The notes beneath the pieces are model-generated. The model saw only the letters and a program-made list of their open reading frames with translations, did no database searches and was not told where the DNA came from. Positions 1 to 59,594 of a stretch of 59,594 nucleotides of DNA are shown in pieces. Source of the DNA: Bacteroides sp. (GTDB taxonomy: Bacteria; Bacillota; Clostridia; Lachnospirales; Lachnospiraceae). The translations under genes and the position numbers were made by a program. Positions within the stretch are counted from its first letter, which is position 1; the number at the start of each line of letters is the position of its first letter. Where the stretch lies: assembly GCA_023666705.1 (NCBI GenBank), contig JAMPBO010000018.1:1-59594 (forward strand), written 5' to 3'.

Positions 1-146
1 CCGTACCAATGACAGCGGTAAAAATGGGCAGGCGTGGATATGGCATTGAATTAAATACGGACTACTTCCGTGATGGGGTTGGATATCTTAAGGAAGTTGA
101 AAGTGAAATGGAAATGCCGACATTGTTTGATTTTATAGAGATGTAA
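1..146 (+). CDS. Phage DNA methyltransferase, C-terminal end (partial)
   Basis: An open frame enters from the left edge (first full codon at base 3) and stops at 144-146. The 47 visible residues include a VPMTAVKMGRRGYGIELN segment. This matches the motif I region (GSGT-x-P...A...RR-x-G-IE) that lies near the C-terminus of beta-class N4-cytosine/N6-adenine methyltransferases. Family knowledge says such enzymes methylate phage DNA at specific sites, often to avoid host restriction. The catalytic (D/N)PPY motif lies outside the window, so target base and specificity are unknown. The next gene starts 20 bases downstream on the same strand, so they may be co-transcribed. Confidence 0.75.
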   Translation, partial: VPMTAVKMGRRGYGIELNTDYFRDGVGYLKEVESEMEMPTLFDFIEM

Positions 147-166
147 ATCAGAAAGGGGAAGACGAA

Positions 167-361
167 ATGAGCGAAAAGAAAAATATTGTACAAACACAAG
201 TAAGGCTTCCTGAAAGTATTTACACAGTGGTTAAACAGGAAGCCGAAGAAATAGGGGTATCAATTAATGCACATATTATTGAATTGCTGTGGCTAGGAAT
301 AAAGGCAAGGAATTGTTTTCCTATTCTTTCACCTGTGGAACATCAACAGATCCATGGGTAG
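167..361 (+). CDS. Ribbon-helix-helix (Arc/MetJ-like) protein
   Basis: This 64-residue protein has the small RHH layout: a short strand (about residues 8-14, TQVRLPE), then two helices (about 15-28 and 31-46, the second containing SINAHIIELL). RHH proteins dimerise, insert the paired strand into the DNA major groove and act as phage or antitoxin repressors. The ATG at 167 follows an AAAGGGGAAG ribosome site. The 3' end overlaps by 41 bases the opposite-strand RHH gene at 321-497. The short tail after residue 48 is not part of the fold. Its target operator is not evident; the palindromes at 525-599 are one possibility. Confidence 0.65.
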   Translation: MSEKKNIVQTQVRLPESIYTVVKQEAEEIGVSINAHIIELLWLGIKARNCFPILSPVEHQQIHG

Positions 362-497
362 ATTCATAATCTCTAATGCCTTGTAAAATAAAATATTCCA
401 ATTGGGCATTCAGAGAGCGTAGCTCATTATCGGCAATAGCTTTCAATTTTAGGTGCGTAGTTTCCTCTAATCGTATTTGTGAAGCGACTTTAGCCAT
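321..497 (-). CDS. Arc-like ribbon-helix-helix repressor
   Basis: This small gene encodes 58 residues, close in size to phage P22 Arc (53). The order is strand VASQIRLEE, helix A about residues 13-26, and helix B with SLNAQLEYFILQG. The ATG at 497 follows a good AAAAGGAG site 7-8 bases upstream, which supports translation. It is transcribed away from the early operon starting at 627. The shared interval holds two palindromes overlying both putative promoters, the expected layout for an autoregulated repressor facing the gene set it controls. The regulatory role is inference from fold, size and position. Confidence 0.7.
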   Translation of the reverse strand: MAKVASQIRLEETTHLKLKAIADNELRSLNAQLEYFILQGIRDYESTHGSVDVPQVKE

Positions 498-524
498 AAT
501 TATACTCCTTTTTTGAATTAGTTG

Positions 525-562
525 TATTTTAGTATCACAATAATACTAAAATAGATTGACAA
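525..562 (-). promoter_or_regulatory. Leftward promoter with operator O1
   Basis: On the minus strand TTGTCA (562-557) lies 17 bases from a weak -10 TGTGAT (539-534). Over the -10 sits a perfect inverted repeat with 11-base arms, TATTTTAGTAT (525-535) and ATACTAAAATA (543-553), separated by 7 bases. The arms contain the AGTAT/ATACT half-site shared with the second palindrome at 581-599, so one protein probably binds both. The likely binder is the adjacent RHH repressor. Confidence 0.65.
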
Positions 563-599
563 AATAATCTAGTTGCTATATAGTATCATAATGATACTA
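556..599 (+). promoter_or_regulatory. Rightward early promoter with operator O2
   Basis: A consensus -35 TTGACA (556-561) is followed after exactly 17 bases by -10 TATAGT (579-584). A perfect palindrome TAGTATCAT-A-ATGATACTA (581-599) covers the -10 and the start point. Its -35 overlaps the leftward promoter's -35 back to back. Repressor binding would block transcription of 627 and the antirepressor. Confidence 0.75.
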
Positions 600-626
600 A
601 AATACATCTGAAAGGGGTGCACTATT

Positions 627-833
627 ATGGCAACGGTATATGACAAAAATGAAACTATGAGAATGTTGGGCTATCAGTATGCAATGGAAATAATGTGTAG
701 GGAAAAAGTATGGGAGGATATGGACAATATTGCCAAAGCAAGACCATACGAAGCTACCAAAACTATTGCAATTGATTATTTTATGTTGGGGTACATATAT
801 GGTAAACGGGCGGAGAGACGCAGAAGAAAGTAA
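627..833 (+). CDS. Small early phage protein of unknown function
   Basis: This is a 68-residue protein with a very basic C-terminus (KRAERRRRK) and no recognised domain. The ATG at 627 follows GAAAGGGG. It is the first gene downstream of the operator-controlled promoter at 556-584 and 23 bases ahead of the antirepressor, so it belongs to the repressor-controlled early operon. The basic tail suggests nucleic-acid contact, which is inference only. Confidence 0.6.
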   Translation: MATVYDKNETMRMLGYQYAMEIMCREKVWEDMDNIAKARPYEATKTIAIDYFMLGYIYGKRAERRRRK

Positions 834-856
834 TATTTGAGAAAAGGAGGTTTTAT

Positions 857-1651
857 ATGAGTGAATTGAAAATATTAAATGTAAATGGAGTTGAGTGTTA
901 TGAGAAGGACGGAACAGCTTATCTGAAATTAGAAACAGTGGCTAGAGGGTTAGGATTTTCGAGAATTGCCACAAGTGGCAACGAGGTTGTAAGGTGGGAA
1001 ACAGTGCGTAAATATCTTGAAGAATTGGGTGTGCCAACAAGTTGGCATGAAAATTCTTCGCAAGTGGGGAAAGATGGATTACCAGAATTTATCCCTGAAA
1101 ACATTTTCTATCGCCTTGCCATGAAAGCAAAAAATGAGACAGCAGAGAAATTTCAAGCATTGATTGCTGATGAAATCATACCGTCAATTCGTAAGAATGG
1201 TGGCTACATAGCAGGACAAGAAACTATGACGGATGATGAACTGTTAGAAAGGGCTATCTTTGTGGCACAAAGGAAGATTGCAGAAAGGGACAAAATAATA
1301 GCACAGCAAAAAGAAAAAATTGAACAGGACAAACCTAAAGCAATCTTTGCTGATGCAGTATCAGCATCACATACTTCAATTCTAATTGGTGAATTGGCAA
1401 AGATATTAAAACAGAATGGTATAGACGTAGGACAAAACAGGCTGTTTGCATGGATGCGTAACCAAGGTTATCTGATTTCACGAAAAGGAACCGACTACAA
1501 TATGCCAACGCAAAGAAGCATGGAACAGGGATTGTTTGAAATTAAAGAATCAACCTCTGTTAATCCAGATGGTTCCATTCGTACCAACAAGACACCCAAA
1601 GTCACTGGCAAAGGACAGCAATATTTTGTAAATAAGTTCTTGTGTCATTAG
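857..1651 (+). CDS. Phage antirepressor (BRO-N plus KilAC/ANT)
   Basis: A 264-residue protein. Residues about 1-115 resemble a BRO N-terminal domain (KLETVARGLGFSR near the start and FYRLAMKAKNETAEKFQ near its end). A charged helical linker follows at about 125-155. Residues about 165-255 match the KilAC/ANT antirepressor domain, with IGELAKILKQNGIDVGQNRLFAWMR and TPKVTGKGQQYF motifs. Such proteins bind phage repressors or DNA and promote lytic switching. AAAGGAGG precedes the ATG. With the Arc-like repressor just upstream, it recalls the P22 immI arrangement of Arc and Ant. Its partner repressor is not identified. Confidence 0.9.
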   Translation: MSELKILNVNGVECYEKDGTAYLKLETVARGLGFSRIATSGNEVVRWETVRKYLEELGVPTSWHENSSQVGKDGLPEFIPENIFYRLAMKAKNETAEKFQALIADEIIPSIRKNGGYIAGQETMTDDELLERAIFVAQRKIAERDKIIAQQKEKIEQDKPKAIFADAVSASHTSILIGELAKILKQNGIDVGQNRLFAWMRNQGYLISRKGTDYNMPTQRSMEQGLFEIKESTSVNPDGSIRTNKTPKVTGKGQQYFVNKFLCH

Positions 1652-1669
1652 GCAAATGGTAATTTTTAA

Positions 1670-1855
1670 TTAAGGGAAATTAAAAAAACCAAAAAAATCT
1701 TCTAAAAGATTTTGCTTACCTTTGGACAAATGTGCAATTTTGCCAATAATGAGAGCCAGCAGAAAAGGTACAACAATGCCAGGCTGCCATTTAATAATTT
1801 CCCAAATTACAATACATAAATTTTTAAGTGCATTAATCATAATTTCTCTATCCAT
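1670..1855 (-). CDS. Small membrane protein (61 aa)
   Basis: The start chosen is the ATG at 1855, because AAAGGGGG lies nine bases upstream; an in-frame ATG at 1885 lacks such a site. The protein has a helical N-terminus with hydrophobic character (about residues 9-22) and a clear membrane segment (about 25-43, IVVPFLLALIIGK), then a charged, Phe-rich tail. It is opposite in strand to its neighbours, with 18 bases between its stop and the antirepressor stop. Single opposite-strand membrane genes in prophages are often expressed in lysogens, for example for superinfection exclusion. That role is speculative here. Confidence 0.5.
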   Translation of the reverse strand: MDREIMINALKNLCIVIWEIIKWQPGIVVPFLLALIIGKIAHLSKGKQNLLEDFFGFFNFP

Positions 1856-1934
1856 ATAAAATACCCCCTTTGGATTATTATACATGGATTTGAAATGATT
1901 TCAAAGAGAAAAAAACTACGATAGGAATTTTTTT

Positions 1935-2054
1935 ATGATAAACGGAGAATTAATCGTTGACAACTTTGCAGGTGGCGGAGGTGCCAGCACGGGGCGGAAG
2001 GAACAGGGCAACTTAGATTTGCGTAAGGAGTGTGGGAAATATGGAATTTTATAG
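1935..2054 (+). pseudogene. Remnant of a DNA cytosine-C5 methyltransferase N-terminus
   Basis: From ATG 1935 the first 20 codons read as a typical phage C5-methyltransferase start, with the motif I segment VDNFAGGGGAS that binds S-adenosylmethionine. Normal sequence ends abruptly after Gly20. The next 19 codons are unrelated and end at a stop inside the following gene. This looks like an internal deletion that joined the first 60 bases of a methyltransferase to the leader of the next gene. It is too short to be an enzyme. Confidence 0.6.
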
Positions 2055-2382
2055 ACAAATCCAGCCAAAAGCAAGGAAAGAGTATATATGCGAATACTGT
2101 GGACAGAAGATACATAAAGGTGAAGTTTATTCATATGAAACAGGTAAATTTGAAGGGGAAATGTTTGTCAGAAAACTCTGCCTTACCTGTAAAAATATTT
2201 TGGATGAATTTAGTAGACAACATTCATGGGCACAAGACGGATTTAACTGGACCGACGTAGGCTATTGGCTTCAGGAAGAATACTGCAACAATTGCAAACA
2301 TTACATGGAAGATGATTGTGAGCATGTAATTGAAAGTTGCCCATTAATAAGGGCAGTGTTTGAAAAGGAAGGTGATAATTGA
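2041..2382 (+). CDS. Cys-rich zinc-ribbon-like phage protein
   Basis: A 113-residue protein with cysteine pairs CEYC (about residues 17-20) and CLTC (about 47-50), forming a probable zinc ribbon. A second Cys cluster lies at about 82-100 (CNNCKHYMEDDCEH). The ATG at 2041 sits 10 bases after TAAGGAG; a GTG at 2032 would lie almost on the SD and is unlikely. Its stop overlaps the next gene's possible TTG start. Such small zinc proteins are common in prophage early regions. No specific function is recognised. Confidence 0.6.
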   Translation: MEFYRQIQPKARKEYICEYCGQKIHKGEVYSYETGKFEGEMFVRKLCLTCKNILDEFSRQHSWAQDGFNWTDVGYWLQEEYCNNCKHYMEDDCEHVIESCPLIRAVFEKEGDN

Positions 2383-2384
2383 GA

Positions 2385-2777
2385 ATGAGCAGAAGATTAG
2401 ATGATTTACAAGAAATACCGCAAGACTGGTTTTATGAACTTACGAAAAACGAAGAGCCGAATGAATCAGATTTAGAATCCGTAGATATTGATTTATACCA
2501 GTCAGAATGTCCAGGGTTAATAGGAAATATGATACTCGAATTGTTTTATGGAAAAGATATGTTTTATTACATGCTCATGCAGAAAAGAGAACCAATCGGA
2601 GATTATGGTATGCATTGGATTAATAGGTGGTATAGGTGCGAGGAACAATATATTCACCAAATAAAGGAAATTTTAAATAAGGAGGACAACGACTCCGCTG
2701 TGACAATTGAAGGTGGGCAAGCAATGTGTTCGGTTTCAGAAGTTGAAGCGTGGTTGAAAAAAGAAGTTAAGGAATAG
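2385..2777 (+). CDS. Hypothetical phage protein (130 aa)
   Basis: Not recognised. The protein is acidic at the N-terminus and has a C-terminal helix. Residues about 95-128 (EDNDSAVTIEGGQAMCSVSEVEAWLKKEV) resemble an appended small module. AGGAAGG at 2367-2373 could serve either a TTG at 2379 (5-base spacing) or the ATG at 2385 (11-base spacing); the ATG is used here. It lies directly after the zinc-ribbon gene in the same transcription unit. Confidence 0.5.
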   Translation: MSRRLDDLQEIPQDWFYELTKNEEPNESDLESVDIDLYQSECPGLIGNMILELFYGKDMFYYMLMQKREPIGDYGMHWINRWYRCEEQYIHQIKEILNKEDNDSAVTIEGGQAMCSVSEVEAWLKKEVKE

Positions 2778-2817
2778 TGGGAAATAGGCTCAAAAAAAGC
2801 AGTAATGGAGGTTGCTT

Positions 2818-3597
2818 ATGAACAAAACAAAGATTGATTGGTGCGACAGTACATGGAATCCAGTAACGGGGTGCCTGCATGTGTGTGAATACTGCTATGC
2901 AAGGAATATAGCACACAGATTTGGCGGCTATACAGAATTGAGAGATACGGATTTGGATTATCAGAAACTTTGCGAAAGTGAAATTATGGAGTTGCAAAAA
3001 CCGCTAAAATTTCTAAATGACAAAGGCAAGGAGTTAAAAGCACCATATCCATTTTATTTTATGCCAACATTTCACCGTTACAGATTAGACGAACCACAAA
3101 AATGGAAGAAAGGCAGAAATGTTTTTGTGTGTTCAATGGCTGATTTGTTTGGGGATTGGGTGCCTGATTCGTGGATAGAGGAAGTATTTAAGGCTTGTGA
3201 GAAAGCACCACAGCACAATTATCTGTTTTTGACGAAGAATCCGAAACGGTATGTTGAATTGATAAACAACTCTGTTTTGGGAAAAACAGGAAATAATATG
3301 TGGTTTGGATATTCTTTTACAAACAAAGAAAATACGAGATGGTGGAATCCTGATTACAACATTTTTGTCAGCATAGAACCAATATTAGAACGTGTAGAGA
3401 TACCAATGTGCAAATGGATTATTGTGGGTGCGGAAACAGGCAGAAGAAAAGAAAAGGTTATTCCCCAAAGAGAATGGATTGAACATATTGTATATTGTTG
3501 CAAACAACATAATATCCCTATATTCATGAAATCAAGCCTTGCGGATATATGGGGAGAACCGCTGATACAGGAATTTCCGAAAGAGTTAAGAAAGTGA
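2818..3597 (+). CDS. Phage Gp37/Gp68 family protein (DUF5131)
   Basis: A 259-residue protein with the family hallmarks: TKIDWCDSTWNPVTGC at the N-terminus, then a CLHVCEYCYAR cluster (Cys at about 18, 22, 25) resembling a radical-SAM CxxxCxxC iron-sulfur motif. Later come MADLFGDWVPD (about 106-116), FLTKNPKR, FVSIEPIL and IVGAETG. The family is widespread in phages and islands; the chemistry is not established. The ATG at 2818 has a GGAGG site, while the in-frame TTG six bases earlier is disfavoured. It lies between small early genes, consistent with phage DNA or nucleotide metabolism. Confidence 0.88.
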   Translation: MNKTKIDWCDSTWNPVTGCLHVCEYCYARNIAHRFGGYTELRDTDLDYQKLCESEIMELQKPLKFLNDKGKELKAPYPFYFMPTFHRYRLDEPQKWKKGRNVFVCSMADLFGDWVPDSWIEEVFKACEKAPQHNYLFLTKNPKRYVELINNSVLGKTGNNMWFGYSFTNKENTRWWNPDYNIFVSIEPILERVEIPMCKWIIVGAETGRRKEKVIPQREWIEHIVYCCKQHNIPIFMKSSLADIWGEPLIQEFPKELRK

Positions 3598-3607
3598 GGT
3601 TGAGAGA

Positions 3608-3889
3608 ATGGAAGAATTGAAATCTTGTCCATTTTGCGGACATAAACCGAAATTAACGCATTACACAGAAAAGGCAAATGCAAGAGCAGGAATATCGGAA
3701 TTAAGTATTTACTGGGAAGTGCGTTGTAATTATTGTAGTTGTGTGCGTGACGGCGGATATTCAGAATATTTCATCAACGATGACGGACAACTTGTATTAA
3801 ATACAAAAGAATATGAGAAAGAGCCCGTAGACGCAAGGAAAAAGGCGATAGATGAATGGAATAGGAGGTGTCAAAATGACGGAGAATGA
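3608..3889 (+). CDS. Lar-family restriction-alleviation-like zinc protein
   Basis: A 93-residue protein with LKSCPFCGHKPKL at the N-terminus, a second CNYCSC pair (about residues 39-44), and the closing KKAIDEWNRR motif typical of Lar-like proteins. The two CxxC pairs should bind one zinc ion. Rac prophage Lar modulates type I restriction-modification, but most phage homologues are untested, so the name is by similarity only. The stop overlaps the next small frame by 14 bases and that frame has its own AGGAGG. Confidence 0.75.
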   Translation: MEELKSCPFCGHKPKLTHYTEKANARAGISELSIYWEVRCNYCSCVRDGGYSEYFINDDGQLVLNTKEYEKEPVDARKKAIDEWNRRCQNDGE

Positions 3890-4016
3890 AGCAATTAAGG
3901 AATTTAACAAAATGGTTGGCGGGTTCTGTCCAATTGCTGCAGAGGAACATGAGGAAAGGAACATGGATGTGATACTTTTAAAGCGAATTTATGTTATTTT
4001 AAAATTTTTGTTGTAA
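3876..4016 (+). CDS. Short, possibly truncated phage ORF (46 aa)
   Basis: An AGGAGG followed by ATG 3876 starts a 46-codon frame. The first part (MTENEAIKEFNKMVGG...EEHEERN) looks like the N-terminus of common small prophage proteins. The last 17 codons (after about 3960) are AT-rich and hydrophobic (VILLKRIYVILKFLL), unlike the start. The composition change coincides with the left edge of the AT-rich cargo pair. I read it as a gene cut by the recombination that brought in the cargo. Confidence 0.45.
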   Translation: MTENEAIKEFNKMVGGFCPIAAEEHEERNMDVILLKRIYVILKFLL

Positions 4017-4075
4017 AAATTCGAATTATGTAGTATTTTATATGCATAGTGTAATACAATAAAGGGGGGGAGGAA

Positions 4076-4654
4076 ATGTCAAAATTATCAATTATTAAGT
4101 TGTATAAGGAAAACTATGATTGCATTGGCTCTTGTTTACGAACACCATCAAGAGATATAACAGAAGATGAGTTTGGAAGTAAATGGTTAGAAACTTTTAT
4201 TTTTGATATGTTTGAGACATTATACAATAGCTCAAGTGGTGTTGGCATAGCTGCAAATCAAGTAGGGTTATTGAAACGAATATGTGTGGTAGATATAAAG
4301 CGAGATGGTAAATCTCCAATTGTATTATTAAATCCTGCGTACAGTGCTGTTAATGATGAATTGATTAATTCTCGAGAAGTATGTTTGAGTTTCCCTAATG
4401 TATATTCAAATGTCAAGAGGCATAAAAAAGTATCTGTTGTGTATCAGAATTTTTATGGAGAAAAATGTTCTCTGATAGCGGAAGGTTTTAAGGCTAGTGT
4501 TTTTCAACATGAGATAGACCATTTGTATGGCATAGTTCATGTTGACTTAAACCAAGATGATGAAATAAATGAGAATTTAGATTATTCTGCACAAGTTGCT
4601 AAAAAAGCAGTAGAAACAATAGTTAGGAGGGGAGAATGTGGAAACAAAAGATAA
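4076..4654 (+). CDS. Peptide deformylase homologue in prophage cargo
   Basis: A 192-residue protein with all three deformylase motifs: GVGIAANQ (55-62), EVCLS (101-105, metal ligand Cys103) and QHEIDH (144-149, ligands His145 and His149, catalytic Glu146). Deformylases remove the N-formyl group from nascent proteins with an Fe or Zn centre. Motif 2 is normally EGCLS; the Gly is Val here. The ligands are intact, so activity is plausible with altered peptide specificity. A GGGGGGGAGG site precedes the ATG. Its last 17 bases overlap the two-TM gene, a strong sign of coupled function. The pair is much more AT-rich than the surrounding phage genes. Confidence 0.85.
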   Translation: MSKLSIIKLYKENYDCIGSCLRTPSRDITEDEFGSKWLETFIFDMFETLYNSSSGVGIAANQVGLLKRICVVDIKRDGKSPIVLLNPAYSAVNDELINSREVCLSFPNVYSNVKRHKKVSVVYQNFYGEKCSLIAEGFKASVFQHEIDHLYGIVHVDLNQDDEINENLDYSAQVAKKAVETIVRRGECGNKR

Positions 4655-5426
4655 TAAGGTTTTTCTATATCTTGGATTAATAGATGCAATAATAGGTATT
4701 TCTGATTTCGTTATAAAAGCGATTAAAAATTCCCAAATTGTAATATCTCCACTTACAAAAATTTGTATATTGGTATTATTAATTTGTATTATGCTATATT
4801 TTGTTATAAATAATGTAACATTGGGGTATACTGTTCGAAAGTATTTAAGTTATTGGTTAAGACGACAGGACTCATACACGGTATTGAATAAAGAATGTAT
4901 TTATACATATTTATCTAAAGATAAAATCGAGTATACAAAAAAACATGAAATAATATCTAACGTTAATAATTTACAACATTTTAGTGATAAGTTTAAATGG
5001 TCAAAAAACCAATCTGTAAGTGAGATTAATATTGTAGATGACAATCCTAATCATGAAATTTCTGTTAAGCGTATTGAGAATTGGCATCAATATTCAGTGG
5101 AGTTTGAACAATTGGGGAAAAGACAAGAAGAAACAATTAAAGTTACAATAAAAGATTTAAACGATCCTTATGGAGAGGCTATGCCATTTTTGTCATCTAA
5201 TGTTGTATATAAGACAAAAAAGTTAAGATTAGTTATACATTTTAATGATCCAAGTTTAAAACCTATTAATATTAAATATAAAATATTTGATAATTATGCT
5301 AGCGATTATCCTCTAATTCAGAAAAATTTGGAATATGATGATGCTGCCCGTAAAATTGAAAAAAGTGAGAATAAACCTATCTATGGTTTTAGATATGTAA
5401 TAACTTGGGACTTTAAAAATGATTGA
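4638..5426 (+). CDS. Two-transmembrane protein with soluble C-terminal domain
   Basis: A GTG start at 4638 (AGGAGGGGAGA upstream) gives 262 residues. Two membrane helices lie at about 8-28 and 41-63, separated by a short polar turn, so both termini face the same side. The remaining 200 residues are soluble, rich in alternating polar/hydrophobic strands and in Lys and Asn, and match no family I can name. The architecture resembles two-TM beta-rich effectors described in prokaryotic conflict systems, but that is a structural analogy. It overlaps the deformylase homologue and is followed by a perfect-palindrome terminator, so the two form a self-contained bicistronic unit. Confidence 0.6.
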   Translation: METKDNKVFLYLGLIDAIIGISDFVIKAIKNSQIVISPLTKICILVLLICIMLYFVINNVTLGYTVRKYLSYWLRRQDSYTVLNKECIYTYLSKDKIEYTKKHEIISNVNNLQHFSDKFKWSKNQSVSEINIVDDNPNHEISVKRIENWHQYSVEFEQLGKRQEETIKVTIKDLNDPYGEAMPFLSSNVVYKTKKLRLVIHFNDPSLKPINIKYKIFDNYASDYPLIQKNLEYDDAARKIEKSENKPIYGFRYVITWDFKND

Positions 5427-5572
5427 CTTTTGTGATGGTTGGTGTTACACTGTTCAAAAGTGAGAATCAGCATACGAGATTGAGTCGTATTAGGAGGGAT
5501 TTTATGGATTAAGTAATTGTTAAGTTATTTGTAGCTAACTGTTGTTATATTAAAAAATGAATGCGAAGGGCT

Positions 5573-5607
5573 GAGTAGACAGGAATATTCCTGTCTACTC
5601 GCTTTTT
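5573..5607 (+). terminator. Perfect-palindrome terminator after cargo pair
   Basis: GAGTAGACAGGAAT pairs perfectly with its complement over 28 bases (5573-5600), followed by GCTTTTTT. It is placed to end transcription about 150 bases after the two-TM gene. The core resembles that of the hairpin at 6000-6036. Confidence 0.85.
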
Positions 5608-5999
5608 TGTCTTTATTGCAGAAATGAGTATGAAAGTGCATAGCGTTATACTAAGGATATTTTATGTCAGAAAAAATGGTTGAAAAGAATTTATTATCAC
5701 GAAAGCGATATTTGAAAAAAATTTTCGCACAATAGAATTGCTAGGTTGTAAATATTGTTATGCTGTGAAATTATGGCTGTTCTTATAAAAAAGGAGTGAT
5801 AATCATAAGCGTATATAAATTCATATCTTCAATAATAGCATTCAAAGATTTCTTTTGGAATTATTAACATATGGTTCAAACAAATAAATAACTAAGTACA
5901 ATAGGGTTTGATAAAAAGAAGACACCCTAGTTTTGCAACATTATGTATTTTATCTCTTGCAATTCCCAAATTCCATGATAACATAATATTAGAGCCAAA
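5608..5999 (+). other. Non-coding, decayed segment with two dead mini-ORFs
   Basis: No full gene is seen. A 23-codon basic frame (5664-5735, ATG after TAAGGAT) and a 20-codon frame (5805-5867) are present. The second has an excellent AAAAAAGGAGTGATAATC leader but begins with ATA instead of ATG, so it looks like a gene that lost its start codon. The segment lies between two related terminator hairpins and reads as leftover sequence from cargo exchange. Confidence 0.4.
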
Positions 6000-6041
6000 G
6001 AGCCAAGTAGATAGGAATATCCTATCTGCCTGGCTCTTTTT
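6000..6041 (+). terminator. Terminator-like hairpin before packaging genes
   Basis: Arms GAGCCA (6000-6005) and TGGCTC (6031-6036), with inner GATAGGA/TCCTATC, are followed by five T. The inner stem shares the TAGAYAGGAATAT core with 5573-5600. It ends 28 bases before the terminase small-subunit start, so late transcription must start after it or read through it. Confidence 0.7.
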
Positions 6042-6069
6042 GTATTTATCGGTAAGGAAGGTGGCATAC

Positions 6070-6930
6070 ATGGCAAATAATGAAAAAGTAAATAAAGCGT
6101 TTGCCTTGTATCAGGAGGGCAGGAAGCTAAAGGATATAGCAGCAGAATTGGATGTTCCTGAAGGTACGATAAGGAGCTGGAAGAATCGCTACAAGTGGGA
6201 TAATGGGGAAAGGGAAAGCGTTGCAACGAAACACAAAAACGTTGCAACGCAAAAACGCAACGTTGCAAATGAGCGTTGCAACGGTACAGCCATTATGGAG
6301 GATGCCATAAAGGAAACTTTTGATAATAACGAGCTGACACCACAACAGCAAGTATTCTGTGCACATTATATTAAGACATACAATGCAACCCAAAGTTACA
6401 TAAAAGCATTCGGATGCAGTTATAACGTAGCAAATGCTGAGGGGTATAAACTACTTGTAAATCCTTGTATTGCAAAAGAATTAGACCGCCTGAAAGAGAT
6501 TAAACGCAGGCAGATAGAGTTTGAGGAGACTGATTTAGTTGAATATCATATGAGGATTGCATTTGCAGATATTGGAGATTATCTCACATTTGGCAGCAAG
6601 GATGTGGGCAATGGGATAAAAGAGAATGTGGTAACGCTGAATGCATCAGATACGGTTGATACCCAACTCATTCAGGAAGTAAAGCAGGGAAAAAGCGGTG
6701 TGACAATCAAATTGGCGGACAAGCATAAGTCACTGGAATGGCTTGATAAGCATTTCTTATACAATCCGATGGATAAGCATAAGCAGGAATATGACAGACA
6801 GAAATATGAGCTGGAGCTTCTCAGGCTTGAGATGCAGGTAAAAGATAGTGATATGGCTGCATCTGATGTTGAAGATAATTTCATGGAAGCCTTAAATGCA
6901 GTTGCAGGAGAGGTGTGGTCAGATGGATAA
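6070..6930 (+). CDS. Terminase small subunit
   Basis: A 286-residue protein. The N-terminus (about 1-45) has a helix-turn-helix read as DIAAELDVPEGTIRSWKNRY, typical of PBSX/YqaS-type small terminases. Residues about 45-70 are encoded by the palindrome array and are low in complexity. Residues about 80-230 match the Terminase_2 domain (LTPQQQVFCAHY...NATQSYIKAFG). The C-terminus is charged and helical. The ATG at 6070 has AAGGAAGG nine bases upstream; an upstream in-frame start at 5908 would translate the hairpin and has no SD. It binds the packaging site and stimulates the large subunit, whose gene it overlaps by 8 bases. Confidence 0.9.
   Translation: MANNEKVNKAFALYQEGRKLKDIAAELDVPEGTIRSWKNRYKWDNGERESVATKHKNVATQKRNVANERCNGTAIMEDAIKETFDNNELTPQQQVFCAHYIKTYNATQSYIKAFGCSYNVANAEGYKLLVNPCIAKELDRLKEIKRRQIEFEETDLVEYHMRIAFADIGDYLTFGSKDVGNGIKENVVTLNASDTVDTQLIQEVKQGKSGVTIKLADKHKSLEWLDKHFLYNPMDKHKQEYDRQKYELELLRLEMQVKDSDMAASDVEDNFMEALNAVAGEVWSDG
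6219..6283 (+). repeat. Four copies of palindrome CGTTGCAACG in terminase gene
   Basis: The 10-base palindrome CGTTGCAACG occurs at 6219-6228, 6240-6249 and 6274-6283, with a fourth copy at 6261-6270 changed only in the last two bases. Four near-identical palindromes in 65 bases inside the small terminase gene are a good candidate for the packaging (pac) site or the terminase binding array. Confidence 0.7.
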
Positions 6931-8308
6931 TGCGTGGCAGGTTCTTCAAAAAAGGAGGGAAAAGATCAAGGCTAGGGTTATCTCAGTCCATGCACAGAGG
7001 AAAAATAAAGCCAAAAGCGGAGGGTTTAACTTCAAGCCTTTTTCCCGTAAGCAAAAACAGGTTCTGACATGGTGGTGTCCTAACAGCCCGGTTAAAGAAT
7101 GTGACGGAATTATAGCGGATGGGTCCATCCGAAGTGGAAAAACATTAAGTATGTCGCTTTCGTATGTATTCTGGGCAATGGAAACCTTTGACCAAAATAA
7201 CTTTGGCATGGCAGGCAAAACAATAGGTTCTTTTCGGAGAAATGTCATATTTTGGCTTAAGCTGATGCTTAAATCAAGAGGCTATAAAGTAACAGACCAC
7301 AGAAGTGATAATATGCTCAAAATCTCCAAAGGCGAGGTTGTAAACTATTTTTATATTTTCGGTGGAAAAGATGAGCGGTCACAGGATCTGATACAGGGTA
7401 TAACCCTTGCTGGTATGTTATTTGATGAGGTTGCCCTTATGCCTGAAAGCTTTGTAAACCAGGCAACAGGACGATGCTCCGTGTCAGGAAGTAAGTTTTG
7501 GTTTAACTGTAATCCTGATAACCCAAGGCATTGGTTTAAAACAAATTGGATAGACAAGTGCCGATGCAACCTGAGCAAAGAGCAGATTGCGGAATATGAG
7601 AAAAAGGGCGTGGAACTTAAAAACCTTGTATATTTGCATTTTACAATGGATGATAACCTTTCACTTAGTGAGGACATCAAAAAACGATACCGTTCCATGT
7701 ATATGGGAGTATTTTTTAAGCGGTTTATTCTTGGCTTATGGTGTGTTGCGGATGGGCTTGTGTATTCGATGTTTGACGAAAGCAGGCATGTCATACATGG
7801 TAAATGTCCTGAAAGCGGCATGCACGTTGTTTCAGTTGATTATGGTACCGTAAATCCCTTTTCGGCTGGCTTGTGGGGCTTTGACGGGAAAAGGGCCATA
7901 AGGGAAAAGGAGATATACTATAACGGACGGGAAAGAGGAGAACGGATTGACGATGAGGCATATTACAAAAAGCTCAAGGAGCTGATAGGCGATACAAAGA
8001 TAGAGTATATCATAGTTGACCCTTCTGCAGCATCCTTTATTGAAACAATTAAAAAGTATGGTGAGTACATTGTCAAAAAAGCAAATAATGATGTGCTTGA
8101 CGGAATACGTGTGGTAACAACATTTTTGAATAAAGGGAGGCTGCTGATACATGAGAGTTGTACAAACAGCATAGAGGAATTTGGATTATATTGTTGGAAT
8201 GAGGAGAGCGGTGAAGACAAGGTCATAAAGGAAAATGACCATGCGATGGATGATATCAGGTATTTCTGTTACACATTCATGCGTACATGGCTCAGATGGG
8301 AATTTTAG
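6923..8308 (+). CDS. Terminase large subunit (PBSX XtmB-like)
   Basis: A 461-residue packaging motor. The ATPase has a Walker A variant DGSIRSGKT (about 66-74) and Walker B GMLFDE (Asp168, Glu169). The C-terminal RNase H-like nuclease carries acidic residues at Asp306 (VSVDYG), Asp366 (IIVDPSA) and Asp443/444 (AMDDIRYF). The ATG at 6923 follows AGGAGAGG; an ATG at 6896 lacks this. It pumps DNA into the prohead and cuts it, docking on the portal encoded next. The 3' end overlaps the region upstream of the portal start, with no gap in the late operon. Confidence 0.95.
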   Translation: MDNAWQVLQKRREKIKARVISVHAQRKNKAKSGGFNFKPFSRKQKQVLTWWCPNSPVKECDGIIADGSIRSGKTLSMSLSYVFWAMETFDQNNFGMAGKTIGSFRRNVIFWLKLMLKSRGYKVTDHRSDNMLKISKGEVVNYFYIFGGKDERSQDLIQGITLAGMLFDEVALMPESFVNQATGRCSVSGSKFWFNCNPDNPRHWFKTNWIDKCRCNLSKEQIAEYEKKGVELKNLVYLHFTMDDNLSLSEDIKKRYRSMYMGVFFKRFILGLWCVADGLVYSMFDESRHVIHGKCPESGMHVVSVDYGTVNPFSAGLWGFDGKRAIREKEIYYNGRERGERIDDEAYYKKLKELIGDTKIEYIIVDPSAASFIETIKKYGEYIVKKANNDVLDGIRVVTTFLNKGRLLIHESCTNSIEEFGLYCWNEESGEDKVIKENDHAMDDIRYFCYTFMRTWLRWEF

Positions 8309-8319
8309 GAGTGGTTTCT

Positions 8320-9699
8320 ATGGGATTGATAAACTGGTTTAAGGGAGTGATTGATAAGATGTTCAGAAAGGACGCAGAGAAGATATTTGGTATTGACACT
8401 GTTTACTCTGCCAAGATGGAAAATGCAATTATGCTATGGAGTAAAATTGTAGACGGAAAACCTCCGTGGGAAAGTGAGGATGATGATATTGCAAGTATAA
8501 ATTTTGCAAAATTCATAACATCCGATACGGCAAAAAAAATATGCCTTGATATTGACATCAATGTTACAGGGTCAGCAAGGGCGGATTATATCGCAATGGT
8601 TATACAGGATTTAAAGAAAGTGCTTAGGGATAAAGTGGAGGATGCATGTTGTACAGGCGGGATTATGTTTAAGCCGAATGGTTCAAGTGGGACAAGCTGT
8701 ATTGATTATGTTATGCCAAATGAGTTTATTGTAACTGAAAAAAATGCAAATGGAGATATCCGTGGATGTATATTTCTTGATTTTGTCCAAAAAGGTGATA
8801 AGTTTTACAAGCGGTTGGAATATCACAGATTTGTCGGGGATATTTATATGATATCCAATAAGGCGTTTGTAAGCAGGGGAGAAAGCACGCTTGGCAGGGA
8901 AGTGTCATTATCGGCAATTGATGAATGGGTAGATATTGCACCTGAGGTTTTCATTGAAAATTTGGATAAGCCTTTGTTTGCATACTATAAGATGCCATAC
9001 AACAATACAATTGATTTAAACTCACCGCTTGGGGTATCAGTTTTTTCCAATGCTTTGAAAGAATTAAAAGACCTTGATGTTGCATGGAGCCGAAAAAGCG
9101 GGGAGATAGAGGACAGTAAGCATATGACAATCATGTCACCATCGGTTATTCAATATGCAAATCACCATAAGCAGAAGCTTCCACGATTTGTAAAGGGTAT
9201 GGATATGGATGTCAATGGTGAGACGATACACGAGCATGTTGCAACGCTGCTTACGGAGCAGAGAATTAATGACATCAACAGTATTCTTGCAATGATATCG
9301 ACAAAATGCGGATTTAGTCAGGGCGAGTTTTGCCTGGACCCACGTACAGGAATGGTTACTGCAACGCAGGTAGAGGCTGACGACCGTGAAACAATTGAGA
9401 CAATTAAGGATATGAGGGACGCCCTAAAAGATACCCTTGAGCATTTAATATATATCATAAATGCATACTGTTCCCTGTATGGATATGCACCAGTGGGAGT
9501 TTATGAAACGAGCTATTCATTTGGTGACCTTACATACAATTGGGAGGAGGATAGGGCGAGGCACTGGCAGTATGTACAGCAGGGCAAATTCCCATTGTGG
9601 CGGTATTATGTAATGTTTGAAGGTATGTCTGAGGATGAAGCAAAAGAACTGGTTGCGGAAGCACAGGAAGAAAATAATCAGAAGGGATTGTTTGAATAA
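8320..9699 (+). CDS. Portal protein (SPP1 Gp6-like)
   Basis: A 459-residue protein of the usual length and gene position for an SPP1-type portal. Features include an acidic N-terminal region, the FSQGEFCLDPRTGMVTATQVEADDRETIETI segment leading into the central helices, and a helical C-terminal crown. The ATG at 8320 follows TAGGAG; an ATG at 8287 lies inside the terminase gene without an SD. Twelve copies form the ring that admits DNA and binds terminase and connector proteins. The next gene begins at the base after its stop. Confidence 0.92.
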   Translation: MGLINWFKGVIDKMFRKDAEKIFGIDTVYSAKMENAIMLWSKIVDGKPPWESEDDDIASINFAKFITSDTAKKICLDIDINVTGSARADYIAMVIQDLKKVLRDKVEDACCTGGIMFKPNGSSGTSCIDYVMPNEFIVTEKNANGDIRGCIFLDFVQKGDKFYKRLEYHRFVGDIYMISNKAFVSRGESTLGREVSLSAIDEWVDIAPEVFIENLDKPLFAYYKMPYNNTIDLNSPLGVSVFSNALKELKDLDVAWSRKSGEIEDSKHMTIMSPSVIQYANHHKQKLPRFVKGMDMDVNGETIHEHVATLLTEQRINDINSILAMISTKCGFSQGEFCLDPRTGMVTATQVEADDRETIETIKDMRDALKDTLEHLIYIINAYCSLYGYAPVGVYETSYSFGDLTYNWEEDRARHWQYVQQGKFPLWRYYVMFEGMSEDEAKELVAEAQEENNQKGLFE

Positions 9700-11523
9700 A
9701 TGTTAGACCCTCAATACTTATGGTATGTAGCGGATCAGGTTATTGATATTTGGGATGAACTGAACGAATGGGCAATAAAAGACATAGCGGAACGTATTAT
9801 GATGGCAGAACTGTATGATTATGATAAGCTCCCTGGTACAGCAAGGTGGAGGGCATGGCTGTTAAGGCAGTCAGGCATGTATTATGATGAAATGGTATCA
9901 AAGGTAGCAAAGCTTTCCCATAGGTCAGAGGTTGCCGTACAGAATTTGTTTGTTGAAGCTGGTCTTATGTCCGTGGAAAATGATGCCTCAATATATAAAC
10001 GGCATAATATTGAGGTGCCTGATATCCGCAAGGATAAGCGGTTAACCCAAATCTTGGAAGGTACATATAACCAAACAAACGGTGAATTAAAGAACTTTAC
10101 AAGAACGACAATTGACGCTGGAAACAAATTAATGATTGATACCTTAGACAGGGCATACTTCGGTGTTAAAACAGGGCATAAATCATATTCCGAAGCCATA
10201 AAGGAAGCCATCGATACCACATCAAAAGCAGGACTTACCGTAACATATCCATCAGGGCACAAAGATACAATTGAAGTTGCAGTCAGGCGGGCTGTTATGA
10301 CTGGTTTAAATCAGGGGACCGCAAAAATATCAATTGCAAATTGTGAGAAGCTTGGTGCAGAGTATGTTGTTATATCTGCCCACGAAGGAGCGAGAACCTC
10401 TGACAATCCCATTGCCAACCATTTAGGCTGGCAGGGGAAGATATATAAGCTGCAGGGGAGCACCGAGCAATATCCAAACTTGGAAGACGCTACGGGATTT
10501 CCCAATAATCCCCTCGGACTATGCGGCTATAACTGCAGGCATAATTTATATCCTCATTTTCTTGGCGACCCAAACCCGTGGGAAGATATAGCAAAAAAAG
10601 CTGAAGAAAATAAGGAAAGTTATGAAATAGCCCAAAAGCAGCATCAGATGGAAAGAGTAATCAGAAAGAGTAAGCAACAGTTACTTGGATATCAGACTGG
10701 AATAGATAACTGTGTGGATGAAAAAACAAAGTATGAGCTCCAAATGGAACATGACCGTTTGGCAAATCGTCTGCAAAGGCAAAATAAAGCATATAATATG
10801 TTTTGTAAGGAACATGACCTTGTAAAAGAAAGCGACAGGCTGAGAGTAGCAGGATGGAATAGAGACACGGCTAATAAGGCAAGGAGCGGTGCAAGTAGAT
10901 ATAACAAGGACGATAAAGCAGTAGCGGTATCTGAGAACAATACAAGAAAAGAGGTTCTATACAATAGTCAGTATGATTATAGCATTAAGTTAAATGGATA
11001 TAGTGATGAGGTAAATAAAGGATTATCCAAGGCAGCAGAGAACGTTGCCAAATATGGCAGCAGGGATAATTACGAGTATATGCAGCTTGTAGATTTAAAT
11101 AGTGGTAAGTTAGAAAAACTCATTACCGACAAAGACCGTTCCAGTGTTGGTGGAGAGAATTTTTGGCAGTTTATCAAAGAACATAAAGATACGGATTATG
11201 CATTTGTACATAATCATAATACTGACAGTGCCTTTTCGGAAACGGACATGCGGACGCTTTTGACAACGGAGAATGTAAAAATAATGATTGCGGTAAGAAA
11301 TGATGCCATAATATATATTGCAGAACGTGAAGGCGAAATACTTAAAGATGCTATCTTCGATAGGCGGTATAAAGAAGATATAAATGAGTTGAATGTTAAA
11401 TGTAGAAACGGTATAATTACAGTAGCTGAAAGAACACGTTTGAGAGAAGAAATTATAGTGGAAAATTTATTACGGGATTATACCAAACAGAAAGGATTAT
11501 ATGAGATAAATGGAAAGAAATAG
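9700..11523 (+). CDS. Minor capsid protein with C-terminal JAB/MPN-like domain
   Basis: A 607-residue protein. Residues about 1-310 match phage minor capsid protein 2 (MLDPQYLWYVADQVIDIWDE..., later GTARWRAWLLRQSG and AHEGARTSDNPIANHLGWQGK with CGYNCRH). Residues about 320-385 are charged helical linker. Residues about 420-560 resemble a JAB/MPN metalloprotease: Glu459 in a YEYMQLVD strand, then His504-x-His506 and S-x-x-D (Ser513, Asp516), a zinc-ligand pattern close to JAMM (H-x-H-x6-S-x2-D here). Minor capsid proteins with appended toxin domains are known as MuF-type polymorphic toxins. Possible roles are prohead processing or injected effector. A small acidic gene overlaps its 3' end. Confidence 0.85.
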   Translation: MLDPQYLWYVADQVIDIWDELNEWAIKDIAERIMMAELYDYDKLPGTARWRAWLLRQSGMYYDEMVSKVAKLSHRSEVAVQNLFVEAGLMSVENDASIYKRHNIEVPDIRKDKRLTQILEGTYNQTNGELKNFTRTTIDAGNKLMIDTLDRAYFGVKTGHKSYSEAIKEAIDTTSKAGLTVTYPSGHKDTIEVAVRRAVMTGLNQGTAKISIANCEKLGAEYVVISAHEGARTSDNPIANHLGWQGKIYKLQGSTEQYPNLEDATGFPNNPLGLCGYNCRHNLYPHFLGDPNPWEDIAKKAEENKESYEIAQKQHQMERVIRKSKQQLLGYQTGIDNCVDEKTKYELQMEHDRLANRLQRQNKAYNMFCKEHDLVKESDRLRVAGWNRDTANKARSGASRYNKDDKAVAVSENNTRKEVLYNSQYDYSIKLNGYSDEVNKGLSKAAENVAKYGSRDNYEYMQLVDLNSGKLEKLITDKDRSSVGGENFWQFIKEHKDTDYAFVHNHNTDSAFSETDMRTLLTTENVKIMIAVRNDAIIYIAEREGEILKDAIFDRRYKEDINELNVKCRNGIITVAERTRLREEIIVENLLRDYTKQKGLYEINGKK

Positions 11524-11683
11524 TTGGGCGACACCTACATTGCAAGAAGTTCCTTTTTGGAGGGATGATATGACTGCTGATGAATATGAGGATGAACGGA
11601 CATATTATCTTGAACATTATGACGATGTTAAAAACGGAACATATATACCATTATGGAAACAGGAAGATAGGAATATAATTTAG
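11510..11683 (+). CDS. Small acidic protein, candidate immunity partner
   Basis: A 57-residue frame starting inside the last codons of the minor capsid gene (14-base overlap). Its middle is strongly acidic (MTADEYEDERTYYLEHYDD). There is no membrane segment or known domain. Small acidic proteins directly behind a toxin-tipped gene are typical immunity proteins, which is the main reason for the suggestion; no homologue is recognised. An alternative start is ATG 11570, after TTGGAGGG. Confidence 0.5.
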   Translation: MERNSWATPTLQEVPFWRDDMTADEYEDERTYYLEHYDDVKNGTYIPLWKQEDRNII

Positions 11684-11722
11684 GGTATGCAATAAGTATT
11701 TTGAAATAATTTAAAATTTTAC

Positions 11723-11750
11723 TTGACGGCTGAAAATCCCATGATAATAT
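11723..11750 (+). promoter_or_regulatory. Possible promoter before KTR gene
   Basis: TTGACG (11723-11728) and TAATAT (11745-11750) are spaced 16 bases apart in an AT-rich gap of about 90 bases, the only sizeable gap in the head operon so far. It would drive the Cys-rich gene and the tRNA-like element. Confidence 0.35.
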
Positions 11751-11775
11751 CATAATTATAAAATGATTTTTGGGG

Positions 11776-11937
11776 ATGATAAAATTGAATAATACCCATT
11801 TCAGATGGTTTTCCTGCCCACGCTGTGGCAATCCGAAAATGTTAAAGCTTAGGAACGACACTAAGCTGATTAACTTTCCCGGTTATTGCAAGAAGTGTAA
11901 GGTAACCAGCATTATTACAGAGCCTAGAGCCAATTAG
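11776..11937 (+). CDS. Cysteine-rich KTR-type small protein
   Basis: A 53-residue protein with CPRC and CKKC pairs flanking KLRNDTKLINFPGYC. This closely follows the pattern of KTR cysteine-rich peptides (CPxC...LKIREDTxLxNFPLxCPKCK) found in conjugative elements and prophages, probably a one-zinc ribbon. ATG 11776 is given; a TTG at 11785 nine bases after GGGG is also possible. Its stop lies within the left arm of the terminator hairpin at 11927. It sits among structural genes, which is unusual for this family. Confidence 0.65.
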   Translation: MIKLNNTHFRWFSCPRCGNPKMLKLRNDTKLINFPGYCKKCKVTSIITEPRAN

Positions 11938-11973
11938 CAGAAACGTAAGTTATTTGCTGATTGGCTCTTTTTT
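11927..11973 (+). terminator. Terminator after KTR gene
   Basis: A 13-base stem GAGCCAATTAGCA (11927-11939) pairs with TGCTGATTGGCTC (11955-11967, one G-U pair) and is followed by six T. The outer GAGCCA/TGGCTC arms are the same as in the hairpin at 6000. Confidence 0.8.
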
Positions 11974-11992
11974 ACTTTATATCCTCCTATTA

Positions 11993-12061
11993 GTGTATGG
12001 CGTGCATATCGGTTTGCTGTTTCCTCTCAGACAGTGTGGGGTTCGAGTCCCCACATGCATA
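11993..12061 (+). other. tRNA-like structure, degenerate D arm
   Basis: A T arm is clear: TGGGG / TTCGAGT loop / CCCCA (12037-12053). The bases after it, CATGCAT (12054-12060), pair fully (with two G-U pairs) with GTGTATG at 11993-11999 as a seven-base acceptor stem. CTGTT and GACAG (12017-12034) form an anticodon-like stem with an 8-base loop. No proper D stem forms and the total is about 69 bases. Either a decayed tRNA gene or a tRNA-mimicking RNA before the scaffold gene. Confidence 0.45.
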
Positions 12062-12136
12062 TTACCGGCACGGGTATAAGTGCAAACCCATATTCCTGAC
12101 GTGGAATTAAAAATAACGGTAGAAGGGAGTAACAAA

Positions 12137-12763
12137 ATGAAGAATATTGAGGAGATACTGGAGCAGTTCGGTCTTAAGGTACCTGAGGGCAAGGAAACAG
12201 AGTTTAAAAAGGTACTGCATGAAAATTATAAAACAATAGCCGAGTATGACAAAAAGGTATCAAGATTAGAAACGGAACGTGATGGCTATAAGGAAAAGCT
12301 TGAGACGGCAGAGACAACCCTGAAAGGTTTTGAGGGTGTTGACATGGATGCAATAAAAACGGAGCTTGACACCTACAAAGCAAAGGTAAAAGAGCAGGAA
12401 GATACTTATAATAAGGCACTTTATGACAGGGATTTCAAGGATGCCCTGAATGCTGCCATTTCAGATATTAAGTTCAGTTCCGAAGCGGCAAAGAAGTCTG
12501 TGGTTTCTGATATCAAGGCGGCAGGGTTAAAGCTTATTGATGGGAAAATCATGGGGCTAAATGATTTTATTGCAGCATGTAAGGAGAAGGATGCCTCTGC
12601 TTTTATTGATGAGGCGGAGGAAAGCTTAAAAAACAGCCAGGCAAAGTTTTCCAGTCCCATGAAAACAAGCAGCAGAAAGCCGACTATGTCCGAATTGATG
12701 AAGATGAAGAATGAAAATCCGAACTTGGATATATCCGAGTTTGTGACGAACAAAAAGGAGTGA
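12137..12763 (+). CDS. Scaffold protein (phage GP20 family)
   Basis: A 208-residue, highly charged, helical protein. The N-terminus (NIEEILEQFGLKVPEGKETEFKKVLHENYKT) followed by coiled coil at about 35-100 is the signature of phage minor structural protein GP20. The C-terminus (MKMKNENPNLDISEFV) is the likely capsid-binding tail. Scaffolds direct procapsid assembly and then leave or are cleaved. ATG 12137 is used because GAAGGGAG precedes it; an upstream in-frame ATG at 12080 overlaps the tRNA-like region and has no SD. The major capsid gene follows six bases later. Confidence 0.88.
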   Translation: MKNIEEILEQFGLKVPEGKETEFKKVLHENYKTIAEYDKKVSRLETERDGYKEKLETAETTLKGFEGVDMDAIKTELDTYKAKVKEQEDTYNKALYDRDFKDALNAAISDIKFSSEAAKKSVVSDIKAAGLKLIDGKIMGLNDFIAACKEKDASAFIDEAEESLKNSQAKFSSPMKTSSRKPTMSELMKMKNENPNLDISEFVTNKKE

Positions 12764-12769
12764 TAACAA

Positions 12770-13846
12770 ATGGCATTATTTGATGCAAAGAATTTTAATG
12801 GTGAGGTATTTGGGGCTTATGTCGAACAGACAGAGAACTTAAATAGAAATGAGCTACTCAAAAGCGGAGCAATTGTGGAAAAGCCGCAGTATGCTGCCAT
12901 GCTGCCTGATCAGGTTGGAGGCAATTACATTACCGTACCGATTAAGGCAAAAATCAATGGTGATACGGTAAATTATGACGGTGGTACAGATATTAAGGCA
13001 GTAAGCCGTGCTACATATACACATGGACGAATTGTGGTAGGACGTGCCCAGGGATGGACGGAAAAGGATTTTACGTCTGATATTACGGGCGAGGACTTTC
13101 TTCCTGCGGCAAACGAAATTGCCGAGTTTTGGGATGATGTTGACCAAAAGACCATACTTGCTGTTTTGAAGGGTGTGTTCTCAATGACAGATAAGAAGAG
13201 CTTGGAGTTTGTCAATGGACATACTTATGACATATCAAACGAGGCAACAGGAAATACATTCGATGAGACAACGCTGAATACAGCAATGCAGCAGGCACTC
13301 GGTGACAACAAGGCGAAGTTTTCATGTACGATAATGCATTCGGCAGTGGCGACACATTTGGAGAACCTTAAGCTGCTTGCATACATGAAGTATACGGATA
13401 AGGACGGCATTGAAAGAGACCTTGCACTTGCAACACTCAATGGACGTACTGTACTTGTCGATGACAATATGCCTACGGAGGTTGTTGAGGCAGTGGAGGG
13501 AAACGAGTCGGAAGGTATTGCCGCACAGGAGGGCTATACAAAATATACAACCTATGTACTTGGAAATGGTGCAATTGAGTATACAAACTGCGGAGCCAAG
13601 AAGCCGTATTCCATGAGTGAAAATGAGTCGAAGAATGGTGGCGAGACTACACTGTGGAGCCGGCAGAGGAAGATTTTTTCACCATACGGCATTTCATTCA
13701 AGAATACAAATATTATGTCTCCGACAGATGCCCAGCTTGAGGACGGAAAAAACTGGACCTTGGCTAACAGCAATGAGGGGGATGCGAAAGCATCATATTT
13801 CCCTCACAAGGCAATTCCGATTGCGAGAATTATTACAAGGGGCTAG
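12770..13846 (+). CDS. Major capsid protein
   Basis: A 358-residue protein immediately after the scaffold, with AAAGGAG upstream. It reads as a coat protein of the SPP1-like/Clostridia siphophage group: TVPIKAKINGDTVNYDGGTDI (about 50-70), RAQGWTEKDFTSDITGEDFL (about 96-115), and a SCTIMHSAVATHLENLKLLAYM central helix. The HK97 fold is assumed from family and position. It forms the icosahedral shell. There is no N-terminal delta domain, consistent with a separate scaffold gene. Confidence 0.88.
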   Translation: MALFDAKNFNGEVFGAYVEQTENLNRNELLKSGAIVEKPQYAAMLPDQVGGNYITVPIKAKINGDTVNYDGGTDIKAVSRATYTHGRIVVGRAQGWTEKDFTSDITGEDFLPAANEIAEFWDDVDQKTILAVLKGVFSMTDKKSLEFVNGHTYDISNEATGNTFDETTLNTAMQQALGDNKAKFSCTIMHSAVATHLENLKLLAYMKYTDKDGIERDLALATLNGRTVLVDDNMPTEVVEAVEGNESEGIAAQEGYTKYTTYVLGNGAIEYTNCGAKKPYSMSENESKNGGETTLWSRQRKIFSPYGISFKNTNIMSPTDAQLEDGKNWTLANSNEGDAKASYFPHKAIPIARIITRG

Positions 13847-13855
13847 GTGAGGAGT

Positions 13856-14293
13856 ATGGGATATGCCACATACGATTTTTATACAAAAAAATATTTTGGC
13901 AATTCCATAGCAGAAGCTGAGTTTGATAAGTGGAATGAGCGGGCAAGCAGAAAAGTGGATGCCCTTACATCAAGACGCCTGCTCACTGCTTATCCAAATG
14001 ATGCTTATTCCAGTGAACAGATTAAGTTATGTGTCTGTGCATTGGCGGAAAAAATGATGGAAATTGACAAATACATGGCGGCATCTGCCATCCAGTCGGA
14101 TGGGAAAAGTAAGATTGTTCAGTCCGTATCGGCAGGCAGTGAGAGTATCTCATATGCAGCCGTTGATACAATGTATGCGAGTGCCGTTAAGGACCAGCAA
14201 AGCATGAACCGCATGTATTATAACACGGTTGCAGAATATCTTGAGGATATCACGGATGCAAATGGCGAATGTCTGCTTTTCAGAGGGATGTAA
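13856..14293 (+). CDS. Head-tail connector protein
   Basis: A 145-residue helical protein starting MGYATYDFYTKKYFG, a typical start for Gp15/YqbG-like adaptors that sit directly under the portal. AGGTGA five bases before ATG 13856 supports this start; a GTG at 13847 is an alternative. The C-terminal part (MYYNTVAEYLEDI) is helical. Its stop overlaps the next start in ATGTAATG, so translation is coupled. It joins portal and stopper in the neck. Confidence 0.75.
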   Translation: MGYATYDFYTKKYFGNSIAEAEFDKWNERASRKVDALTSRRLLTAYPNDAYSSEQIKLCVCALAEKMMEIDKYMAASAIQSDGKSKIVQSVSAGSESISYAAVDTMYASAVKDQQSMNRMYYNTVAEYLEDITDANGECLLFRGM

Positions 14294-14694
14294 TGTTTAA
14301 CGATATTGTAACAGTTTTTAATCATGTTGAGGATGTTTGGTATCCTACTGTTTTGACAAATGTGGAGCTGCAGGAGACAAACGGTCAGAACAGGTCTAAG
14401 GATGGCAATTCCTCTACGGACACGGCTTTATTATTGATTAATATTGATGATGAGCTGGAAAAGAAGTATCTGAAGCCAAAGGAATATGAAAAGGCGGAAG
14501 ATAAGATTGGCAGGTTTACCCTGAGGGAAGATGATTTCTTTGTTGATGGTGAGTATATTGCGGATATAGTGGACGATACGGCATATGAAAGAGGATTTTT
14601 TGAGTACATGAAAGCAAATTATGACAGCGTATATTCTATTTCCAGTGTTGCAAGATTTTCTGTTGTTCCGCATTTTGAGGTGGGTGGAAAGTAA
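14293..14694 (+). CDS. Putative neck/head-closure protein
   Basis: A 133-residue protein in the position of the head stopper (SPP1 Gp16-like). It begins MFNDIVTVFNHVEDVWYPTVL, a beta strand pattern. Residues about 80-125 include DDFFVDGEYIADI and YSISSVARFSVVPHFEV. Coupled at both ends: it shares bases with the previous stop and its own stop overlaps the next ATG (TAATG). The exact family is not certain from sequence alone; order argues for the neck. Confidence 0.65.
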   Translation: MFNDIVTVFNHVEDVWYPTVLTNVELQETNGQNRSKDGNSSTDTALLLINIDDELEKKYLKPKEYEKAEDKIGRFTLREDDFFVDGEYIADIVDDTAYERGFFEYMKANYDSVYSISSVARFSVVPHFEVGGK

Positions 14695-15107
14695 TGTATG
14701 TGAACATCAAAACAAATTTCCCTAAATTGCTAAAGGAAGTAATGCCAAAGCGAATAAAAAAGGCACAGAAATACTTAGACGAGAGGGTTGTGAAGGATTC
14801 TGAAAGCTTCGTACCACGCAGGGACGGAAAGTTAATAGAAAGCGGTACTGATAGTACAGTTTTGGGTACTGGAAAAGTTATATGGGCTACCCCATATGCA
14901 CATTATCAGTATGAAGGAAGGGCTATGGTAGGCAAAGAAAGCAGGAGTGCTTATGCTTACGAAAAAGAGACTAAGGAATATAACGGTAAAAGCCTTAATT
15001 ACCATACAGCGGGTACAGGTGACCACTGGATTGAACCGGCAAAAGAAAAATATATGGAAACATGGAAAAAAGGAATTGCCAATATTCTGACGACAGGGGA
15101 GGAGTAG
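14694..15107 (+). CDS. Minor capsid protein / HK97 gp10-like tail completion
   Basis: A 137-residue protein with the KAQKYLDERVVKDSESFVPRRDGKL start common to phage minor capsid 2-type proteins, followed by VIWATPYAHYQYEG and GTGDHWIEPAKEKY. These residues match proteins that connect the neck to the tail. The ATG overlaps the preceding stop by one base. It precedes the tail-terminator-like gene by three bases. Confidence 0.75.
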   Translation: MYVNIKTNFPKLLKEVMPKRIKKAQKYLDERVVKDSESFVPRRDGKLIESGTDSTVLGTGKVIWATPYAHYQYEGRAMVGKESRSAYAYEKETKEYNGKSLNYHTAGTGDHWIEPAKEKYMETWKKGIANILTTGEE

Positions 15108-15110
15108 TGT

Positions 15111-15560
15111 ATGGCTGATAAGAAACCTGAAGCATTAAGTGCTGACGAACAAAAAAGCGTATTGGAAGCAGTCTGTACTGCCATGAAAGCACATGCTACG
15201 GAAGTCAAGGTTAATTTTGAAAGCTTTGAAAAGACTGCGGCATGTATTTCCGTTTTTTCAGAAACGGGAGCCATGTACATATCCAAGGACATTCTTGGAG
15301 GCTTTCGTGGGCTTGTGCCTTTTTATATCGTGTACCGGGGATATCCGAAAAATGACAAACAGAGATTTGCCATAATCAAATATCTTGAAGAATTGTCAAA
15401 TTGGATCTGTAAAAAAGAAAATTATCCTATGTTAGGTGATGGCAGGGAAATCGAGGACATCAAAGCAATGTCGGTACCATCGCTAAATCAGATAAGCGAT
15501 TCAGGATCCTATGACTATGTTGTACCATATCAGATTATTTACAGAAAGGGTGATGATTAG
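15111..15560 (+). CDS. Minor capsid protein 3 / tail terminator-like
   Basis: A 149-residue protein matching phage minor capsid protein from SPP1-like prophages (family of minor capsid 3). It occupies the tail-terminator slot, one gene before the tail tube. GLVPFYIVYRGYPKNDKQRFAIIKYLEEL (about 66-95) is followed by SVPSLNQISDSGSYDYVVPYQIIY, a pattern seen in these proteins. The stop TAG overlaps the GTG start of the tail tube gene (TAGTG). Confidence 0.75.
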   Translation: MADKKPEALSADEQKSVLEAVCTAMKAHATEVKVNFESFEKTAACISVFSETGAMYISKDILGGFRGLVPFYIVYRGYPKNDKQRFAIIKYLEELSNWICKKENYPMLGDGREIEDIKAMSVPSLNQISDSGSYDYVVPYQIIYRKGDD

Positions 15561-16042
15561 TGGAAAAAATTGAAAGAAAATACCTGGGACATTTTATAGA
15601 TGCCTCATTTGGTAAATCCACGACAAATTATATCCGTTTGGGTAAGGACTTAGAGGACTATCGTATTGATCTAAATCCTGACGGAGAGGCAACAAAAAAT
15701 ATTATTGGTGAGACGTCCTACAATCATAAGGGATATGAGCCAAGTGGAAGTGTTGAGACATATTATGCTTACAGCGGGGATCCTTTGTTTGAGCATCTTG
15801 CGGATATTGTTAATGAGCGTAAGACGGGAAGTGCCTGTATGACAACTGTTGTTGATGTGCTGCTTAAGCCTGACGGCACAGTTGAATGGGCATATCGTGA
15901 GGATGTGGTTGTAATTCCGCAATCCATAGGCGGTGATACGGGTGGAGTACAGATACCGTTTGAAATTCATTATAACGGTAACAGGACAAAAGGTTCGTTT
16001 GATGTGCAGACGAAAGAATTTAAACTTAATGGCGATGCCTGA
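15560..16042 (+). CDS. Major tail tube protein
   Basis: A 160-residue beta-rich protein in the tail tube position. It begins RKYLGHFIDASF and includes RLGKDLEDYRIDLNPDGEATKNIIGE, typical of tail tubes in Clostridia siphophages, and ends with the VQIPFEIHYNGNRTKGSF strand pair. The GTG start overlaps the previous stop. It stacks as hexamers around the tape measure. There is no C-terminal Ig-like domain. Confidence 0.85.
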   Translation: MEKIERKYLGHFIDASFGKSTTNYIRLGKDLEDYRIDLNPDGEATKNIIGETSYNHKGYEPSGSVETYYAYSGDPLFEHLADIVNERKTGSACMTTVVDVLLKPDGTVEWAYREDVVVIPQSIGGDTGGVQIPFEIHYNGNRTKGSFDVQTKEFKLNGDA

Positions 16043-16059
16043 ATAGGAGGATGTAAGGT

Positions 16060-16524
16060 ATGGAACAGTTAAAAATTAATTCAGGGCTGTATCAGCTTCA
16101 GGTTGTTGATGAAACAGGAAAAGAGCTGGGAATACTCTCATTTAACCCAATGGATTTTAACCTTCCTGCGAGATTGGACAAAGGATGGAAGAAAATCCAA
16201 AAATGCCTTGAGGAAGCAAAAAAGGCTTTTTCAAAGTATGCAGATACAGAGGACACGGATGTACAGATGGATGATACCTTTGCCGAGGTGGCAGAAATAA
16301 TATCTGACATGGATGCGGAGATAAAGCAGCAGTTAAATTATATTTTTGATACTGATATATCTTCCGTGTTTGGCAATACCCATCTTGCGACTCCGACCAA
16401 AGAGGGCTTCCTGATTGAAAATTTCATTTATGCATTTATGCCTGTACTGGAAAGGGAAATGCAAAAGGCACAGGCAGCTTCTGCCAAGCGTAAGGAAAAA
16501 TATACGGCAAGGTATCATAAATGA
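16060..16524 (+). CDS. Tail assembly chaperone 1
   Basis: A 154-residue acidic/helical protein lying between tail tube and Gp15-type gene, the G position of phage tail chaperones. It includes GILSFNPMDFNLPARLDKGWKKI and a basic C-terminus (SAKRKEKYTARYHK). Family knowledge: such chaperones coat the tape measure protein. AGGAGG precedes the ATG. Its stop overlaps the start of the next gene (ATGA), which is in the -1 frame. No convincing slippery heptamer is seen before the stop. Confidence 0.75.
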   Translation: MEQLKINSGLYQLQVVDETGKELGILSFNPMDFNLPARLDKGWKKIQKCLEEAKKAFSKYADTEDTDVQMDDTFAEVAEIISDMDAEIKQQLNYIFDTDISSVFGNTHLATPTKEGFLIENFIYAFMPVLEREMQKAQAASAKRKEKYTARYHK

Positions 16525-17072
16525 TAGGGGTATTGCCAATGACCTTAAATGTCGGCGGCATTGAAAGAAAAATCAGGACAGATTTCAGGGACTGCATGAC
16601 AATACTGGATGCATGTGCCGACCCTGACCTTACATATTATGATAAGCTTGATGTCATTTTGACAATTCTATATGAGGATGACATTGAGGATGAGTATGTG
16701 GAAGAAGCATTACAGAAGGCTATTTGGTTTATGAATTGCGGAAATACGATAGAGGAACGCTCAGGCAAAAGGTTATATGACTGGGAACAGGATGAGCAGA
16801 TGATTTTTTCAGCTGTTAATAAGGTTGCAGGCAAAGAGCTTAGAATGGAGCCTTATGTACACTTCTGGACATTTATATCATATTTCCACGAAATAGGAGA
16901 AGGGCTGTTCAGTACGGTTACCCATATCCGGTCAAAAATGAACAAGAACAAAGAGCTGGAGAAGCATGAACAAGAGTTTTATAGGGAGAATAAAGCTCTC
17001 GTTGATTTGAAAAAGAGATATTCGGCAGAACAACAGGCGGAGATTGACTTTATCAACAGTCTCCTTGGATAG
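16521..17072 (+). CDS. Tail assembly chaperone 2 (bacteriophage Gp15 family)
   Basis: A 183-residue protein of the Gp15 family, with LNVGGIERKIRTDFRDCMTIL at the start, the acidic LYEDDIEDEYVEEALQKAIWFMNCG segment and the EPYVHFWTFISYFHEIGEGLF helix. It is translated from an ATG inside the previous stop rather than as an obvious frameshift extension. With the previous gene it should act as the G/GT-like chaperone pair for the tape measure. Confidence 0.85.
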   Translation: MIGVLPMTLNVGGIERKIRTDFRDCMTILDACADPDLTYYDKLDVILTILYEDDIEDEYVEEALQKAIWFMNCGNTIEERSGKRLYDWEQDEQMIFSAVNKVAGKELRMEPYVHFWTFISYFHEIGEGLFSTVTHIRSKMNKNKELEKHEQEFYRENKALVDLKKRYSAEQQAEIDFINSLLG

Positions 17073-17084
17073 CGGGGTGATGAT

Positions 17085-19535
17085 GTGGAAGCCGACGGAT
17101 CGGTTATAATCGATACTAGGCTGGATATAAAGGGATTTGATGAGGGGATAAAAAAGGCAAATGCGAGGATGCTCACGCTTGATAGCAGTATCAGGCGGAC
17201 GAAGCAGGAGATTTCAAGGATAACATCAGAAATGAAGGGACTTGAAAACAGTCAGGTTCCTACGGAGGAGTATGACAAGTTATCTGCGAAGGTAAAAGCA
17301 GCAGAACAAAGTTTTAATTCCCTGATTGCAAGAAGGGGTGTGCTCGAAAATGATGGGGTGTCCGTTGGAGATAAGGCATGGATATCACTCAATAATCAGA
17401 TAGAGCGGGCACTACTGAAGCTTCAGGGGTATGAAGCAGAATTGGATGCGGTTGAGGTAAAATCCAAGTCGGGTACCGAGACGGCAAAATACGCCAAGCT
17501 AGCGGGACAGCTTGACAAGATGACGGCAAAGCTCAGTGAGCAGTGTATGAAATACGATGAGCTGAGTGCCAAAGAAAATAAAGTAGGAAAAGGTGTAAAA
17601 AACCTTGCCGCCTCTGCGAAAAAAGGATTTGCAGGTTTTCTGTCAGGGACGAAAAACGCAAATTCAGGAATGGGTGGTCTGACAAAGGGCGTAAAGTCCT
17701 TTACAAGCAGGCTGCTTGGCATAGCGAAGTCGGTGTTTGTGTTTGCGGTTATCAGCAAGGCATTATCGGCACTCAAAGAGAGAATGAGCACCCTGATAGC
17801 TGGAAATACACAGTTATCAAGCAGTCTTGCACAAATGAAGGGCAACATGAATACGGCGTTCCAGTCCATATTTTCTGCTGCGTTACCTGCACTTACGGCA
17901 TTGTTTAATATGCTTGTCCGTGTTACGGCCGTCATAGCACAATTTACAAGTGCACTGTTTGGCAAGTCTATTAAGGCAAGTCAGGCAGCGGCTAAGGCAG
18001 CGGACAAACAGGCTTCCAGCATCGGTGGTGTGGGAAGTGCCGCAAAAAAAGCATCAAAACAGCTTGCATCATTCGATGACGCACAAATATTAAGAAGTAA
18101 TGATGACAGCAGTGGCGGAGGTGGTGGCGGAAGCACAGGAATAGGTGCAGAGTATGCAGATATAGATGGAAGCTCAGCGATTGATAATTTCGTCAAGAAG
18201 TTGAAGGACTCTTGGGCAAAAGCTGATTTTACGGATTTAGGTAAATCACTCGGTGAGAAAATAAATGCTGCATTGTCATCTATTAACTGGACAAAAATCA
18301 AAAGCACATGCTCCCGTATAGCAAAGAGCCTTGCAACGTTTTTAAATGGCTTTTTGTATGGCACAGACTGGACGCTTGTAGGTGAAACGCTGGCAGAGGG
18401 CATAAATACGGCTATACTAACGCTTTATACGTTTGTGACCACATTTGATTTTTCGGCTTTGGGAAAGTCAATAGTAAATTCAATCAATGGATTTATCCGT
18501 AAAACGGACTGGAAGCAGACTGCAGTTACTATAAGCGGATGCTTAAAAGGTGCATTGTCAACGGTTATATCGCTGATAACAGGCATTGATTGGGCAAGTA
18601 TAGGACGAAGCATAGTCCAGTTTGTAGTCAACATAGATTGGCTTGCATTAGCAGGACAATTGGCAGTAGCTCTTTTGGGGTTTGTAACATCTGCATTTGA
18701 ATTATTGTTTGGCATGGTCGGAGAGCTGTGCACAAGCATTGGCGATTTCTTTGAGCAAATAGGATTAAACAGTATTGCAGGATTTTTCAAGGGAATAGGT
18801 GACAGTCTTGCTACGGCGGCGGAATGGATAAAAAATGTATTTAACACATACATTGTGCAGCCGATTAAGAATTTCTTTGGCATACATAGTCCGTCAACGT
18901 TGTTTGCGGAAATTGGTACATGGCTGATTGCAGGTCTTAAAAATGGTATTACTTCTACCATATCTGCAATACCGGGTATTTTTAAGTCAATCTTTACAAA
19001 TGCATGGTCAGCCATAAAAAATATTTTCAGCAATGGTAATATCACTTCATTTTTTGGCAATATTGTCACTTCGATAAAAAATTTATTTAGTAATGTGGGT
19101 TCTGCAATAGCATCCGCAGTAAGTAAAACATTTGCATCAGGTGTAAACGGAGTATTTGGCACTATTGAAAACATTGTTAATGGATTTATCAATTCAATCA
19201 ATAATTGCATAGGTCTTATTAACAAGATACCAGGTGTGAATATAGGCAGACTGTCAACGATTTCACTTCCTCGTTTGGCATCAGGTACGGTCGTTCCTGC
19301 AAATTACGGAGAATTTCTTGCGGTACTTGGTGATAACAAGAGGGAGACGGAGGTTGTGTCCCCGCTTAGTACAATAAGGCAGGCTGTCATGGAAGCATTA
19401 ATTGAGGCTGGCGGCTTAGGTGGTGGTGATATAAACCTGACAATCAATCTTGATGGACAGGCAATTTATAAATCGGTAGTTAAGTACAATAACCGAAATA
19501 CGGCAATAACACGCAGAAATGCACTGGCACAATAA
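17085..19535 (+). CDS. Tape measure protein
   Basis: An 816-residue protein, the longest in the window. The N-terminal 180 residues are coiled coil (many Lys/Glu heptads). Hydrophobic segments lie at about 205-235 and 265-300. A Gly-rich hinge (SGGGGGGSTG) is at about 344-353, followed by repeated Trp-containing segments (SINWTKI, GTDWTLV, KTDWKQT, GIDWASI, NIDWLAL) between about 400 and 530. A TMP-type C-terminus starts near 590 (KNFFGIHSPSTLFAEIG). It sets tail length and helps DNA entry. The GTG start at 17085 has GGGGTGATG upstream. Confidence 0.92.
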   Translation: MEADGSVIIDTRLDIKGFDEGIKKANARMLTLDSSIRRTKQEISRITSEMKGLENSQVPTEEYDKLSAKVKAAEQSFNSLIARRGVLENDGVSVGDKAWISLNNQIERALLKLQGYEAELDAVEVKSKSGTETAKYAKLAGQLDKMTAKLSEQCMKYDELSAKENKVGKGVKNLAASAKKGFAGFLSGTKNANSGMGGLTKGVKSFTSRLLGIAKSVFVFAVISKALSALKERMSTLIAGNTQLSSSLAQMKGNMNTAFQSIFSAALPALTALFNMLVRVTAVIAQFTSALFGKSIKASQAAAKAADKQASSIGGVGSAAKKASKQLASFDDAQILRSNDDSSGGGGGGSTGIGAEYADIDGSSAIDNFVKKLKDSWAKADFTDLGKSLGEKINAALSSINWTKIKSTCSRIAKSLATFLNGFLYGTDWTLVGETLAEGINTAILTLYTFVTTFDFSALGKSIVNSINGFIRKTDWKQTAVTISGCLKGALSTVISLITGIDWASIGRSIVQFVVNIDWLALAGQLAVALLGFVTSAFELLFGMVGELCTSIGDFFEQIGLNSIAGFFKGIGDSLATAAEWIKNVFNTYIVQPIKNFFGIHSPSTLFAEIGTWLIAGLKNGITSTISAIPGIFKSIFTNAWSAIKNIFSNGNITSFFGNIVTSIKNLFSNVGSAIASAVSKTFASGVNGVFGTIENIVNGFINSINNCIGLINKIPGVNIGRLSTISLPRLASGTVVPANYGEFLAVLGDNKRETEVVSPLSTIRQAVMEALIEAGGLGGGDINLTINLDGQAIYKSVVKYNNRNTAITRRNALAQ

Positions 19536-19548
19536 GGAAGGTGGTAAA

Positions 19549-19923
19549 TTGGCAAAATGGAGACCTGATTTTCAAATTAACGGTGTATCCTTGCCCATGC
19601 CTGATGGATTTACACAAACAGTCAGTGACTTGTGTACAGAAGAAACAGGGAGAACCTTGGATGGCGTATTTCATAAAGAGGTCATAGCGGTAAAAAGCTC
19701 TATGCCGCTTAAATGGTCCCATTTGGAATGGAAAACGGCATCACAGCTTGCAAAAGCGACAGATGGCAAAAATATATTGTCGTGTAAGTATATGGATGTA
19801 AGGAAACCGTATGCCATGACACAGATTAATATGTATGTTGGTGAGAGAAGTTTTGAACCCACACAGTTTGATGATGACGGAAAAGTGTACTGGTCAGTTC
19901 AATTTTCTGAGATAGAGATATAG
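19549..19923 (+). CDS. Small tail protein (DUF6711-like)
   Basis: A 124-residue protein starting at TTG 19549 with AAGGAAGGTGG upstream. In-frame ATG 19519 lies inside the tape measure gene and lacks an SD. FQINGVSLPMPDGF at the start and CKYMDVRKPYAMTQINMYVGER in the middle fit the small proteins found between tape measure and tail-tip genes in Clostridia siphophages. Likely a distal tail or baseplate component; the family name is tentative. Confidence 0.55.
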   Translation: MAKWRPDFQINGVSLPMPDGFTQTVSDLCTEETGRTLDGVFHKEVIAVKSSMPLKWSHLEWKTASQLAKATDGKNILSCKYMDVRKPYAMTQINMYVGERSFEPTQFDDDGKVYWSVQFSEIEI

Positions 19924-19932
19924 GAGTGCATG

Positions 19933-21945
19933 ATGAGGCAGGTATCAGATGAATGGAAAGAGAGTAATGCCAGGCTGCAATTTAATATTATTGCCGAGCT
20001 TTCGAGTGAACGTGTCGTAACATGGGGAAACAGCGATATTTTAAGCATAACGCTTAATGATGCTACAAGCTCAGAAAGCTCTTTTGACATAGGATTGTGT
20101 GAATGTAAGGAATTGACCATAAAGCTGGATAACCTGCATGGCAAATGGAATGTTTACGATTACTTCAATGCAAAAATCATACTTTCCGTGAGCAAAGAGC
20201 TGTCGGAAGATGTTGAAACAGTGCCGCTTGGGGTTTTTATGGTTGATGAACCTGAATGTTGTGACGGGTATATATCGCTGAATTGTGTTGATTACATGAT
20301 GACGCTTGACAAGGAAATTGTAGGAATATTATCAGGCACAACCGTAGGTGATCTTGTCAACATCATATGTGATAAGAATAATCTGACACTTGCGACAAAA
20401 GAGTTTGGTGGCAGGGAAACGGTGATTGTAAATCTTGACACAACATCAATGACATATAGGGACCTGCTTAAATATCTAATGGAGGTCACCTGCAATTTTG
20501 CACGTCTGAATGGTAATGGAGAGTTGGAAATAAAATGGTATGACACAACAAAACGGGCATACGAGGAAAATGATGGGATTAAGAATATAGAGCATAATAC
20601 GAACGAGAAGTTTAATACGGATGATGTTGTTATTACCGGGGTCAGAGTTAAAACATCATCAAAGACCGCATTATATGGGAAAGATGATTATGTGATTGAA
20701 ATTTCTGACAATCCCCTGACTGTAGGGAGTGAGGCGGCTTTTGCAAAATCAATTGGGTTAAGATGTATCGGAATGACCTTCAGGGGTTTTTCGGCAAGTA
20801 CAATATCTGACATTACGGTTGAGGCAGGGGATGCCTGCTGGGTAAAAGACAAAAGAAATAATATATATTTTTCATATATTAACAGTGTTACGTTTACAAC
20901 GGGTGCTGCCATGTCGGTGGCGTGTAATGCGGTTTCACCGTTACAGAACAGGATAGATAAATACAGTATTGCAGGGCAAAGCAACAAAAAAATAAATGAG
21001 GTAAGAACTGAACTGGAAAAAAAGAATGTTGCGGTGGTCAGCTATATAAATCCTAAAAGCTATGAAGTAAGAGAGGCACCAATCAAGATAGCGGAGCTTG
21101 CCTACACTGTTAATGATGATTGTAAGCCTATATGTATTGTGACGGTGCAATTTGAACTGGATATGGATGGAAATGTTGAATTTTCACTATATGACAGCAA
21201 TGGACCGATAGACTACGCCGTTTATACGGGATACTATGGTGCCGGTAAAAACATGGCAACATTTATGTTTTTTCAAAATGCACAAACCACGAAAATGTAT
21301 ACCTTACGCATTTTTGCAAAGGCATATGCAAATAGTGGGAGCGATATCAGGGTTTTATCGGAAGCATTAAAGAATGCACTGAATGCCATTATTTCCAATC
21401 CTTCCGCTCCAAACTTTAAAAATATATATGATACCGTAAATAACGCTAAGCTTAAGGCGGTCATACCTGAATTGGGTGCCAAGGCTGTGGTATTTGCACA
21501 GGGACTTGATGCACATAAGGTTGAATGGGACGGAACCCTTACCATTGATGAAAATATGCACCGTATACCTATTACTGTGCAGGATGCATTAAAAGTAAAG
21601 CATATATCAGGTGATATGGAACTCACCGTACAAAACCCAGCTAAGAGGGGATTCGAAGATACAATGGGCAGGGTATTGTTTACACCAGCCGAAGTACAAT
21701 TGCGACCTCTTGATTATAACATGCTGATAACCCGTGTTTCGGTATCAAAAACAATTACTAATTCAGATATGGAACCGAATGAGTATATAACAGGAGACTG
21801 GACAATCAAAACAACGTATGAACTTGAGGGCATTTGTGAGGAGATAGATGTGGGCTACAGGTATGATGTTGAGATAGATAAAAATAAATACGATATTGAG
21901 GAAATCGGGGTGATTGTGGATGAAGTATTTGTTAAAGAACAATGA
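19933..21945 (+). CDS. Tail tip / baseplate hub protein
   Basis: A 670-residue protein after the small tail gene; TAGGAG precedes the paired ATGs and the second (19933) has better spacing. The first 370 residues look like a hub: LDNLHGKWNVYDYFNAKI, PLGVFMVDEPECCDGYISLNCVDYMMTLDK and TYRDLLKYLMEVTCNFARLNGNGELEI are typical of Gp27/Tal-like N-terminal domains. Residues about 370-670 are unclassified and strand-rich. It should close the tail tube and hold the receptor-binding proteins. No peptidase motif is seen. Confidence 0.75.
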   Translation: MRQVSDEWKESNARLQFNIIAELSSERVVTWGNSDILSITLNDATSSESSFDIGLCECKELTIKLDNLHGKWNVYDYFNAKIILSVSKELSEDVETVPLGVFMVDEPECCDGYISLNCVDYMMTLDKEIVGILSGTTVGDLVNIICDKNNLTLATKEFGGRETVIVNLDTTSMTYRDLLKYLMEVTCNFARLNGNGELEIKWYDTTKRAYEENDGIKNIEHNTNEKFNTDDVVITGVRVKTSSKTALYGKDDYVIEISDNPLTVGSEAAFAKSIGLRCIGMTFRGFSASTISDITVEAGDACWVKDKRNNIYFSYINSVTFTTGAAMSVACNAVSPLQNRIDKYSIAGQSNKKINEVRTELEKKNVAVVSYINPKSYEVREAPIKIAELAYTVNDDCKPICIVTVQFELDMDGNVEFSLYDSNGPIDYAVYTGYYGAGKNMATFMFFQNAQTTKMYTLRIFAKAYANSGSDIRVLSEALKNALNAIISNPSAPNFKNIYDTVNNAKLKAVIPELGAKAVVFAQGLDAHKVEWDGTLTIDENMHRIPITVQDALKVKHISGDMELTVQNPAKRGFEDTMGRVLFTPAEVQLRPLDYNMLITRVSVSKTITNSDMEPNEYITGDWTIKTTYELEGICEEIDVGYRYDVEIDKNKYDIEEIGVIVDEVFVKEQ

Positions 21946-22489
21946 TGACATATACACAGTGACAGATGGAGGGCTTACGGCCGTAGAGCATACAGATATT
22001 GATGCGGCACTCTTTAAGGCATATGGAATGGATGATGTACCAAATGCAGAAAAGATATTGGCACTTGAAGCACCAGTGCTGTTGTGCTGGGGAGAAACTG
22101 ATTTTACAGTCAGGGCAACTGTAACCGCATCCCCGCCCGTACCTCAGATTATGGCATCAAAGTATATTGACTTTGACAGCACAATATCAAATATCAAAAA
22201 GGTAACGGTAACGGGAAGTGATGATATCCTGTGCAGATTTGCCTTTAAAAGAGCGAAAGATAAAGAAAACATATGGATGGTGTGGGATACAGCGTCTAAA
22301 GTATGGAGAATGGCAGAGGATGATGAGTGGAACACCAAAGGCGGGGTTGAAGATGCCAGGGGCTTTCCTGAAATGGCAGGATACAACATACAGATAAGAT
22401 ACCCCACTCTCGAATCATTCCTGACAGGCTTAAAGGTAGATTATATTAATACAGCTATGAGTAATATGGAGGGGATAAAAAATGCTTAA
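21920..22489 (+). CDS. Tail-associated protein (189 aa)
   Basis: Starts at ATG 21920, six bases after GGGGTGA, overlapping the hub gene by 26 bases. Residues about 1-75 read as a start common in tail accessory proteins of Clostridia phages (KYLLKNNDDIYTVTDGGLT). Residues about 75-150 are beta-rich, with IWMVWDTASKVWRMAEDDEWN. No enzymatic motif is visible. Location between hub and putative receptor protein suggests a tail fibre connector or baseplate part. Confidence 0.55.
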   Translation: MKYLLKNNDDIYTVTDGGLTAVEHTDIDAALFKAYGMDDVPNAEKILALEAPVLLCWGETDFTVRATVTASPPVPQIMASKYIDFDSTISNIKKVTVTGSDDILCRFAFKRAKDKENIWMVWDTASKVWRMAEDDEWNTKGGVEDARGFPEMAGYNIQIRYPTLESFLTGLKVDYINTAMSNMEGIKNA

Positions 22490-24095
22490 AGGTAATACAA
22501 AGATAGAATTGACAGATGTACATACAGGCAATACGGAAGTATTCGAGGATACCAACATGTTCACCAACGGACTGAAATATGTGGTGAATGGTTTAAACCA
22601 GTTTTATTCAACACTTCAATATGCACAAAGTACCAACAATAGGTACAACTTATTTCCCATTATTGAAAATTTGCTAGGTGGAATAATGCTGTTTAGCAAT
22701 ACTTTAGAAGAAAATGTTGAAAACATTTATCCACCGACAAAAAATAATAAAATGATTGGGTGTGCTAACATGTCCATGAATGATGTCCCTGAATTAACGG
22801 ACAGGGGAAGCTTCAATGAAAATGAGTCGGGTATGAATGCCGATGGAAGCTATACATTTGTATGGGACTTTACGACCACGCAGGCAAATGGAAGTATAGC
22901 AAGCCTTGCACTTGTACCAAACTGTGCAGGCATAAATGGTATTAATTTAAAAAACATAACTAAGTCACACGGATTACAATTGGAAAGACTTGAAAAAAAC
23001 ATTGTAACAGGACCATATTCACAACAAATGGTGGTTCACAATCCTGATTACCAGGTAACAACATATGAAAAATGGATAGAATGTCTGGAAAAACAAAAAA
23101 AAGAAAACGAGGAGACAATAGGCATATCCCTTGGAAATTCCTCCTGGAATACAAGATTTTGGGCAAATCAAATTATAAAAGAGATTGATTTTGATGCAGG
23201 AAAAATTTATTGTGCACACATTGAAGACATAAATGGAAACTATGTGTTATTTACTTATGATATAGATTTCTCCACTATGTCTATTGGATTATATGAACAC
23301 CGTTATGAGATGACAGGAATTTCAAATGTAAGAAGCATGATTCTTACATCCGCAAATCAGGGATTTTTCGGAACTTGTGTTCCGTTTTCAGGATACTATC
23401 AGATTAAAATATTAAAAATCAGTAATGACGAGTATGTTGTGACAGCTGTTACATCATCAGTTGAACCACGTTCGGCTGAAACCGAGCAGACAGGGGCATC
23501 AACACATTCAGTTATGTTTGTAAACATGTCAAGTAAAACAATTACGCAGCAGTTTACAAAAACATACCCGTGTTGGCTTGTCAATAACGGGAATAATGTA
23601 TCATATTTGCCGGATGAACGGAAAATTGTATTTGGTTGTAGAAAATATGATGATGAAGGGAATGCAGAATATTATCTGGCATTTGTTAATATTGATGATT
23701 TTAATGAAATATCTTATGCATATGGTCTTGAAAGAACACCAGATATATCAAGTGTCAATAAAAGGGCTGTTTTTGATGGGTATTATGTTGGAATTGATTA
23801 TGGTAATAATATGGTGCTGAACATGAATGATGAAATCAAAATAGATTTGATTGCGTGCAATGGACCGTTAGCAGAATATTATTATAACACCTATTATGAG
23901 ACAGCGTATATAAGGGATAAAGTTATAGTCGGGGAATTTGACATTTACAGTGGTTATAGTTATCCCTATGTTGCATTTAAAGAGGTGATGCTTGGGACTG
24001 TACTCATGACTATTAACAACCTTGAATCACAGGTTGAAAAAACAGCTGATAAAACAATGAAGATAACTTACACGGTAAGGGAAGTGGAGGAATGA
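22482..24095 (+). CDS. Putative receptor-binding / tail spike protein
   Basis: A 537-residue protein, last structural gene before the lysis cassette. The N-terminus (MLKGNTKIELTDVHTGNTEVFEDTNMFTNGL) is a tail-attachment type start. Residues about 190-480 contain repeated strand segments with aromatic residues (GKIYCAHIEDINGNYVLFTYDID, ERKIVFGCRKYDDEGNAEYYLAFVNID) that look like beta-propeller blades. The C-terminus has a short helix and the KTMKITYTV strand. The host-range role is inferred from order. Confidence 0.55.
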   Translation: MLKGNTKIELTDVHTGNTEVFEDTNMFTNGLKYVVNGLNQFYSTLQYAQSTNNRYNLFPIIENLLGGIMLFSNTLEENVENIYPPTKNNKMIGCANMSMNDVPELTDRGSFNENESGMNADGSYTFVWDFTTTQANGSIASLALVPNCAGINGINLKNITKSHGLQLERLEKNIVTGPYSQQMVVHNPDYQVTTYEKWIECLEKQKKENEETIGISLGNSSWNTRFWANQIIKEIDFDAGKIYCAHIEDINGNYVLFTYDIDFSTMSIGLYEHRYEMTGISNVRSMILTSANQGFFGTCVPFSGYYQIKILKISNDEYVVTAVTSSVEPRSAETEQTGASTHSVMFVNMSSKTITQQFTKTYPCWLVNNGNNVSYLPDERKIVFGCRKYDDEGNAEYYLAFVNIDDFNEISYAYGLERTPDISSVNKRAVFDGYYVGIDYGNNMVLNMNDEIKIDLIACNGPLAEYYYNTYYETAYIRDKVIVGEFDIYSGYSYPYVAFKEVMLGTVLMTINNLESQVEKTADKTMKITYTVREVEE

Positions 24096-24098
24096 GAC

Positions 24099-24521
24099 AT
24101 GAAAGTTAAATTGTGTACTATTTTTGGAACCTTGGGGGCATGCGTGGCATCGCTGTTTGGCGGTTGGGATGCAGGATTAAAAACATTGCTGCTGTTTATG
24201 GCACTTGATTTCGTGTCGGGGCTGGCAGTTGCGGGAGTATTCAAACGCAGTCCAAAGACAAACACGGGAGCACTTGAGAGCCGTGCGGGTTGGAAGGGGC
24301 TGTTCAGGAAAGCCATGACGCTTGTACTTGTGCTTGTGGCATACAGGCTTGACCTGATTGCAGGAACAAATTACATAAGGGATGCTGTTGTAATCGCATT
24401 TATAACAAATGAAACAATATCCATCGTGGAAAATGCGGGGCTTATGGGTTTGCCTGTTCCTGCTGCAATAAAAAATGCAATTGAAGTACTGAAAACAAAA
24501 AATGACAGTGAAAATGAGTAA
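24099..24521 (+). CDS. Phage holin (toxin secretion/lysis family)
   Basis: A 140-residue membrane protein of the phage_holin_4/Cph1 family: LFGGWDAGLKTLLLFMALDFVSGLAVAG near the N-terminus, KTNTGALESRAGWKGLFRKAMTLVLVLVAYRLD in the middle, and ITNETISIVENAGLMGLPVPAAIKNAIEVLK at the end, with about three membrane helices. It permeabilises the membrane at a set time to release endolysin. The endolysin gene starts 18 bases later. Confidence 0.92.
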   Translation: MKVKLCTIFGTLGACVASLFGGWDAGLKTLLLFMALDFVSGLAVAGVFKRSPKTNTGALESRAGWKGLFRKAMTLVLVLVAYRLDLIAGTNYIRDAVVIAFITNETISIVENAGLMGLPVPAAIKNAIEVLKTKNDSENE

Positions 24522-24539
24522 ATACGGAGGAATGTTATT

Positions 24540-25469
24540 ATGAAGAAATTTGGAATTGATGTATCAGAATTTCAGGGAGTTATTGATTGGGAAAAGGCGA
24601 AGAAGGGAGGCGTGGAATTTGCAATACTCAGGTGTGGATTTGGACAAAATACCACAAAGCAGGATGATAAACAGTTTGCAAGGAATGCTTCAGAATGTGA
24701 AAGATTAGGTATTCCGTATGGTGTTTATTTGTATTCCTATGCAACTGATGTTATAAAAGCCAAGAGTGAAGCAGATCATGTCCTGAGGCTGATTAAAGGT
24801 AAAAAGCTGGTTTATCCTGTCTTTTATGATTTGGAAGACGCTGCTACGGCTAAATGTTCTAAAATAGTAATCGGGGATATGGCAGAAGTATTTTGCAATG
24901 CGGTATCAGACGCAGGGTATAAGGTGGGTATATATGCCAATACAAGCTGGTTTAACAATATACTCACTGACAGCAGATTTGACAAGTGGGACAAATGGGT
25001 TGCACAGTATTATAAGGAATGCCAGTATGGAAAACCGTACATAGGATGGCAGTATTCATCAACGACAAAGGTTGACGGTATAAGTACAAATTGCGATGCA
25101 AACTATTTTTACAAAGACTATGCGGAAGAAAAACAAACAGAGGCGGTTGGCGTATTAGAAGATGCTGGCATACATGAATTAGAAGTAAGGAAAGATACTG
25201 CCGCTATCGCAAAAGAGGTACTGTCAGGCAAATGGGGCAATGGAGCGGATAGAAAAGCACGTCTGACAAGGGCAGGATATGATTATGATGCAGTGCAGAC
25301 GGAGGTTAACAGATTACTGGCAAAAAACAATGTCAAGACCATTGATGAGCTTGCGAGGGAAGTCATTCAGGGCAAGTGGGGCAATGGAAAAGACAGAGTT
25401 GACCGCCTGACCAAAGCTGGCTATAATTACGATGAAGTACAAAAAAGAGTTAATACACTCTGTGGGTAA
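24540..25469 (+). CDS. Endolysin: GH25 lysozyme with two CW_7 repeats
   Basis: A 309-residue protein. Residues about 1-190 form a GH25 muramidase: KFGIDVSEFQG (Asp6), FAILRCGFG and YPVFYDLED with acidic pair Asp97/Glu99. Two cell-wall-binding CW_7-type repeats follow at about 219-260 and 268-308, each with the GKWGNGxDRxxRLxxAGYxYxxVQ pattern. It cuts the glycan chain between MurNAc and GlcNAc. There is no signal peptide, so the upstream holin must let it out. It is the last phage gene in the window. Confidence 0.95.
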   Translation: MKKFGIDVSEFQGVIDWEKAKKGGVEFAILRCGFGQNTTKQDDKQFARNASECERLGIPYGVYLYSYATDVIKAKSEADHVLRLIKGKKLVYPVFYDLEDAATAKCSKIVIGDMAEVFCNAVSDAGYKVGIYANTSWFNNILTDSRFDKWDKWVAQYYKECQYGKPYIGWQYSSTTKVDGISTNCDANYFYKDYAEEKQTEAVGVLEDAGIHELEVRKDTAAIAKEVLSGKWGNGADRKARLTRAGYDYDAVQTEVNRLLAKNNVKTIDELAREVIQGKWGNGKDRVDRLTKAGYNYDEVQKRVNTLCG

Positions 25470-25603
25470 AGATTGGTATTTAAAACCAGTTTAAAATGAT
25501 GTGATTAAATTACGGTTGGTAACGGGTTGGTAACAAAAAACTTAAGAAATGCCAGTAAATAAGCCATTTTTGATTTTCATTATTTAATACTTATTTAAGA
25601 ATT

Positions 25604-25634
25604 GTGTTAAGGGTTTCTTAACACTCTTTTTTTA
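25604..25634 (+). terminator. Terminator at the prophage/host boundary
   Basis: GTGTTAAG (25604-25611) pairs with CTTAACAC (25617-25624), followed by a T-rich tail. The 195 bases between endolysin and the ABC gene hold no gene and are AT-rich. The right attachment site must lie here or just downstream, but without the left end no duplication can be shown. Confidence 0.75.
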
Positions 25635-25664
25635 TCATAAGGTTTAAAAGGAGAGGAGGATACC

Positions 25665-26579
25665 ATGAAAGAAATAGTTTTAAAAACAAAAGGTCTGACG
25701 AAGCGGTACAAGGATTTTATAGCCCTGGATGCCGCAGATATCACAATTGAAAAGGGAGATATATACGGTCTTATTGGAAGAAACGGGGCAGGCAAGACAA
25801 CATTAATGAAGGTGATTACGACCCTGACCAATAAGTCGGATGGCGAGTTTTGGCTGTTTTCTGAAAAGGACAGCAATCTTACGGCTACAAAGCGGAGAAT
25901 CGGCTGTCTGATTGAAAATGCAGCTTTTTTTGGCAATATGAGTGTATATGACAATTTAAAATATTATGCAATCCAAAAGGGAATCGTCAACAAAAAGCAG
26001 ATTGACGATGCACTGGATCTTGTGGATTTAGCAAATGCCAAAAAGAAAAAATTTAAAAATCTTTCACTGGGAATGAAACAGAGGCTTGGGATTGCACTTG
26101 CACTGATGGATAATCCTGATTTTATTATTTTGGATGAGCCGATTAATGGGTTGGATCCTATCGGAATTGCTGAGCTTAGGGACACCTTCAAACTGTTAAA
26201 TGAAGAAAAGGGAATTACAATCTTAATATCGAGCCACATATTATCGGAGCTTTATCATGTTGCCACAAAGTTTTGTATTCTGGAACGGGGAAAGGTTGTA
26301 AAGGAGCTTACAAAAGAGGAGCTTGACATGGAATGCAGCAGGTGTATTTCCATCAAAACCGATGATGTGAAAAATGCAGCCGTTGTTTTGGAGCAGCAGC
26401 TTAAGACGACCAATTACACGGTCGTTGATGACGGAGAAATCAGGCTTTATGATTATCTAGAGCAGACAGCGAAGGTAAATAAGGCACTTGCAAAAAATGA
26501 CATCAATGTACTCGGTATTACAGAAAACGGAATATCACTTGAGGATTATTTCAAGATAGTAATAAAGGAGGTAAAATAA
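25665..26579 (+). CDS. ABC transporter ATP-binding protein (BcrA/NatA type)
   Basis: A 304-residue ATPase. Walker A is GRNGAGKTT (about 38-46), signature LSLGMKQR lies at about 131-138, and Walker B IILDEP follows, with GLDP as D-loop. The C-terminal about 80 residues form the extension typical of antibiotic- or peptide-export ABC-2 systems. GAGAGGAGG precedes the ATG. With the permease one base after its stop and a histidine kinase next, it is likely an antimicrobial peptide defence or lantibiotic-immunity-like exporter; the substrate is unknown. It is the first host gene after the prophage. Confidence 0.93.
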   Translation: MKEIVLKTKGLTKRYKDFIALDAADITIEKGDIYGLIGRNGAGKTTLMKVITTLTNKSDGEFWLFSEKDSNLTATKRRIGCLIENAAFFGNMSVYDNLKYYAIQKGIVNKKQIDDALDLVDLANAKKKKFKNLSLGMKQRLGIALALMDNPDFIILDEPINGLDPIGIAELRDTFKLLNEEKGITILISSHILSELYHVATKFCILERGKVVKELTKEELDMECSRCISIKTDDVKNAAVVLEQQLKTTNYTVVDDGEIRLYDYLEQTAKVNKALAKNDINVLGITENGISLEDYFKIVIKEVK

Positions 26580-26580
26580 T

Positions 26581-27423
26581 ATGATTAACATGATAAAGTC
26601 TGATTTATACAGGATATTCAAGGGAAAAGCAATCTATATTGCCATGCTCGCTTTAGCTGTAATAATTGGTGCAAGTCTGTATGAATTGACACCAGGGTAT
26701 GTTGGAGTAAATGGTGCATTAGCACAGGATGAAACATATTTTGAAAGTGAAAATCCGGAAGGAAATGTGGAGATATTGCAAACGGAATCTATTTCGGACA
26801 CGAGAGAAAAATTAAAGGCATACCCATACGCACTTGACAAGGGGATTGCCGCGTCAAATGCCAATTTATATTACATTTTCATTGTAGTAGTTGCAATTAT
26901 TATTTCCACGGACCTTTCCAAAAGCACGGTTAAGAATACCCTGTCCTCTGCGATAAGCAGGTCAAAATATTATGGTTCCAAGCTGATCTGCTGCCTGCTT
27001 GTCTGCACGGCAGTGATTGTGCTCAACAATTACGGTGTATATTTTATCAATATATTGGTAAATGGCAAAGCCTTTAGCTCCAGCCTGGGAGAGATGACAA
27101 GGGTAACCTTATACCAGCTTCCGCTGATGTATGGTATCATAAGCCTGCTGGTATGTATCAGTGCTGTTGTGAGGAAAAATTCTGCATTTAACGGAATTTC
27201 AATACCGCTGCTTTTTGTATGTCAGCTTTTATTTATCGCCATCATAAAGCTATTGCGTGTAAAATCTACGTTGAGACAATATGAATATCAGACGGCACTC
27301 AGTATGCTTGCAAGGAACCCTGCAAATGAATATGTGCTAAAATGTACCCTGCTTGGAATGATTTATATTGTCATATTTAATTTAATCGGCTATTATTCAT
27401 TTAAGAGGGCAGACATTAAGTAA
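26581..27423 (+). CDS. ABC-2 type transporter permease
   Basis: A 280-residue integral membrane protein with about six hydrophobic segments (for example residues 16-30, 100-116, 138-158, 175-197, 205-222, 258-275) and a large external loop at about 30-95. Start MINMIKSDLYRIFKGKAIYI is characteristic of BcrB/LanFEG-like permeases. It pairs with the ATPase directly upstream. The kinase gene begins 21 bases after its stop, so all three are probably one operon. Confidence 0.88.
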   Translation: MINMIKSDLYRIFKGKAIYIAMLALAVIIGASLYELTPGYVGVNGALAQDETYFESENPEGNVEILQTESISDTREKLKAYPYALDKGIAASNANLYYIFIVVVAIIISTDLSKSTVKNTLSSAISRSKYYGSKLICCLLVCTAVIVLNNYGVYFINILVNGKAFSSSLGEMTRVTLYQLPLMYGIISLLVCISAVVRKNSAFNGISIPLLFVCQLLFIAIIKLLRVKSTLRQYEYQTALSMLARNPANEYVLKCTLLGMIYIVIFNLIGYYSFKRADIK

Positions 27424-27444
27424 AAATAAAGTGAGGACGTTTTT

Positions 27445-28329
27445 ATGCAGGTGGCTGTGTTTTTTCTCGGCTTATTGGTGTTGATGCTTTTGATTTATAT
27501 ATTCCTTATGAAACGGGAGCTTGCACGTGTCCAAAAAAATATAAGACAAATCAGTGACAGTGACAGCAACAGCCTTGTCCATTCCGAAATAACGATAAAG
27601 GAGTTGGACAGGCTGATAGAGGAAATTAATGACATTATCCGTGAAGCAAGAGCTGCAAAAAGCGATTATGAAAATAAAAATGAACAATTGAAAAAAATGA
27701 TTACGAACATTTCCCATGACCTCAGGACGCCGCTGACCTCTGCACTGGGCTATGTTGATATTATGCTGTCATCTGTGACGGACACGGAGCAGAAAAAGGA
27801 CCTGGAAATCATAAAGGAGCGTTTGGAACGGTTAAAGAAGCTGATAAATTCATTTTTTGAATTTACAAAGGTGGAATTGATGCGTGCGGCACTTACGCTG
27901 GAGCCCATTAACATCGTTGGTGTTTTGGAGGAGAGCATTGCCCGTTATTTTGACGATTTTAACAGGGAAAACAGGGAGATTCTTTTTACCTGCCATGTAA
28001 AAAAGCATATGCTTGCTTCAAACAGGGATATGCTGCTGCGGATTTTCGATAATATAATCGGAAATGCATATAAGCACAGCGACGGAAATTTGGAAATTAC
28101 GGTAAAAAATGAAGAAATTTTAAAGATTGTATTTACAAATAAACTAATATGTTCTAATCTTGACATGAACCATATTTTTGACGAGTTCTACACATATGAT
28201 ATCTCAAGACAAAAGGGAAATACAGGGCTTGGGCTTGCCATTGTAAAGCAGTTTGTCATGCGTCTTGGCGGAGCTTGTTATGCGGCAACGGAAAATGACG
28301 ACTTGAATATTGTTGTAGAATTCAAATAG
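27445..28329 (+). CDS. Sensor histidine kinase with one TM
   Basis: A 294-residue kinase. One N-terminal membrane helix (about 2-21), a short cytoplasmic coiled coil (about 45-85), then the H box NISHDLRTPLTS (His91), N box NIIGNAYKHS and G box GNTGLGLAIVKQF. With almost no extracellular domain it resembles intramembrane-sensing kinases of the BceS/BcrS style that watch an ABC transporter. No response regulator lies beside it in the window; the usual partner would be upstream of the transporter, where the prophage now sits. Confidence 0.9.
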   Translation: MQVAVFFLGLLVLMLLIYIFLMKRELARVQKNIRQISDSDSNSLVHSEITIKELDRLIEEINDIIREARAAKSDYENKNEQLKKMITNISHDLRTPLTSALGYVDIMLSSVTDTEQKKDLEIIKERLERLKKLINSFFEFTKVELMRAALTLEPINIVGVLEESIARYFDDFNRENREILFTCHVKKHMLASNRDMLLRIFDNIIGNAYKHSDGNLEITVKNEEILKIVFTNKLICSNLDMNHIFDEFYTYDISRQKGNTGLGLAIVKQFVMRLGGACYAATENDDLNIVVEFK

Positions 28330-28364
28330 GTAATTGTAAGACGAAAAGGAAGGGACATGGAACA

Positions 28365-29351
28365 ATGAGTATTAGAATTGGTATTATGGGTTATGGAAAT
28401 CTCGGAAAGGGAATTGAATGTGCCATCAAACAAAATGATGACATGGAGCTTGCGGCAGTCTTTACAAGGAGAGAGCCTGCGACGCTTTCTATTCTTACGG
28501 AGGGAGTGCCTGTATATTCTGCTGACGAGGCAGTCAGCCACAAGGATGAAATTGACGTGTTGATTCTTTGTGGAGGAAGTGCAACTGATTTGCCAAAGCA
28601 GACAAAGGAATATGCAAAATATTTTAATGTAATTGACAGCTTTGACACACACGCAAATATACCTGAGCATTTTGCAAATGTAGATGCAGCGGCAAAGCAG
28701 TCAGGAAAGCTTGGGATTATTTCCGTGGGCTGGGATCCTGGCATGTTTTCCTTAAACAGATTGTATGCAAATGCAATTCTTCCGAACGGAACAGATTATA
28801 CATTTTGGGGAAAGGGTGTCAGTCAGGGACATTCCGATGCCATAAGACGTGTGGAAGGCGTTTTGGATGGAAAGCAGTACACGGTTCCTGTTCCTGAGGC
28901 ACTTGAGCTGGTAAGAAGCGGGGCAAACCCTGAGCTTACAACGAGACAAAAGCATACAAGGGAATGTTTTGTTGTTGCTGCTCGGGGAGCTGACAAGGTA
29001 AAAATAGAGGCTGATATCAAAAATATGCCAAACTATTTTGCTGACTATGATACAACGGTTCATTTTATTACCGAGGAGGAGCTTCGGAAAAACCATAGTG
29101 GTATTCCACATGGCGGTTTTGTAATCAGAAGTGGAAAAACAGGCTGGAAGGAAGAAAATTCACATGTGATTGAGTACAGCATCAAGCTGGATTCTAATCC
29201 TGAATTTACGGCATCGGTTATCGTTGCATATGCAAGGGCGGCATACAGATTAAGCTGTGAGGGCGTAACAGGCTGTAAGACTGTGTTTGATATTGCTCCG
29301 GCGTATTTGTCACCACAAAGCAGTGAAGAGCTGATTAAGCACCTATTATAA
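28365..29351 (+). CDS. ddh: meso-Diaminopimelate dehydrogenase
   Basis: A 328-residue enzyme with NADP-binding IGIMGYGNLGKG (about 5-16), VFTRREP, a SFDTHANIPEHF stretch and SVGWDPGMFSLNRLYANAILP, the standard Ddh signature, then KGVSQGHSDAIRRV and the KHTRECFVVA segment. It makes meso-DAP directly from L-tetrahydrodipicolinate, NADPH and ammonia, feeding peptidoglycan and lysine. It follows the kinase by 35 bases; a strong terminator 10 bases after its stop ends the unit. Confidence 0.96.
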   Translation: MSIRIGIMGYGNLGKGIECAIKQNDDMELAAVFTRREPATLSILTEGVPVYSADEAVSHKDEIDVLILCGGSATDLPKQTKEYAKYFNVIDSFDTHANIPEHFANVDAAAKQSGKLGIISVGWDPGMFSLNRLYANAILPNGTDYTFWGKGVSQGHSDAIRRVEGVLDGKQYTVPVPEALELVRSGANPELTTRQKHTRECFVVAARGADKVKIEADIKNMPNYFADYDTTVHFITEEELRKNHSGIPHGGFVIRSGKTGWKEENSHVIEYSIKLDSNPEFTASVIVAYARAAYRLSCEGVTGCKTVFDIAPAYLSPQSSEELIKHLL

Positions 29352-29360
29352 AATGTAAAA

Positions 29361-29395
29361 GGGCTGTCGCAGTAAGAGGGGCGACAGCCCTTTTT
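29361..29395 (+). terminator. Terminator after ddh
   Basis: GGGCTGTCGC (29361-29370) pairs perfectly with GCGACAGCCC (29381-29390), followed by TTTTT. The terminator after htpG has nearly the same stem. Confidence 0.93.
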
Positions 29396-29397
29396 AG

Positions 29398-29452
29398 CCT
29401 TATAGAAAATTCCTTTGAATTTCCTATAAGGCACGCTCCTTACGGAGCCTGC
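29398..29452. repeat. Palindromic pair incl. short repeat GGCACG..CCTGC
   Basis: Two adjoining inverted repeats: CCTTATAGAAAATTC / GAATTTCCTATAAGG (29398-29431, one mismatch) and GGCACGCTCC / GGAGCCTGC (29430-29452). The second recurs at 48066-48089. They fill the gap between the ddh terminator and the convergent DUF1292 gene. Confidence 0.55.
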
Positions 29453-29463
29453 TAGGATTCGAA

Positions 29464-29790
29464 CTACAGCGTCGAAGACGCTTTGTTCTGCGATAGTTCG
29501 TTAAATTCCGCTTCGTCAAGCATTTCATCGAAGGCATCGGCTGCTGCCTCGTATTCATCATCATCTTCGATTGGAGTAAGCTCAATATCGTCACCACCAA
29601 GCTCTGTTAAACGGTATAAAAATACTTCATCCGCATCGTAGCCCTCAACAGGTGTTTTGGGGAGAAGTGCAATATAGTCCTTGTCGCTCACAGGAAACTT
29701 GGCAATTACATCACATTCAAGCTCCGTACCGTCTTCCAGTGTCATGGTAACTGTCAGTTCGTCTAATTCTTTATCGTTTTTGTTTTTCAT
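29464..29790 (-). CDS. DUF1292 domain protein
   Basis: A 108-residue, strongly acidic protein. TVTMTLEDGTELECDVIAKFPVSDKDYIALLP (about 13-44) and the following VFLYRLTE strand match DUF1292. The family is common in Firmicutes, usually next to housekeeping genes, and has no established function. The acidic C-terminus (EDDDEYEAAADAFDEMLDE) is typical. It is monocistronic here, on the opposite strand to both neighbours. Confidence 0.85.
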   Translation of the reverse strand: MKNKNDKELDELTVTMTLEDGTELECDVIAKFPVSDKDYIALLPKTPVEGYDADEVFLYRLTELGGDDIELTPIEDDDEYEAAADAFDEMLDEAEFNELSQNKASSTL

Positions 29791-29848
29791 TACATAAATC
29801 GTCCCTTCAATATTAATAATAAGTGTTACATATTATTTGGATATACAC

Positions 29849-29877
29849 TTTCCATAAAATGGAAAAAGGTGTATAAT
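29849..29877 (+). promoter_or_regulatory. Promoter of the ABC exporter with internal inverted repeat
   Basis: -10 TATAAT (29872-29877) lies 17 bases from a weak -35 TTTCCA (29849-29854). A CTTTCCAT / ATGGAAAAG inverted repeat with a 3-base spacer occupies 29848-29867, filling the spacer. A repressor bound here would block polymerase, as expected for a regulated drug exporter. Confidence 0.5.
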
Positions 29878-29958
29878 TTTAGTTTAAGTGATGTTAAATA
29901 TAATGTCAACTAAATGAGATTTTTATTTATGTGTTCAAAAAGAACGGAGCATATTGGC

Positions 29959-31755
29959 ATGAAAGAACTGATGAAATATTTTAAGAATTACAAAATTAAG
30001 GCAGTGCTTGCACCGCTGTTTAAAATGCTTGAGGCAAGCTTTGAACTGCTGGTTCCCCTCGTAATGGCAAACATTATTGATATTGGTATAAAAAATAATA
30101 ATACGCCGTATATTTACAAAATGGCACTGCTTATGATTGGACTTGGAATTATCGGGCTTGTCTGCTCCATTACAGCCCAGTATTTTTCGGCAAAAACTGC
30201 AATGGGATTTGGAAAAGAGCTGAGGCGGGATTTGTTTCAGCATATTGAGACCTTGTCCTATACAGAGATTGATGAGATTGGTTCGTCTACCCTCATAACG
30301 AGAATGACAAGTGACGTCAACCAGATACAGACAGGTGTTAATATGTTTCTAAGACTGTTTATGCGGTCTCCGTTTATTGTATTTGGTGCCACGATTATGG
30401 CGTTTACGGTTGACGCCCATGTGGCAAGGGTATTTTTGGTTACCCTGCCTGTGCTTATTGTAATTGTGTTTGGTATTATGATGATTACAATACCGTTGTA
30501 TAGAAAGGTTCAGGCAAGGCTTGACCAGGTTTTGTTATCAACAAGGGAAAATCTTTCGGGTGTCAGGGTGATACGGGCATTTAATCAGGAGGAAAATGAA
30601 AAGACGCTGTTTTGTGAACGGACAGAGGGATTGACAAAGGAGCAGATTTTTGTTGGAAAGATTTCATCCTTTTTAAATCCACTTACGTATGCAGTTATTA
30701 ATCTTTCCATTGTGGCAATTATATGGAAGGGTGCGGGGCGTGTTGCTGACGGATTTATTTTGCAGGGCTCCGTCTATGCACTTGTAAATTATATGTCACA
30801 GATACTTGTGGAGCTTGTAAAGCTGGCAAACCTGATTGTGACGGAGACAAAGGCGGTAGCAAGTGCAAACCGTGTCAGTCAGGTGCTTCTCACAAACAGT
30901 TCGCAGGTATACCCTGATGCTGTGGGAGCTGATAAGGAAGGCAGCAAAAGCGGGAAACACGCAGAAAATGTCAAGGTCCAGTTTGTCAACGCAGGGCTTA
31001 CCTACAAGAATGCAAAGGAGCCATCCATAGAGGGCGTTAATCTTATAGTGAAAAAGGGAGATACCATCGGCATTATCGGAGGTACAGGCTCAGGTAAAAG
31101 TACATTTGTAAATCTGATACCAAGATTTTATGACTGTACGGAGGGACAGGTTCTTATAGATGGTATAGACGTTAAGGAATATCCGAAGGAGACACTCATT
31201 GACAAAATAGGTATCGTACCGCAAAAGGCAGTGCTTTTTTCGGGAACAATTGAGGATAACATGAGATGGGGAAAGGCGGATGCAAGTAACGAGGAAATCA
31301 ATCTTGCACTTGATATCGCCCAGGCAAAGGATTTTGTGCAGGAAAAAGAGGGCGGAATAAAATTCATGCTTAACCAGGGGGCAAAAAATCTTTCGGGTGG
31401 TCAGAAACAGCGTCTTACAATAGCAAGGGCACTGGTAAAGAAGCCTGAAATACTGATACTGGACGATAGCTCCTCTGCACTTGATTACGCAACGGATGCG
31501 GCTTTACGTATGTCCATAAAGGAAAAAACGGACAATATGACGGTTTTTATTGTATCTCAGCGGTCCTCGTCCATTATGTATGCTGACAAAATCGTTGTTC
31601 TGGATGACGGATGCGTTGTGGGCATAGGTACCCATGAGGAGTTACTTCAGTCCTGTGAGGTTTATCAGGAAATCTGTTCTTCACAAAATAAGGCGAAGGA
31701 TGAGGAACAGAAGGAACAGGTAAATATCACGGTAAAAGGCGGGGTGATGGCATAA
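29959..31755 (+). CDS. Heterodimeric ABC exporter, degenerate-site subunit
   Basis: A 598-residue half-transporter from ATG 29959 (CGGAG upstream); an in-frame ATG at 29914 lacks an SD. Six membrane helices lie within residues 1-310, then the nucleotide-binding domain with Walker A GGTGSGKST, Q-loop, signature LSGGQKQR and Walker B LILDDSS. The residue after Walker B is Asp rather than catalytic Glu, as in TM287-like degenerate subunits. It pairs with the next gene, which carries a Glu, to make a heterodimeric multidrug-type exporter. The stop overlaps the partner's ATG by one base. Confidence 0.93.
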   Translation: MKELMKYFKNYKIKAVLAPLFKMLEASFELLVPLVMANIIDIGIKNNNTPYIYKMALLMIGLGIIGLVCSITAQYFSAKTAMGFGKELRRDLFQHIETLSYTEIDEIGSSTLITRMTSDVNQIQTGVNMFLRLFMRSPFIVFGATIMAFTVDAHVARVFLVTLPVLIVIVFGIMMITIPLYRKVQARLDQVLLSTRENLSGVRVIRAFNQEENEKTLFCERTEGLTKEQIFVGKISSFLNPLTYAVINLSIVAIIWKGAGRVADGFILQGSVYALVNYMSQILVELVKLANLIVTETKAVASANRVSQVLLTNSSQVYPDAVGADKEGSKSGKHAENVKVQFVNAGLTYKNAKEPSIEGVNLIVKKGDTIGIIGGTGSGKSTFVNLIPRFYDCTEGQVLIDGIDVKEYPKETLIDKIGIVPQKAVLFSGTIEDNMRWGKADASNEEINLALDIAQAKDFVQEKEGGIKFMLNQGAKNLSGGQKQRLTIARALVKKPEILILDDSSSALDYATDAALRMSIKEKTDNMTVFIVSQRSSSIMYADKIVVLDDGCVVGIGTHEELLQSCEVYQEICSSQNKAKDEEQKEQVNITVKGGVMA

Positions 31756-33527
31756 TGGCTGGAAATAAAAAGGCAAATGACAAAAAAAATTATGGAAATA
31801 AGGCTGTACTCGGAAGGATACTAAAGCATATCAGGCGGTATGGCTTTCTCGTTGTGCTGTCCTTTGTATGTGCAGCAATATCGGTGGCAGCAACATTGTA
31901 TGCTCCAATTTTAACAGGTAATGCCATCGACCTTATCATCGGTCCTGCTAACGTGGATTTTGATGGTATAAAAGAAATTATCAAAACATTTATTATCGTA
32001 ATTGCAGTAACGGTTGTGGCACAGTGGTTAATGAATATTATAAATAACCATATTACCTACAATGTAGTCAGGGATGTGAGAAATGAGGCGTTTTGTCATT
32101 TGCAGGAACTGCCGCTTGCCTATATTGATTCCCACAAGCACGGTGATATTGTCAGCAGAATTGTTTCTGATATCGACCAGTTTGCGGATGGATTGCTTAT
32201 GGGCTTTACCCAGCTTTTTACGGGTATTGTAACGATAGCAGGAACGCTGATATTTATGCTGCTTATCAATGTACCGATTGCCCTTGTGGTGGTAGTTTTG
32301 ACCCCTGTATCATTGTTTGTGGCAGCGTTTATTGCAAAGAGGACTTACAGGCTGTTCCGTGACCAGTCAGAGACAAGAGGGGAAATTACATCGCTGATTG
32401 ACGAGATGGTGGGACAACAGAAAATTGTGCAGGCATTTGGGTATGAGGATGATGCGTTAGAACGGTTTGAGGTTATCAATGATAAGCTGGAAAAGGACAG
32501 CATGAATGCCACATTTTATTCATCCATAACAAATCCAGCTACAAGATTTGTAAACAGTCTGGTATATACTGCGGTAGGTATCATTGGTGCGTTAATTGCA
32601 ATCAAGGGCGGGCTTTCCATCGGACAGCTTACCTGCTTCCTTAGCTATGCAAACCAGTACACGAAGCCATTTAATGAAATATCAAATGTTATAACGGAGC
32701 TGCAAAATGCAATTGCCTGTGCAGCAAGAGTATTTGAGCTGATAGATGAAGCATGTGAAATTCCTGACGATGCGGATGCAGTCGTACTCAAGAAGCCATC
32801 AGGTGAAATTAAGATAGAAAATGTTGCATTTTCTTATGTGCCTGACAAGGAGTTGATTACAGACTTAAGCCTTGACGTAAAGCCAGGTATGAGGGTAGCA
32901 ATTGTCGGTCCGACGGGGTGTGGAAAAAGTACACTGATTAATCTGCTTATGAGATTTTATGATGTGGACAGCGGAAGCATTGCAGTAGACGGAACAAATA
33001 TTAAGCACATAACAAGAGAATCGCTGCGTGGCGGATATGGCATGGTGCTTCAGGAAACATGGCTGAAATCAGGAACCATAAAGGAAAACATTGCATATGG
33101 AAAGCCTGACGCAACGGATGAGGAAATCATAGAGGCTGCAAAGAAGGCACATTCCCACAGCTTCATAAAGAGGCTTCCACAAGGGTATGACACGGTGATA
33201 ACAGAGGATGGAGGCAATCTGTCCCAAGGTCAGAAGCAGCTTCTTTGTATCACAAGGGTTATGCTTCTTATGCCGCCGATGCTGATACTTGATGAGGCAA
33301 CCTCCTCCATAGATACGAGAACGGAAATCAGAATTCAAAAGGCATTCAATAAAATGATGGAGGGCAGAACCAGCTTTATCGTAGCCCACAGACTCTCCAC
33401 AATACGGGAAGCGGATATTATCCTTGTAATGAAGGATGGTAACATAATCGAGAAAGGCTCGCACAAGGAGCTGCTTGCAATGAATGGATTTTACAGTAAT
33501 TTGTATCATGCACAGTTTGCACATTGA
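31755..33527 (+). CDS. Heterodimeric ABC exporter, consensus-Glu subunit
   Basis: A 590-residue half-transporter. Six membrane helices lie within residues 20-320. The NBD has Walker A GPTGCGKST, signature LSQGQKQ (with Gln for the usual second Gly) and Walker B LILDEATSSID with the catalytic Glu. Its Walker B supplies one active site, matched with the partner's LSGGQ signature. The substrate is unknown; homologues export drugs, lipids or peptides. Coupled to the previous gene by a shared base. Confidence 0.95.
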   Translation: MAGNKKANDKKNYGNKAVLGRILKHIRRYGFLVVLSFVCAAISVAATLYAPILTGNAIDLIIGPANVDFDGIKEIIKTFIIVIAVTVVAQWLMNIINNHITYNVVRDVRNEAFCHLQELPLAYIDSHKHGDIVSRIVSDIDQFADGLLMGFTQLFTGIVTIAGTLIFMLLINVPIALVVVVLTPVSLFVAAFIAKRTYRLFRDQSETRGEITSLIDEMVGQQKIVQAFGYEDDALERFEVINDKLEKDSMNATFYSSITNPATRFVNSLVYTAVGIIGALIAIKGGLSIGQLTCFLSYANQYTKPFNEISNVITELQNAIACAARVFELIDEACEIPDDADAVVLKKPSGEIKIENVAFSYVPDKELITDLSLDVKPGMRVAIVGPTGCGKSTLINLLMRFYDVDSGSIAVDGTNIKHITRESLRGGYGMVLQETWLKSGTIKENIAYGKPDATDEEIIEAAKKAHSHSFIKRLPQGYDTVITEDGGNLSQGQKQLLCITRVMLLMPPMLILDEATSSIDTRTEIRIQKAFNKMMEGRTSFIVAHRLSTIREADIILVMKDGNIIEKGSHKELLAMNGFYSNLYHAQFAH

Positions 33528-33561
33528 TGGGATTTATGGGGTTAAAAGAGGGGATTTATAA

Positions 33562-34380
33562 TTGGAAATACAAGATATCAGAATCGATAAGGGAAAAGCA
33601 TTTGACTGGGGCAGGGTTTCAGAAGAATATGCAAGGTATAGAGATATTTACCCTGAATTATTCTATAGGAAAATCGTAGAAAAGGGGTTATGTGTTAAGG
33701 GGCAGACTGTACTCGATATCGGAACAGGTACGGGAGTTTTGCCTAGAAATTTATATCGCTATGGTGCAGCATGGACGGGAACAGATATTTCCAGGGAGCA
33801 GATTGAGCAGGCTAAAATCCTTGCAGATAAGGCAGGTATGGACATAGATTTTCAAGCTGTAAGCACGGAACAGATGGACTTTCCGAAGGCATCCTTTGAT
33901 GTGATAACCGCCTGCCAGTGCTTCTGGTACTTTGACCATGAAAGGGTTATGCCGTTACTTGCAAAAATGTTAAAGGATGACGGAAAGCTTGTAATATTAT
34001 ATATGGCATGGCTGCCGTTTGAGGATACCATTGCGGGAGCCAGTGAGGAGCTGGTTTTAAAGTACAGTCCAAATTGGACAGGTGCAGGTGAAACAAGAAA
34101 GCCGATATGGCTACCTGATATTGCGAAACAAATTTTCAACGTGGACTTCCATGAGGAATATGATTTATTTGTTCCGTTTACAAAAGAAAGCTGGCATGGA
34201 CGCATGAAAGCGTGCAGGGGAATTGGTGCGTCTCTTTCCAAGGAGGAGCTTGCACTGTGGGAACAGGAGCATATTGCATTACTTGACAGGATTGCACCTG
34301 AAAAATTTGAGGTATTGCATTACGCTGCCATGGTGGTGCTTAGTAAAAATGCTTGTTACAATTATTGTAAACCAATATAA
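33562..34380 (+). CDS. Class I SAM-dependent methyltransferase
   Basis: A 272-residue protein with TTG start at 33562 (GAGGGG upstream). The Rossmann motif I is VLDIGTGTGVLPRNL (about 50-64), followed by GTDIS and FDVITACQCFWYFD. It belongs to the Methyltransf_11-type family; substrate unknown. It follows the ABC exporter by 34 bases, so it might be transcribed with it. The 3' end overlaps the convergent membrane gene by 41 bases. Confidence 0.88.
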   Translation: MEIQDIRIDKGKAFDWGRVSEEYARYRDIYPELFYRKIVEKGLCVKGQTVLDIGTGTGVLPRNLYRYGAAWTGTDISREQIEQAKILADKAGMDIDFQAVSTEQMDFPKASFDVITACQCFWYFDHERVMPLLAKMLKDDGKLVILYMAWLPFEDTIAGASEELVLKYSPNWTGAGETRKPIWLPDIAKQIFNVDFHEEYDLFVPFTKESWHGRMKACRGIGASLSKEELALWEQEHIALLDRIAPEKFEVLHYAAMVVLSKNACYNYCKPI

Positions 34381-34873
34381 CGATAGTTACCAAAAGGATT
34401 ACTGCACCGCAAGCAAGCATTATCTGGTTGTTTTTTTTCTCATTTAAATAGGTCTGTAACTGGGCTTCAGGGATAAGTGCCTGCTGCTTTACCATTTTTA
34501 ACTGCCGGTAAATACCCGTAATAATCATAATAATGGCGGAAACACCGAAAAAACAGAAATGCGTGTAGTACATGATGTTGTCAGTAAGCTCTTCAAGCTT
34601 CTCAGAGTAGAATTCAGAGTTAAAGCTGTAGTTTATGTTGCCTGCAATAATATAAATGCCATAGATAAATATTCCCCAATAAATTATAGTTAGAATAACG
34701 CTGAAGGCTGTTTTTTTTGGTTCTTCTTCTGAATTTACCGCACCACCCATAAAATCAGCTTTCTTGCTTTTCTTTAATTTGACAAGAGTCTGAATACCGC
34801 CCACAATAGCAGTTACAGATAAAGTGATTCCAAATAATACCCCAATTATTGTCTCGATAAGATTGATATTCAT
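34340..34873 (-). CDS. Membrane protein with about four TM helices
   Basis: A 177-residue protein with hydrophobic segments at about 7-29, 57-77, 101-121 and 152-170. Polar loops include KLKKSKKADFMGG and an EKLEELTDNIMYY stretch. Not recognised. GAGGAGAAAAC precedes its ATG. The gene ends inside the 3' end of the methyltransferase, a convergent overlap that could yield antisense interference. Confidence 0.65.
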   Translation of the reverse strand: MNINLIETIIGVLFGITLSVTAIVGGIQTLVKLKKSKKADFMGGAVNSEEEPKKTAFSVILTIIYWGIFIYGIYIIAGNINYSFNSEFYSEKLEELTDNIMYYTHFCFFGVSAIIMIITGIYRQLKMVKQQALIPEAQLQTYLNEKKNNQIMLACGAVILLVTIVILVYNNCNKHFY

Positions 34874-34963
34874 TTTTGTTTTCTCCTCTATTATAAGATT
34901 TCATTTTTCAGTTGGTGACAAATTATCACCAACTGCACCGGTGCAATTTATGGGTGCAGAAGC

Positions 34964-35105
34964 TTGACAAATAAGAAAGCCAAAGTATATAATATAACTA
35001 TCAAGACGGACGGACAGGCGAGTCGTGGTCGCCTCCCCTGGCTTGTATATAGCTAAAAAATAGTCGTTTACTTTACCAGAGCAGAACGGCTATTTTTTAT
35101 TTTTC
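34964..35105 (+). ncRNA. Antisense RNA of type I toxin-antitoxin locus 1 (with promoter and terminator)
   Basis: TTGACA (34964-34969) and TATAAT (34988-34993) at 18-base spacing give a start near 35000. The RNA would run about 100 bases and end in a terminator: AAAAAATAGTCGTT (35055-35068) pairs with AACGGCTATTTTTT (35085-35098, one mismatch). The terminator overlaps the 3' end of the convergent toxin gene. No plausible ORF lies in the RNA. The layout matches convergent Fst/TxpA-type loci, where the antisense RNA silences the toxin message. Confidence 0.65.
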
Positions 35106-35173
35106 ATGTTCAGAATAGCGACAATCAGTAACGCAGTGGTTAAGATAATCATAAATTCTTCATATGTACTCAT
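35090..35173 (-). CDS. Small hydrophobic type I toxin-like peptide (locus 1)
   Basis: A 27-codon gene: MSTYEEFMIILTTALLIVAI, then LNMKNKK. One membrane helix followed by a basic tail is the classic Fst/TxpA/holin-like toxin form. A GGGAGGTGG ribosome site precedes the ATG. Its stop codon lies in the terminator stem of the convergent RNA. Family knowledge: such peptides insert into the membrane and depolarise or damage it unless the antisense RNA blocks translation. Confidence 0.75.
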   Translation of the reverse strand: MSTYEEFMIILTTALLIVAILNMKNKK

Positions 35174-35301
35174 AAAACCACCTCCCAAATAACTCAGAGG
35201 AGGCATAGCACGTTCGCCCGCCCGCCTTGATAGGCACATTTTATATCATAACCTTGGTTATGTGTAGTTGCGGGTTACCGCTGTTTAGGGGACCCTTCCC
35301 C

Positions 35302-36675
35302 TTATTTTCCCATGCAGAATTCTTTAAATATTTTATTGATAAGATCGTCCTCAAGCTCCTCGCCTATGATTTTGCCAAGACTTTCATACGCTGCCATCAG
35401 GTCTATGGTATACATGTCCTCGCTCATATTGTTGTTTATGCTGTCAATCACAGCCATAAGACTTGATGCGGCACGATTCAGCAATGCTCTGTGCCGTGCG
35501 TTGGTGATATAAATCTGGTCATTATAATTGATACCATTCTCAAAAAACATCGTCTTCAAAAGGTCGTGGAGCTTGTCCTTTCCTGTACCGTCTTTTGCTG
35601 ATATTTCAAGGATTTCAGATTTGATTTTGGAACTTATCAACATGTTATCCACAACAATGCCCAAGTCCTTTTTGTTCACCAGGGTAATGACTTTTTTGCT
35701 CTTTATGGCATCGATGATTTTGTAGTCATTTGCGTTTAATTTGGTGGAGCCGTCAACGATAAATAATATTAAATCAGCATCCTTAATATTGGCAATTGCA
35801 CGGTCCACGCCAATGCGTTCAACCACGTCATCCGTGTCCCGGATTCCCGCTGTATCTACGATATTTAGCGTGATTCCGTCGATGTTGACAGATTCCTCAA
35901 GGGTGTCTCTGGTCGTGCCTGCTATGTCAGTTACAATGGCACGCTCCACGCCTAGAAGCATGTTGAGTACGGATGATTTACCGACGTTAGGACGACCTAA
36001 TATAACAGTGCGTATGCCTTCTGTCATAATACGCCCTGAAGTGCTTGATTCTATGAGCTTATTTACAGTTGTCAACAACTTATCAACAGTGATTTTGAAT
36101 GCGGATGAAAAGTCCTCGAAGGAGTAGTTTTCAGGGTCATCAAGGACAGATTCAATAAACGCAATGTTATATAAAATTTCTTCTCTTAATTTTGTAATAA
36201 CATCACGCAGCTCTCCCGTAATCTGTCTCATGGATGCAGCAACTGCCATTTCATTTTTTGAGTGTATCAGATCCATTACGGATTCCGCCTGTGACATATC
36301 AATGCGTCCATTTAAAAATGCTCGTTTGGTAAATTCGCCCGGTGCTGCAGGGCGGGCTCCCATGCGTATTACGAGGTCAAGAATTTGTTTTAGCACAACC
36401 ACGCCTCCGTGACAGTCAAACTCAACTGTATCTTCCGTCGTGTATGAATGTGGTGCTTTCATGACGAGACAGATGGTTTCATCGTATAGTCTGCCATCGT
36501 AAACAATGTGTCCGAGGGCAGCCGTGTAGGATGTCATTTGTGAAGGCCTCTTTTTTCGGACGGATGGTTTAAAAAGCGTATCTGCAATGGAAAGAGCATT
36601 TGGTCCGCTTATTCTTATAATACCGATACCGGAGCTGCCCATTCCCGTGGCAATCGCTGCAATTGTATCTGACAT
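35302..36675 (-). CDS. mnmE: tRNA modification GTPase MnmE
   Basis: A 457-residue protein from ATG 36675 (AGGAGG upstream); an in-frame ATG at 36726 has no SD. The N-terminal 120 residues are the formyl-THF-binding domain (TIAAIATGMGSSGIGIIRISG). The GTPase has G1 GRPNVGKSS, G3 DTAGIRDT and G4 NKKD. The C-terminus ends FCMGK, with the catalytic Cys four residues from the end. With MnmG it installs the cmnm5 group at wobble U34. mnmE and mnmG, usually side by side on one strand, are divergent here. Confidence 0.97.
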   Translation of the reverse strand: MSDTIAAIATGMGSSGIGIIRISGPNALSIADTLFKPSVRKKRPSQMTSYTAALGHIVYDGRLYDETICLVMKAPHSYTTEDTVEFDCHGGVVVLKQILDLVIRMGARPAAPGEFTKRAFLNGRIDMSQAESVMDLIHSKNEMAVAASMRQITGELRDVITKLREEILYNIAFIESVLDDPENYSFEDFSSAFKITVDKLLTTVNKLIESSTSGRIMTEGIRTVILGRPNVGKSSVLNMLLGVERAIVTDIAGTTRDTLEESVNIDGITLNIVDTAGIRDTDDVVERIGVDRAIANIKDADLILFIVDGSTKLNANDYKIIDAIKSKKVITLVNKKDLGIVVDNMLISSKIKSEILEISAKDGTGKDKLHDLLKTMFFENGINYNDQIYITNARHRALLNRAASSLMAVIDSINNNMSEDMYTIDLMAAYESLGKIIGEELEDDLINKIFKEFCMGK

Positions 36676-36794
36676 AATCTGCCTCCTGTCTTGAACGAAA
36701 CATAATCTAAACGGAGTATACCACAAAAAATTATATTTGGATATGTTAATTCATGCTATATTTTACATGTAACAGGTTTCCAGATGCCTTTTTC

Positions 36795-36823
36795 TTGATT
36801 GTTTTTGGTTTAAGCTATATAAT
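36795..36823 (+). promoter_or_regulatory. Promoter of mnmG
   Basis: TTGATT (36795-36800), 17 bases, TATAAT (36818-36823). The start would be near 36830, some 28 bases before the mnmG ATG. Confidence 0.75.
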
Positions 36824-36857
36824 GGACAAGGTGAAAATCAGAAAGGTAATATAGATT

Positions 36858-38756
36858 ATGGGTAATACATATATTGAAGAGGATTATGACATTGCCGTTG
36901 TCGGTGCGGGACATGCAGGCTGTGAGGCAGCACTTGCGGCAGCAAGAATGGGGTTTGAAACCATATTATTTACAATCAGTATGGACAGCATTGCAATGAT
37001 GCCGTGTAATCCGAACATCGGCGGTAGCTCTAAGGGACACCTTGTAAGGGAAATAGATGCCCTTGGCGGAGAGATGGGAAAAAATATCGATAAAACCTAT
37101 ATACAGTCGAAAATGCTCAATGTCTCAAAAGGACCTGCGGTTCATTCCCTCCGTGCACAGGCAGATAAGGTGGAATATACAAAGCATATGAGGCTGACCT
37201 TGCAGTGTACGGAGCGGCTTACATTGAGACAGGCTGAGGTTACGGAGCTTTTGTATGAAAAGAAAGACGGCAAAAAACAGATTTGCGGTGTGAAGACATT
37301 TTCCGGTGCGGTATACCACTGTAAGGCAGTGATACTTGCCACGGGAACATATCTTAAGGCAAGGTGCATTTATGGTGACGTGGTGAACCACACAGGACCA
37401 AATGGGCTGATGGCTGCGAACGGTTTGTCTGACTCCATGTCAGAAGCGGGAATTGGTCTGCGGAGATTTAAGACGGGAACACCTGCGAGGCTGGATAAGA
37501 AAACGATTGATTTTACAAAGATGGAGGAGCAAAAGGGCGATGCACAAATTGTTCCGTTTTCATTTACCAATCAGGCGTCGGACATAGCACGTGAACAGAT
37601 ATCCTGTTGGCTGACCTACACCAATGAGGAAACGCACAAAATCATTAAGGATAATATAGACCGTTCGCCGCTTTTTTCAGGCTTTATTGAGGGAACGGGT
37701 CCAAGGTATTGTCCTTCCATTGAGGATAAGGTCATGAAATTTCCTGATAAGGACAGGCACCAGATTTTTATTGAGCCTGAGGGCGAATTTACAAATGAAA
37801 TGTATATGGGCGGAATGTCCTCCTCATTACCTGAGGATGTGCAGTACGCAATGATACGGACGGTGGCAGGGCTTGAGCATGTAAAGATAATAAGAAATGC
37901 ATATGCGATTGAGTACGACTGTATCAATGCAATCAATTTAAACAGTAATCTGGAATTTAAGGACATAGACGGACTGTTTGCGGCAGGGCAGATAAATGGA
38001 AGCTCAGGATATGAGGAGGCAGCAGCCCAAGGGCTGATGGCAGGCATAAATGCGGCGAGAAAACTGCAGGGCAGGGATGCCATATGCCTTGACCGTTCGC
38101 AGGCATATATAGGCGTGTTGATTGATGACCTTGTGACAAAGGAGACACATGAGCCATACAGAATGATGACCTCAAGAGCTGAGTACAGATTGCTGCTGCG
38201 GCAGGACAATGCAGATTTAAGGCTTACGGATATCGGACATGAAATCGGTCTGATTGATGAGGAACGATACAGGAAGTTTACAAGAAAAAGAAAGCTTATC
38301 CATGATGAGATAGCACGTGTAAATTCCGTGATGATAGGTGCAGGCAGCAGGACGCAGGCATTTCTTGAAGGGCATAACAGTGCACCGCTCAAAACGGCAG
38401 TTTCTCTCGGTGAGCTGATACGGAGACCCGAGCTTAGCTATGAGCTTGTAAGGGAGCTTGATACGGATAGGGATATGTCTGTTCAACTGGACGATGACAT
38501 TGTAGAGCAGATTAATATTGCCATCAAATATGAGGGGTATATAACGAGACAGAAGCAGCAGGTGGAACAGTTTAAAAAGCTTGAACGGAAGTTGATTCCG
38601 AAGGATATCAACTACGATGAGGTATCAAATCTGAGAAAGGAGGCACGGCAGAAATTAAGTGAGGTAAGACCGGTATCAATCGGACAGGCATCCCGGATAT
38701 CAGGAGTGTCGCCGGCGGATGTTTCAGTTCTTTTAATATATCTTCACAGCAGGTAG
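36858..38756 (+). CDS. mnmG: tRNA uridine-5-carboxymethylaminomethyl modification enzyme MnmG
   Basis: A 632-residue flavoprotein. FAD-binding [21 protein letters not shown] (about 12-32), [24 protein letters not shown] (about 48-71), [11 protein letters not shown]-like [11 protein letters not shown], and the [20 protein letters not shown] segment identify the family. The C-terminal tRNA-binding region contains [15 protein letters not shown]. It supplies FAD chemistry in the MnmE-MnmG complex. The gene is divergent from mnmE. It is followed by a promoter for the AIM24 pair. No rsmG follows. Confidence 0.98.
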
Positions 38757-38785
38757 CTGACAAATAGGTGAAGCGGTGATATAAT
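38757..38785 (+). promoter_or_regulatory. Promoter of the AIM24 genes
   Basis: CTGACA (38757-38762), 17 bases, TATAAT (38780-38785), with an extended TG at 38777-38778. It begins directly after the mnmG stop. Confidence 0.75.
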
Positions 38786-38854
38786 GTGACTGTTTATCTG
38801 CCAAAATGATAAAAAAAGCAGTGGGTAAGACAAATTTTTCAGGGAGGATTTTCA

Positions 38855-39613
38855 ATGTTTCAGTTAAATAATTTTTATGATAACCAGAATATGACATGTA
38901 TTGCACAGTTAGGTCAATACAAGGTTTTTGAGCATGCAAGGGACTTATCTGTTTCTCCACAGGGGGCTGAGATGGCATATTTTGCTGCCACAATGAATGT
39001 GAGAAAGAGACAGGTTTTGGTTGAGTTAAATAACACGGGATGTACGGTGCAGGCAGGAGCCATGCAGTGGATGCTGGGAAATGTACAGATGTCCAGCGGA
39101 ATTAAGGGAGTGGGAAACTTCATTGGTAAGATGGTCGGCGGAGCCGTTACAGGCGAGTCGGGTGTTAAGCCTGAGTATGGCGGACAGGGACTGCTGATGT
39201 TAGAGCCTACATATAAGCATATTATCCTTCTTGATGTTGGAAGCTGGGGAGGAAGCATCGTTTTGGATGACGGACTGTTTCTTGCGAGTGACAGCACACT
39301 TCAGCATAAGGTTGTATCAAGAAAAAATCTTTCATCTGCTGTTTTGGGAGGAGAGGGTCTTTTCAATTTAAGCCTGAACGGTCAGGGAATTGCCGTATTG
39401 GAAAGCCCGGTTCCACAGGCGGAGCTTATACAGTTTAATCTCCAGAATGATGTTGTGAAAATTGATGGAAATATGGCAGTTGCATGGTCATCCTCCCTTG
39501 ATTTTACGGTGGAAAAGTCAGGCAAAAGCCTGATAGGCTCAGCTGCATCCGGTGAGGGACTTGTAAATGTATACCGCGGTACAGGTACAATATTGATGGC
39601 ACCTACGGCATAG
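38855..39613 (+). CDS. AIM24 family protein, copy 1
   Basis: A 252-residue beta-rich protein. The AIM24 hallmarks are QAGAMQWMLGNVQM (about 66-79), the Gly-rich IGKMVGGAVTGES, LMLEPTYKHIILLDVG (about 111-128), LDDGLFLASDS and the NVYRGTGTILMAPT end. The family forms a beta-helix-like fold; yeast Aim24 acts in mitochondrial organisation, while bacterial roles are unclear. There is no signal or membrane segment. The paralogue begins 12 bases later and is about half identical by eye, so this is a tandem duplication. Confidence 0.88.
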   Translation: MFQLNNFYDNQNMTCIAQLGQYKVFEHARDLSVSPQGAEMAYFAATMNVRKRQVLVELNNTGCTVQAGAMQWMLGNVQMSSGIKGVGNFIGKMVGGAVTGESGVKPEYGGQGLLMLEPTYKHIILLDVGSWGGSIVLDDGLFLASDSTLQHKVVSRKNLSSAVLGGEGLFNLSLNGQGIAVLESPVPQAELIQFNLQNDVVKIDGNMAVAWSSSLDFTVEKSGKSLIGSAASGEGLVNVYRGTGTILMAPTA

Positions 39614-39624
39614 GAGGAGAAACA

Positions 39625-40494
39625 ATGGTATATCAAAGCTATTTAAATAACCAGAATATCGTCGTGACAAGCAGTCTTGGCGGTATGCAGGTTTTGCAGT
39701 ATGCCAGGGATATGAGTGTTTCTGCGGCTGCATCAAGAATGGAATATTACTGTGCACAAATGAATGTGAACAGGAAGCAGCTTCTTCTTAATTTGAACGG
39801 AAATGGTTATACTATACAGGCAGGAGCCATGCAGTGGATGAGCGGAAATGTCCAAATGACAACAGGCGTTAAGGGCGTGGGAGATTTTTTCGGTAAATTT
39901 GTTTCATCAAAGGTTACGGGCGAGACAACGATTAAGCCGGTGTACGTGGGAGAAGGACAGATGATGCTTGAGCCTACATACAGGCATATACTGCTGATAG
40001 ATGTGTCACAGTGGAATGGGGGCGTGGTTCTTGATGACGGGCTGTTCCTTGCATGTGACAACACGGTGGGACAAAAGGTAGTTGCGAGAAGCAACGTATC
40101 CTCCGCAGTGTTAGGAGGCGAGGGATTATTTAATCTTTCCCTTCAGGGAGCAGGCTATGCTGCACTGGAAAGTATTGTTCCGATGGAGGAGATTATAGAG
40201 ATAGACCTTCAAAACGATGTTATGAAGATTGACGGAAATATGGCAATTGCATGGTCGGGCAGTCTGGAATTTACGGTGGAAAAATCAGGAAAGAGTCTGA
40301 TTGGTTCCGCAGTTTCAGGCGAAGGTCTTGTAAATGTATATAGGGGAACAGGAAAAATCTGGATGGCACCGGTCACGACAATGCGGGCAGGGGCAGGAAA
40401 AACAGACTTTACCGAGAATGCATCGGCAGGACGCACCGGCTCTAAGGCTGGCAAGCTGGATGTGGCATCGGGAATTATGGAGCTATTCAGTTAA
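39625..40494 (+). CDS. AIM24 family protein, copy 2 with C-terminal extension
   Basis: A 289-residue paralogue of the preceding protein sharing QAGAMQWMSGNVQM, LEPTYRHILLIDVS, LDDGLFLACDN, SSAVLGGEGLFNLSLQG and VEKSGKSLIGSAVSGEGLVNVYRGTG. It carries about 35 extra C-terminal residues rich in Ala and Gly (AGAGKTDFTENASAGRTGSKAGK). Conservation of core and divergence of the tail suggest the two act together, perhaps as a hetero-oligomer (inference). AGGAGG precedes the ATG. typA follows after 32 bases. Confidence 0.88.
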   Translation: MVYQSYLNNQNIVVTSSLGGMQVLQYARDMSVSAAASRMEYYCAQMNVNRKQLLLNLNGNGYTIQAGAMQWMSGNVQMTTGVKGVGDFFGKFVSSKVTGETTIKPVYVGEGQMMLEPTYRHILLIDVSQWNGGVVLDDGLFLACDNTVGQKVVARSNVSSAVLGGEGLFNLSLQGAGYAALESIVPMEEIIEIDLQNDVMKIDGNMAIAWSGSLEFTVEKSGKSLIGSAVSGEGLVNVYRGTGKIWMAPVTTMRAGAGKTDFTENASAGRTGSKAGKLDVASGIMELFS

Positions 40495-40526
40495 GGTAAC
40501 AATATATAAAAAAGAGGTAAGACATT

Positions 40527-42362
40527 ATGAAAGTAACTAGAGAAGATGTAAGAAATGTAGCTATTATCGCACACGTTGACCACGGTAAAACAACATTGGT
40601 CGACGAGCTCTTGAAGCAGAGCGGTGTGTTCCGTGAAAATCAGGAAGTGGCAGAGCGGGTTATGGACTCCAATGACATAGAACGGGAGCGTGGAATTACA
40701 ATCCTGTCCAAAAATACCGCCGTTACTTACGGAGATGTAAAAATAAATATCATTGACACTCCGGGACACGCAGATTTCGGCGGTGAGGTTGAGCGTGTAT
40801 TAAAGATGGTAAACGGAGTCATACTTGTTGTGGATGCTTTTGAGGGGGCAATGCCACAGACAAAGTTTGTGCTTAAGAAAGCGTTGGAGCTTGACTTAAA
40901 TGTTATAGTCTGCATCAATAAAATAGACCGTCCTGAGGCAAGACCGTCTGAGGTAGAGGAGGAGGTGCTTGAGCTGCTCCTTGAGCTGGATGCAAATGAA
41001 AAACAGCTTGACTGTCCGTTTGTGTATGCATCGGCAAAATCAGGAGTTGCATCCTTTTCAGCGGACGAAGCAGGAACGGATATGAAGCCTCTTTTTGAGA
41101 CAATTATTAATTACATTCCTGCACCTTGCGGTGACCCTGACGCAGGCACGCAGGTTCTCATCAGTACAATTGATTACAATGAGTATGTGGGACGTATCGG
41201 TGTCGGCAAGGTGGATAACGGATGCCTCAAGCTGAATCAGGAGGCGGTTATCGTAAATGCACATGAGCCTGACAAAAAGGTAAAGGTTAAGATTGGAAAG
41301 CTTTACGAGTTTGAGGGATTGAATAAGGTTGAGGTAAATGAAGCCTCCATCGGTTCCATTGTCGCCATTTCAGGTATATCAGAGCTGCACATTGGTGATA
41401 CGATATGCTCACCTGAAAATCCTGAGGCGATACCGTTCCAGAAAATATCAGAGCCTACGATTGCAATGCATTTTATGGTAAATGATTCTCCGCTTGCGGG
41501 AAAGGAAGGAAAGTTTGTAACATCAAGACATATCAGGGACAGACTGTTTCGGGAGCTTAACACGGATGTTTCCTTACGGGTTGAGGAGACGGATACGACA
41601 GAGAGCTTCAAGGTATCAGGACGTGGCGAGCTTCACCTTTCCGTGCTCATAGAAAATATGAGGAGAGAGGGATATGAATTTGCCGTAAGTAAGGCGGAGG
41701 TTATCTACAAGGAAGACGAGAAGGGAAAGAAGCTTGAGCCGTTTGAAATAGCGGTTATTGATGTGCCTGATGAATTTGCAGGAACGGTTATCAATATGCT
41801 GAATAACCGTAAGGGTGAGCTTCAGGGAATGGCACCTACGGGAAATGGTACGACGAGGCTGGAGTTTTCCATTCCGTCACGTGGGCTGATTGGGTTCAGG
41901 GGCGATTTCATGACGGCAACCAAGGGAAATGGAATCATAAACACGATATTTGACGGATATGAAATATATAAGGGTGATATGAGCTACAGAAGCCAGGGTT
42001 CACTGATTGCGTATGAGTCAGGTGAGTCAATCACATATGGTCTGTTTAATGCACAGGAAAGAGGAACCTTATTCATCGGTCCGGGTGAGCAGGTTTACGG
42101 CGGAATGGTGGTAGGACAGTGCGGAAAGTCAGAGGACATAGAAGTAAATGTATGTAAAAAGAAACAGCTCACCAATACAAGAGCTTCCGGCTCTGACGAA
42201 GCGTTAAAGCTGACGCCGCCTAAGATATTAAGTCTAGAACAGGCACTGGATTTCATAGATACGGACGAGCTTTTGGAAATAACACCAAAGTCCATACGAA
42301 TCAGAAAGAAGATACTGGACCCGACACAGCGTATGCGTGCGAAAAGAGCCATGCAAAGCTAA
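40527..42362 (+). CDS. typA: Translational GTPase TypA/BipA
   Basis: A 611-residue GTPase with IAHVDHGKTTL (G1, about 13-23), RGITI (G2), DTPGHADFGGEV (G3) and NKIDRP (G4), followed by EF-G-like domains and the C-terminal BipA domain (YRSQGSLIAYESG, ITYGLFNAQERG). It acts on the ribosome in assembly at low temperature and stress adaptation. RBS AGAGGT precedes the ATG. It is probably co-transcribed with the HAD phosphatase downstream. Confidence 0.98.
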   Translation: MKVTREDVRNVAIIAHVDHGKTTLVDELLKQSGVFRENQEVAERVMDSNDIERERGITILSKNTAVTYGDVKINIIDTPGHADFGGEVERVLKMVNGVILVVDAFEGAMPQTKFVLKKALELDLNVIVCINKIDRPEARPSEVEEEVLELLLELDANEKQLDCPFVYASAKSGVASFSADEAGTDMKPLFETIINYIPAPCGDPDAGTQVLISTIDYNEYVGRIGVGKVDNGCLKLNQEAVIVNAHEPDKKVKVKIGKLYEFEGLNKVEVNEASIGSIVAISGISELHIGDTICSPENPEAIPFQKISEPTIAMHFMVNDSPLAGKEGKFVTSRHIRDRLFRELNTDVSLRVEETDTTESFKVSGRGELHLSVLIENMRREGYEFAVSKAEVIYKEDEKGKKLEPFEIAVIDVPDEFAGTVINMLNNRKGELQGMAPTGNGTTRLEFSIPSRGLIGFRGDFMTATKGNGIINTIFDGYEIYKGDMSYRSQGSLIAYESGESITYGLFNAQERGTLFIGPGEQVYGGMVVGQCGKSEDIEVNVCKKKQLTNTRASGSDEALKLTPPKILSLEQALDFIDTDELLEITPKSIRIRKKILDPTQRMRAKRAMQS

Positions 42363-42402
42363 GCGTTTATGGCATCAGTACAAGGGTACAGGAGGCAGAA
42401 AG

Positions 42403-43053
42403 ATGGGATACAAGGCTGTATTATTTGATTTAGACGGAACCCTGTTAGATACACTGGATGATCTTACGGCAAGCGTCAATTATGCAATGGAAAAAATGAA
42501 TTGGCCGTTAAGGGAGAAACGGGAGGTAAGGCTTTTTCTTGGAAATGGAATTAAGAGACTGATGGAGCTTTCATCGCCGAAGGGGATAAGTGCTGAGGAG
42601 TTTGATGTGGCATTTAAGCTGTTTAAGGAGCATTATGATAAACATAATCAGGATTTGACCAAGCCTTATGATGGCGTCATAGCACTTATGGAGCGGCTGA
42701 AGCAGCACGGAATAAAAATGGCAATTGTATCAAATAAGGTCAGCAGTGCAGTTGCCATGCTTTGGGAAAAATATTTTGACGGACTGGCTGAGGTTGCCAT
42801 AGGAGATGAACCAGGGCTTAACAGAAAGCCTGCACCTGATTCCTGCGAGCTGGCATTAAAAAAGCTTGGGGCCGAAAAAGCCGATGCGGTCTATGTAGGC
42901 GATTCAGAGGTGGATATGGCGACGGCACGAAATACGGGAGTAAACTGTATCACTGTTTTGTGGGGCTTTCGGGATAGGGATTTTCTGGAAGCACAGGGAG
43001 CTACATGCTTTGCCGTGACGCCAGAGGATATATTTAAGGAGGTATGCGGATAA
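42403..43053 (+). CDS. HAD-superfamily hydrolase (phosphoglycolate phosphatase-like)
   Basis: A 216-residue protein from ATG 42403, which follows GGAGG; the in-frame start at 42337 lies inside typA. Motif I LFDLDGTLLDT, motif II IVSNK, motif III with Lys (NRKPAPD) and motif IV YVGDSEVDMATA place it in the Gph/PGPase group. The cap domain is helical (about 16-80). Substrate is not fixed by sequence; housekeeping phosphosugar repair is likely. The stop overlaps the pncB start. Confidence 0.9.
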   Translation: MGYKAVLFDLDGTLLDTLDDLTASVNYAMEKMNWPLREKREVRLFLGNGIKRLMELSSPKGISAEEFDVAFKLFKEHYDKHNQDLTKPYDGVIALMERLKQHGIKMAIVSNKVSSAVAMLWEKYFDGLAEVAIGDEPGLNRKPAPDSCELALKKLGAEKADAVYVGDSEVDMATARNTGVNCITVLWGFRDRDFLEAQGATCFAVTPEDIFKEVCG

Positions 43054-44492
43054 TGAGAAATTTGACAATGCTTATGGATTATTATGAGCTTACCATGTCC
43101 AATGGTTATTTTCATCATGGGTTTAAGGATAAGGTTGTCGTTTTTGATATGTTTTACAGAAAAAATCCTGACGATGGCGGCTTTGTTGTGGCAGCAGGAC
43201 TGGAGCAGTTGATTGACTATATACAGAATATGAAATTTACCGACGAGGATATAAGCTACCTCAGAGGAAAAGGAGAGTTTTCAGAGGACTTTTTGGAATA
43301 CCTTTCAGACTTCAAATTTACGGGAAGCATAGATGCAGTTCCGGAAGGAACCATATGTTATCCGAATACTCCGATTGTGACGGTAACTGCACCTGTAATT
43401 GAGGCACAGCTGATTGAGACCATGCTTCTCCTTACTATCAATTTTCAATCGTTAATCGCAACCAAGGCATCAAGAATATGCAGGGCTGCAAAGGATGCAG
43501 GCTCCATTGTAATGGAATTTGGGGCAAGGAGGGCACATGGAGGAGATGCTGCCATTTATGGTGCAAGAGCTGCTTACATTGGCGGAGCAGACGCAACGGC
43601 AACTGTCATTGCAGACCAAATGTTTCAGATACCTGCCATAGGAACCATGGCACATAGCTGGATACAATTTTTTGATTCAGAGTATGAGGCATTTAAGGCA
43701 TATGCCGAGGTTTATCCTGATAACTGCGTCCTTCTCATAGATACCTACGACATAGTAAAGAGTGGAGTGGAAAATGCAGTCCGGGTTGCCCACGAGGTAC
43801 TGGAACCAATGGGGAAGCGGCTTAAGGGTGTGAGAATTGATAGTGGTGATTTGGCATATTTTTCCAAGAAGCTCAGGAAAAGGCTTGATGCAGAAAACAT
43901 GCAGGACTGTAAGATTGTCGTGTCCAACAGCATAGATGAATTTCTCATAAAATCACTTCAAAAGCAGGGTGCAAAAATTGACTCTTACGGTGTGGGGGAA
44001 CGCATGATTACATCCAAGTCAGACCCTGTATTTGGCGGTGTATATAAGCTTGCAGCAGTTCAAAATGACAAGGGAGAATTTGTTCCCAAAATTAAAATAT
44101 CAGAAAATGTTGATAAAATAACAAATCCGGGCAGAAAGAAGCTTTGGAGAATATACAGCAAGGAGACAGGCTACGGGCTTGCTGATTTGCTCACCTTTTA
44201 TGATGAGGAGGTTGATGTGACAAAGCCGTATTCTTATGTTGACCCAATCAAACCATGGAAAAAAATGAAGTTTGAGAATGTTGACGTTAAGGAGCTTCAT
44301 GTACCGGTATTCAAGGATGGCACACTTGTTTACAAAAAACCGCCACTTAAGCAAATAAAAGATTTTGTCGCATACCAGCTTGATAAGCTTGTTTGGGAGG
44401 AGGAGCAGAGGTACGAAAATCCACACACCCATTACGTTGACTTGTCAAAAAAACTTTATGAGGTTAAGGAGAGTATGCTGGCTGGGGTGTAG
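43053..44492 (+). CDS. pncB: Nicotinate phosphoribosyltransferase
   Basis: A 479-residue enzyme from ATG 43053, nine bases after AAGGAGGT (ATG 43044 would sit directly on the SD). MLMDYYELTMSNGYF at the start, SIVMEFGARRAHG, YIGGADATATV, MAHSWIQFF and the GVRIDSGDLA strand identify the family. It forms nicotinate mononucleotide from nicotinate and PRPP for NAD salvage. It shares one base with the HAD stop and is followed by a bidirectional terminator. Confidence 0.97.
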   Translation: MRNLTMLMDYYELTMSNGYFHHGFKDKVVVFDMFYRKNPDDGGFVVAAGLEQLIDYIQNMKFTDEDISYLRGKGEFSEDFLEYLSDFKFTGSIDAVPEGTICYPNTPIVTVTAPVIEAQLIETMLLLTINFQSLIATKASRICRAAKDAGSIVMEFGARRAHGGDAAIYGARAAYIGGADATATVIADQMFQIPAIGTMAHSWIQFFDSEYEAFKAYAEVYPDNCVLLIDTYDIVKSGVENAVRVAHEVLEPMGKRLKGVRIDSGDLAYFSKKLRKRLDAENMQDCKIVVSNSIDEFLIKSLQKQGAKIDSYGVGERMITSKSDPVFGGVYKLAAVQNDKGEFVPKIKISENVDKITNPGRKKLWRIYSKETGYGLADLLTFYDEEVDVTKPYSYVDPIKPWKKMKFENVDVKELHVPVFKDGTLVYKKPPLKQIKDFVAYQLDKLVWEEEQRYENPHTHYVDLSKKLYEVKESMLAGV

Positions 44493-44548
44493 TAAAAGCA
44501 AATGAAACGTGCACACTGCATAACAAAATTATTTAATTTAAACAAAAT

Positions 44549-44586
44549 AAAAGTGTAAAGTCATTGGGCTCTACACTTTTATTTTT
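44549..44586. terminator. Bidirectional terminator between pncB and sigG
   Basis: AAAAGTGTA (44549-44557) pairs with TACACTTTT (44572-44580). T-rich and A-rich sides in both directions serve the convergent genes. Confidence 0.85.
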
Positions 44587-44602
44587 AATAAATTTCTATC
44601 GT

Positions 44603-45382
44603 CTATTTCAAATAATTCCGCATTGATTTTAAAGCATTTTTTTCCAGTCGGCTGACCTGTGCCTGGGATATGGAAATTTCATCAGCCACCTCTGTCTGCG
44701 TTTTTCCCTCAAAAAATCTAAGCTTTATTATGTTGTATTCTCTGTCATCCAGTTTTTTCATAGCTTCCCGTAGTGAAATATTTTCAATCCAGTTTTCTTC
44801 TTTATTTTTCTTATCACTTACCTGATCCATCAGATAGAGAACATCCTGCCCCTCCTGATATACAGGTTCATTTAACGACATGGGAGTTGCGATGGCATCC
44901 ATGGCAATTACAACATGTTCCTTTGGAATATCTATTTCATTTGCAATTTCTTCTATGGTAGGCTCCCTGTCAAATTTTTTTGTGAGCATTTCCCTTGCAT
45001 AGATAGCCTTGTATGCCAGGTCTCTTAAAGAACGCGATACCCGTATGCTATTATTGTCCCGTAAATAACGCCTGCATTCCCCTATTATCATCGGCACTGC
45101 GTATGTGGAAAATTTTACCTCCAGCGATCGGTCAAAGTTATCAATCGCTTTAATAAGTCCCACACAGCCAACCTGAAATAAATCATCCGCACTTTCATTG
45201 TTATTACCTACAAACCGTTGTATTACACTTAGCACAAGCCTTAAGTTTCCTCTTATGAATTGCTCTCTTGCCTCCATATCACCCTGGTCGATCCGCTCAA
45301 ATAAAGCTTCCTTTTCTTCGTTGCTCAGTAAGGGGAGCTTTGATGTATTCACCCCACAGATAATTACCTTGTTAAGTGCCAT
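44603..45382 (-). CDS. sigG: Sporulation sigma factor sigma-G
   Basis: A 259-residue sigma-70 family protein. NKVIICGVNTSKLPLLSNEE is the sigma-G-specific N-terminus. Region 2 includes DDLFQVGCVGLIKAIDNFD and KFSTYAVPMIIGECRRYLRDNN; region 4 HTH is KTQTEVADEISISQAQVSRLEK. It drives late forespore genes. TAGGAGG precedes the ATG. Unlike the usual sigE-sigG cluster, it stands alone between pncB and an alkyltransferase-type gene. Confidence 0.96.
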   Translation of the reverse strand: MALNKVIICGVNTSKLPLLSNEEKEALFERIDQGDMEAREQFIRGNLRLVLSVIQRFVGNNNESADDLFQVGCVGLIKAIDNFDRSLEVKFSTYAVPMIIGECRRYLRDNNSIRVSRSLRDLAYKAIYAREMLTKKFDREPTIEEIANEIDIPKEHVVIAMDAIATPMSLNEPVYQEGQDVLYLMDQVSDKKNKEENWIENISLREAMKKLDDREYNIIKLRFFEGKTQTEVADEISISQAQVSRLEKNALKSMRNYLK

Positions 45383-45590
45383 CTTGTATTCCTCCTACAG
45401 TAATTTTTATACTGTAAAGGATTTACATTTGAGGTAGTTTCTATTCATTTTTTGGCATGGCATTTTTTACCTTAACGTGAAGTAATTCATGTTATTGTTT
45501 CTCCATTGTCTGCCAGCTTTAACGAAAACAACTTAAAGTAAATATGATACATATAACTGTATAATGAAAAAAATTTTTCTAAAACAGATG

Positions 45591-45639
45591 TTGAAATATT
45601 GCGGGAACTATGCTATTATACAAAAAAGAACATGTGTTC
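45591..45639 (+). promoter_or_regulatory. Promoter with LexA (SOS) box
   Basis: TTGAAA (45591-45596), 17 bases, -10 TATTAT (45614-45619) with extended TG (45611-45612). Directly over the start lies GAACATGTGTTC (45628-45639), an exact fit to the Gram-positive LexA consensus GAACRNRYGTTC. The downstream gene should be DNA-damage induced. The rest of the 380-base gap (45383-45590) holds no gene. Confidence 0.8.
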
Positions 45640-45698
45640 TTAAAACAAGAAAGAATAGGGTTAATGCCGGAGTTATTGGAGACAAAGAAAAATAGTTG

Positions 45699-45763
45699 AT
45701 ATGAACAGACGGGTAAACCGGGGAGGATACGGAATGAAACGGGAATTAGGAGTAGCAACATAA
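45699..45763 (+). other. Possible 20-codon leader ORF before alkyltransferase gene
   Basis: ATG 45699 opens MNRRVNRGGYGMKRELGVAT and stops at a TAA that overlaps the next ATG (TAATG). An internal ATG at 45734 has a far better GGGGAGGATACGG site, giving a 9-codon version. Either could couple translation into the following gene. Confidence 0.4.
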
Positions 45764-46071
45764 TGAATAAGGTATTAAATGATGATTTGATTTATTTGGT
45801 CTTTTCCATTGTTGAAGAAATACCAGAGGGGACAGTTGCAACTTATGGGCAAATTGCATCTTTAGCAGGAAAACCGAAAAACTCCCGTTTAATTGGCAAA
45901 ATACTTAGTCTGTCAGAATTTTATGGACAATATCCCTGCCATAGGGTTGTAAACTGTAATGGGAGAATAGCACCATATTTTACGGAGCAGAAGAAATTAC
46001 TGGAACATGAGGGAATCTCATTTAAAAATGAAACATGTGTTGATATACAAAAATATAAGTGGAAGGTATAA
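45763..46071 (+). CDS. Alkylguanine-DNA alkyltransferase-type domain protein (MGMT/ATL-like)
   Basis: A 102-residue single-domain protein equal to the DNA-binding/catalytic C-terminal domain of Ogt/MGMT. It has IPEGTVATYGQIASLAGKP (about 20-38), an arginine-finger region SRLIGKIL (41-48) and the active-site PCHRVV (Cys59). The usual GY..G loop after the motif is changed to APYFTEQ. ATL proteins lack the Cys; this one keeps it but lacks the N-terminal domain. It likely repairs or flags O6-alkylguanine. The LexA box and promoter upstream tie it to the SOS response. Confidence 0.88.
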   Translation: MNKVLNDDLIYLVFSIVEEIPEGTVATYGQIASLAGKPKNSRLIGKILSLSEFYGQYPCHRVVNCNGRIAPYFTEQKKLLEHEGISFKNETCVDIQKYKWKV

Positions 46072-46072
46072 G

Positions 46073-46100
46073 ATTCCCCCAACTTCGGGGGGGAATGATA
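46073..46100. terminator. Hairpin between alkyltransferase and convergent operon
   Basis: ATTCCCCC (46073-46080) pairs with GGGGGAAT (46089-46096), loop about 8 bases. The T-run is short (GATATTT), so it may be a weak terminator for both directions. Confidence 0.55.
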
Positions 46101-46102
46101 TT

Positions 46103-46351
46103 TCACTCCTCCGAGTCAATTTCCTCATCAGGGAAATCATCATAGAGAATTTGTCCGATATCCAAATCAACAGTGTCGAGATTTTTCAGTATCTCCACAT
46201 CGCGGTTTTCAGGTACAACCTCCTCCTTTAACTCCTTTAGCACGTCCTCAGACAGACCTGTCATAAGTGCAACCTCGTCTATTTCAATTTTTCCCTTTAA
46301 CATTCTTTTTGCAAGCTCGTATTTTTGCTTTGTTGTATTGTTCAATGTCAT
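46103..46351 (-). CDS. Small helical/acidic protein downstream of argH
   Basis: An 82-residue protein. The N-terminal 40 residues (TKQKYELAKRMLKGKIEIDEVALMTGLSEDVLKELK) resemble the short helical module found in Rpn-family and other host-defence proteins, ending in a LSEDVLKELK HTH-like helix. The C-terminal half is acidic. Not recognised further. AGGAGG precedes the ATG and it starts seven bases after the argH stop, so it is co-transcribed with argH. Confidence 0.6.
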   Translation of the reverse strand: MTLNNTTKQKYELAKRMLKGKIEIDEVALMTGLSEDVLKELKEEVVPENRDVEILKNLDTVDLDIGQILYDDFPDEEIDSEE

Positions 46352-46358
46352 TTTCCTC

Positions 46359-47741
46359 CTAGCTTAGATTTTCTAAAAATGCTTCATTGATTTGAATTAC
46401 ATGGTCGATTGCCTCGGCACCCGGAGCACCGATGGTGTTCCGCTTATTTACACATTCCGTAAGGCTGATAGCCTGATAGATGTCATCCTCAAATACAGGG
46501 CTGATAGCCTTATATTCCCCGATGCTCATATCATCTAAGGATATTCCCTTGTCAATGCAGTAAAGGACAAGCTGACCGACGATACCATGGGCGTCCCTGA
46601 ATGGTACACCATGATTGACAAGGTAGTCAGCCGCATCAGTGGCATTGGTAAAGCCGTTTTTGGCACTGACCTCCATGGCAGGCTTATTCAGCTTCATGGT
46701 GGAAACCATGCCTGTAAAAAGTGCAAGGCATCCCTTTACCGTGTCAATTGCATCAAAGGTAAGCTCCTTGTCCTCCTGCATATCCTTGTTATAGGCAAGA
46801 GGAATTCCCTTCATGGTTGTGAGTATGGATGTCAGGGCACCATAGACACGTCCCGTTTTGCCGCGGACAAGCTCTGCAATGTCAGGATTTTTCTTTTGCG
46901 GCATAATGGAGCTGCCTGTGCTGTAAGAGTCATCTAGCTCCACAAACTGGTACTCGTTTGAATTCCAGATGATAATTTCCTCCGAAAATCTTGACAGGTG
47001 CATCATAATAGTTGAAAATGCGGACAGCATTTCAATTACATAATCTCTGTCCGATACGGAATCCATACTGTTTAAGGTAGGTCCCTTAAAGTTAAGAAGT
47101 GATGCAGTAAGCTCTCTGTCAAGCGGGTAGGTGGTACCTGCAAGGGCACCCGCACCAAGCGGGCAATAATTCATTCTCTCATATATATCATTGATGCGGG
47201 ACAGGTCACGCTTAAACATTTCCATGTATGCACCGATGTGATGTGCAAATGTAACAGGCTGTGCCTTCTGGAGGTGAGTAAAGCCGGGCATATAGGTATC
47301 GGTGTTTTCTTTCATCAGCTTGTGAAGCTGCTTCAGCAATGCGATTACCAGTCCTTTTACTTCGATAAGCTCATCCCTGACATAAAGCCGCATGTCAAGG
47401 GCAACTTGATCGTTTCTGGAGCGTCCTGTGTGGAGCTTTTTGCCTGCATCGCCAATTCTGTCAATCAGGTTTGCCTCCACAAAGCTGTGTATATCCTCAT
47501 ATTCGTCAGTAATTTCAAGTTTTCCTGCCTCAACGTCTGCCAGTATGCCGTCCAAGCCCTCTGATATTTTATTTTTTTCATTCTCCGTAAGTATACCCAC
47601 AGATGCAAGCATTGCAACATGTGCCTTGCTTCCTTTTATGTCCTGTTTATAAAATTTTTGGTCAAATGAAATGGAAGCGTTGAAATTGTAAACAAGCTTA
47701 TCTGTTTCTTTTGTGAAACGACCACCCCAAAGTTGTGCCAT
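46359..47741 (-). CDS. argH: Argininosuccinate lyase
   Basis: A 460-residue enzyme of the fumarase/aspartase superfamily. WGGRFTKETDKLVYNFNASISFD at the start, HTGRSRNDQVALDMRL (about 110-125), MPGFTHLQKAQP and the signature GSSIMPQKKNPD (about 280-291) are all present. It splits argininosuccinate to arginine and fumarate. It is the only arginine gene in the window (no argG). It heads a two-gene unit with the 82-residue protein. Confidence 0.97.
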   Translation of the reverse strand: MAQLWGGRFTKETDKLVYNFNASISFDQKFYKQDIKGSKAHVAMLASVGILTENEKNKISEGLDGILADVEAGKLEITDEYEDIHSFVEANLIDRIGDAGKKLHTGRSRNDQVALDMRLYVRDELIEVKGLVIALLKQLHKLMKENTDTYMPGFTHLQKAQPVTFAHHIGAYMEMFKRDLSRINDIYERMNYCPLGAGALAGTTYPLDRELTASLLNFKGPTLNSMDSVSDRDYVIEMLSAFSTIMMHLSRFSEEIIIWNSNEYQFVELDDSYSTGSSIMPQKKNPDIAELVRGKTGRVYGALTSILTTMKGIPLAYNKDMQEDKELTFDAIDTVKGCLALFTGMVSTMKLNKPAMEVSAKNGFTNATDAADYLVNHGVPFRDAHGIVGQLVLYCIDKGISLDDMSIGEYKAISPVFEDDIYQAISLTECVNKRNTIGAPGAEAIDHVIQINEAFLENLS

Positions 47742-47833
47742 ATTTTTATCCTGCCTTCCGATGTTTTTCTAAATAGACATTTTACAACAAAGAAAGGTAT
47801 GCTTCAAGAATAAATTAATTATGTTAAAAATAG

Positions 47834-47862
47834 TTGCCTTTACAATAAGATTATCATAAAAT
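47834..47862 (+). promoter_or_regulatory. Promoter of LPXTG-like gene
   Basis: TTGCCT (47834-47839), 17 bases, TAAAAT (47857-47862), 30 bases before the ATG at 47892. Confidence 0.5.
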
Positions 47863-47891
47863 AGACATAGCAAATTTTTTTGGAGGAAGTT

Positions 47892-48056
47892 ATGAATTAT
47901 AATGAGTTGTTATATACACTTCTTATGCCGGTAACAGGAGACAGCAGCAGACCTGTGCTGATTGCTATTTGTCTTATTGTTTCCATCGTGCTTATGGTTG
48001 TGCTGATTATTACAGGAAAGTCATCCAAAAAAGAGGATGATGAGGACGATGAGTAG
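47892..48056 (+). CDS. Tiny LPXTG-like surface/membrane peptide
   Basis: A 54-residue protein with GGAGGAAG upstream. The layout is LMPVTGDSS (about 11-19), a long hydrophobic stretch (about 22-42), then KSSKK and an acidic tail. It mirrors sortase substrates (LPxTG-D-x-S, membrane helix, positive tail) with MPVTG in place of LPxTG. Only ten residues precede the motif, so if it is cleaved almost nothing is left to anchor. It may be a relic, a minimal sortase substrate or a single-pass membrane peptide. Confidence 0.55.
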   Translation: MNYNELLYTLLMPVTGDSSRPVLIAICLIVSIVLMVVLIITGKSSKKEDDEDDE

Positions 48057-48065
48057 AAAATAATA

Positions 48066-48089
48066 GGCACGTTCCTAAAGGAACCTGCC
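48066..48089. repeat. Short palindromic repeat, second copy
   Basis: GGCACGTTCC / GGAACCTGCC matches the repeat at 29430-29452 (GGCACGCTCC / GGAGCCTGC), including paired changes that keep the stem. It lies between the LPXTG-like and transglutaminase genes. Confidence 0.55.
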
Positions 48090-48127
48090 AAGGAATGGGC
48101 TGATGTTCAAAATGAGGAGAATAAACT

Positions 48128-49210
48128 ATGAAAAATTCAGGAAGAGTCATTAAAGCTGTTCCTATACTTGTCTTGGTTACAATTGCAGTTGCATATTTCT
48201 GGGGATGGGATATCGGTGCAAAAATGAACCCTGACAAGACTGCATATAGTATGGTTGAGCTTACAACAAAAGTAAATGAGCAGATTGATGAAGGCTCAGA
48301 CAGCAGCGTTTTTTATGTAAAAGGAATAAGTGAGGAAGATATACGGTGCATTAATGATTATATTTGCGGATTAAATGGAAATGTAACCCAATATTCAATT
48401 CTTGAAAAAAAGGATGACCATATGAAGGTCATGCTCAGATATGAAATATCGGATAATTACTATGTGTACCAAAAGTATAAGAACGGAATGGAAATCCCCA
48501 CAGACAGACCAGCGGCGGCGAAGCTTTACGATGAGCTGACACAAGTGCTTGCATCTATTATAACCCCGACAATGAGTGACTATGAAAAGGAGCTTGCGAT
48601 ACATGATTACATAGTATCCCATTGTGCATATGGATATGTTGACTATTCCAAGGAATATGCATATAGGGCATATGGTGCCCTCGTTCAGGGAACTGCGGTA
48701 TGTAATGGCTATGCAGAGGCTATGGCACTTATGCTGGAATGCTCCAATGTTGAAAATGAATTTATGACAGGTACTGCTGACGGAGAATTACATGCGTGGA
48801 ACAGGGTTAAGCTTGACGGTGAATGGTATCAGGTGGATGCGACATGGGATGACCCGCTCCCTGACAGAGGTTCATTTGTAGGACATGAATATTTTAATGT
48901 CACGGATGATATTATGGATGACAGCCATATTTGGGATACGGACAGCTTTGATGCGTGCGACAGCATGGCATACAACTATTTTCAAAAAAATAATTATATA
49001 CTTGATTACCAGAATTTCAAAAATGCGGTCACAAAGGAGGCATCCAGAAATATAACGGGCACAGTTGAGGTTGTGGTCACGGATTACAGTGAGGAACTTT
49101 ATGACATGCAGTTTTTGGAAAATGTTCCGGGTGTCCAGTATTGCCAGTACAGTGTTGACCCTTACGGTGCCCATCATGTAGTTACAGTATATTTAAATCA
49201 AAGGGATTAG
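48128..49210 (+). CDS. Membrane-anchored transglutaminase-like protein
   Basis: A 360-residue protein. One N-terminal hydrophobic segment (about 10-26) serves as a signal anchor. The transglutaminase/papain-like core holds the triad Cys192 (TAVCNGYAEAM), His222 (LHAWNRV) and Asp237 (QVDATWDDP). The domain is extracytoplasmic and may act as a protease or crosslinker on surface proteins. The C-terminal 80 residues are strand-rich. It lies behind the LPXTG-like gene and ahead of the DUF5721-like gene by seven bases. Confidence 0.85.
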   Translation: MKNSGRVIKAVPILVLVTIAVAYFWGWDIGAKMNPDKTAYSMVELTTKVNEQIDEGSDSSVFYVKGISEEDIRCINDYICGLNGNVTQYSILEKKDDHMKVMLRYEISDNYYVYQKYKNGMEIPTDRPAAAKLYDELTQVLASIITPTMSDYEKELAIHDYIVSHCAYGYVDYSKEYAYRAYGALVQGTAVCNGYAEAMALMLECSNVENEFMTGTADGELHAWNRVKLDGEWYQVDATWDDPLPDRGSFVGHEYFNVTDDIMDDSHIWDTDSFDACDSMAYNYFQKNNYILDYQNFKNAVTKEASRNITGTVEVVVTDYSEELYDMQFLENVPGVQYCQYSVDPYGAHHVVTVYLNQRD

Positions 49211-49217
49211 GGTTGAT

Positions 49218-49688
49218 ATGAAAAAGTTTGAGATAGAAGACAGCAAAATATTTATGAATGAATTATTTTCGGGCGAAAAATATGATAGCTTTTATATGAT
49301 GGAGGCTGTTATAAAAACAGGCATTGACTACCATATAAACGGCAAAAACAATAAGGAATTTTATGATACGGAGGAGCTTGCGGAAGCCTTTCTGGAGGAA
49401 TACATTTGTTGGAAAAATATAAAAGCAACAGTGTACGACCTGATAAAGGGAAAAAATCTTCCGCTAAGCGTTAAGCTTGTTCTTATGTTTAACCGCGATA
49501 ATATAGTCAGGCTGGTTGAAATGAATAATCTGCCCCTTAGCTCGGAGGATATCAGTGCATTGTTTTTAAACATTTACTATGAAAAGGGTGAGCTTACGGC
49601 GACGACAGGTACATCATTAAAGTCATTTTCATTGGATAAATCCATTGATACTGTATGGGATCATACGGTGGAACGATATTATATATAA
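49218..49688 (+). CDS. DUF5721-like protein
   Basis: A 156-residue acidic soluble protein. EDSKIFMNELFSGEKYDSFYMMEAVIKTG, KEFYDTEELAE and the CWKNIKATVYDLIKGKNLPLSVKLVLMF block match a family common in Lachnospiraceae (DUF5721, by memory). The function is unknown. It is co-directional with the transglutaminase gene, seven bases after its stop, so probably the same operon. Confidence 0.6.
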   Translation: MKKFEIEDSKIFMNELFSGEKYDSFYMMEAVIKTGIDYHINGKNNKEFYDTEELAEAFLEEYICWKNIKATVYDLIKGKNLPLSVKLVLMFNRDNIVRLVEMNNLPLSSEDISALFLNIYYEKGELTATTGTSLKSFSLDKSIDTVWDHTVERYYI

Positions 49689-49715
49689 CCAATTTGTTTA
49701 AAATAAAAACGATTA

Positions 49716-49742
49716 TTAGCACTCGTATAAAATGAGTGCTAA
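49716..49742 (+). promoter_or_regulatory. CIRCE element upstream of htpG
   Basis: TTAGCACTC - N9 - GAGTGCTAA is an exact CIRCE, the operator for HrcA. It ends seven bases before the -35. Confidence 0.95.
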
Positions 49743-49749
49743 TTTTTTG

Positions 49750-49778
49750 TTGACATTGGCGTTTTCATGTATTATAGT
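49750..49778 (+). promoter_or_regulatory. Promoter of htpG
   Basis: TTGACA (49750-49755), 17 bases, TATAGT (49773-49778). The start is near 49785, 60 bases before the ATG. HrcA bound to the adjacent CIRCE would interfere with polymerase. Confidence 0.85.
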
Positions 49779-49844
49779 ATTCGAAGATGGTTTTTATAAC
49801 CGATAAATAACAGAGCAAAAAGGGTTTAAGGAGGTATAACAACA

Positions 49845-51815
49845 ATGGAAAAAAAGGGAAGTCTTTCAATTAATAGCGATAATATTTTCCCGATTATAAA
49901 AAAGTGGTTATATTCTGACCACGATATATTTATCAGGGAGCTTATCTCAAACGGATGTGATGCAATAACAAAGCTGAAAAAGCTTGCTGTCATGGGCGAT
50001 TATCAGGAGGTTGACGGCGAGGAATACAAGATAGAGGTGTATGCGTCGGCAAAGGATAAAACACTTACCTTTGTTGATAATGGGCTTGGTATGACGGAGG
50101 AGGAGCTGGATAAGTATATTAATCAGATTGCCTTTTCAGGTGCTACCGATTTTATTAATAAATATAAGGATAAAGCAGGCGAGGACCAGATAATCGGACA
50201 TTTCGGATTAGGCTTTTACTCGGCATTCATGGTTGCAGATAAAGTTACAATCGAAACATGCTCCTATCAAAAGGATGCAAAGCCTGTATTTTGGGAGTGT
50301 GACGGCGGTACGGAGTTTACAATGACGGAAAGCGATGATGATACAAGGGGTACGGCGATTACACTTTACCTCAATGAGGACAGCTATGAGTTCGCAAATG
50401 AGTACCGTGTCAGGGAGGTTATCCAGAAATACTGTGCATTTATGCCGTACAATATCTATTTTATCAACGAAGATAAAATGGAGGAGGAAGAAGCAAAAGA
50501 AAAAGAAAAGGACAAGATTATTGAGGTTGATGAGGAAAATGAGCTGGTAGGTGATGAGAAGAAAACTGAGGATGGCGAAAGTGGCAAGGAGGCATCCGGT
50601 GAGGAGGAGAAAAAGGTAAATCCTCCACTGAATGATACAAATCCGCTGTGGCTCAAGAATCCTAAGGAGTGTACAGAGGAGGAGTACATTGATTTTTATC
50701 AGAAGGTCTTTCTTGATTTCAAGAAGCCGTTATTCTGGATACACCTTAACATGGATTATCCGTTCAATTTAAAGGGTATTTTGTATTTTCCTAAAATCAA
50801 CACGCAGTATGACCAGCTTGAAGGAACGATAAAGCTGTATAACAATCAGGTGTTTATTGCTGACAATATCAAGGAGGTTATACCTGAGTTCCTCTTATTG
50901 CTAAAGGGTGTCATTGACTGCCCTGATTTGCCGCTCAATGTGTCGAGAAGTGCACTTCAAAATGACGGCTTTGTAAAAAAGATATCCGATTACATTACAA
51001 AGAAGGTAGCTGACAAGCTGAGCGGAATGTGCAAAACGGACAAGGAGGCTTATGAAAAATATTGGGACGACATCAGTCCGTTTATCAAGTTTGGATGTAT
51101 CAGGGACGAGAAATTCTGCGAAAAAATGACAGATTATATGCTGTTTAAGGATTTGGACGGAAACTATTTAACCCTTCCTGAGTATTTGGAGCAGGGCAAG
51201 GAAAAATATGAAAACAAGGTATTTTATGTATCTGACGTGCAGGCACAATCACAGTATATCAAGATGTTTAAGGAGGAGGGCATGAATGCCGTCTACCTTG
51301 TGCATAATATTGACAATCCATATATTACGCATTTGGAGGGCAAGAATGAAAATGTCAAGTTCCTCCGTATTGATGCTGATTTATCAGAAAACTTCAAGGG
51401 CGAAGCCTTAAGCGAGGAGCAGGAGAAGGAGTATACAGACAAGCTTTCTGAAATATTTAAGAAGGCAATCGGAAACGATAAGCTGAGTATTAAGGTTGAA
51501 AATCTTAAGAATGATGATGTGTCCTCCATGATAACCCTGTCAGAGGATGCCAGAAGAATGAAGGAAATGATGCGTGCATACAATATGGGAGGCGGTATGG
51601 ATCCATCCATGTTTGGCGGTGATGGTGAAACACTTGTCTTGAATGCGAACAATAAGCTTGTAAAGTATGTGCTCGATAATCCTGAGGGAGAAAATACTGA
51701 CATGATATGCTGTCAGCTGTATGACCTTGCAATGATTGCAAATAAGCCACTTGAGGCAGAGGCAATGACGGCATTTGTAGCAAGAAGCAATAAGATACTG
51801 AATATGCTTCTGTAA
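49845..51815 (+). CDS. htpG: Chaperone HtpG (Hsp90) with charged linker
   Basis: A 656-residue Hsp90. The GHKL ATPase has FIRELISNGCDAITKL (about 29-44), FVDNGLGMTEEEL and HFGLGFYSAFMVAD. The middle domain begins near residue 262 (NDTNPLW) and has PLNVSRSALQND. Between them lies a highly charged linker, about residues 208-262 (KMEEEEAKEKEKDKIIEVDEEN... to ...EEEKKVNPP), longer than in E. coli HtpG. The C-terminal dimerisation domain is present. CIRCE and a consensus promoter upstream place it under HrcA heat-shock control. AAGGAGG precedes the ATG. Confidence 0.97.
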   Translation: MEKKGSLSINSDNIFPIIKKWLYSDHDIFIRELISNGCDAITKLKKLAVMGDYQEVDGEEYKIEVYASAKDKTLTFVDNGLGMTEEELDKYINQIAFSGATDFINKYKDKAGEDQIIGHFGLGFYSAFMVADKVTIETCSYQKDAKPVFWECDGGTEFTMTESDDDTRGTAITLYLNEDSYEFANEYRVREVIQKYCAFMPYNIYFINEDKMEEEEAKEKEKDKIIEVDEENELVGDEKKTEDGESGKEASGEEEKKVNPPLNDTNPLWLKNPKECTEEEYIDFYQKVFLDFKKPLFWIHLNMDYPFNLKGILYFPKINTQYDQLEGTIKLYNNQVFIADNIKEVIPEFLLLLKGVIDCPDLPLNVSRSALQNDGFVKKISDYITKKVADKLSGMCKTDKEAYEKYWDDISPFIKFGCIRDEKFCEKMTDYMLFKDLDGNYLTLPEYLEQGKEKYENKVFYVSDVQAQSQYIKMFKEEGMNAVYLVHNIDNPYITHLEGKNENVKFLRIDADLSENFKGEALSEEQEKEYTDKLSEIFKKAIGNDKLSIKVENLKNDDVSSMITLSEDARRMKEMMRAYNMGGGMDPSMFGGDGETLVLNANNKLVKYVLDNPEGENTDMICCQLYDLAMIANKPLEAEAMTAFVARSNKILNMLL

Positions 51816-51860
51816 AAGCAGGGGTTAGCGTTGACAAAATAAGACGGATATAAGAATAGA

Positions 51861-51897
51861 AAAAGGCTGTCGAACTAAGGAACGACAGCCTTTTTCC
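51861..51897 (+). terminator. Terminator after htpG
   Basis: GGCTGTCG (51865-51872) pairs with CGACAGCC (51883-51890), with A-rich and T-rich flanks. It also lies at the 3' end of the convergent CPBP gene, so it can act both ways. Nearly the same stem ends ddh. Confidence 0.88.
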
Positions 51898-52544
51898 TAA
51901 ATAAAAAGCATTATTAGCACACCCGAAAGGTTAGCGAGAAAGTGTGACAGTGTGGAGATTGGTATATTGTGGGTTCTCTTATATACAAGTCCGTAAATTA
52001 TTGCATTGATAACGATGAACAGCATATCATACAAAATCACGATAACGCTTCCCGTAGTCATGTGGCAAATGGCAAAAAGCACAGACATAATCACTAAGCT
52101 AACCCCAAACGGTAATAGTTTTGAGAGCTGTGGCTGAAAAAAGCCTCTCCAAGCGATTTCTTCACCCAATGCGGCAACGATTAGCTCCACAAGCAAGATT
52201 AAAAATTTATCAAATGCAAGAAAGTCAGTACGGTCTGAAATATGCTCCAAAAACTCAGGCAAAATATATTTTGCCAAAGTAAAACAAAGGATATCTGCTA
52301 ACGTAGGTATGATAACCAGCAAAATTGTGATTTTATCCTTCAGCAGCTTTGGAACCGCTTTTAAACTCATAACATCCTTATCCTCCGGCTCCCTTGTAAT
52401 GAAAAATACGATGATACCGATAAGGAGCGTAATGCTGGTAAGGGTTAAAGGCTCGCCGTTTACTTCCAGCTTTAAAAAAGCGGATAGTGAAAATGCAATC
52501 ATAAGTAGTATTGAAATCAGTGATAATGTTTTAATTTTTTTCAT
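51897..52544 (-). CDS. CPBP-family intramembrane protease (Abi), first copy
   Basis: A 215-residue membrane protein with about six hydrophobic helices. The CPBP motifs are GEEIAWRGF (about 127-135), FAICHM (about 157-162) and LSHFLAN (about 199-205), giving the Glu-Glu, His and His of the glutamic-type active site. CPBP proteins include CAAX proteases, bacteriocin immunity factors and regulators. Its start lies within the end of the TetR gene, so the two are one operon. It ends at the htpG terminator. Confidence 0.88.
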   Translation of the reverse strand: MKKIKTLSLISILLMIAFSLSAFLKLEVNGEPLTLTSITLLIGIIVFFITREPEDKDVMSLKAVPKLLKDKITILLVIIPTLADILCFTLAKYILPEFLEHISDRTDFLAFDKFLILLVELIVAALGEEIAWRGFFQPQLSKLLPFGVSLVIMSVLFAICHMTTGSVIVILYDMLFIVINAIIYGLVYKRTHNIPISTLSHFLANLSGVLIMLFI

Positions 52545-53112
52545 GTTTACCTCCCTTTAAGGAACTGACAGTACTGTTAAATACATTTGTCAGTGCGTTG
52601 ATTAATTGTGTTTCGTCATAAACCATTGAATTATTGGCAAATAAGCTTGCGTACCCGTGAACAAAAATAAACAGGGTAGAAAATAGTTCTTTTGCTTCTT
52701 CTGCAGATATATGTAATGTCTGCTGAAAAACAGAAAGAAGTGGTGCAAGTTCTTCCTGATTTAGCAGATCAGGCATGCTGTTTCCCGAAAATTCGTTGGT
52801 TTGAAACAAAAAACGAAATAAATTTTTTTCTTTAATTGCAAATGTAATATAATTCATTCCTATGGTAAGCATGGGATTTCCATAGTCTTTTTCCATGTTC
52901 ATGATATAATTGGAATGATAGTCATCCGCTTTTTTATACACAGCTTTTTTTATGTCTTCCACAGTTGCAAAATAATATAGCACAGGCTGGGTAGAACAGT
53001 TCAGGTGCTCAGATATGTTTCGGGCGGTAATTCTGTCTGCACCCTCTTTTTGCAAAATGCTGAAAGCAGAATTTAGGATCATTTCTTTTGTTATTTTTGC
53101 TTTTGGCGGCAT
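52531..53112 (-). CDS. TetR-family transcriptional regulator
   Basis: A 193-residue protein from ATG 53112 (GAAAGGAG upstream). The N-terminal HTH (ITKEMILNSAFSILQKEGADRITARNISEHLNCSTQPVLYYF) is that of TetR regulators, while the helical C-terminal domain binds an unknown ligand. It overlaps the CPBP gene by 14 bases and presumably controls it. A reading frame continues upstream through the MITE-like repeat, but that part is not gene-like. The promoter and a 38-bp palindrome lie beyond the repeat at 53348-53397. Confidence 0.9.
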   Translation of the reverse strand: MPPKAKITKEMILNSAFSILQKEGADRITARNISEHLNCSTQPVLYYFATVEDIKKAVYKKADDYHSNYIMNMEKDYGNPMLTIGMNYITFAIKEKNLFRFLFQTNEFSGNSMPDLLNQEELAPLLSVFQQTLHISAEEAKELFSTLFIFVHGYASLFANNSMVYDETQLINALTNVFNSTVSSLKGGKHEKN

Positions 53113-53140
53113 TGGTTCTCCTTTCGAAATGTAATTTTTT

Positions 53141-53347
53141 AAGTAATTGCGAAATACTGTCTTTTTAAACATTCGTTGTGCAATATAGACAATATCACCA
53201 CAAGGCACGCTTTCGCTGCTTGTCACTCGCAACGGTGCTAAGCTCGAAAAAACCTCGCTAAGCACCGGCGGCTCCAAAGCACCTTGTTTGCGATATTGTC
53301 TATATTACACAACTACTTTTTAATAATTTGACATTTCGCAATTGCCT
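53141..53347. repeat. MITE-like nested inverted repeat in the TetR leader
   Basis: About 205 bases with arms of about 55 bases, imperfect outside and exact near the inside (GCAATATAGACAATATC on the left against GATATTGTCTATATTAC on the right). The core is a GC-richer nested hairpin: CAAGGCACGCTTT / CCAAAGCACCTTG and GGTGCTAAGC / CGCTAAGCACC. It has no ORF of its own. Composition and structure fit a non-autonomous miniature element or a palindromic repeat. Confidence 0.7.
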
Positions 53348-53397
53348 AAAATATAATTTATGTTATATAACATAAATTATATTTTGCCTTTTGTCAA
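53348..53397 (-). promoter_or_regulatory. TetR promoter overlapped by a 38-bp perfect palindrome
   Basis: On the minus strand, TTGACA (53397-53392), 17 bases, -10 TATGTT (53374-53369). A perfect 38-base palindrome centred on GTTATATAAC (53348-53385) covers the -10 and start. This is a likely operator for the TetR protein. The MITE-like element lies immediately downstream, inside the transcribed leader. Confidence 0.75.
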
Positions 53398-53536
53398 GAG
53401 GAAAAGAGAGCGAAGATGCAGAGTATCATTTTTAAATGTAATTGAAAACAAAGGTTTAATATGGTAAATTTAAAATATGGATAAAAATTGTATGATTGTT
53501 TTATAATGATATGATTTTGAGAAGTAGGTGAAGTAT

Positions 53537-53779
53537 ATGAAAAACAAAAAACAGGTTGTTTTATATATCGTATTTCTTCTGACAGGTTTGTTGATGATTA
53601 TTTTGCAGGCATTTGTATTTGAAGCACCTGATGGCTTTTTGGGCTTTTTAGTATGTCTGGTCAGCGTCTGGTTGATACTCGGAAGTGTAATTAAATTATG
53701 TAAATTAAGTGGTTCGTTTCGTGATAGTACAATTGATATGTTGCTCGATATTTTGGACAATATCCTTTGGTTTAAATAA
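53537..53779 (+). CDS. Small two-TM membrane protein (80 aa)
   Basis: Start ATG 53537, five bases after AGGTGA; the GTG at 53528 overlaps that site. Two hydrophobic helices (about 7-25 and 34-51) and an amphipathic C-terminal helix (GSFRDSTIDMLLDILDNILWF). Not recognised. It is 24 bases before the second CPBP gene and probably co-transcribed. Confidence 0.6.
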   Translation: MKNKKQVVLYIVFLLTGLLMIILQAFVFEAPDGFLGFLVCLVSVWLILGSVIKLCKLSGSFRDSTIDMLLDILDNILWFK

Positions 53780-53803
53780 ATATGGCAACGGTAAGGAGAA
53801 TAC

Positions 53804-54490
53804 ATGAAAAACCGGATGAAAGACAATAAGTGGCATGTTTATATGTTTTTAGCGATGTCAGTGCTGTTTTGGGCGGTTGTATCTGATGCATGGGGTTACT
53901 CGGAACATTTTTTGACGAAGCTGCCAAATGATTGGAACAGGTACATTTATGGCTATATAAGCAGGCTGGTGTGGGGAATGCCATTTTTGTTTATTCTTTA
54001 TAAAAGAAAACAGGAACAGGTTATTCCGCTGAAACAGCTATTTGGATTTCATTTTCATTGGAACTCTTTTTTGTTGGTATTTGCCATTAGTACGATATGT
54101 GTGTTGATAAAAATGTTTTTCATGCACGGTGGCTTTTGGATTAATCCAAGCATCATTTTTCCGCAAGAGCTTTGTCATTTTTTCATTGTTGGTTTTGTGG
54201 AGGAGCTTGTGTATCGTGGGTATGGGCTGAATGCGTTGTCCAAATATATGAATGAAAGGAAAGCAAACATGATATCATGTTTATTTTTTGTAGCATTACA
54301 TATACCTGCATATCTGATTCATTGGTATTGTGATGGTATATTTTCCCTGACGGCAATGCTGACGCAAGTGGTAAGTGTTTTCATATGCGGATTACTGTTT
54401 GGCATTGTGTTTAGAAAAAGTAAATCTGTATGGGCTTCGGTAATTCTTCATTTTTGGTATGATTTTGCCGTTGTTGTTTTTATCGGTTAG
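53804..54490 (+). CDS. CPBP-family intramembrane protease, second copy
   Basis: A 228-residue membrane protein with several helices. Motifs: VEELVYRGYG (about 128-137), VALHIP (about 162-167) and LHFWYDF (about 215-221), matching the glutamate-pair, His and His/Asp active site of the CPBP family. Divergence from the first copy is large. Association with a small membrane protein is common for bacteriocin immunity or maturation loci. Substrate unknown. Confidence 0.85.
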   Translation: MKNRMKDNKWHVYMFLAMSVLFWAVVSDAWGYSEHFLTKLPNDWNRYIYGYISRLVWGMPFLFILYKRKQEQVIPLKQLFGFHFHWNSFLLVFAISTICVLIKMFFMHGGFWINPSIIFPQELCHFFIVGFVEELVYRGYGLNALSKYMNERKANMISCLFFVALHIPAYLIHWYCDGIFSLTAMLTQVVSVFICGLLFGIVFRKSKSVWASVILHFWYDFAVVVFIG

Positions 54491-54766
54491 GTTTAGGCTT
54501 GACTAATCATAAGATATGAAATATAATTATAAAAAATTTTTAGGAGGATTTTTCATGTTAAGTGTGGTTGTAATGGAGAAAATTGCAAAATAAATATTGC
54601 AGGGATGATTTTTAGCTTACGCTAGGGGTCTGTCCGTTTGTTGACAACCAAGTTGTCAGCGTTTTCGCCTTTACATGCTTAATATTGTGGTATACTTCCA
54701 TAGATAATTTTGGCGTGGCATCTGTCATGCTGTTTTTATTTAATAGAATAATCATATCAAGATTAA
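54491..54766 (+). other. Promoter and SD driving a 12-codon ORF; otherwise non-coding
   Basis: TTGACT (54499-54504), 17 bases, TATAAT (54522-54527), then TAGGAGG and ATG 54555, but the frame ends after 12 codons (MLSVVVMEKIAK, stop at 54591-54593). Nothing similar to a known gene follows. A small hairpin TGACAAC / GTTGTCA lies at about 54642-54658. The region looks like a promoter whose gene was deleted, or a leader for the methyltransferase at 54888. Confidence 0.45.
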
Positions 54767-54812
54767 AAGACCATAGTATCTGAATGAATGAGGGTAGTTG
54801 TGGTCTTTTTTG
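54767..54812 (+). terminator. Terminator-like hairpin before methyltransferase
   Basis: AAAAGACCA and TGGTCTTTT (about 54766-54774 and 54801-54809) close a long loop, followed by T's. It would end the short transcript from 54527 or act as an attenuator. Confidence 0.5.
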
Positions 54813-54887
54813 TTTTTGTAAATCACTGTTTTGGGAAAGGTGAAAATTTTATAGTCGATTGCAGAATAAATTTGGAGGAGAATAGAA

Positions 54888-55661
54888 ATGGAGCATATTA
54901 AAAAATCAATGGGAAATAAAAGGCAAGCTACAATGAGAAGTGAACGCTACAGAAACTATTTTAAGGTTCCCTTTATGATGGGACCAAACTGTTTAAGATT
55001 TTTGGATGAATTACTGGAGGAATATCCATTGCAATTATCGGCTGACAATTTTGTCTTAGATTTGGGATGTGGAAGCGGCATAACCAGCCTGTTTATTGCA
55101 AAGGAAACAGGAGCAACAGTATATGCAAATGATTTATGGATATCGGAAGAAAAAAACCGAAAGCATTTTATAGATTGGAACATGCAGGATAGGATAATTC
55201 CTGTATGTGAAGATGCTGCAAATTTGCAGTTTGATAAGGAAATGTTTGATGCAGTGATAAGCATTGATTCGTATCACTATTTTGCAGGAAAGGAAGGCTT
55301 TTTTGCTGATAATATTTTACCATATGTAAAGCATGGCGGCATTGTATTGATTGCAATTCCCGGTATCAGACACGAATATGATGGGCGGAGTAAGGAGCTG
55401 CTTACGCCATGGTTAGGAGAAGATGCCTACATGTTTCAAAGTGCTGACTTCTGGAAACGGATGATTGGAGGTCATAAAGACATAGAAGCTGTCAGGACAT
55501 GGGAGCTGTCATCCTTTGAATTGCCTTGGCAGGAATGGTTTGATACGAAGCACGAATTTGCATTGAATGATAAAAAATATTTTGAAAACTATATTAAGCC
55601 GTTCACAACCTTTGTTGGAATTATGGTTAGGAAAGCGAAAGCTGGCAATGCTTTTGAATAA
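54888..55661 (+). CDS. Class I SAM-dependent methyltransferase
   Basis: A 257-residue protein with motif I FVLDLGCGSGITSLFIA (about 55-71), an acidic loop after beta-2 (VYANDLW), and the post-motif FDAVISIDSYHYFAG. SQ-type helices GPNCLRFLDELL start the Rossmann domain. The substrate is not apparent; homologues include small-molecule and peptide methylases. TTGGAGGAG precedes the ATG. It is downstream of the hairpin at 54767 and upstream of the second type I locus. Confidence 0.88.
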   Translation: MEHIKKSMGNKRQATMRSERYRNYFKVPFMMGPNCLRFLDELLEEYPLQLSADNFVLDLGCGSGITSLFIAKETGATVYANDLWISEEKNRKHFIDWNMQDRIIPVCEDAANLQFDKEMFDAVISIDSYHYFAGKEGFFADNILPYVKHGGIVLIAIPGIRHEYDGRSKELLTPWLGEDAYMFQSADFWKRMIGGHKDIEAVRTWELSSFELPWQEWFDTKHEFALNDKKYFENYIKPFTTFVGIMVRKAKAGNAFE

Positions 55662-55704
55662 GGATGCAGGGATGTTAAAAAATGAGCGTGCCGGTTTGGT
55701 ATTC

Positions 55705-55850
55705 TTGTAGAAAAATTATTGAAAACCTATAATATCTATGTTATATTAAGCATAGAAAAGAGGAAAGCCATAGAAGCGGCTACCCTCAAATAGTGATTAG
55801 CTACATTATGCAGCCGTCAACTAGTGCGAATAGTTGGCGGCTATTTTCTT
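55705..55850 (+). ncRNA. Antisense RNA of type I toxin-antitoxin locus 2 (with promoter and terminator)
   Basis: TTGTAG (55705-55710), 17 bases, TATAAT (55728-55733); a second possible pair is TTGAAA/TATATT at 55719-55747. The RNA would start near 55740 and end at a strong hairpin, GCCGTCAACTA / TAGTTGGCGGC (55813-55823 and 55831-55841), then TATTTTCTTTT. The hairpin overlaps the stop codon of the convergent toxin gene. Confidence 0.65.
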
Positions 55851-55936
55851 TTGTCCTTGAAAATCTTATGGCAAAGACTTACAAGAGCTACAATGAATAT
55901 CCCAATTTGGATTAAATCCGCATATGTAATATACAT
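55841..55936 (-). CDS. Small hydrophobic type I toxin-like peptide (locus 2)
   Basis: A 31-codon gene: MYITYADLIQIGIFIVALVS, then LCHKIFKDKRK. A single membrane helix and a basic tail fit Fst/TxpA/holin-like toxins, and the sequence is more typical of the family than locus 1. GGAGGGTGATGCG precedes the ATG; another ATG five bases upstream is in a different frame with a nine-codon ORF. It shares its 3' end with the convergent antisense RNA. Confidence 0.8.
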   Translation of the reverse strand: MYITYADLIQIGIFIVALVSLCHKIFKDKRK

Positions 55937-56029
55937 CGCATCACCCTCCTTCCTCTTTTGAATTCCGGAGGGCTTACCCTCCGTGACGGAGAGCAGCCGC
56001 CTTTGGCTCTATGGTTTTCCCGTGCTGAT

Positions 56030-56058
56030 AATATATCATACATTACTATCGTAAACAA
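56030..56058 (-). promoter_or_regulatory. Promoter of toxin mRNA, locus 2
   Basis: On the minus strand TTGTTT (56058-56053), 17 bases, TATATT (56035-56030). The message would start near 56022 and have a leader of about 85 bases that contains a strong hairpin (CTCCGTCACGGAG near 55980-55990), a common way to delay toxin translation. Confidence 0.65.
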
Positions 56059-56170
56059 GTAACTTGTCTGCTTTGCCATTTCATTATATATCATTGCAAA
56101 CAAAAGAATAGTATGATATAAAAACAACATAGAAGCAGTTAGGATAATAAGGGAATGGAGTGATTTATCA

Positions 56171-56329
56171 ATGCTGTATTTAAGACCATATAAAAAAGAA
56201 GACGCAAAGACCATTCTTTCGTGGTGTGAGGATGAAACGGTATTTAGAAAATGGTTTGGTGAGAACTGGAAAATTTGCGAGCTGGAGCTAAAGCGGGAGG
56301 ATTACCTTTTGCACAAAGAAAAATATTAA
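56171..56329 (+). pseudogene. Truncated GNAT acetyltransferase (N-terminal 52 aa)
   Basis: MLYLRPYKKEDAKTILSWCEDETVFRKWFGENW is a typical GNAT N-terminus. The frame ends after 52 codons; the acetyl-CoA-binding motif is missing. Downstream bases do not restore it in the same frame. Likely a deletion remnant. Confidence 0.65.
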
Positions 56330-56394
56330 TGAATGGGTATTGGTAAATTTGTTTACGTCAAGCAATAATCAAGTTCAGCGTAAGGAGAACATGA

Positions 56395-56568
56395 ATGATA
56401 CAGATAAGGGTAATGACAATTTTGGATTATGACGGAATTTATGATTTATGGCTTCAGACATCGGGAATGGGGCTGAATCTGACGGACGACAGCAGGGAGG
56501 GGATTGCGAAATATTTAAAGCGTAATCCTGCGTCGTGCTTTGTTGCAGAAGATGACGGCAAAATCTAA
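56395..56568 (+). pseudogene. Second truncated GNAT acetyltransferase (57 aa)
   Basis: From ATG 56395 (TAAGGAGAA upstream) MIQIRVMTILDYDGIYDLWL...TSGMGLNLTDDSREGIAKYL...FVAEDDGKI is the first third of a GNAT enzyme. It stops just where the conserved VGxxxxGHDGRRG cofactor-binding strand should begin. Its ATG overlaps another frame at 56391. Confidence 0.7.
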
Positions 56569-56582
56569 TAAATGATTAACAT

Positions 56583-56611
56583 TTGACGATATTATAAATA
56601 TAGGGTATGAT
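56583..56611 (+). promoter_or_regulatory. Promoter of coiled-coil gene
   Basis: TTGACG (56583-56588), 17 bases, TATGAT (56606-56611). The start is near 56619, 54 bases before ATG 56673. Confidence 0.7.
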
Positions 56612-56672
56612 AGGGATTGTAGATACTTACAATTCATTTATGAATTTTCGTACGAAACAAGGAGGTGTCGGT

Positions 56673-57299
56673 ATGAAAATTGGAGAGGCAAGACAAAATT
56701 ACAATGTGTTGCTAAAATCCTACAATATGAAAAAGTGGGATATTCATCAACAGCAAATGGATTTGCAGGAGAAGATGAAGAAGGAACCTGAAAATGACAT
56801 GTACAAGGAGCAGTCTGTTATATTGCAGCTTTCTTATGATGCACTTGATGAAAAACAGAGTGAATATCAGGAGTACATGGATAAGCTTTTGGCACAGGAA
56901 AATGCCATCATTGATAAGATTGCCGCAGAGCAGCAGGGCGAAGCCATGGAGGAATATGCCAAAAATATTGGCAAGATTATGGAGGTTGCCCGCCGTATTA
57001 TGAAGGGGCATAAGGTTCCTGCACAGGACGAGAAAAAGCTTATGGAATTTGATGATAAGCTATATCAGGCGGCTAAAAACATCGGCAGTATGGTAAAGCT
57101 TAGAAAGAAAAAGGAATATGATTCCCTTTGGGATGATGAGGAAAAGAAAGAGCAGGTAGATGCCTTTGAGGAGGCAGAAGGAACTGAGGCGTTTGCAAAC
57201 GGACCGACAGAGATGTCTGTTGAAGATACGCTGGCATCTGTTGAGGGCGCAGCCTCCGTGGATGTGTCGGTTGATATTTCAGTTGATGCCGCCATATAA
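56673..57299 (+). CDS. Coiled-coil protein of unknown function
   Basis: A 208-residue protein from ATG 56673 (AAGGAGGTG upstream; the in-frame ATG at 56607 overlaps the -10). Residues about 1-150 are helical and charged with heptad-like patterns (MKIGEARQNYNVLLKSYNMKKWDIHQQ..., then EEYAKNIGKIMEVARRIMKG). The tail (about 165-208) is acidic and ends in a Val/Asp/Ser repeat (VDVSVDISVDAAI). Not recognised; it is cytoplasmic by sequence and may have a structural or regulatory role. Confidence 0.7.
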   Translation: MKIGEARQNYNVLLKSYNMKKWDIHQQQMDLQEKMKKEPENDMYKEQSVILQLSYDALDEKQSEYQEYMDKLLAQENAIIDKIAAEQQGEAMEEYAKNIGKIMEVARRIMKGHKVPAQDEKKLMEFDDKLYQAAKNIGSMVKLRKKKEYDSLWDDEEKKEQVDAFEEAEGTEAFANGPTEMSVEDTLASVEGAASVDVSVDISVDAAI

Positions 57300-57304
57300 G
57301 TAAG

Positions 57305-57376
57305 ACCGTTTGAGGACGTTGGTACATGAATTAACATTTGGGAATGGTTGTACTGGTGTCTTCAAACGGTTTTTTA
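57305..57376. terminator. Terminator, long-loop inverted repeat
   Basis: ACCGTTTGAGGAC (57305-57317) pairs with GTCTTCAAACGGT (57358-57370, one mismatch), followed by TTTTTT. It ends the coiled-coil gene and may serve the convergent gene at 57399. Confidence 0.75.
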
Positions 57377-57398
57377 TTGTATTAAGGGGCATCAACGC

Positions 57399-58094
57399 TT
57401 ACCGCATTATTTGTATTCTGTATGCCGTAGTCTGAGGTGGAATACTGAGTGTCATAAATGTGGCATGTTTTATCCTTACCCGCATTCCCGGTATAAGGGA
57501 GGAAATACCTGTTGTTCTGCCAAAAGGCGTCATGATAATGACATCAGGTGCGATATTGAACCTGATTATGGGTGACATGTTGGACTCTACAAGTACGGTT
57601 ATAAACCGGCTTGCACGATTTACAGTTACGATCCTGCCTTCGGTTATATTGTAGGAAGAAGAGCTGTTTAGCAGTTGGATTGTATAAGCCGCAGCTTGAG
57701 GCGGAATACTTCTTGTCATGACAGTGGAAAATGAGGCATTTATATTCATGCCGCGGCACAGCCTGTCTGCGGCTACGGTATTTCCCCACTGGTCAATAAT
57801 CAAAGTATTATTATCTACGATTAAGGTCACACGATTTACATTATTCACACATCTTACACATTCATCATAAGAGATTGTAACAAAGCGGGTGCCACGCTCA
57901 GAGACTATATCGTCTATCACTGCATGAAATACATTGATTACAAAATTATTGCTGGCAAATGTGTCTGACAACTGAGATATGGCGATGTCAGCAGGGGTGT
58001 CAGATAAACTTGGCATAGCAGTATCGGTTTCTATATTCGGGGCAGCCATATTGTTATTTGGATTCATTTGGCTCACAGTATTTGTGCTGTCCAT
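57399..58094 (-). CDS. Tandem-repeat protein with (R/L)SIPPQ motifs
   Basis: A 231-residue protein. The first 40 residues are Asn/Asp/Ser-rich (MDSTNTVSQMNPNNNMAAP). Two homologous units follow at about 66-137 and 147-230, each ending in MTxSIPPQxxAYxIQ and preceded by strand pairs (RVTLIVDNNTLIIDQWG / RFITVLVESNMSPIIRFN). No signal peptide or known domain. The repeat looks like a small beta-barrel. The disordered head and repeats recall spore- or cell-surface proteins; this is inference. AGGAGAACAACC lies before the ATG. Confidence 0.65.
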   Translation of the reverse strand: MDSTNTVSQMNPNNNMAAPNIETDTAMPSLSDTPADIAISQLSDTFASNNFVINVFHAVIDDIVSERGTRFVTISYDECVRCVNNVNRVTLIVDNNTLIIDQWGNTVAADRLCRGMNINASFSTVMTRSIPPQAAAYTIQLLNSSSSYNITEGRIVTVNRASRFITVLVESNMSPIIRFNIAPDVIIMTPFGRTTGISSLIPGMRVRIKHATFMTLSIPPQTTAYRIQIMR

Positions 58095-58229
58095 GGTAGG
58101 TTGTTCTCCTAAATAAAAGATTCCTTATATTATATGTGTCTATGGAAGCACAGTTACAGTATGTCTGTTGGGAAACGCACATTGTTTTTTGCTTTCGCTG
58201 GAAATTTTACTCATGATTGGAAATATATT

Positions 58230-58258
58230 TTGATTTGGATCATGCTTTGATGTATAAT
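58230..58258 (+). promoter_or_regulatory. Promoter of MotA-like gene
   Basis: TTGATT (58230-58235), 17 bases, TATAAT (58253-58258), about 42 bases before the ATG. Confidence 0.75.
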
Positions 58259-58299
58259 CGGTATGTGAATAATAAGGAAGCATGAAAGGAATCCAACAT

Positions 58300-58821
58300 A
58301 TGATAAACATAATAAAAATTATATTCCAAAATTTTGGCTTTATAGACTTTTTTATTATTGTGCTTTTTGTGGTAAATATTCTGATATTTATAAAAGTCAA
58401 GGAAAAGGCGGAGCGTATGCATAACGTCCTCTACCCAAAGGATTACAGTAAGAATTTGCCTGACAGGGTAAAAAATAATCTCCTGAAAACAGAGCAGATA
58501 GAGGAGAAGAAAATTGACATCAACGAACTTTTTTCTCTGCGGGAGCATATGAATTCGCTCTATGCATATTATACCGGAATAACCTCTATTTTTCCACTTT
58601 TGGGGATGCTTGGCACTGTGGTATCGCTCATTCCAATGGTGGATAAAATGGGAGAACAGTCAACAGGACTCTTTTTTACTGCCCTGACGTCAACATTTTG
58701 GGGAATACTGTCAGCTATCATATGTAAGATATTGGACGCAGGGATTTCACCCACCATTGAGGATGATGAGCTATATATAGAAACGGTTTATATTCCGGAT
58801 AAGGCTCATAAGGAGCGTTAG
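58300..58821 (+). CDS. MotA/TolQ/ExbB-like proton-channel family protein
   Basis: A 173-residue protein from ATG 58300 (AAAGGA nine bases upstream; the ATG at 58282 sits on its SD). One N-terminal TM (about 12-30), a cytoplasmic segment (about 31-90), and a conserved paired-TM region GITSIFPLLGMLGTVVSLIPMV...TGLFFTALTSTFWGILSAIICKI (about 94-147) typical of MotA/TolQ/ExbB. It lacks the usual partner (MotB/TolR/ExbD) beside it. Possibly a stand-alone channel of the family; role unknown. Confidence 0.8.
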   Translation: MINIIKIIFQNFGFIDFFIIVLFVVNILIFIKVKEKAERMHNVLYPKDYSKNLPDRVKNNLLKTEQIEEKKIDINELFSLREHMNSLYAYYTGITSIFPLLGMLGTVVSLIPMVDKMGEQSTGLFFTALTSTFWGILSAIICKILDAGISPTIEDDELYIETVYIPDKAHKER

Positions 58822-58856
58822 AAAATAAGCCTGTCATAAACAAAAGCTATTCAAGA

Positions 58857-58970
58857 ATGATTAGTTATTGGAATGAATTTTATAGAAATAGGGAGTACAA
58901 TTTTCACAAATATATTGGCAGAAAATTATTTAGGGAATGTCTTGGCTATGACAGGATACTTGAAAGATAA
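58857..58970 (+). other. Short ORF, possible gene fragment (37 aa)
   Basis: ATG 58857 opens a 37-codon frame rich in Arg and Tyr (SYWNEFYRNREYNFHKYIG). No SD precedes it. The amino acid pattern looks protein-like but matches nothing I recognise. Possibly a remnant linked to the nearby integrase relic. Confidence 0.3.
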
Positions 58971-59049
58971 ACCGGGATTTGTAAGTAAGTCACTCAAACT
59001 TTCCCTATTTTTAAGGTTTTGTCGTGCCTAAAACATTATATTATATATC

Positions 59050-59100
59050 GTTTTCCCTTGTTTTTGCCCTCACTGGGTATTTACAAGGGAAAACTTTTTT
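59050..59100. terminator. Terminator-like hairpin near integrase relic
   Basis: GTTTTCCCTTGT (59050-59061) pairs perfectly with ACAAGGGAAAAC (59083-59094), followed by six T. It sits just past the 3' end of the minus-strand integrase relic. Confidence 0.75.
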
Positions 59101-59108
59101 GCAAACTG

Positions 59109-59291
59109 TCAATCACTGCCCACTATCTTATCAAGAAGTTTAGCACAATTACGCTTTGCCTCCCTGTCTGCATGGGCATATACATTCATGGTAATGCTGA
59201 TGTCAGAATGCCCTAAGAGTTCCTGCACATCTTTTGGCTGTGCCCATTAGCAAGCAGCTCCTGAAAGGGAAGCCGTCACAAAAGTCTGCAT
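59109..59291 (-). pseudogene. Tyrosine recombinase (integrase) C-terminal relic
   Basis: On the minus strand one frame reads a TFVTASLSGAAC fragment, an in-frame TAA (59249-59247), then WAQPKDVQELLGHSDISI followed by TMNVYAHADREAKRN... to KIVGSD and stop. VQELLGHSDISITMNVYAH is the end of a phage/ICE integrase, including the conserved LGH and the active-site Tyr (VYAH). Upstream parts and the catalytic Arg box are missing. The in-frame stop and missing domains show decay. Confidence 0.75.
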
Positions 59292-59494
59292 TGATGAGTA
59301 ATTTTATCATTCTTTGTTATACACTATAAACAAAAGAAAATCCAGACTTTTCTCAATAATTTTTAAGCGATTGCCCTGCCGAAAATTTTAAAAATGGTTG
59401 TTTTTATTTATTAAATTAAGTATAATATTTACATTTATTATATATTAAAGTAACGTATGTTAGAATGTCATCTGGTAAGGAGAACCGAAGAGCA

Positions 59495-59594
59495 ATGAGT
59501 GAAAAAAATATACTGAAGAAAAATTGGTTTACTATTGTGATTTTGCTTGTTTTTATTTGTGTAGTTATATATTGTACGAATATCATCCATAATG
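59495..59594 (+). CDS. Membrane protein N-terminus, runs off the right edge
   Basis: ATG 59495 follows TAAGGAGAA at 59476-59484, ten bases upstream. The visible 33 residues are KKNW then a hydrophobic helix (FTIVILLVFICVVIYC), like a signal anchor. The rest lies outside the window, so no family can be given. Confidence 0.5.
   Translation, partial: MSEKNILKKNWFTIVILLVFICVVIYCTNIIHN

Follow-up and report, generated by a model that had tools for sequence, protein, structure and literature searches.

The window analysed here, a stretch of 59,594 nucleotides, contains towards its left end two overlapping genes on the plus strand. The first (positions 4076..4654, ATG start) encodes a peptide deformylase (PDF) homologue of 192 amino acids that matches Pfam family PF01327, and the second (4638..5426, GTG start) encodes a protein of 262 amino acids in which hydropathy indicates two transmembrane (TM) helices. 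Both sets of coordinates and the 17-base overlap, as given in an earlier note made from the letters alone, were reproduced in the list of open reading frames. A Shine–Dalgarno-like AGGAG, read by eye at 4625..4629 on the same strand, lies within the PDF gene and leaves a spacing of 8 bases to the GTG of the two-TM gene, which it would serve. This placement makes it probable that translation of the PDF gene and the two-TM gene is coupled.

The pair is preceded by a DUF5131 gene (2812-3597; PADLOC PDC-M41B at 5.6e-42, with matches to PDC-M30B and phrog_2045) and, immediately 5′ of it, by a gene for a Lar-like restriction alleviation protein (3608-3889; PF14354, 8.9e-09). It is followed by the genes for the terminase small subunit (terS; 6061..6930, plus strand; phrog_2606, 6e-77), which forms the downstream bound of the cassette, and the terminase large subunit (terL). 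These neighbours identify the setting as a prophage, in agreement with the earlier note. The contig itself starts where the window starts (base 1), so the prophage may be truncated on that side. Relatives of the DUF5131 gene are present at 58 viral loci, and the PADLOC entries that it matches are phage-defence candidates.

The foreign, AT-rich composition attributed to the pair relative to the adjoining phage genes is likewise evident gene by gene. The GC content is 0.320 in the PDF gene and 0.257 in the two-TM gene (0.21 and 0.17 at third positions), compared with 0.37-0.41 (third positions 0.36-0.43) in the DUF5131, terS and terL genes and 0.385 (0.32) in the antirepressor gene. On the 5′ side, GC falls from 0.45 to 0.17 between the 60-base steps at 3920 and 3980. 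A 46-codon open reading frame starting with MTENEAIKEF is found here (3876..4016, plus strand); its first residues are similar to those of longer phage frames of 112-114 amino acids at other loci (L201 and L208), and a BLAST search with its first 32 residues gave an E value of 0.77 at best. Judged from the GC drop and this weak similarity, the 46-codon frame may be a phage gene that was cut short, and the drop may show where the cassette entered.

On the 3′ side, a terminator-like hairpin with a T tail follows the pair (5572..5601, plus strand), found in a scan whose single hit is a count not above chance (mean of 0.7 in shuffled sequences). A second hairpin with a similar core, an inverted repeat, lies immediately 5′ of terS (5997..6039, plus strand); the two share the near-identical core GTAGA.AGGAATAT and flank about 400 bases before terS in which no gene was called. 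The number of promoter-like sites (16, against 14.3 in shuffled sequences) provides no evidence of a promoter belonging to the pair, and an Rfam scan produced a match at chance level only.

The PDF homologue matches PF01327 at 1.1e-40; it scores above the cut-off of NCBIfam TIGR00079 (112.9 bits, cut-off 103.95) and below that of NF001159 (120.7, cut-off 125). The three deformylase motifs with intact metal ligands that had been read from the translation are present, motif I being GVGIAANQ and motif III, which holds the HExxH metal site, QHEIDHLYG, with Cys103, His145, the catalytic Glu146 and His149 in place. The reported substitution of valine for glycine in motif II, giving EVCLS instead of EGCLS, is also real, and this variant occurs in none of the 147 other PDF rows with a motif II (120 EGCLS, 11 EACLS, 4 ESCLS and 12 others). 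This count derives from 161 rows, five of which are copies of the window; nine of the 156 others, near-duplicates included, lack motif II by the pattern used. According to PMC12690207, exact motifs are an unreliable sign of PDF activity and are not needed for it, so that EVCLS does not mark the enzyme as dead. At the position equated with Arg97 the window PDF has a tyrosine, which says little since this is the commonest residue in the set (35 of 129 rows including the window, 34 of 128 without it); arginine occurs in 15.

The host does possess a deformylase of its own, as the earlier note had assumed: a canonical def gene is located elsewhere in the genome (G000:C5:41089-41514), and its product scores higher than the window PDF (168.1 versus 139.3 bits). 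A quick tree was built from 145 PDF rows, leaving out window copies, the larger stretch L263 and rows outside 125-230 amino acids; its end branches are long. In this tree the window PDF and that of locus L054 are sisters with 98% SH-aLRT support, and the host def (L169) lies far off within the clade of its genus. The lineage of the window PDF is distinct from that of the host's own def, and the presence of a second PDF in the genome together with this separate position rules out that it is the housekeeping enzyme. Close relatives are rare: they were found at E values up to 1e-25 in three of 392 genomes of the order, the host included, and at 1e-27 in the host alone among 229 genomes of the phylum. 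The third of these relatives at 1e-25 (L088) has neighbours that we take to be ordinary, priA- and fmt-like genes.

The sister PDF, 42% identical to the window PDF over the whole length, belongs to a genome of the same order as the host (G055), in which the larger stretch L263 (G055:C32:72000-84000) carries it at 6162-6716 on the minus strand. Downstream genes in the same orientation encode a GIY-YIG/DUF4357 protein (PADLOC PDC-S14, 3.7e-98), a type I methyltransferase (1.5e-117) and specificity subunit (1.6e-115), and an ATPase resembling PrrC (1.1e-119); the other flank of the PDF gene carries a gene for a WYL-type protein. Judged by this gene content, the closest relative of the window PDF is located in a defence island. 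The two PDFs are thus alike in sequence and tree position and differ in motif II, which is ESCLS in the relative, and in their partner, the neighbour in this single case being the GIY-YIG/DUF4357 protein and not a TM protein.

The second protein of the pair had been described as two TM helices followed by a soluble domain of no recognized family, and this description holds: the two hydrophobic segments begin at residues 8 and 39, and profile scans were negative. Scans of PADLOC and NCBIfam (both with E up to 1) and of PHROGs (E up to 0.1) gave no match, and the two Pfam matches, both over the TM region, stay below cut-off: DUF5687 at E 0.0036 with 17.1 bits (cut-off 33), and Orf78 at 0.28. AlphaFold2 models of the full protein and of the domain alone are poor (mean pLDDT 47.5 and 42.4); the full-length model has two N-terminal helices with block pLDDT of about 70-79, followed by low-confidence strands. 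Foldseek searches with these models gave no match at E up to 0.001, and their match lists carry no information. A sequence search of the PDB with the soluble domain gave a best E value of 1.3. The protein is predicted, from hydropathy and low-confidence models, to consist of two TM helices and a β-rich soluble domain spanning approximately residues 76-262 (4863..5423, plus strand).

Direct searches with the two-TM protein found no relatives in viral contigs, plasmids or phages, and matched three of 61 related genomes and five of 391 genomes of the class, the host included in both counts. Apart from the protein described next, the matches outside the host (L002 and L258-L261) were judged to be due to chance or TM-driven, with stop-containing reading frames among them; they presumably include an NfeD-like protein and a sigma-factor neighbour.

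In the search of the 61 related genomes, the soluble part of the two-TM protein matched at 4.4e-4 a protein from a genome of the same genus as the host (G019, L262:563-2911). This protein of 782 amino acids, P0003, matches the PADLOC dCTPase profile at 9e-125 over residues 6-589, and the match to the two-TM protein falls at its C-terminal residues 601-782. Since the dCTPase match stops at residue 589, the region common to the two proteins is an added domain. BLASTP gives 27% identity over 119 amino acids with a pair E value of 7e-7, and the local alignment score of 100 is reached by none of 1000 shuffles (mean 35.4, s.d. 6.2, maximum 62). The domains are both about 185 amino acids long, and the alignment extends to both C-termini, RYVITWDFKND and TYCIQWKFK, which have Y-x-I-x-W-x-F-K in common. 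The reverse search, with the P0003 domain against 25 genomes, ranked the two-TM protein first at 2.3e-4, followed at 0.043 by a match that looks like chance. Allowing for multiplicity, 4.4e-4 becomes approximately 0.03 over the 61 genomes and approximately 0.2 when the 391 genomes of the class are added, so the score alone is marginal, and other matches with similar scores look spurious. Because the match lies in the added domain of a defence protein and the two domains have equal length and the same C-terminal signature, we nevertheless regard it as probable that the soluble part of the two-TM protein and the domain added to the C-terminus of this deaminase are homologues.

Such homology would link the two-TM protein to anti-phage dCTP deaminases (PADLOC dCTPase, AvcD type) through the extra domain only. 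The two-TM protein has no P-loop or deaminase part that matches Pfam or PADLOC, and three named plasmid relatives of P0003, with only 624-627 amino acids, have no room for the extra domain and lack it. A search for the dCTP deaminase family (E up to 1e-40) gave matches in 17 of 295 genomes of the order; only one match (L266) is near full length, the others being short single-domain ones. A two-row profile of the common domain recovered the window only among 299 genomes of the family, and the window and G019 only among 37 genomes of the genus. Viral scans with the common domain and with the full deaminase revealed no further carrier of the domain, plasmid and phage searches gave none either, and hmmsearch of the open reading frames of 292 fetched loci gave no further domain member under the inclusion threshold. 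A candidate at phmmer 0.0055 (L261) was rejected as a member, being what we take to be a response-regulator-like protein.

The earlier note had proposed searching for both proteins together across genomes, and this check went against it: the window holds the only instance seen. The genome, viral, plasmid and phage collections searched yielded no other copy of the PDF and two-TM gene pair, and the closest PDF relative has no two-TM neighbour. Among 134 PDF loci read, 22 without a same-strand gene within 200 bases downstream were set aside, and none of the remaining 112 has a two-TM neighbour in that position; the table omits 24 PDF loci without a called open reading frame, two window copies and six weak viral loci (L047-L052). 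The objection that deformylases mostly occur without the TM gene therefore largely holds as far as sampled. The slot 5′ of the terminase varies; it was read at 16 of 28 loci, most of which have small phage genes there, and four of eight open reading frames scanned from it have a PADLOC match at E up to 0.01. In the clearest case, in a related phage (L178:2730-5369), the gene for an HNH protein (8.3e-08) with an N-terminal TM segment adjoins an SspH/HerA-like ATPase gene (1.5e-45) upstream of the terminase gene, forming a candidate defence pair in the same slot. A record labelled 'Bacteriophage sp.' (MT835528.1; L085, 6910-15365) was rejected as a phage relative because the stretch reads like a bacterial priA-def-fmt region; we take its genes to be chromosomal and the record to be probably a misassigned contig.

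The pair is best explained as horizontally acquired prophage cargo, most likely an anti-phage (superinfection) module in which the PDF would restrain an effector, a reading to which we assign a probability of roughly 0.4. The anti-phage role suggested in the earlier note stands in so far as the soluble domain resembles a domain of a defence dCTP deaminase and the nearest PDF lies in a defence island; it is weakened by the uniqueness of the pair, with no counterpart at the 112 loci. The HNH and ATPase genes in front of the same terminase gene in a related phage also speak for defence cargo. The suggestion in the earlier note that the enzyme might sense or modify formyl groups on phage proteins is conjectural. 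PADLOC matches neither protein of the pair. No defence pair of a PDF and a membrane protein was among the matches listed by a literature search whose scope lay mostly outside subscription journals. A defence role for the pair is moderately supported by the relationships of its two genes, and how the PDF would act on an effector is something we infer by analogy.

In this scheme the two-TM protein would be a membrane effector, its soluble domain possibly serving as a sensing or docking part. The PDF, made first and with coupled translation, would keep the effector quiet, either through direct binding or by processing the formylated N-terminus of the effector, close to its TM region. An infecting phage that titrates, inhibits or depletes the PDF, or that overloads it with formylated proteins of its own, would release the effector, and the resulting membrane damage would halt phage growth. 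Such an arrangement would follow the logic of Panoptes or of a toxin–antitoxin pair with the antitoxin gene first, and the proposal that the PDF restrains the two-TM protein is drawn from analogy to Panoptes and AvcD. In Panoptes, the nearest functional analogue, OptS as described in PMC12657218 constitutively restrains OptE, which has two TM helices and a β-barrel domain, and phage interference with the OptS product frees OptE; AvcD, a deoxycytidylate deaminase, is released once transcription shut-off has removed its RNA antitoxin (PMC10511110). The Panoptes OptS-OptE pair and CBASS Cap15 also resemble the window pair in having the enzyme gene first and a protein with two N-terminal TM helices and a β-rich part second (PMC12657218), but the enzyme here is a PDF and theirs is a nucleotide synthase, and the soluble domain of the two-TM protein is unlike that of the one Cap15 compared.

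The main rival to this interpretation is an accessory deformylase that serves the lysogen or the phage, by inhibitor tolerance or by extra deformylation during phage growth, with the two-TM gene as unrelated overlapping cargo; we regard it as possible, if on the unlikely side. Mobile-element PDFs are common without a link to defence, and at 1e-5 they were found in 908 plasmid and 165 phage records. PMC12690207 reports that 48% of 5,042 reference species have more than one PDF, with mobile elements as a frequent location, and that integron or Def2-type PDFs lower actinonin susceptibility through a change of Arg97 to Tyr; a preprint cited there describes induction of Vibrio prophages by PDF inhibition. 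The window PDF shares with these accessory enzymes its status as a second PDF in the genome, its location on a mobile element and the tyrosine at the position equated with Arg97. It differs from them in its EVCLS motif, its separate lineage in the quick tree and the coupled two-TM gene. The tyrosine, moreover, is the residue most often seen at this position, motif II deviates from EGCLS, and an accessory role accounts neither for the tight overlap of the two genes nor for the defence island around the nearest relative.

A plain toxin–antitoxin system, with a membrane toxin and the PDF as antitoxin, would promote prophage stability and make any phage defence incidental. The gene order, the 17-base overlap, the small size, the AT-richness and the two TM helices near the N-terminus are all consistent with this, but the PDF belongs to no known antitoxin family, and we consider the explanation improbable. 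To our knowledge, a folded metalloenzyme with intact ligands would also be unlike the usual antitoxins.

Small prophage membrane proteins often act in superinfection exclusion, and the two-TM protein could by itself block DNA entry at the envelope in this way, with the PDF passive. A soluble domain of this size, with a probable counterpart in a cytoplasmic nucleotide enzyme, does not point to a barrier at the stage of DNA entry, and envelope exclusion appears slightly less probable still.

The two-TM protein was also compared with a Cap15 (L286) from what we take to be a CBASS-like neighbourhood, its upstream gene reading like a CD-NTase. The soluble parts align with a score of 31, against a shuffle mean of 29.7 with 179 of 500 shuffles as high, and an hhalign probability of 0.2; the N-terminal parts score 35, against 28.0 with 62 of 500 as high. 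It is thus very unlikely that the two-TM protein is an S-2TMβ effector of the Cap15 or OptE family whose nucleotide cyclase partner was lost or exchanged: despite the same layout of two N-terminal TM helices, a β-rich domain and an enzyme-first two-gene operon, a Pfam scan with E up to 1 lists no PF18153 match, the partner is a PDF and not a CD-NTase or mCpol, and membership of the Cap15 family was rejected on the shuffle-level score against this one Cap15.

A more far-reaching version of the preferred reading, in which the PDF restrains the two-TM effector, is that this is the first PDF-based defence system. The PDF would guard the effector and so allow the cell to detect interference with N-terminal processing or at the translation exit, the possible triggers being inhibitors from the phage, a halt in host gene expression or an excess of formylated phage proteins; the sensor would be a mobile β-rich domain, also carried by a dCTP deaminase, from an unnamed defence-associated family. 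This version is doubtful at present. If it holds, phage defence would monitor or weaponise the processing of N-terminal methionine, some accessory PDFs would be explained otherwise than by inhibitor tolerance, and the soluble domain would be a new module common to a membrane effector and a nucleotide-depleting enzyme.
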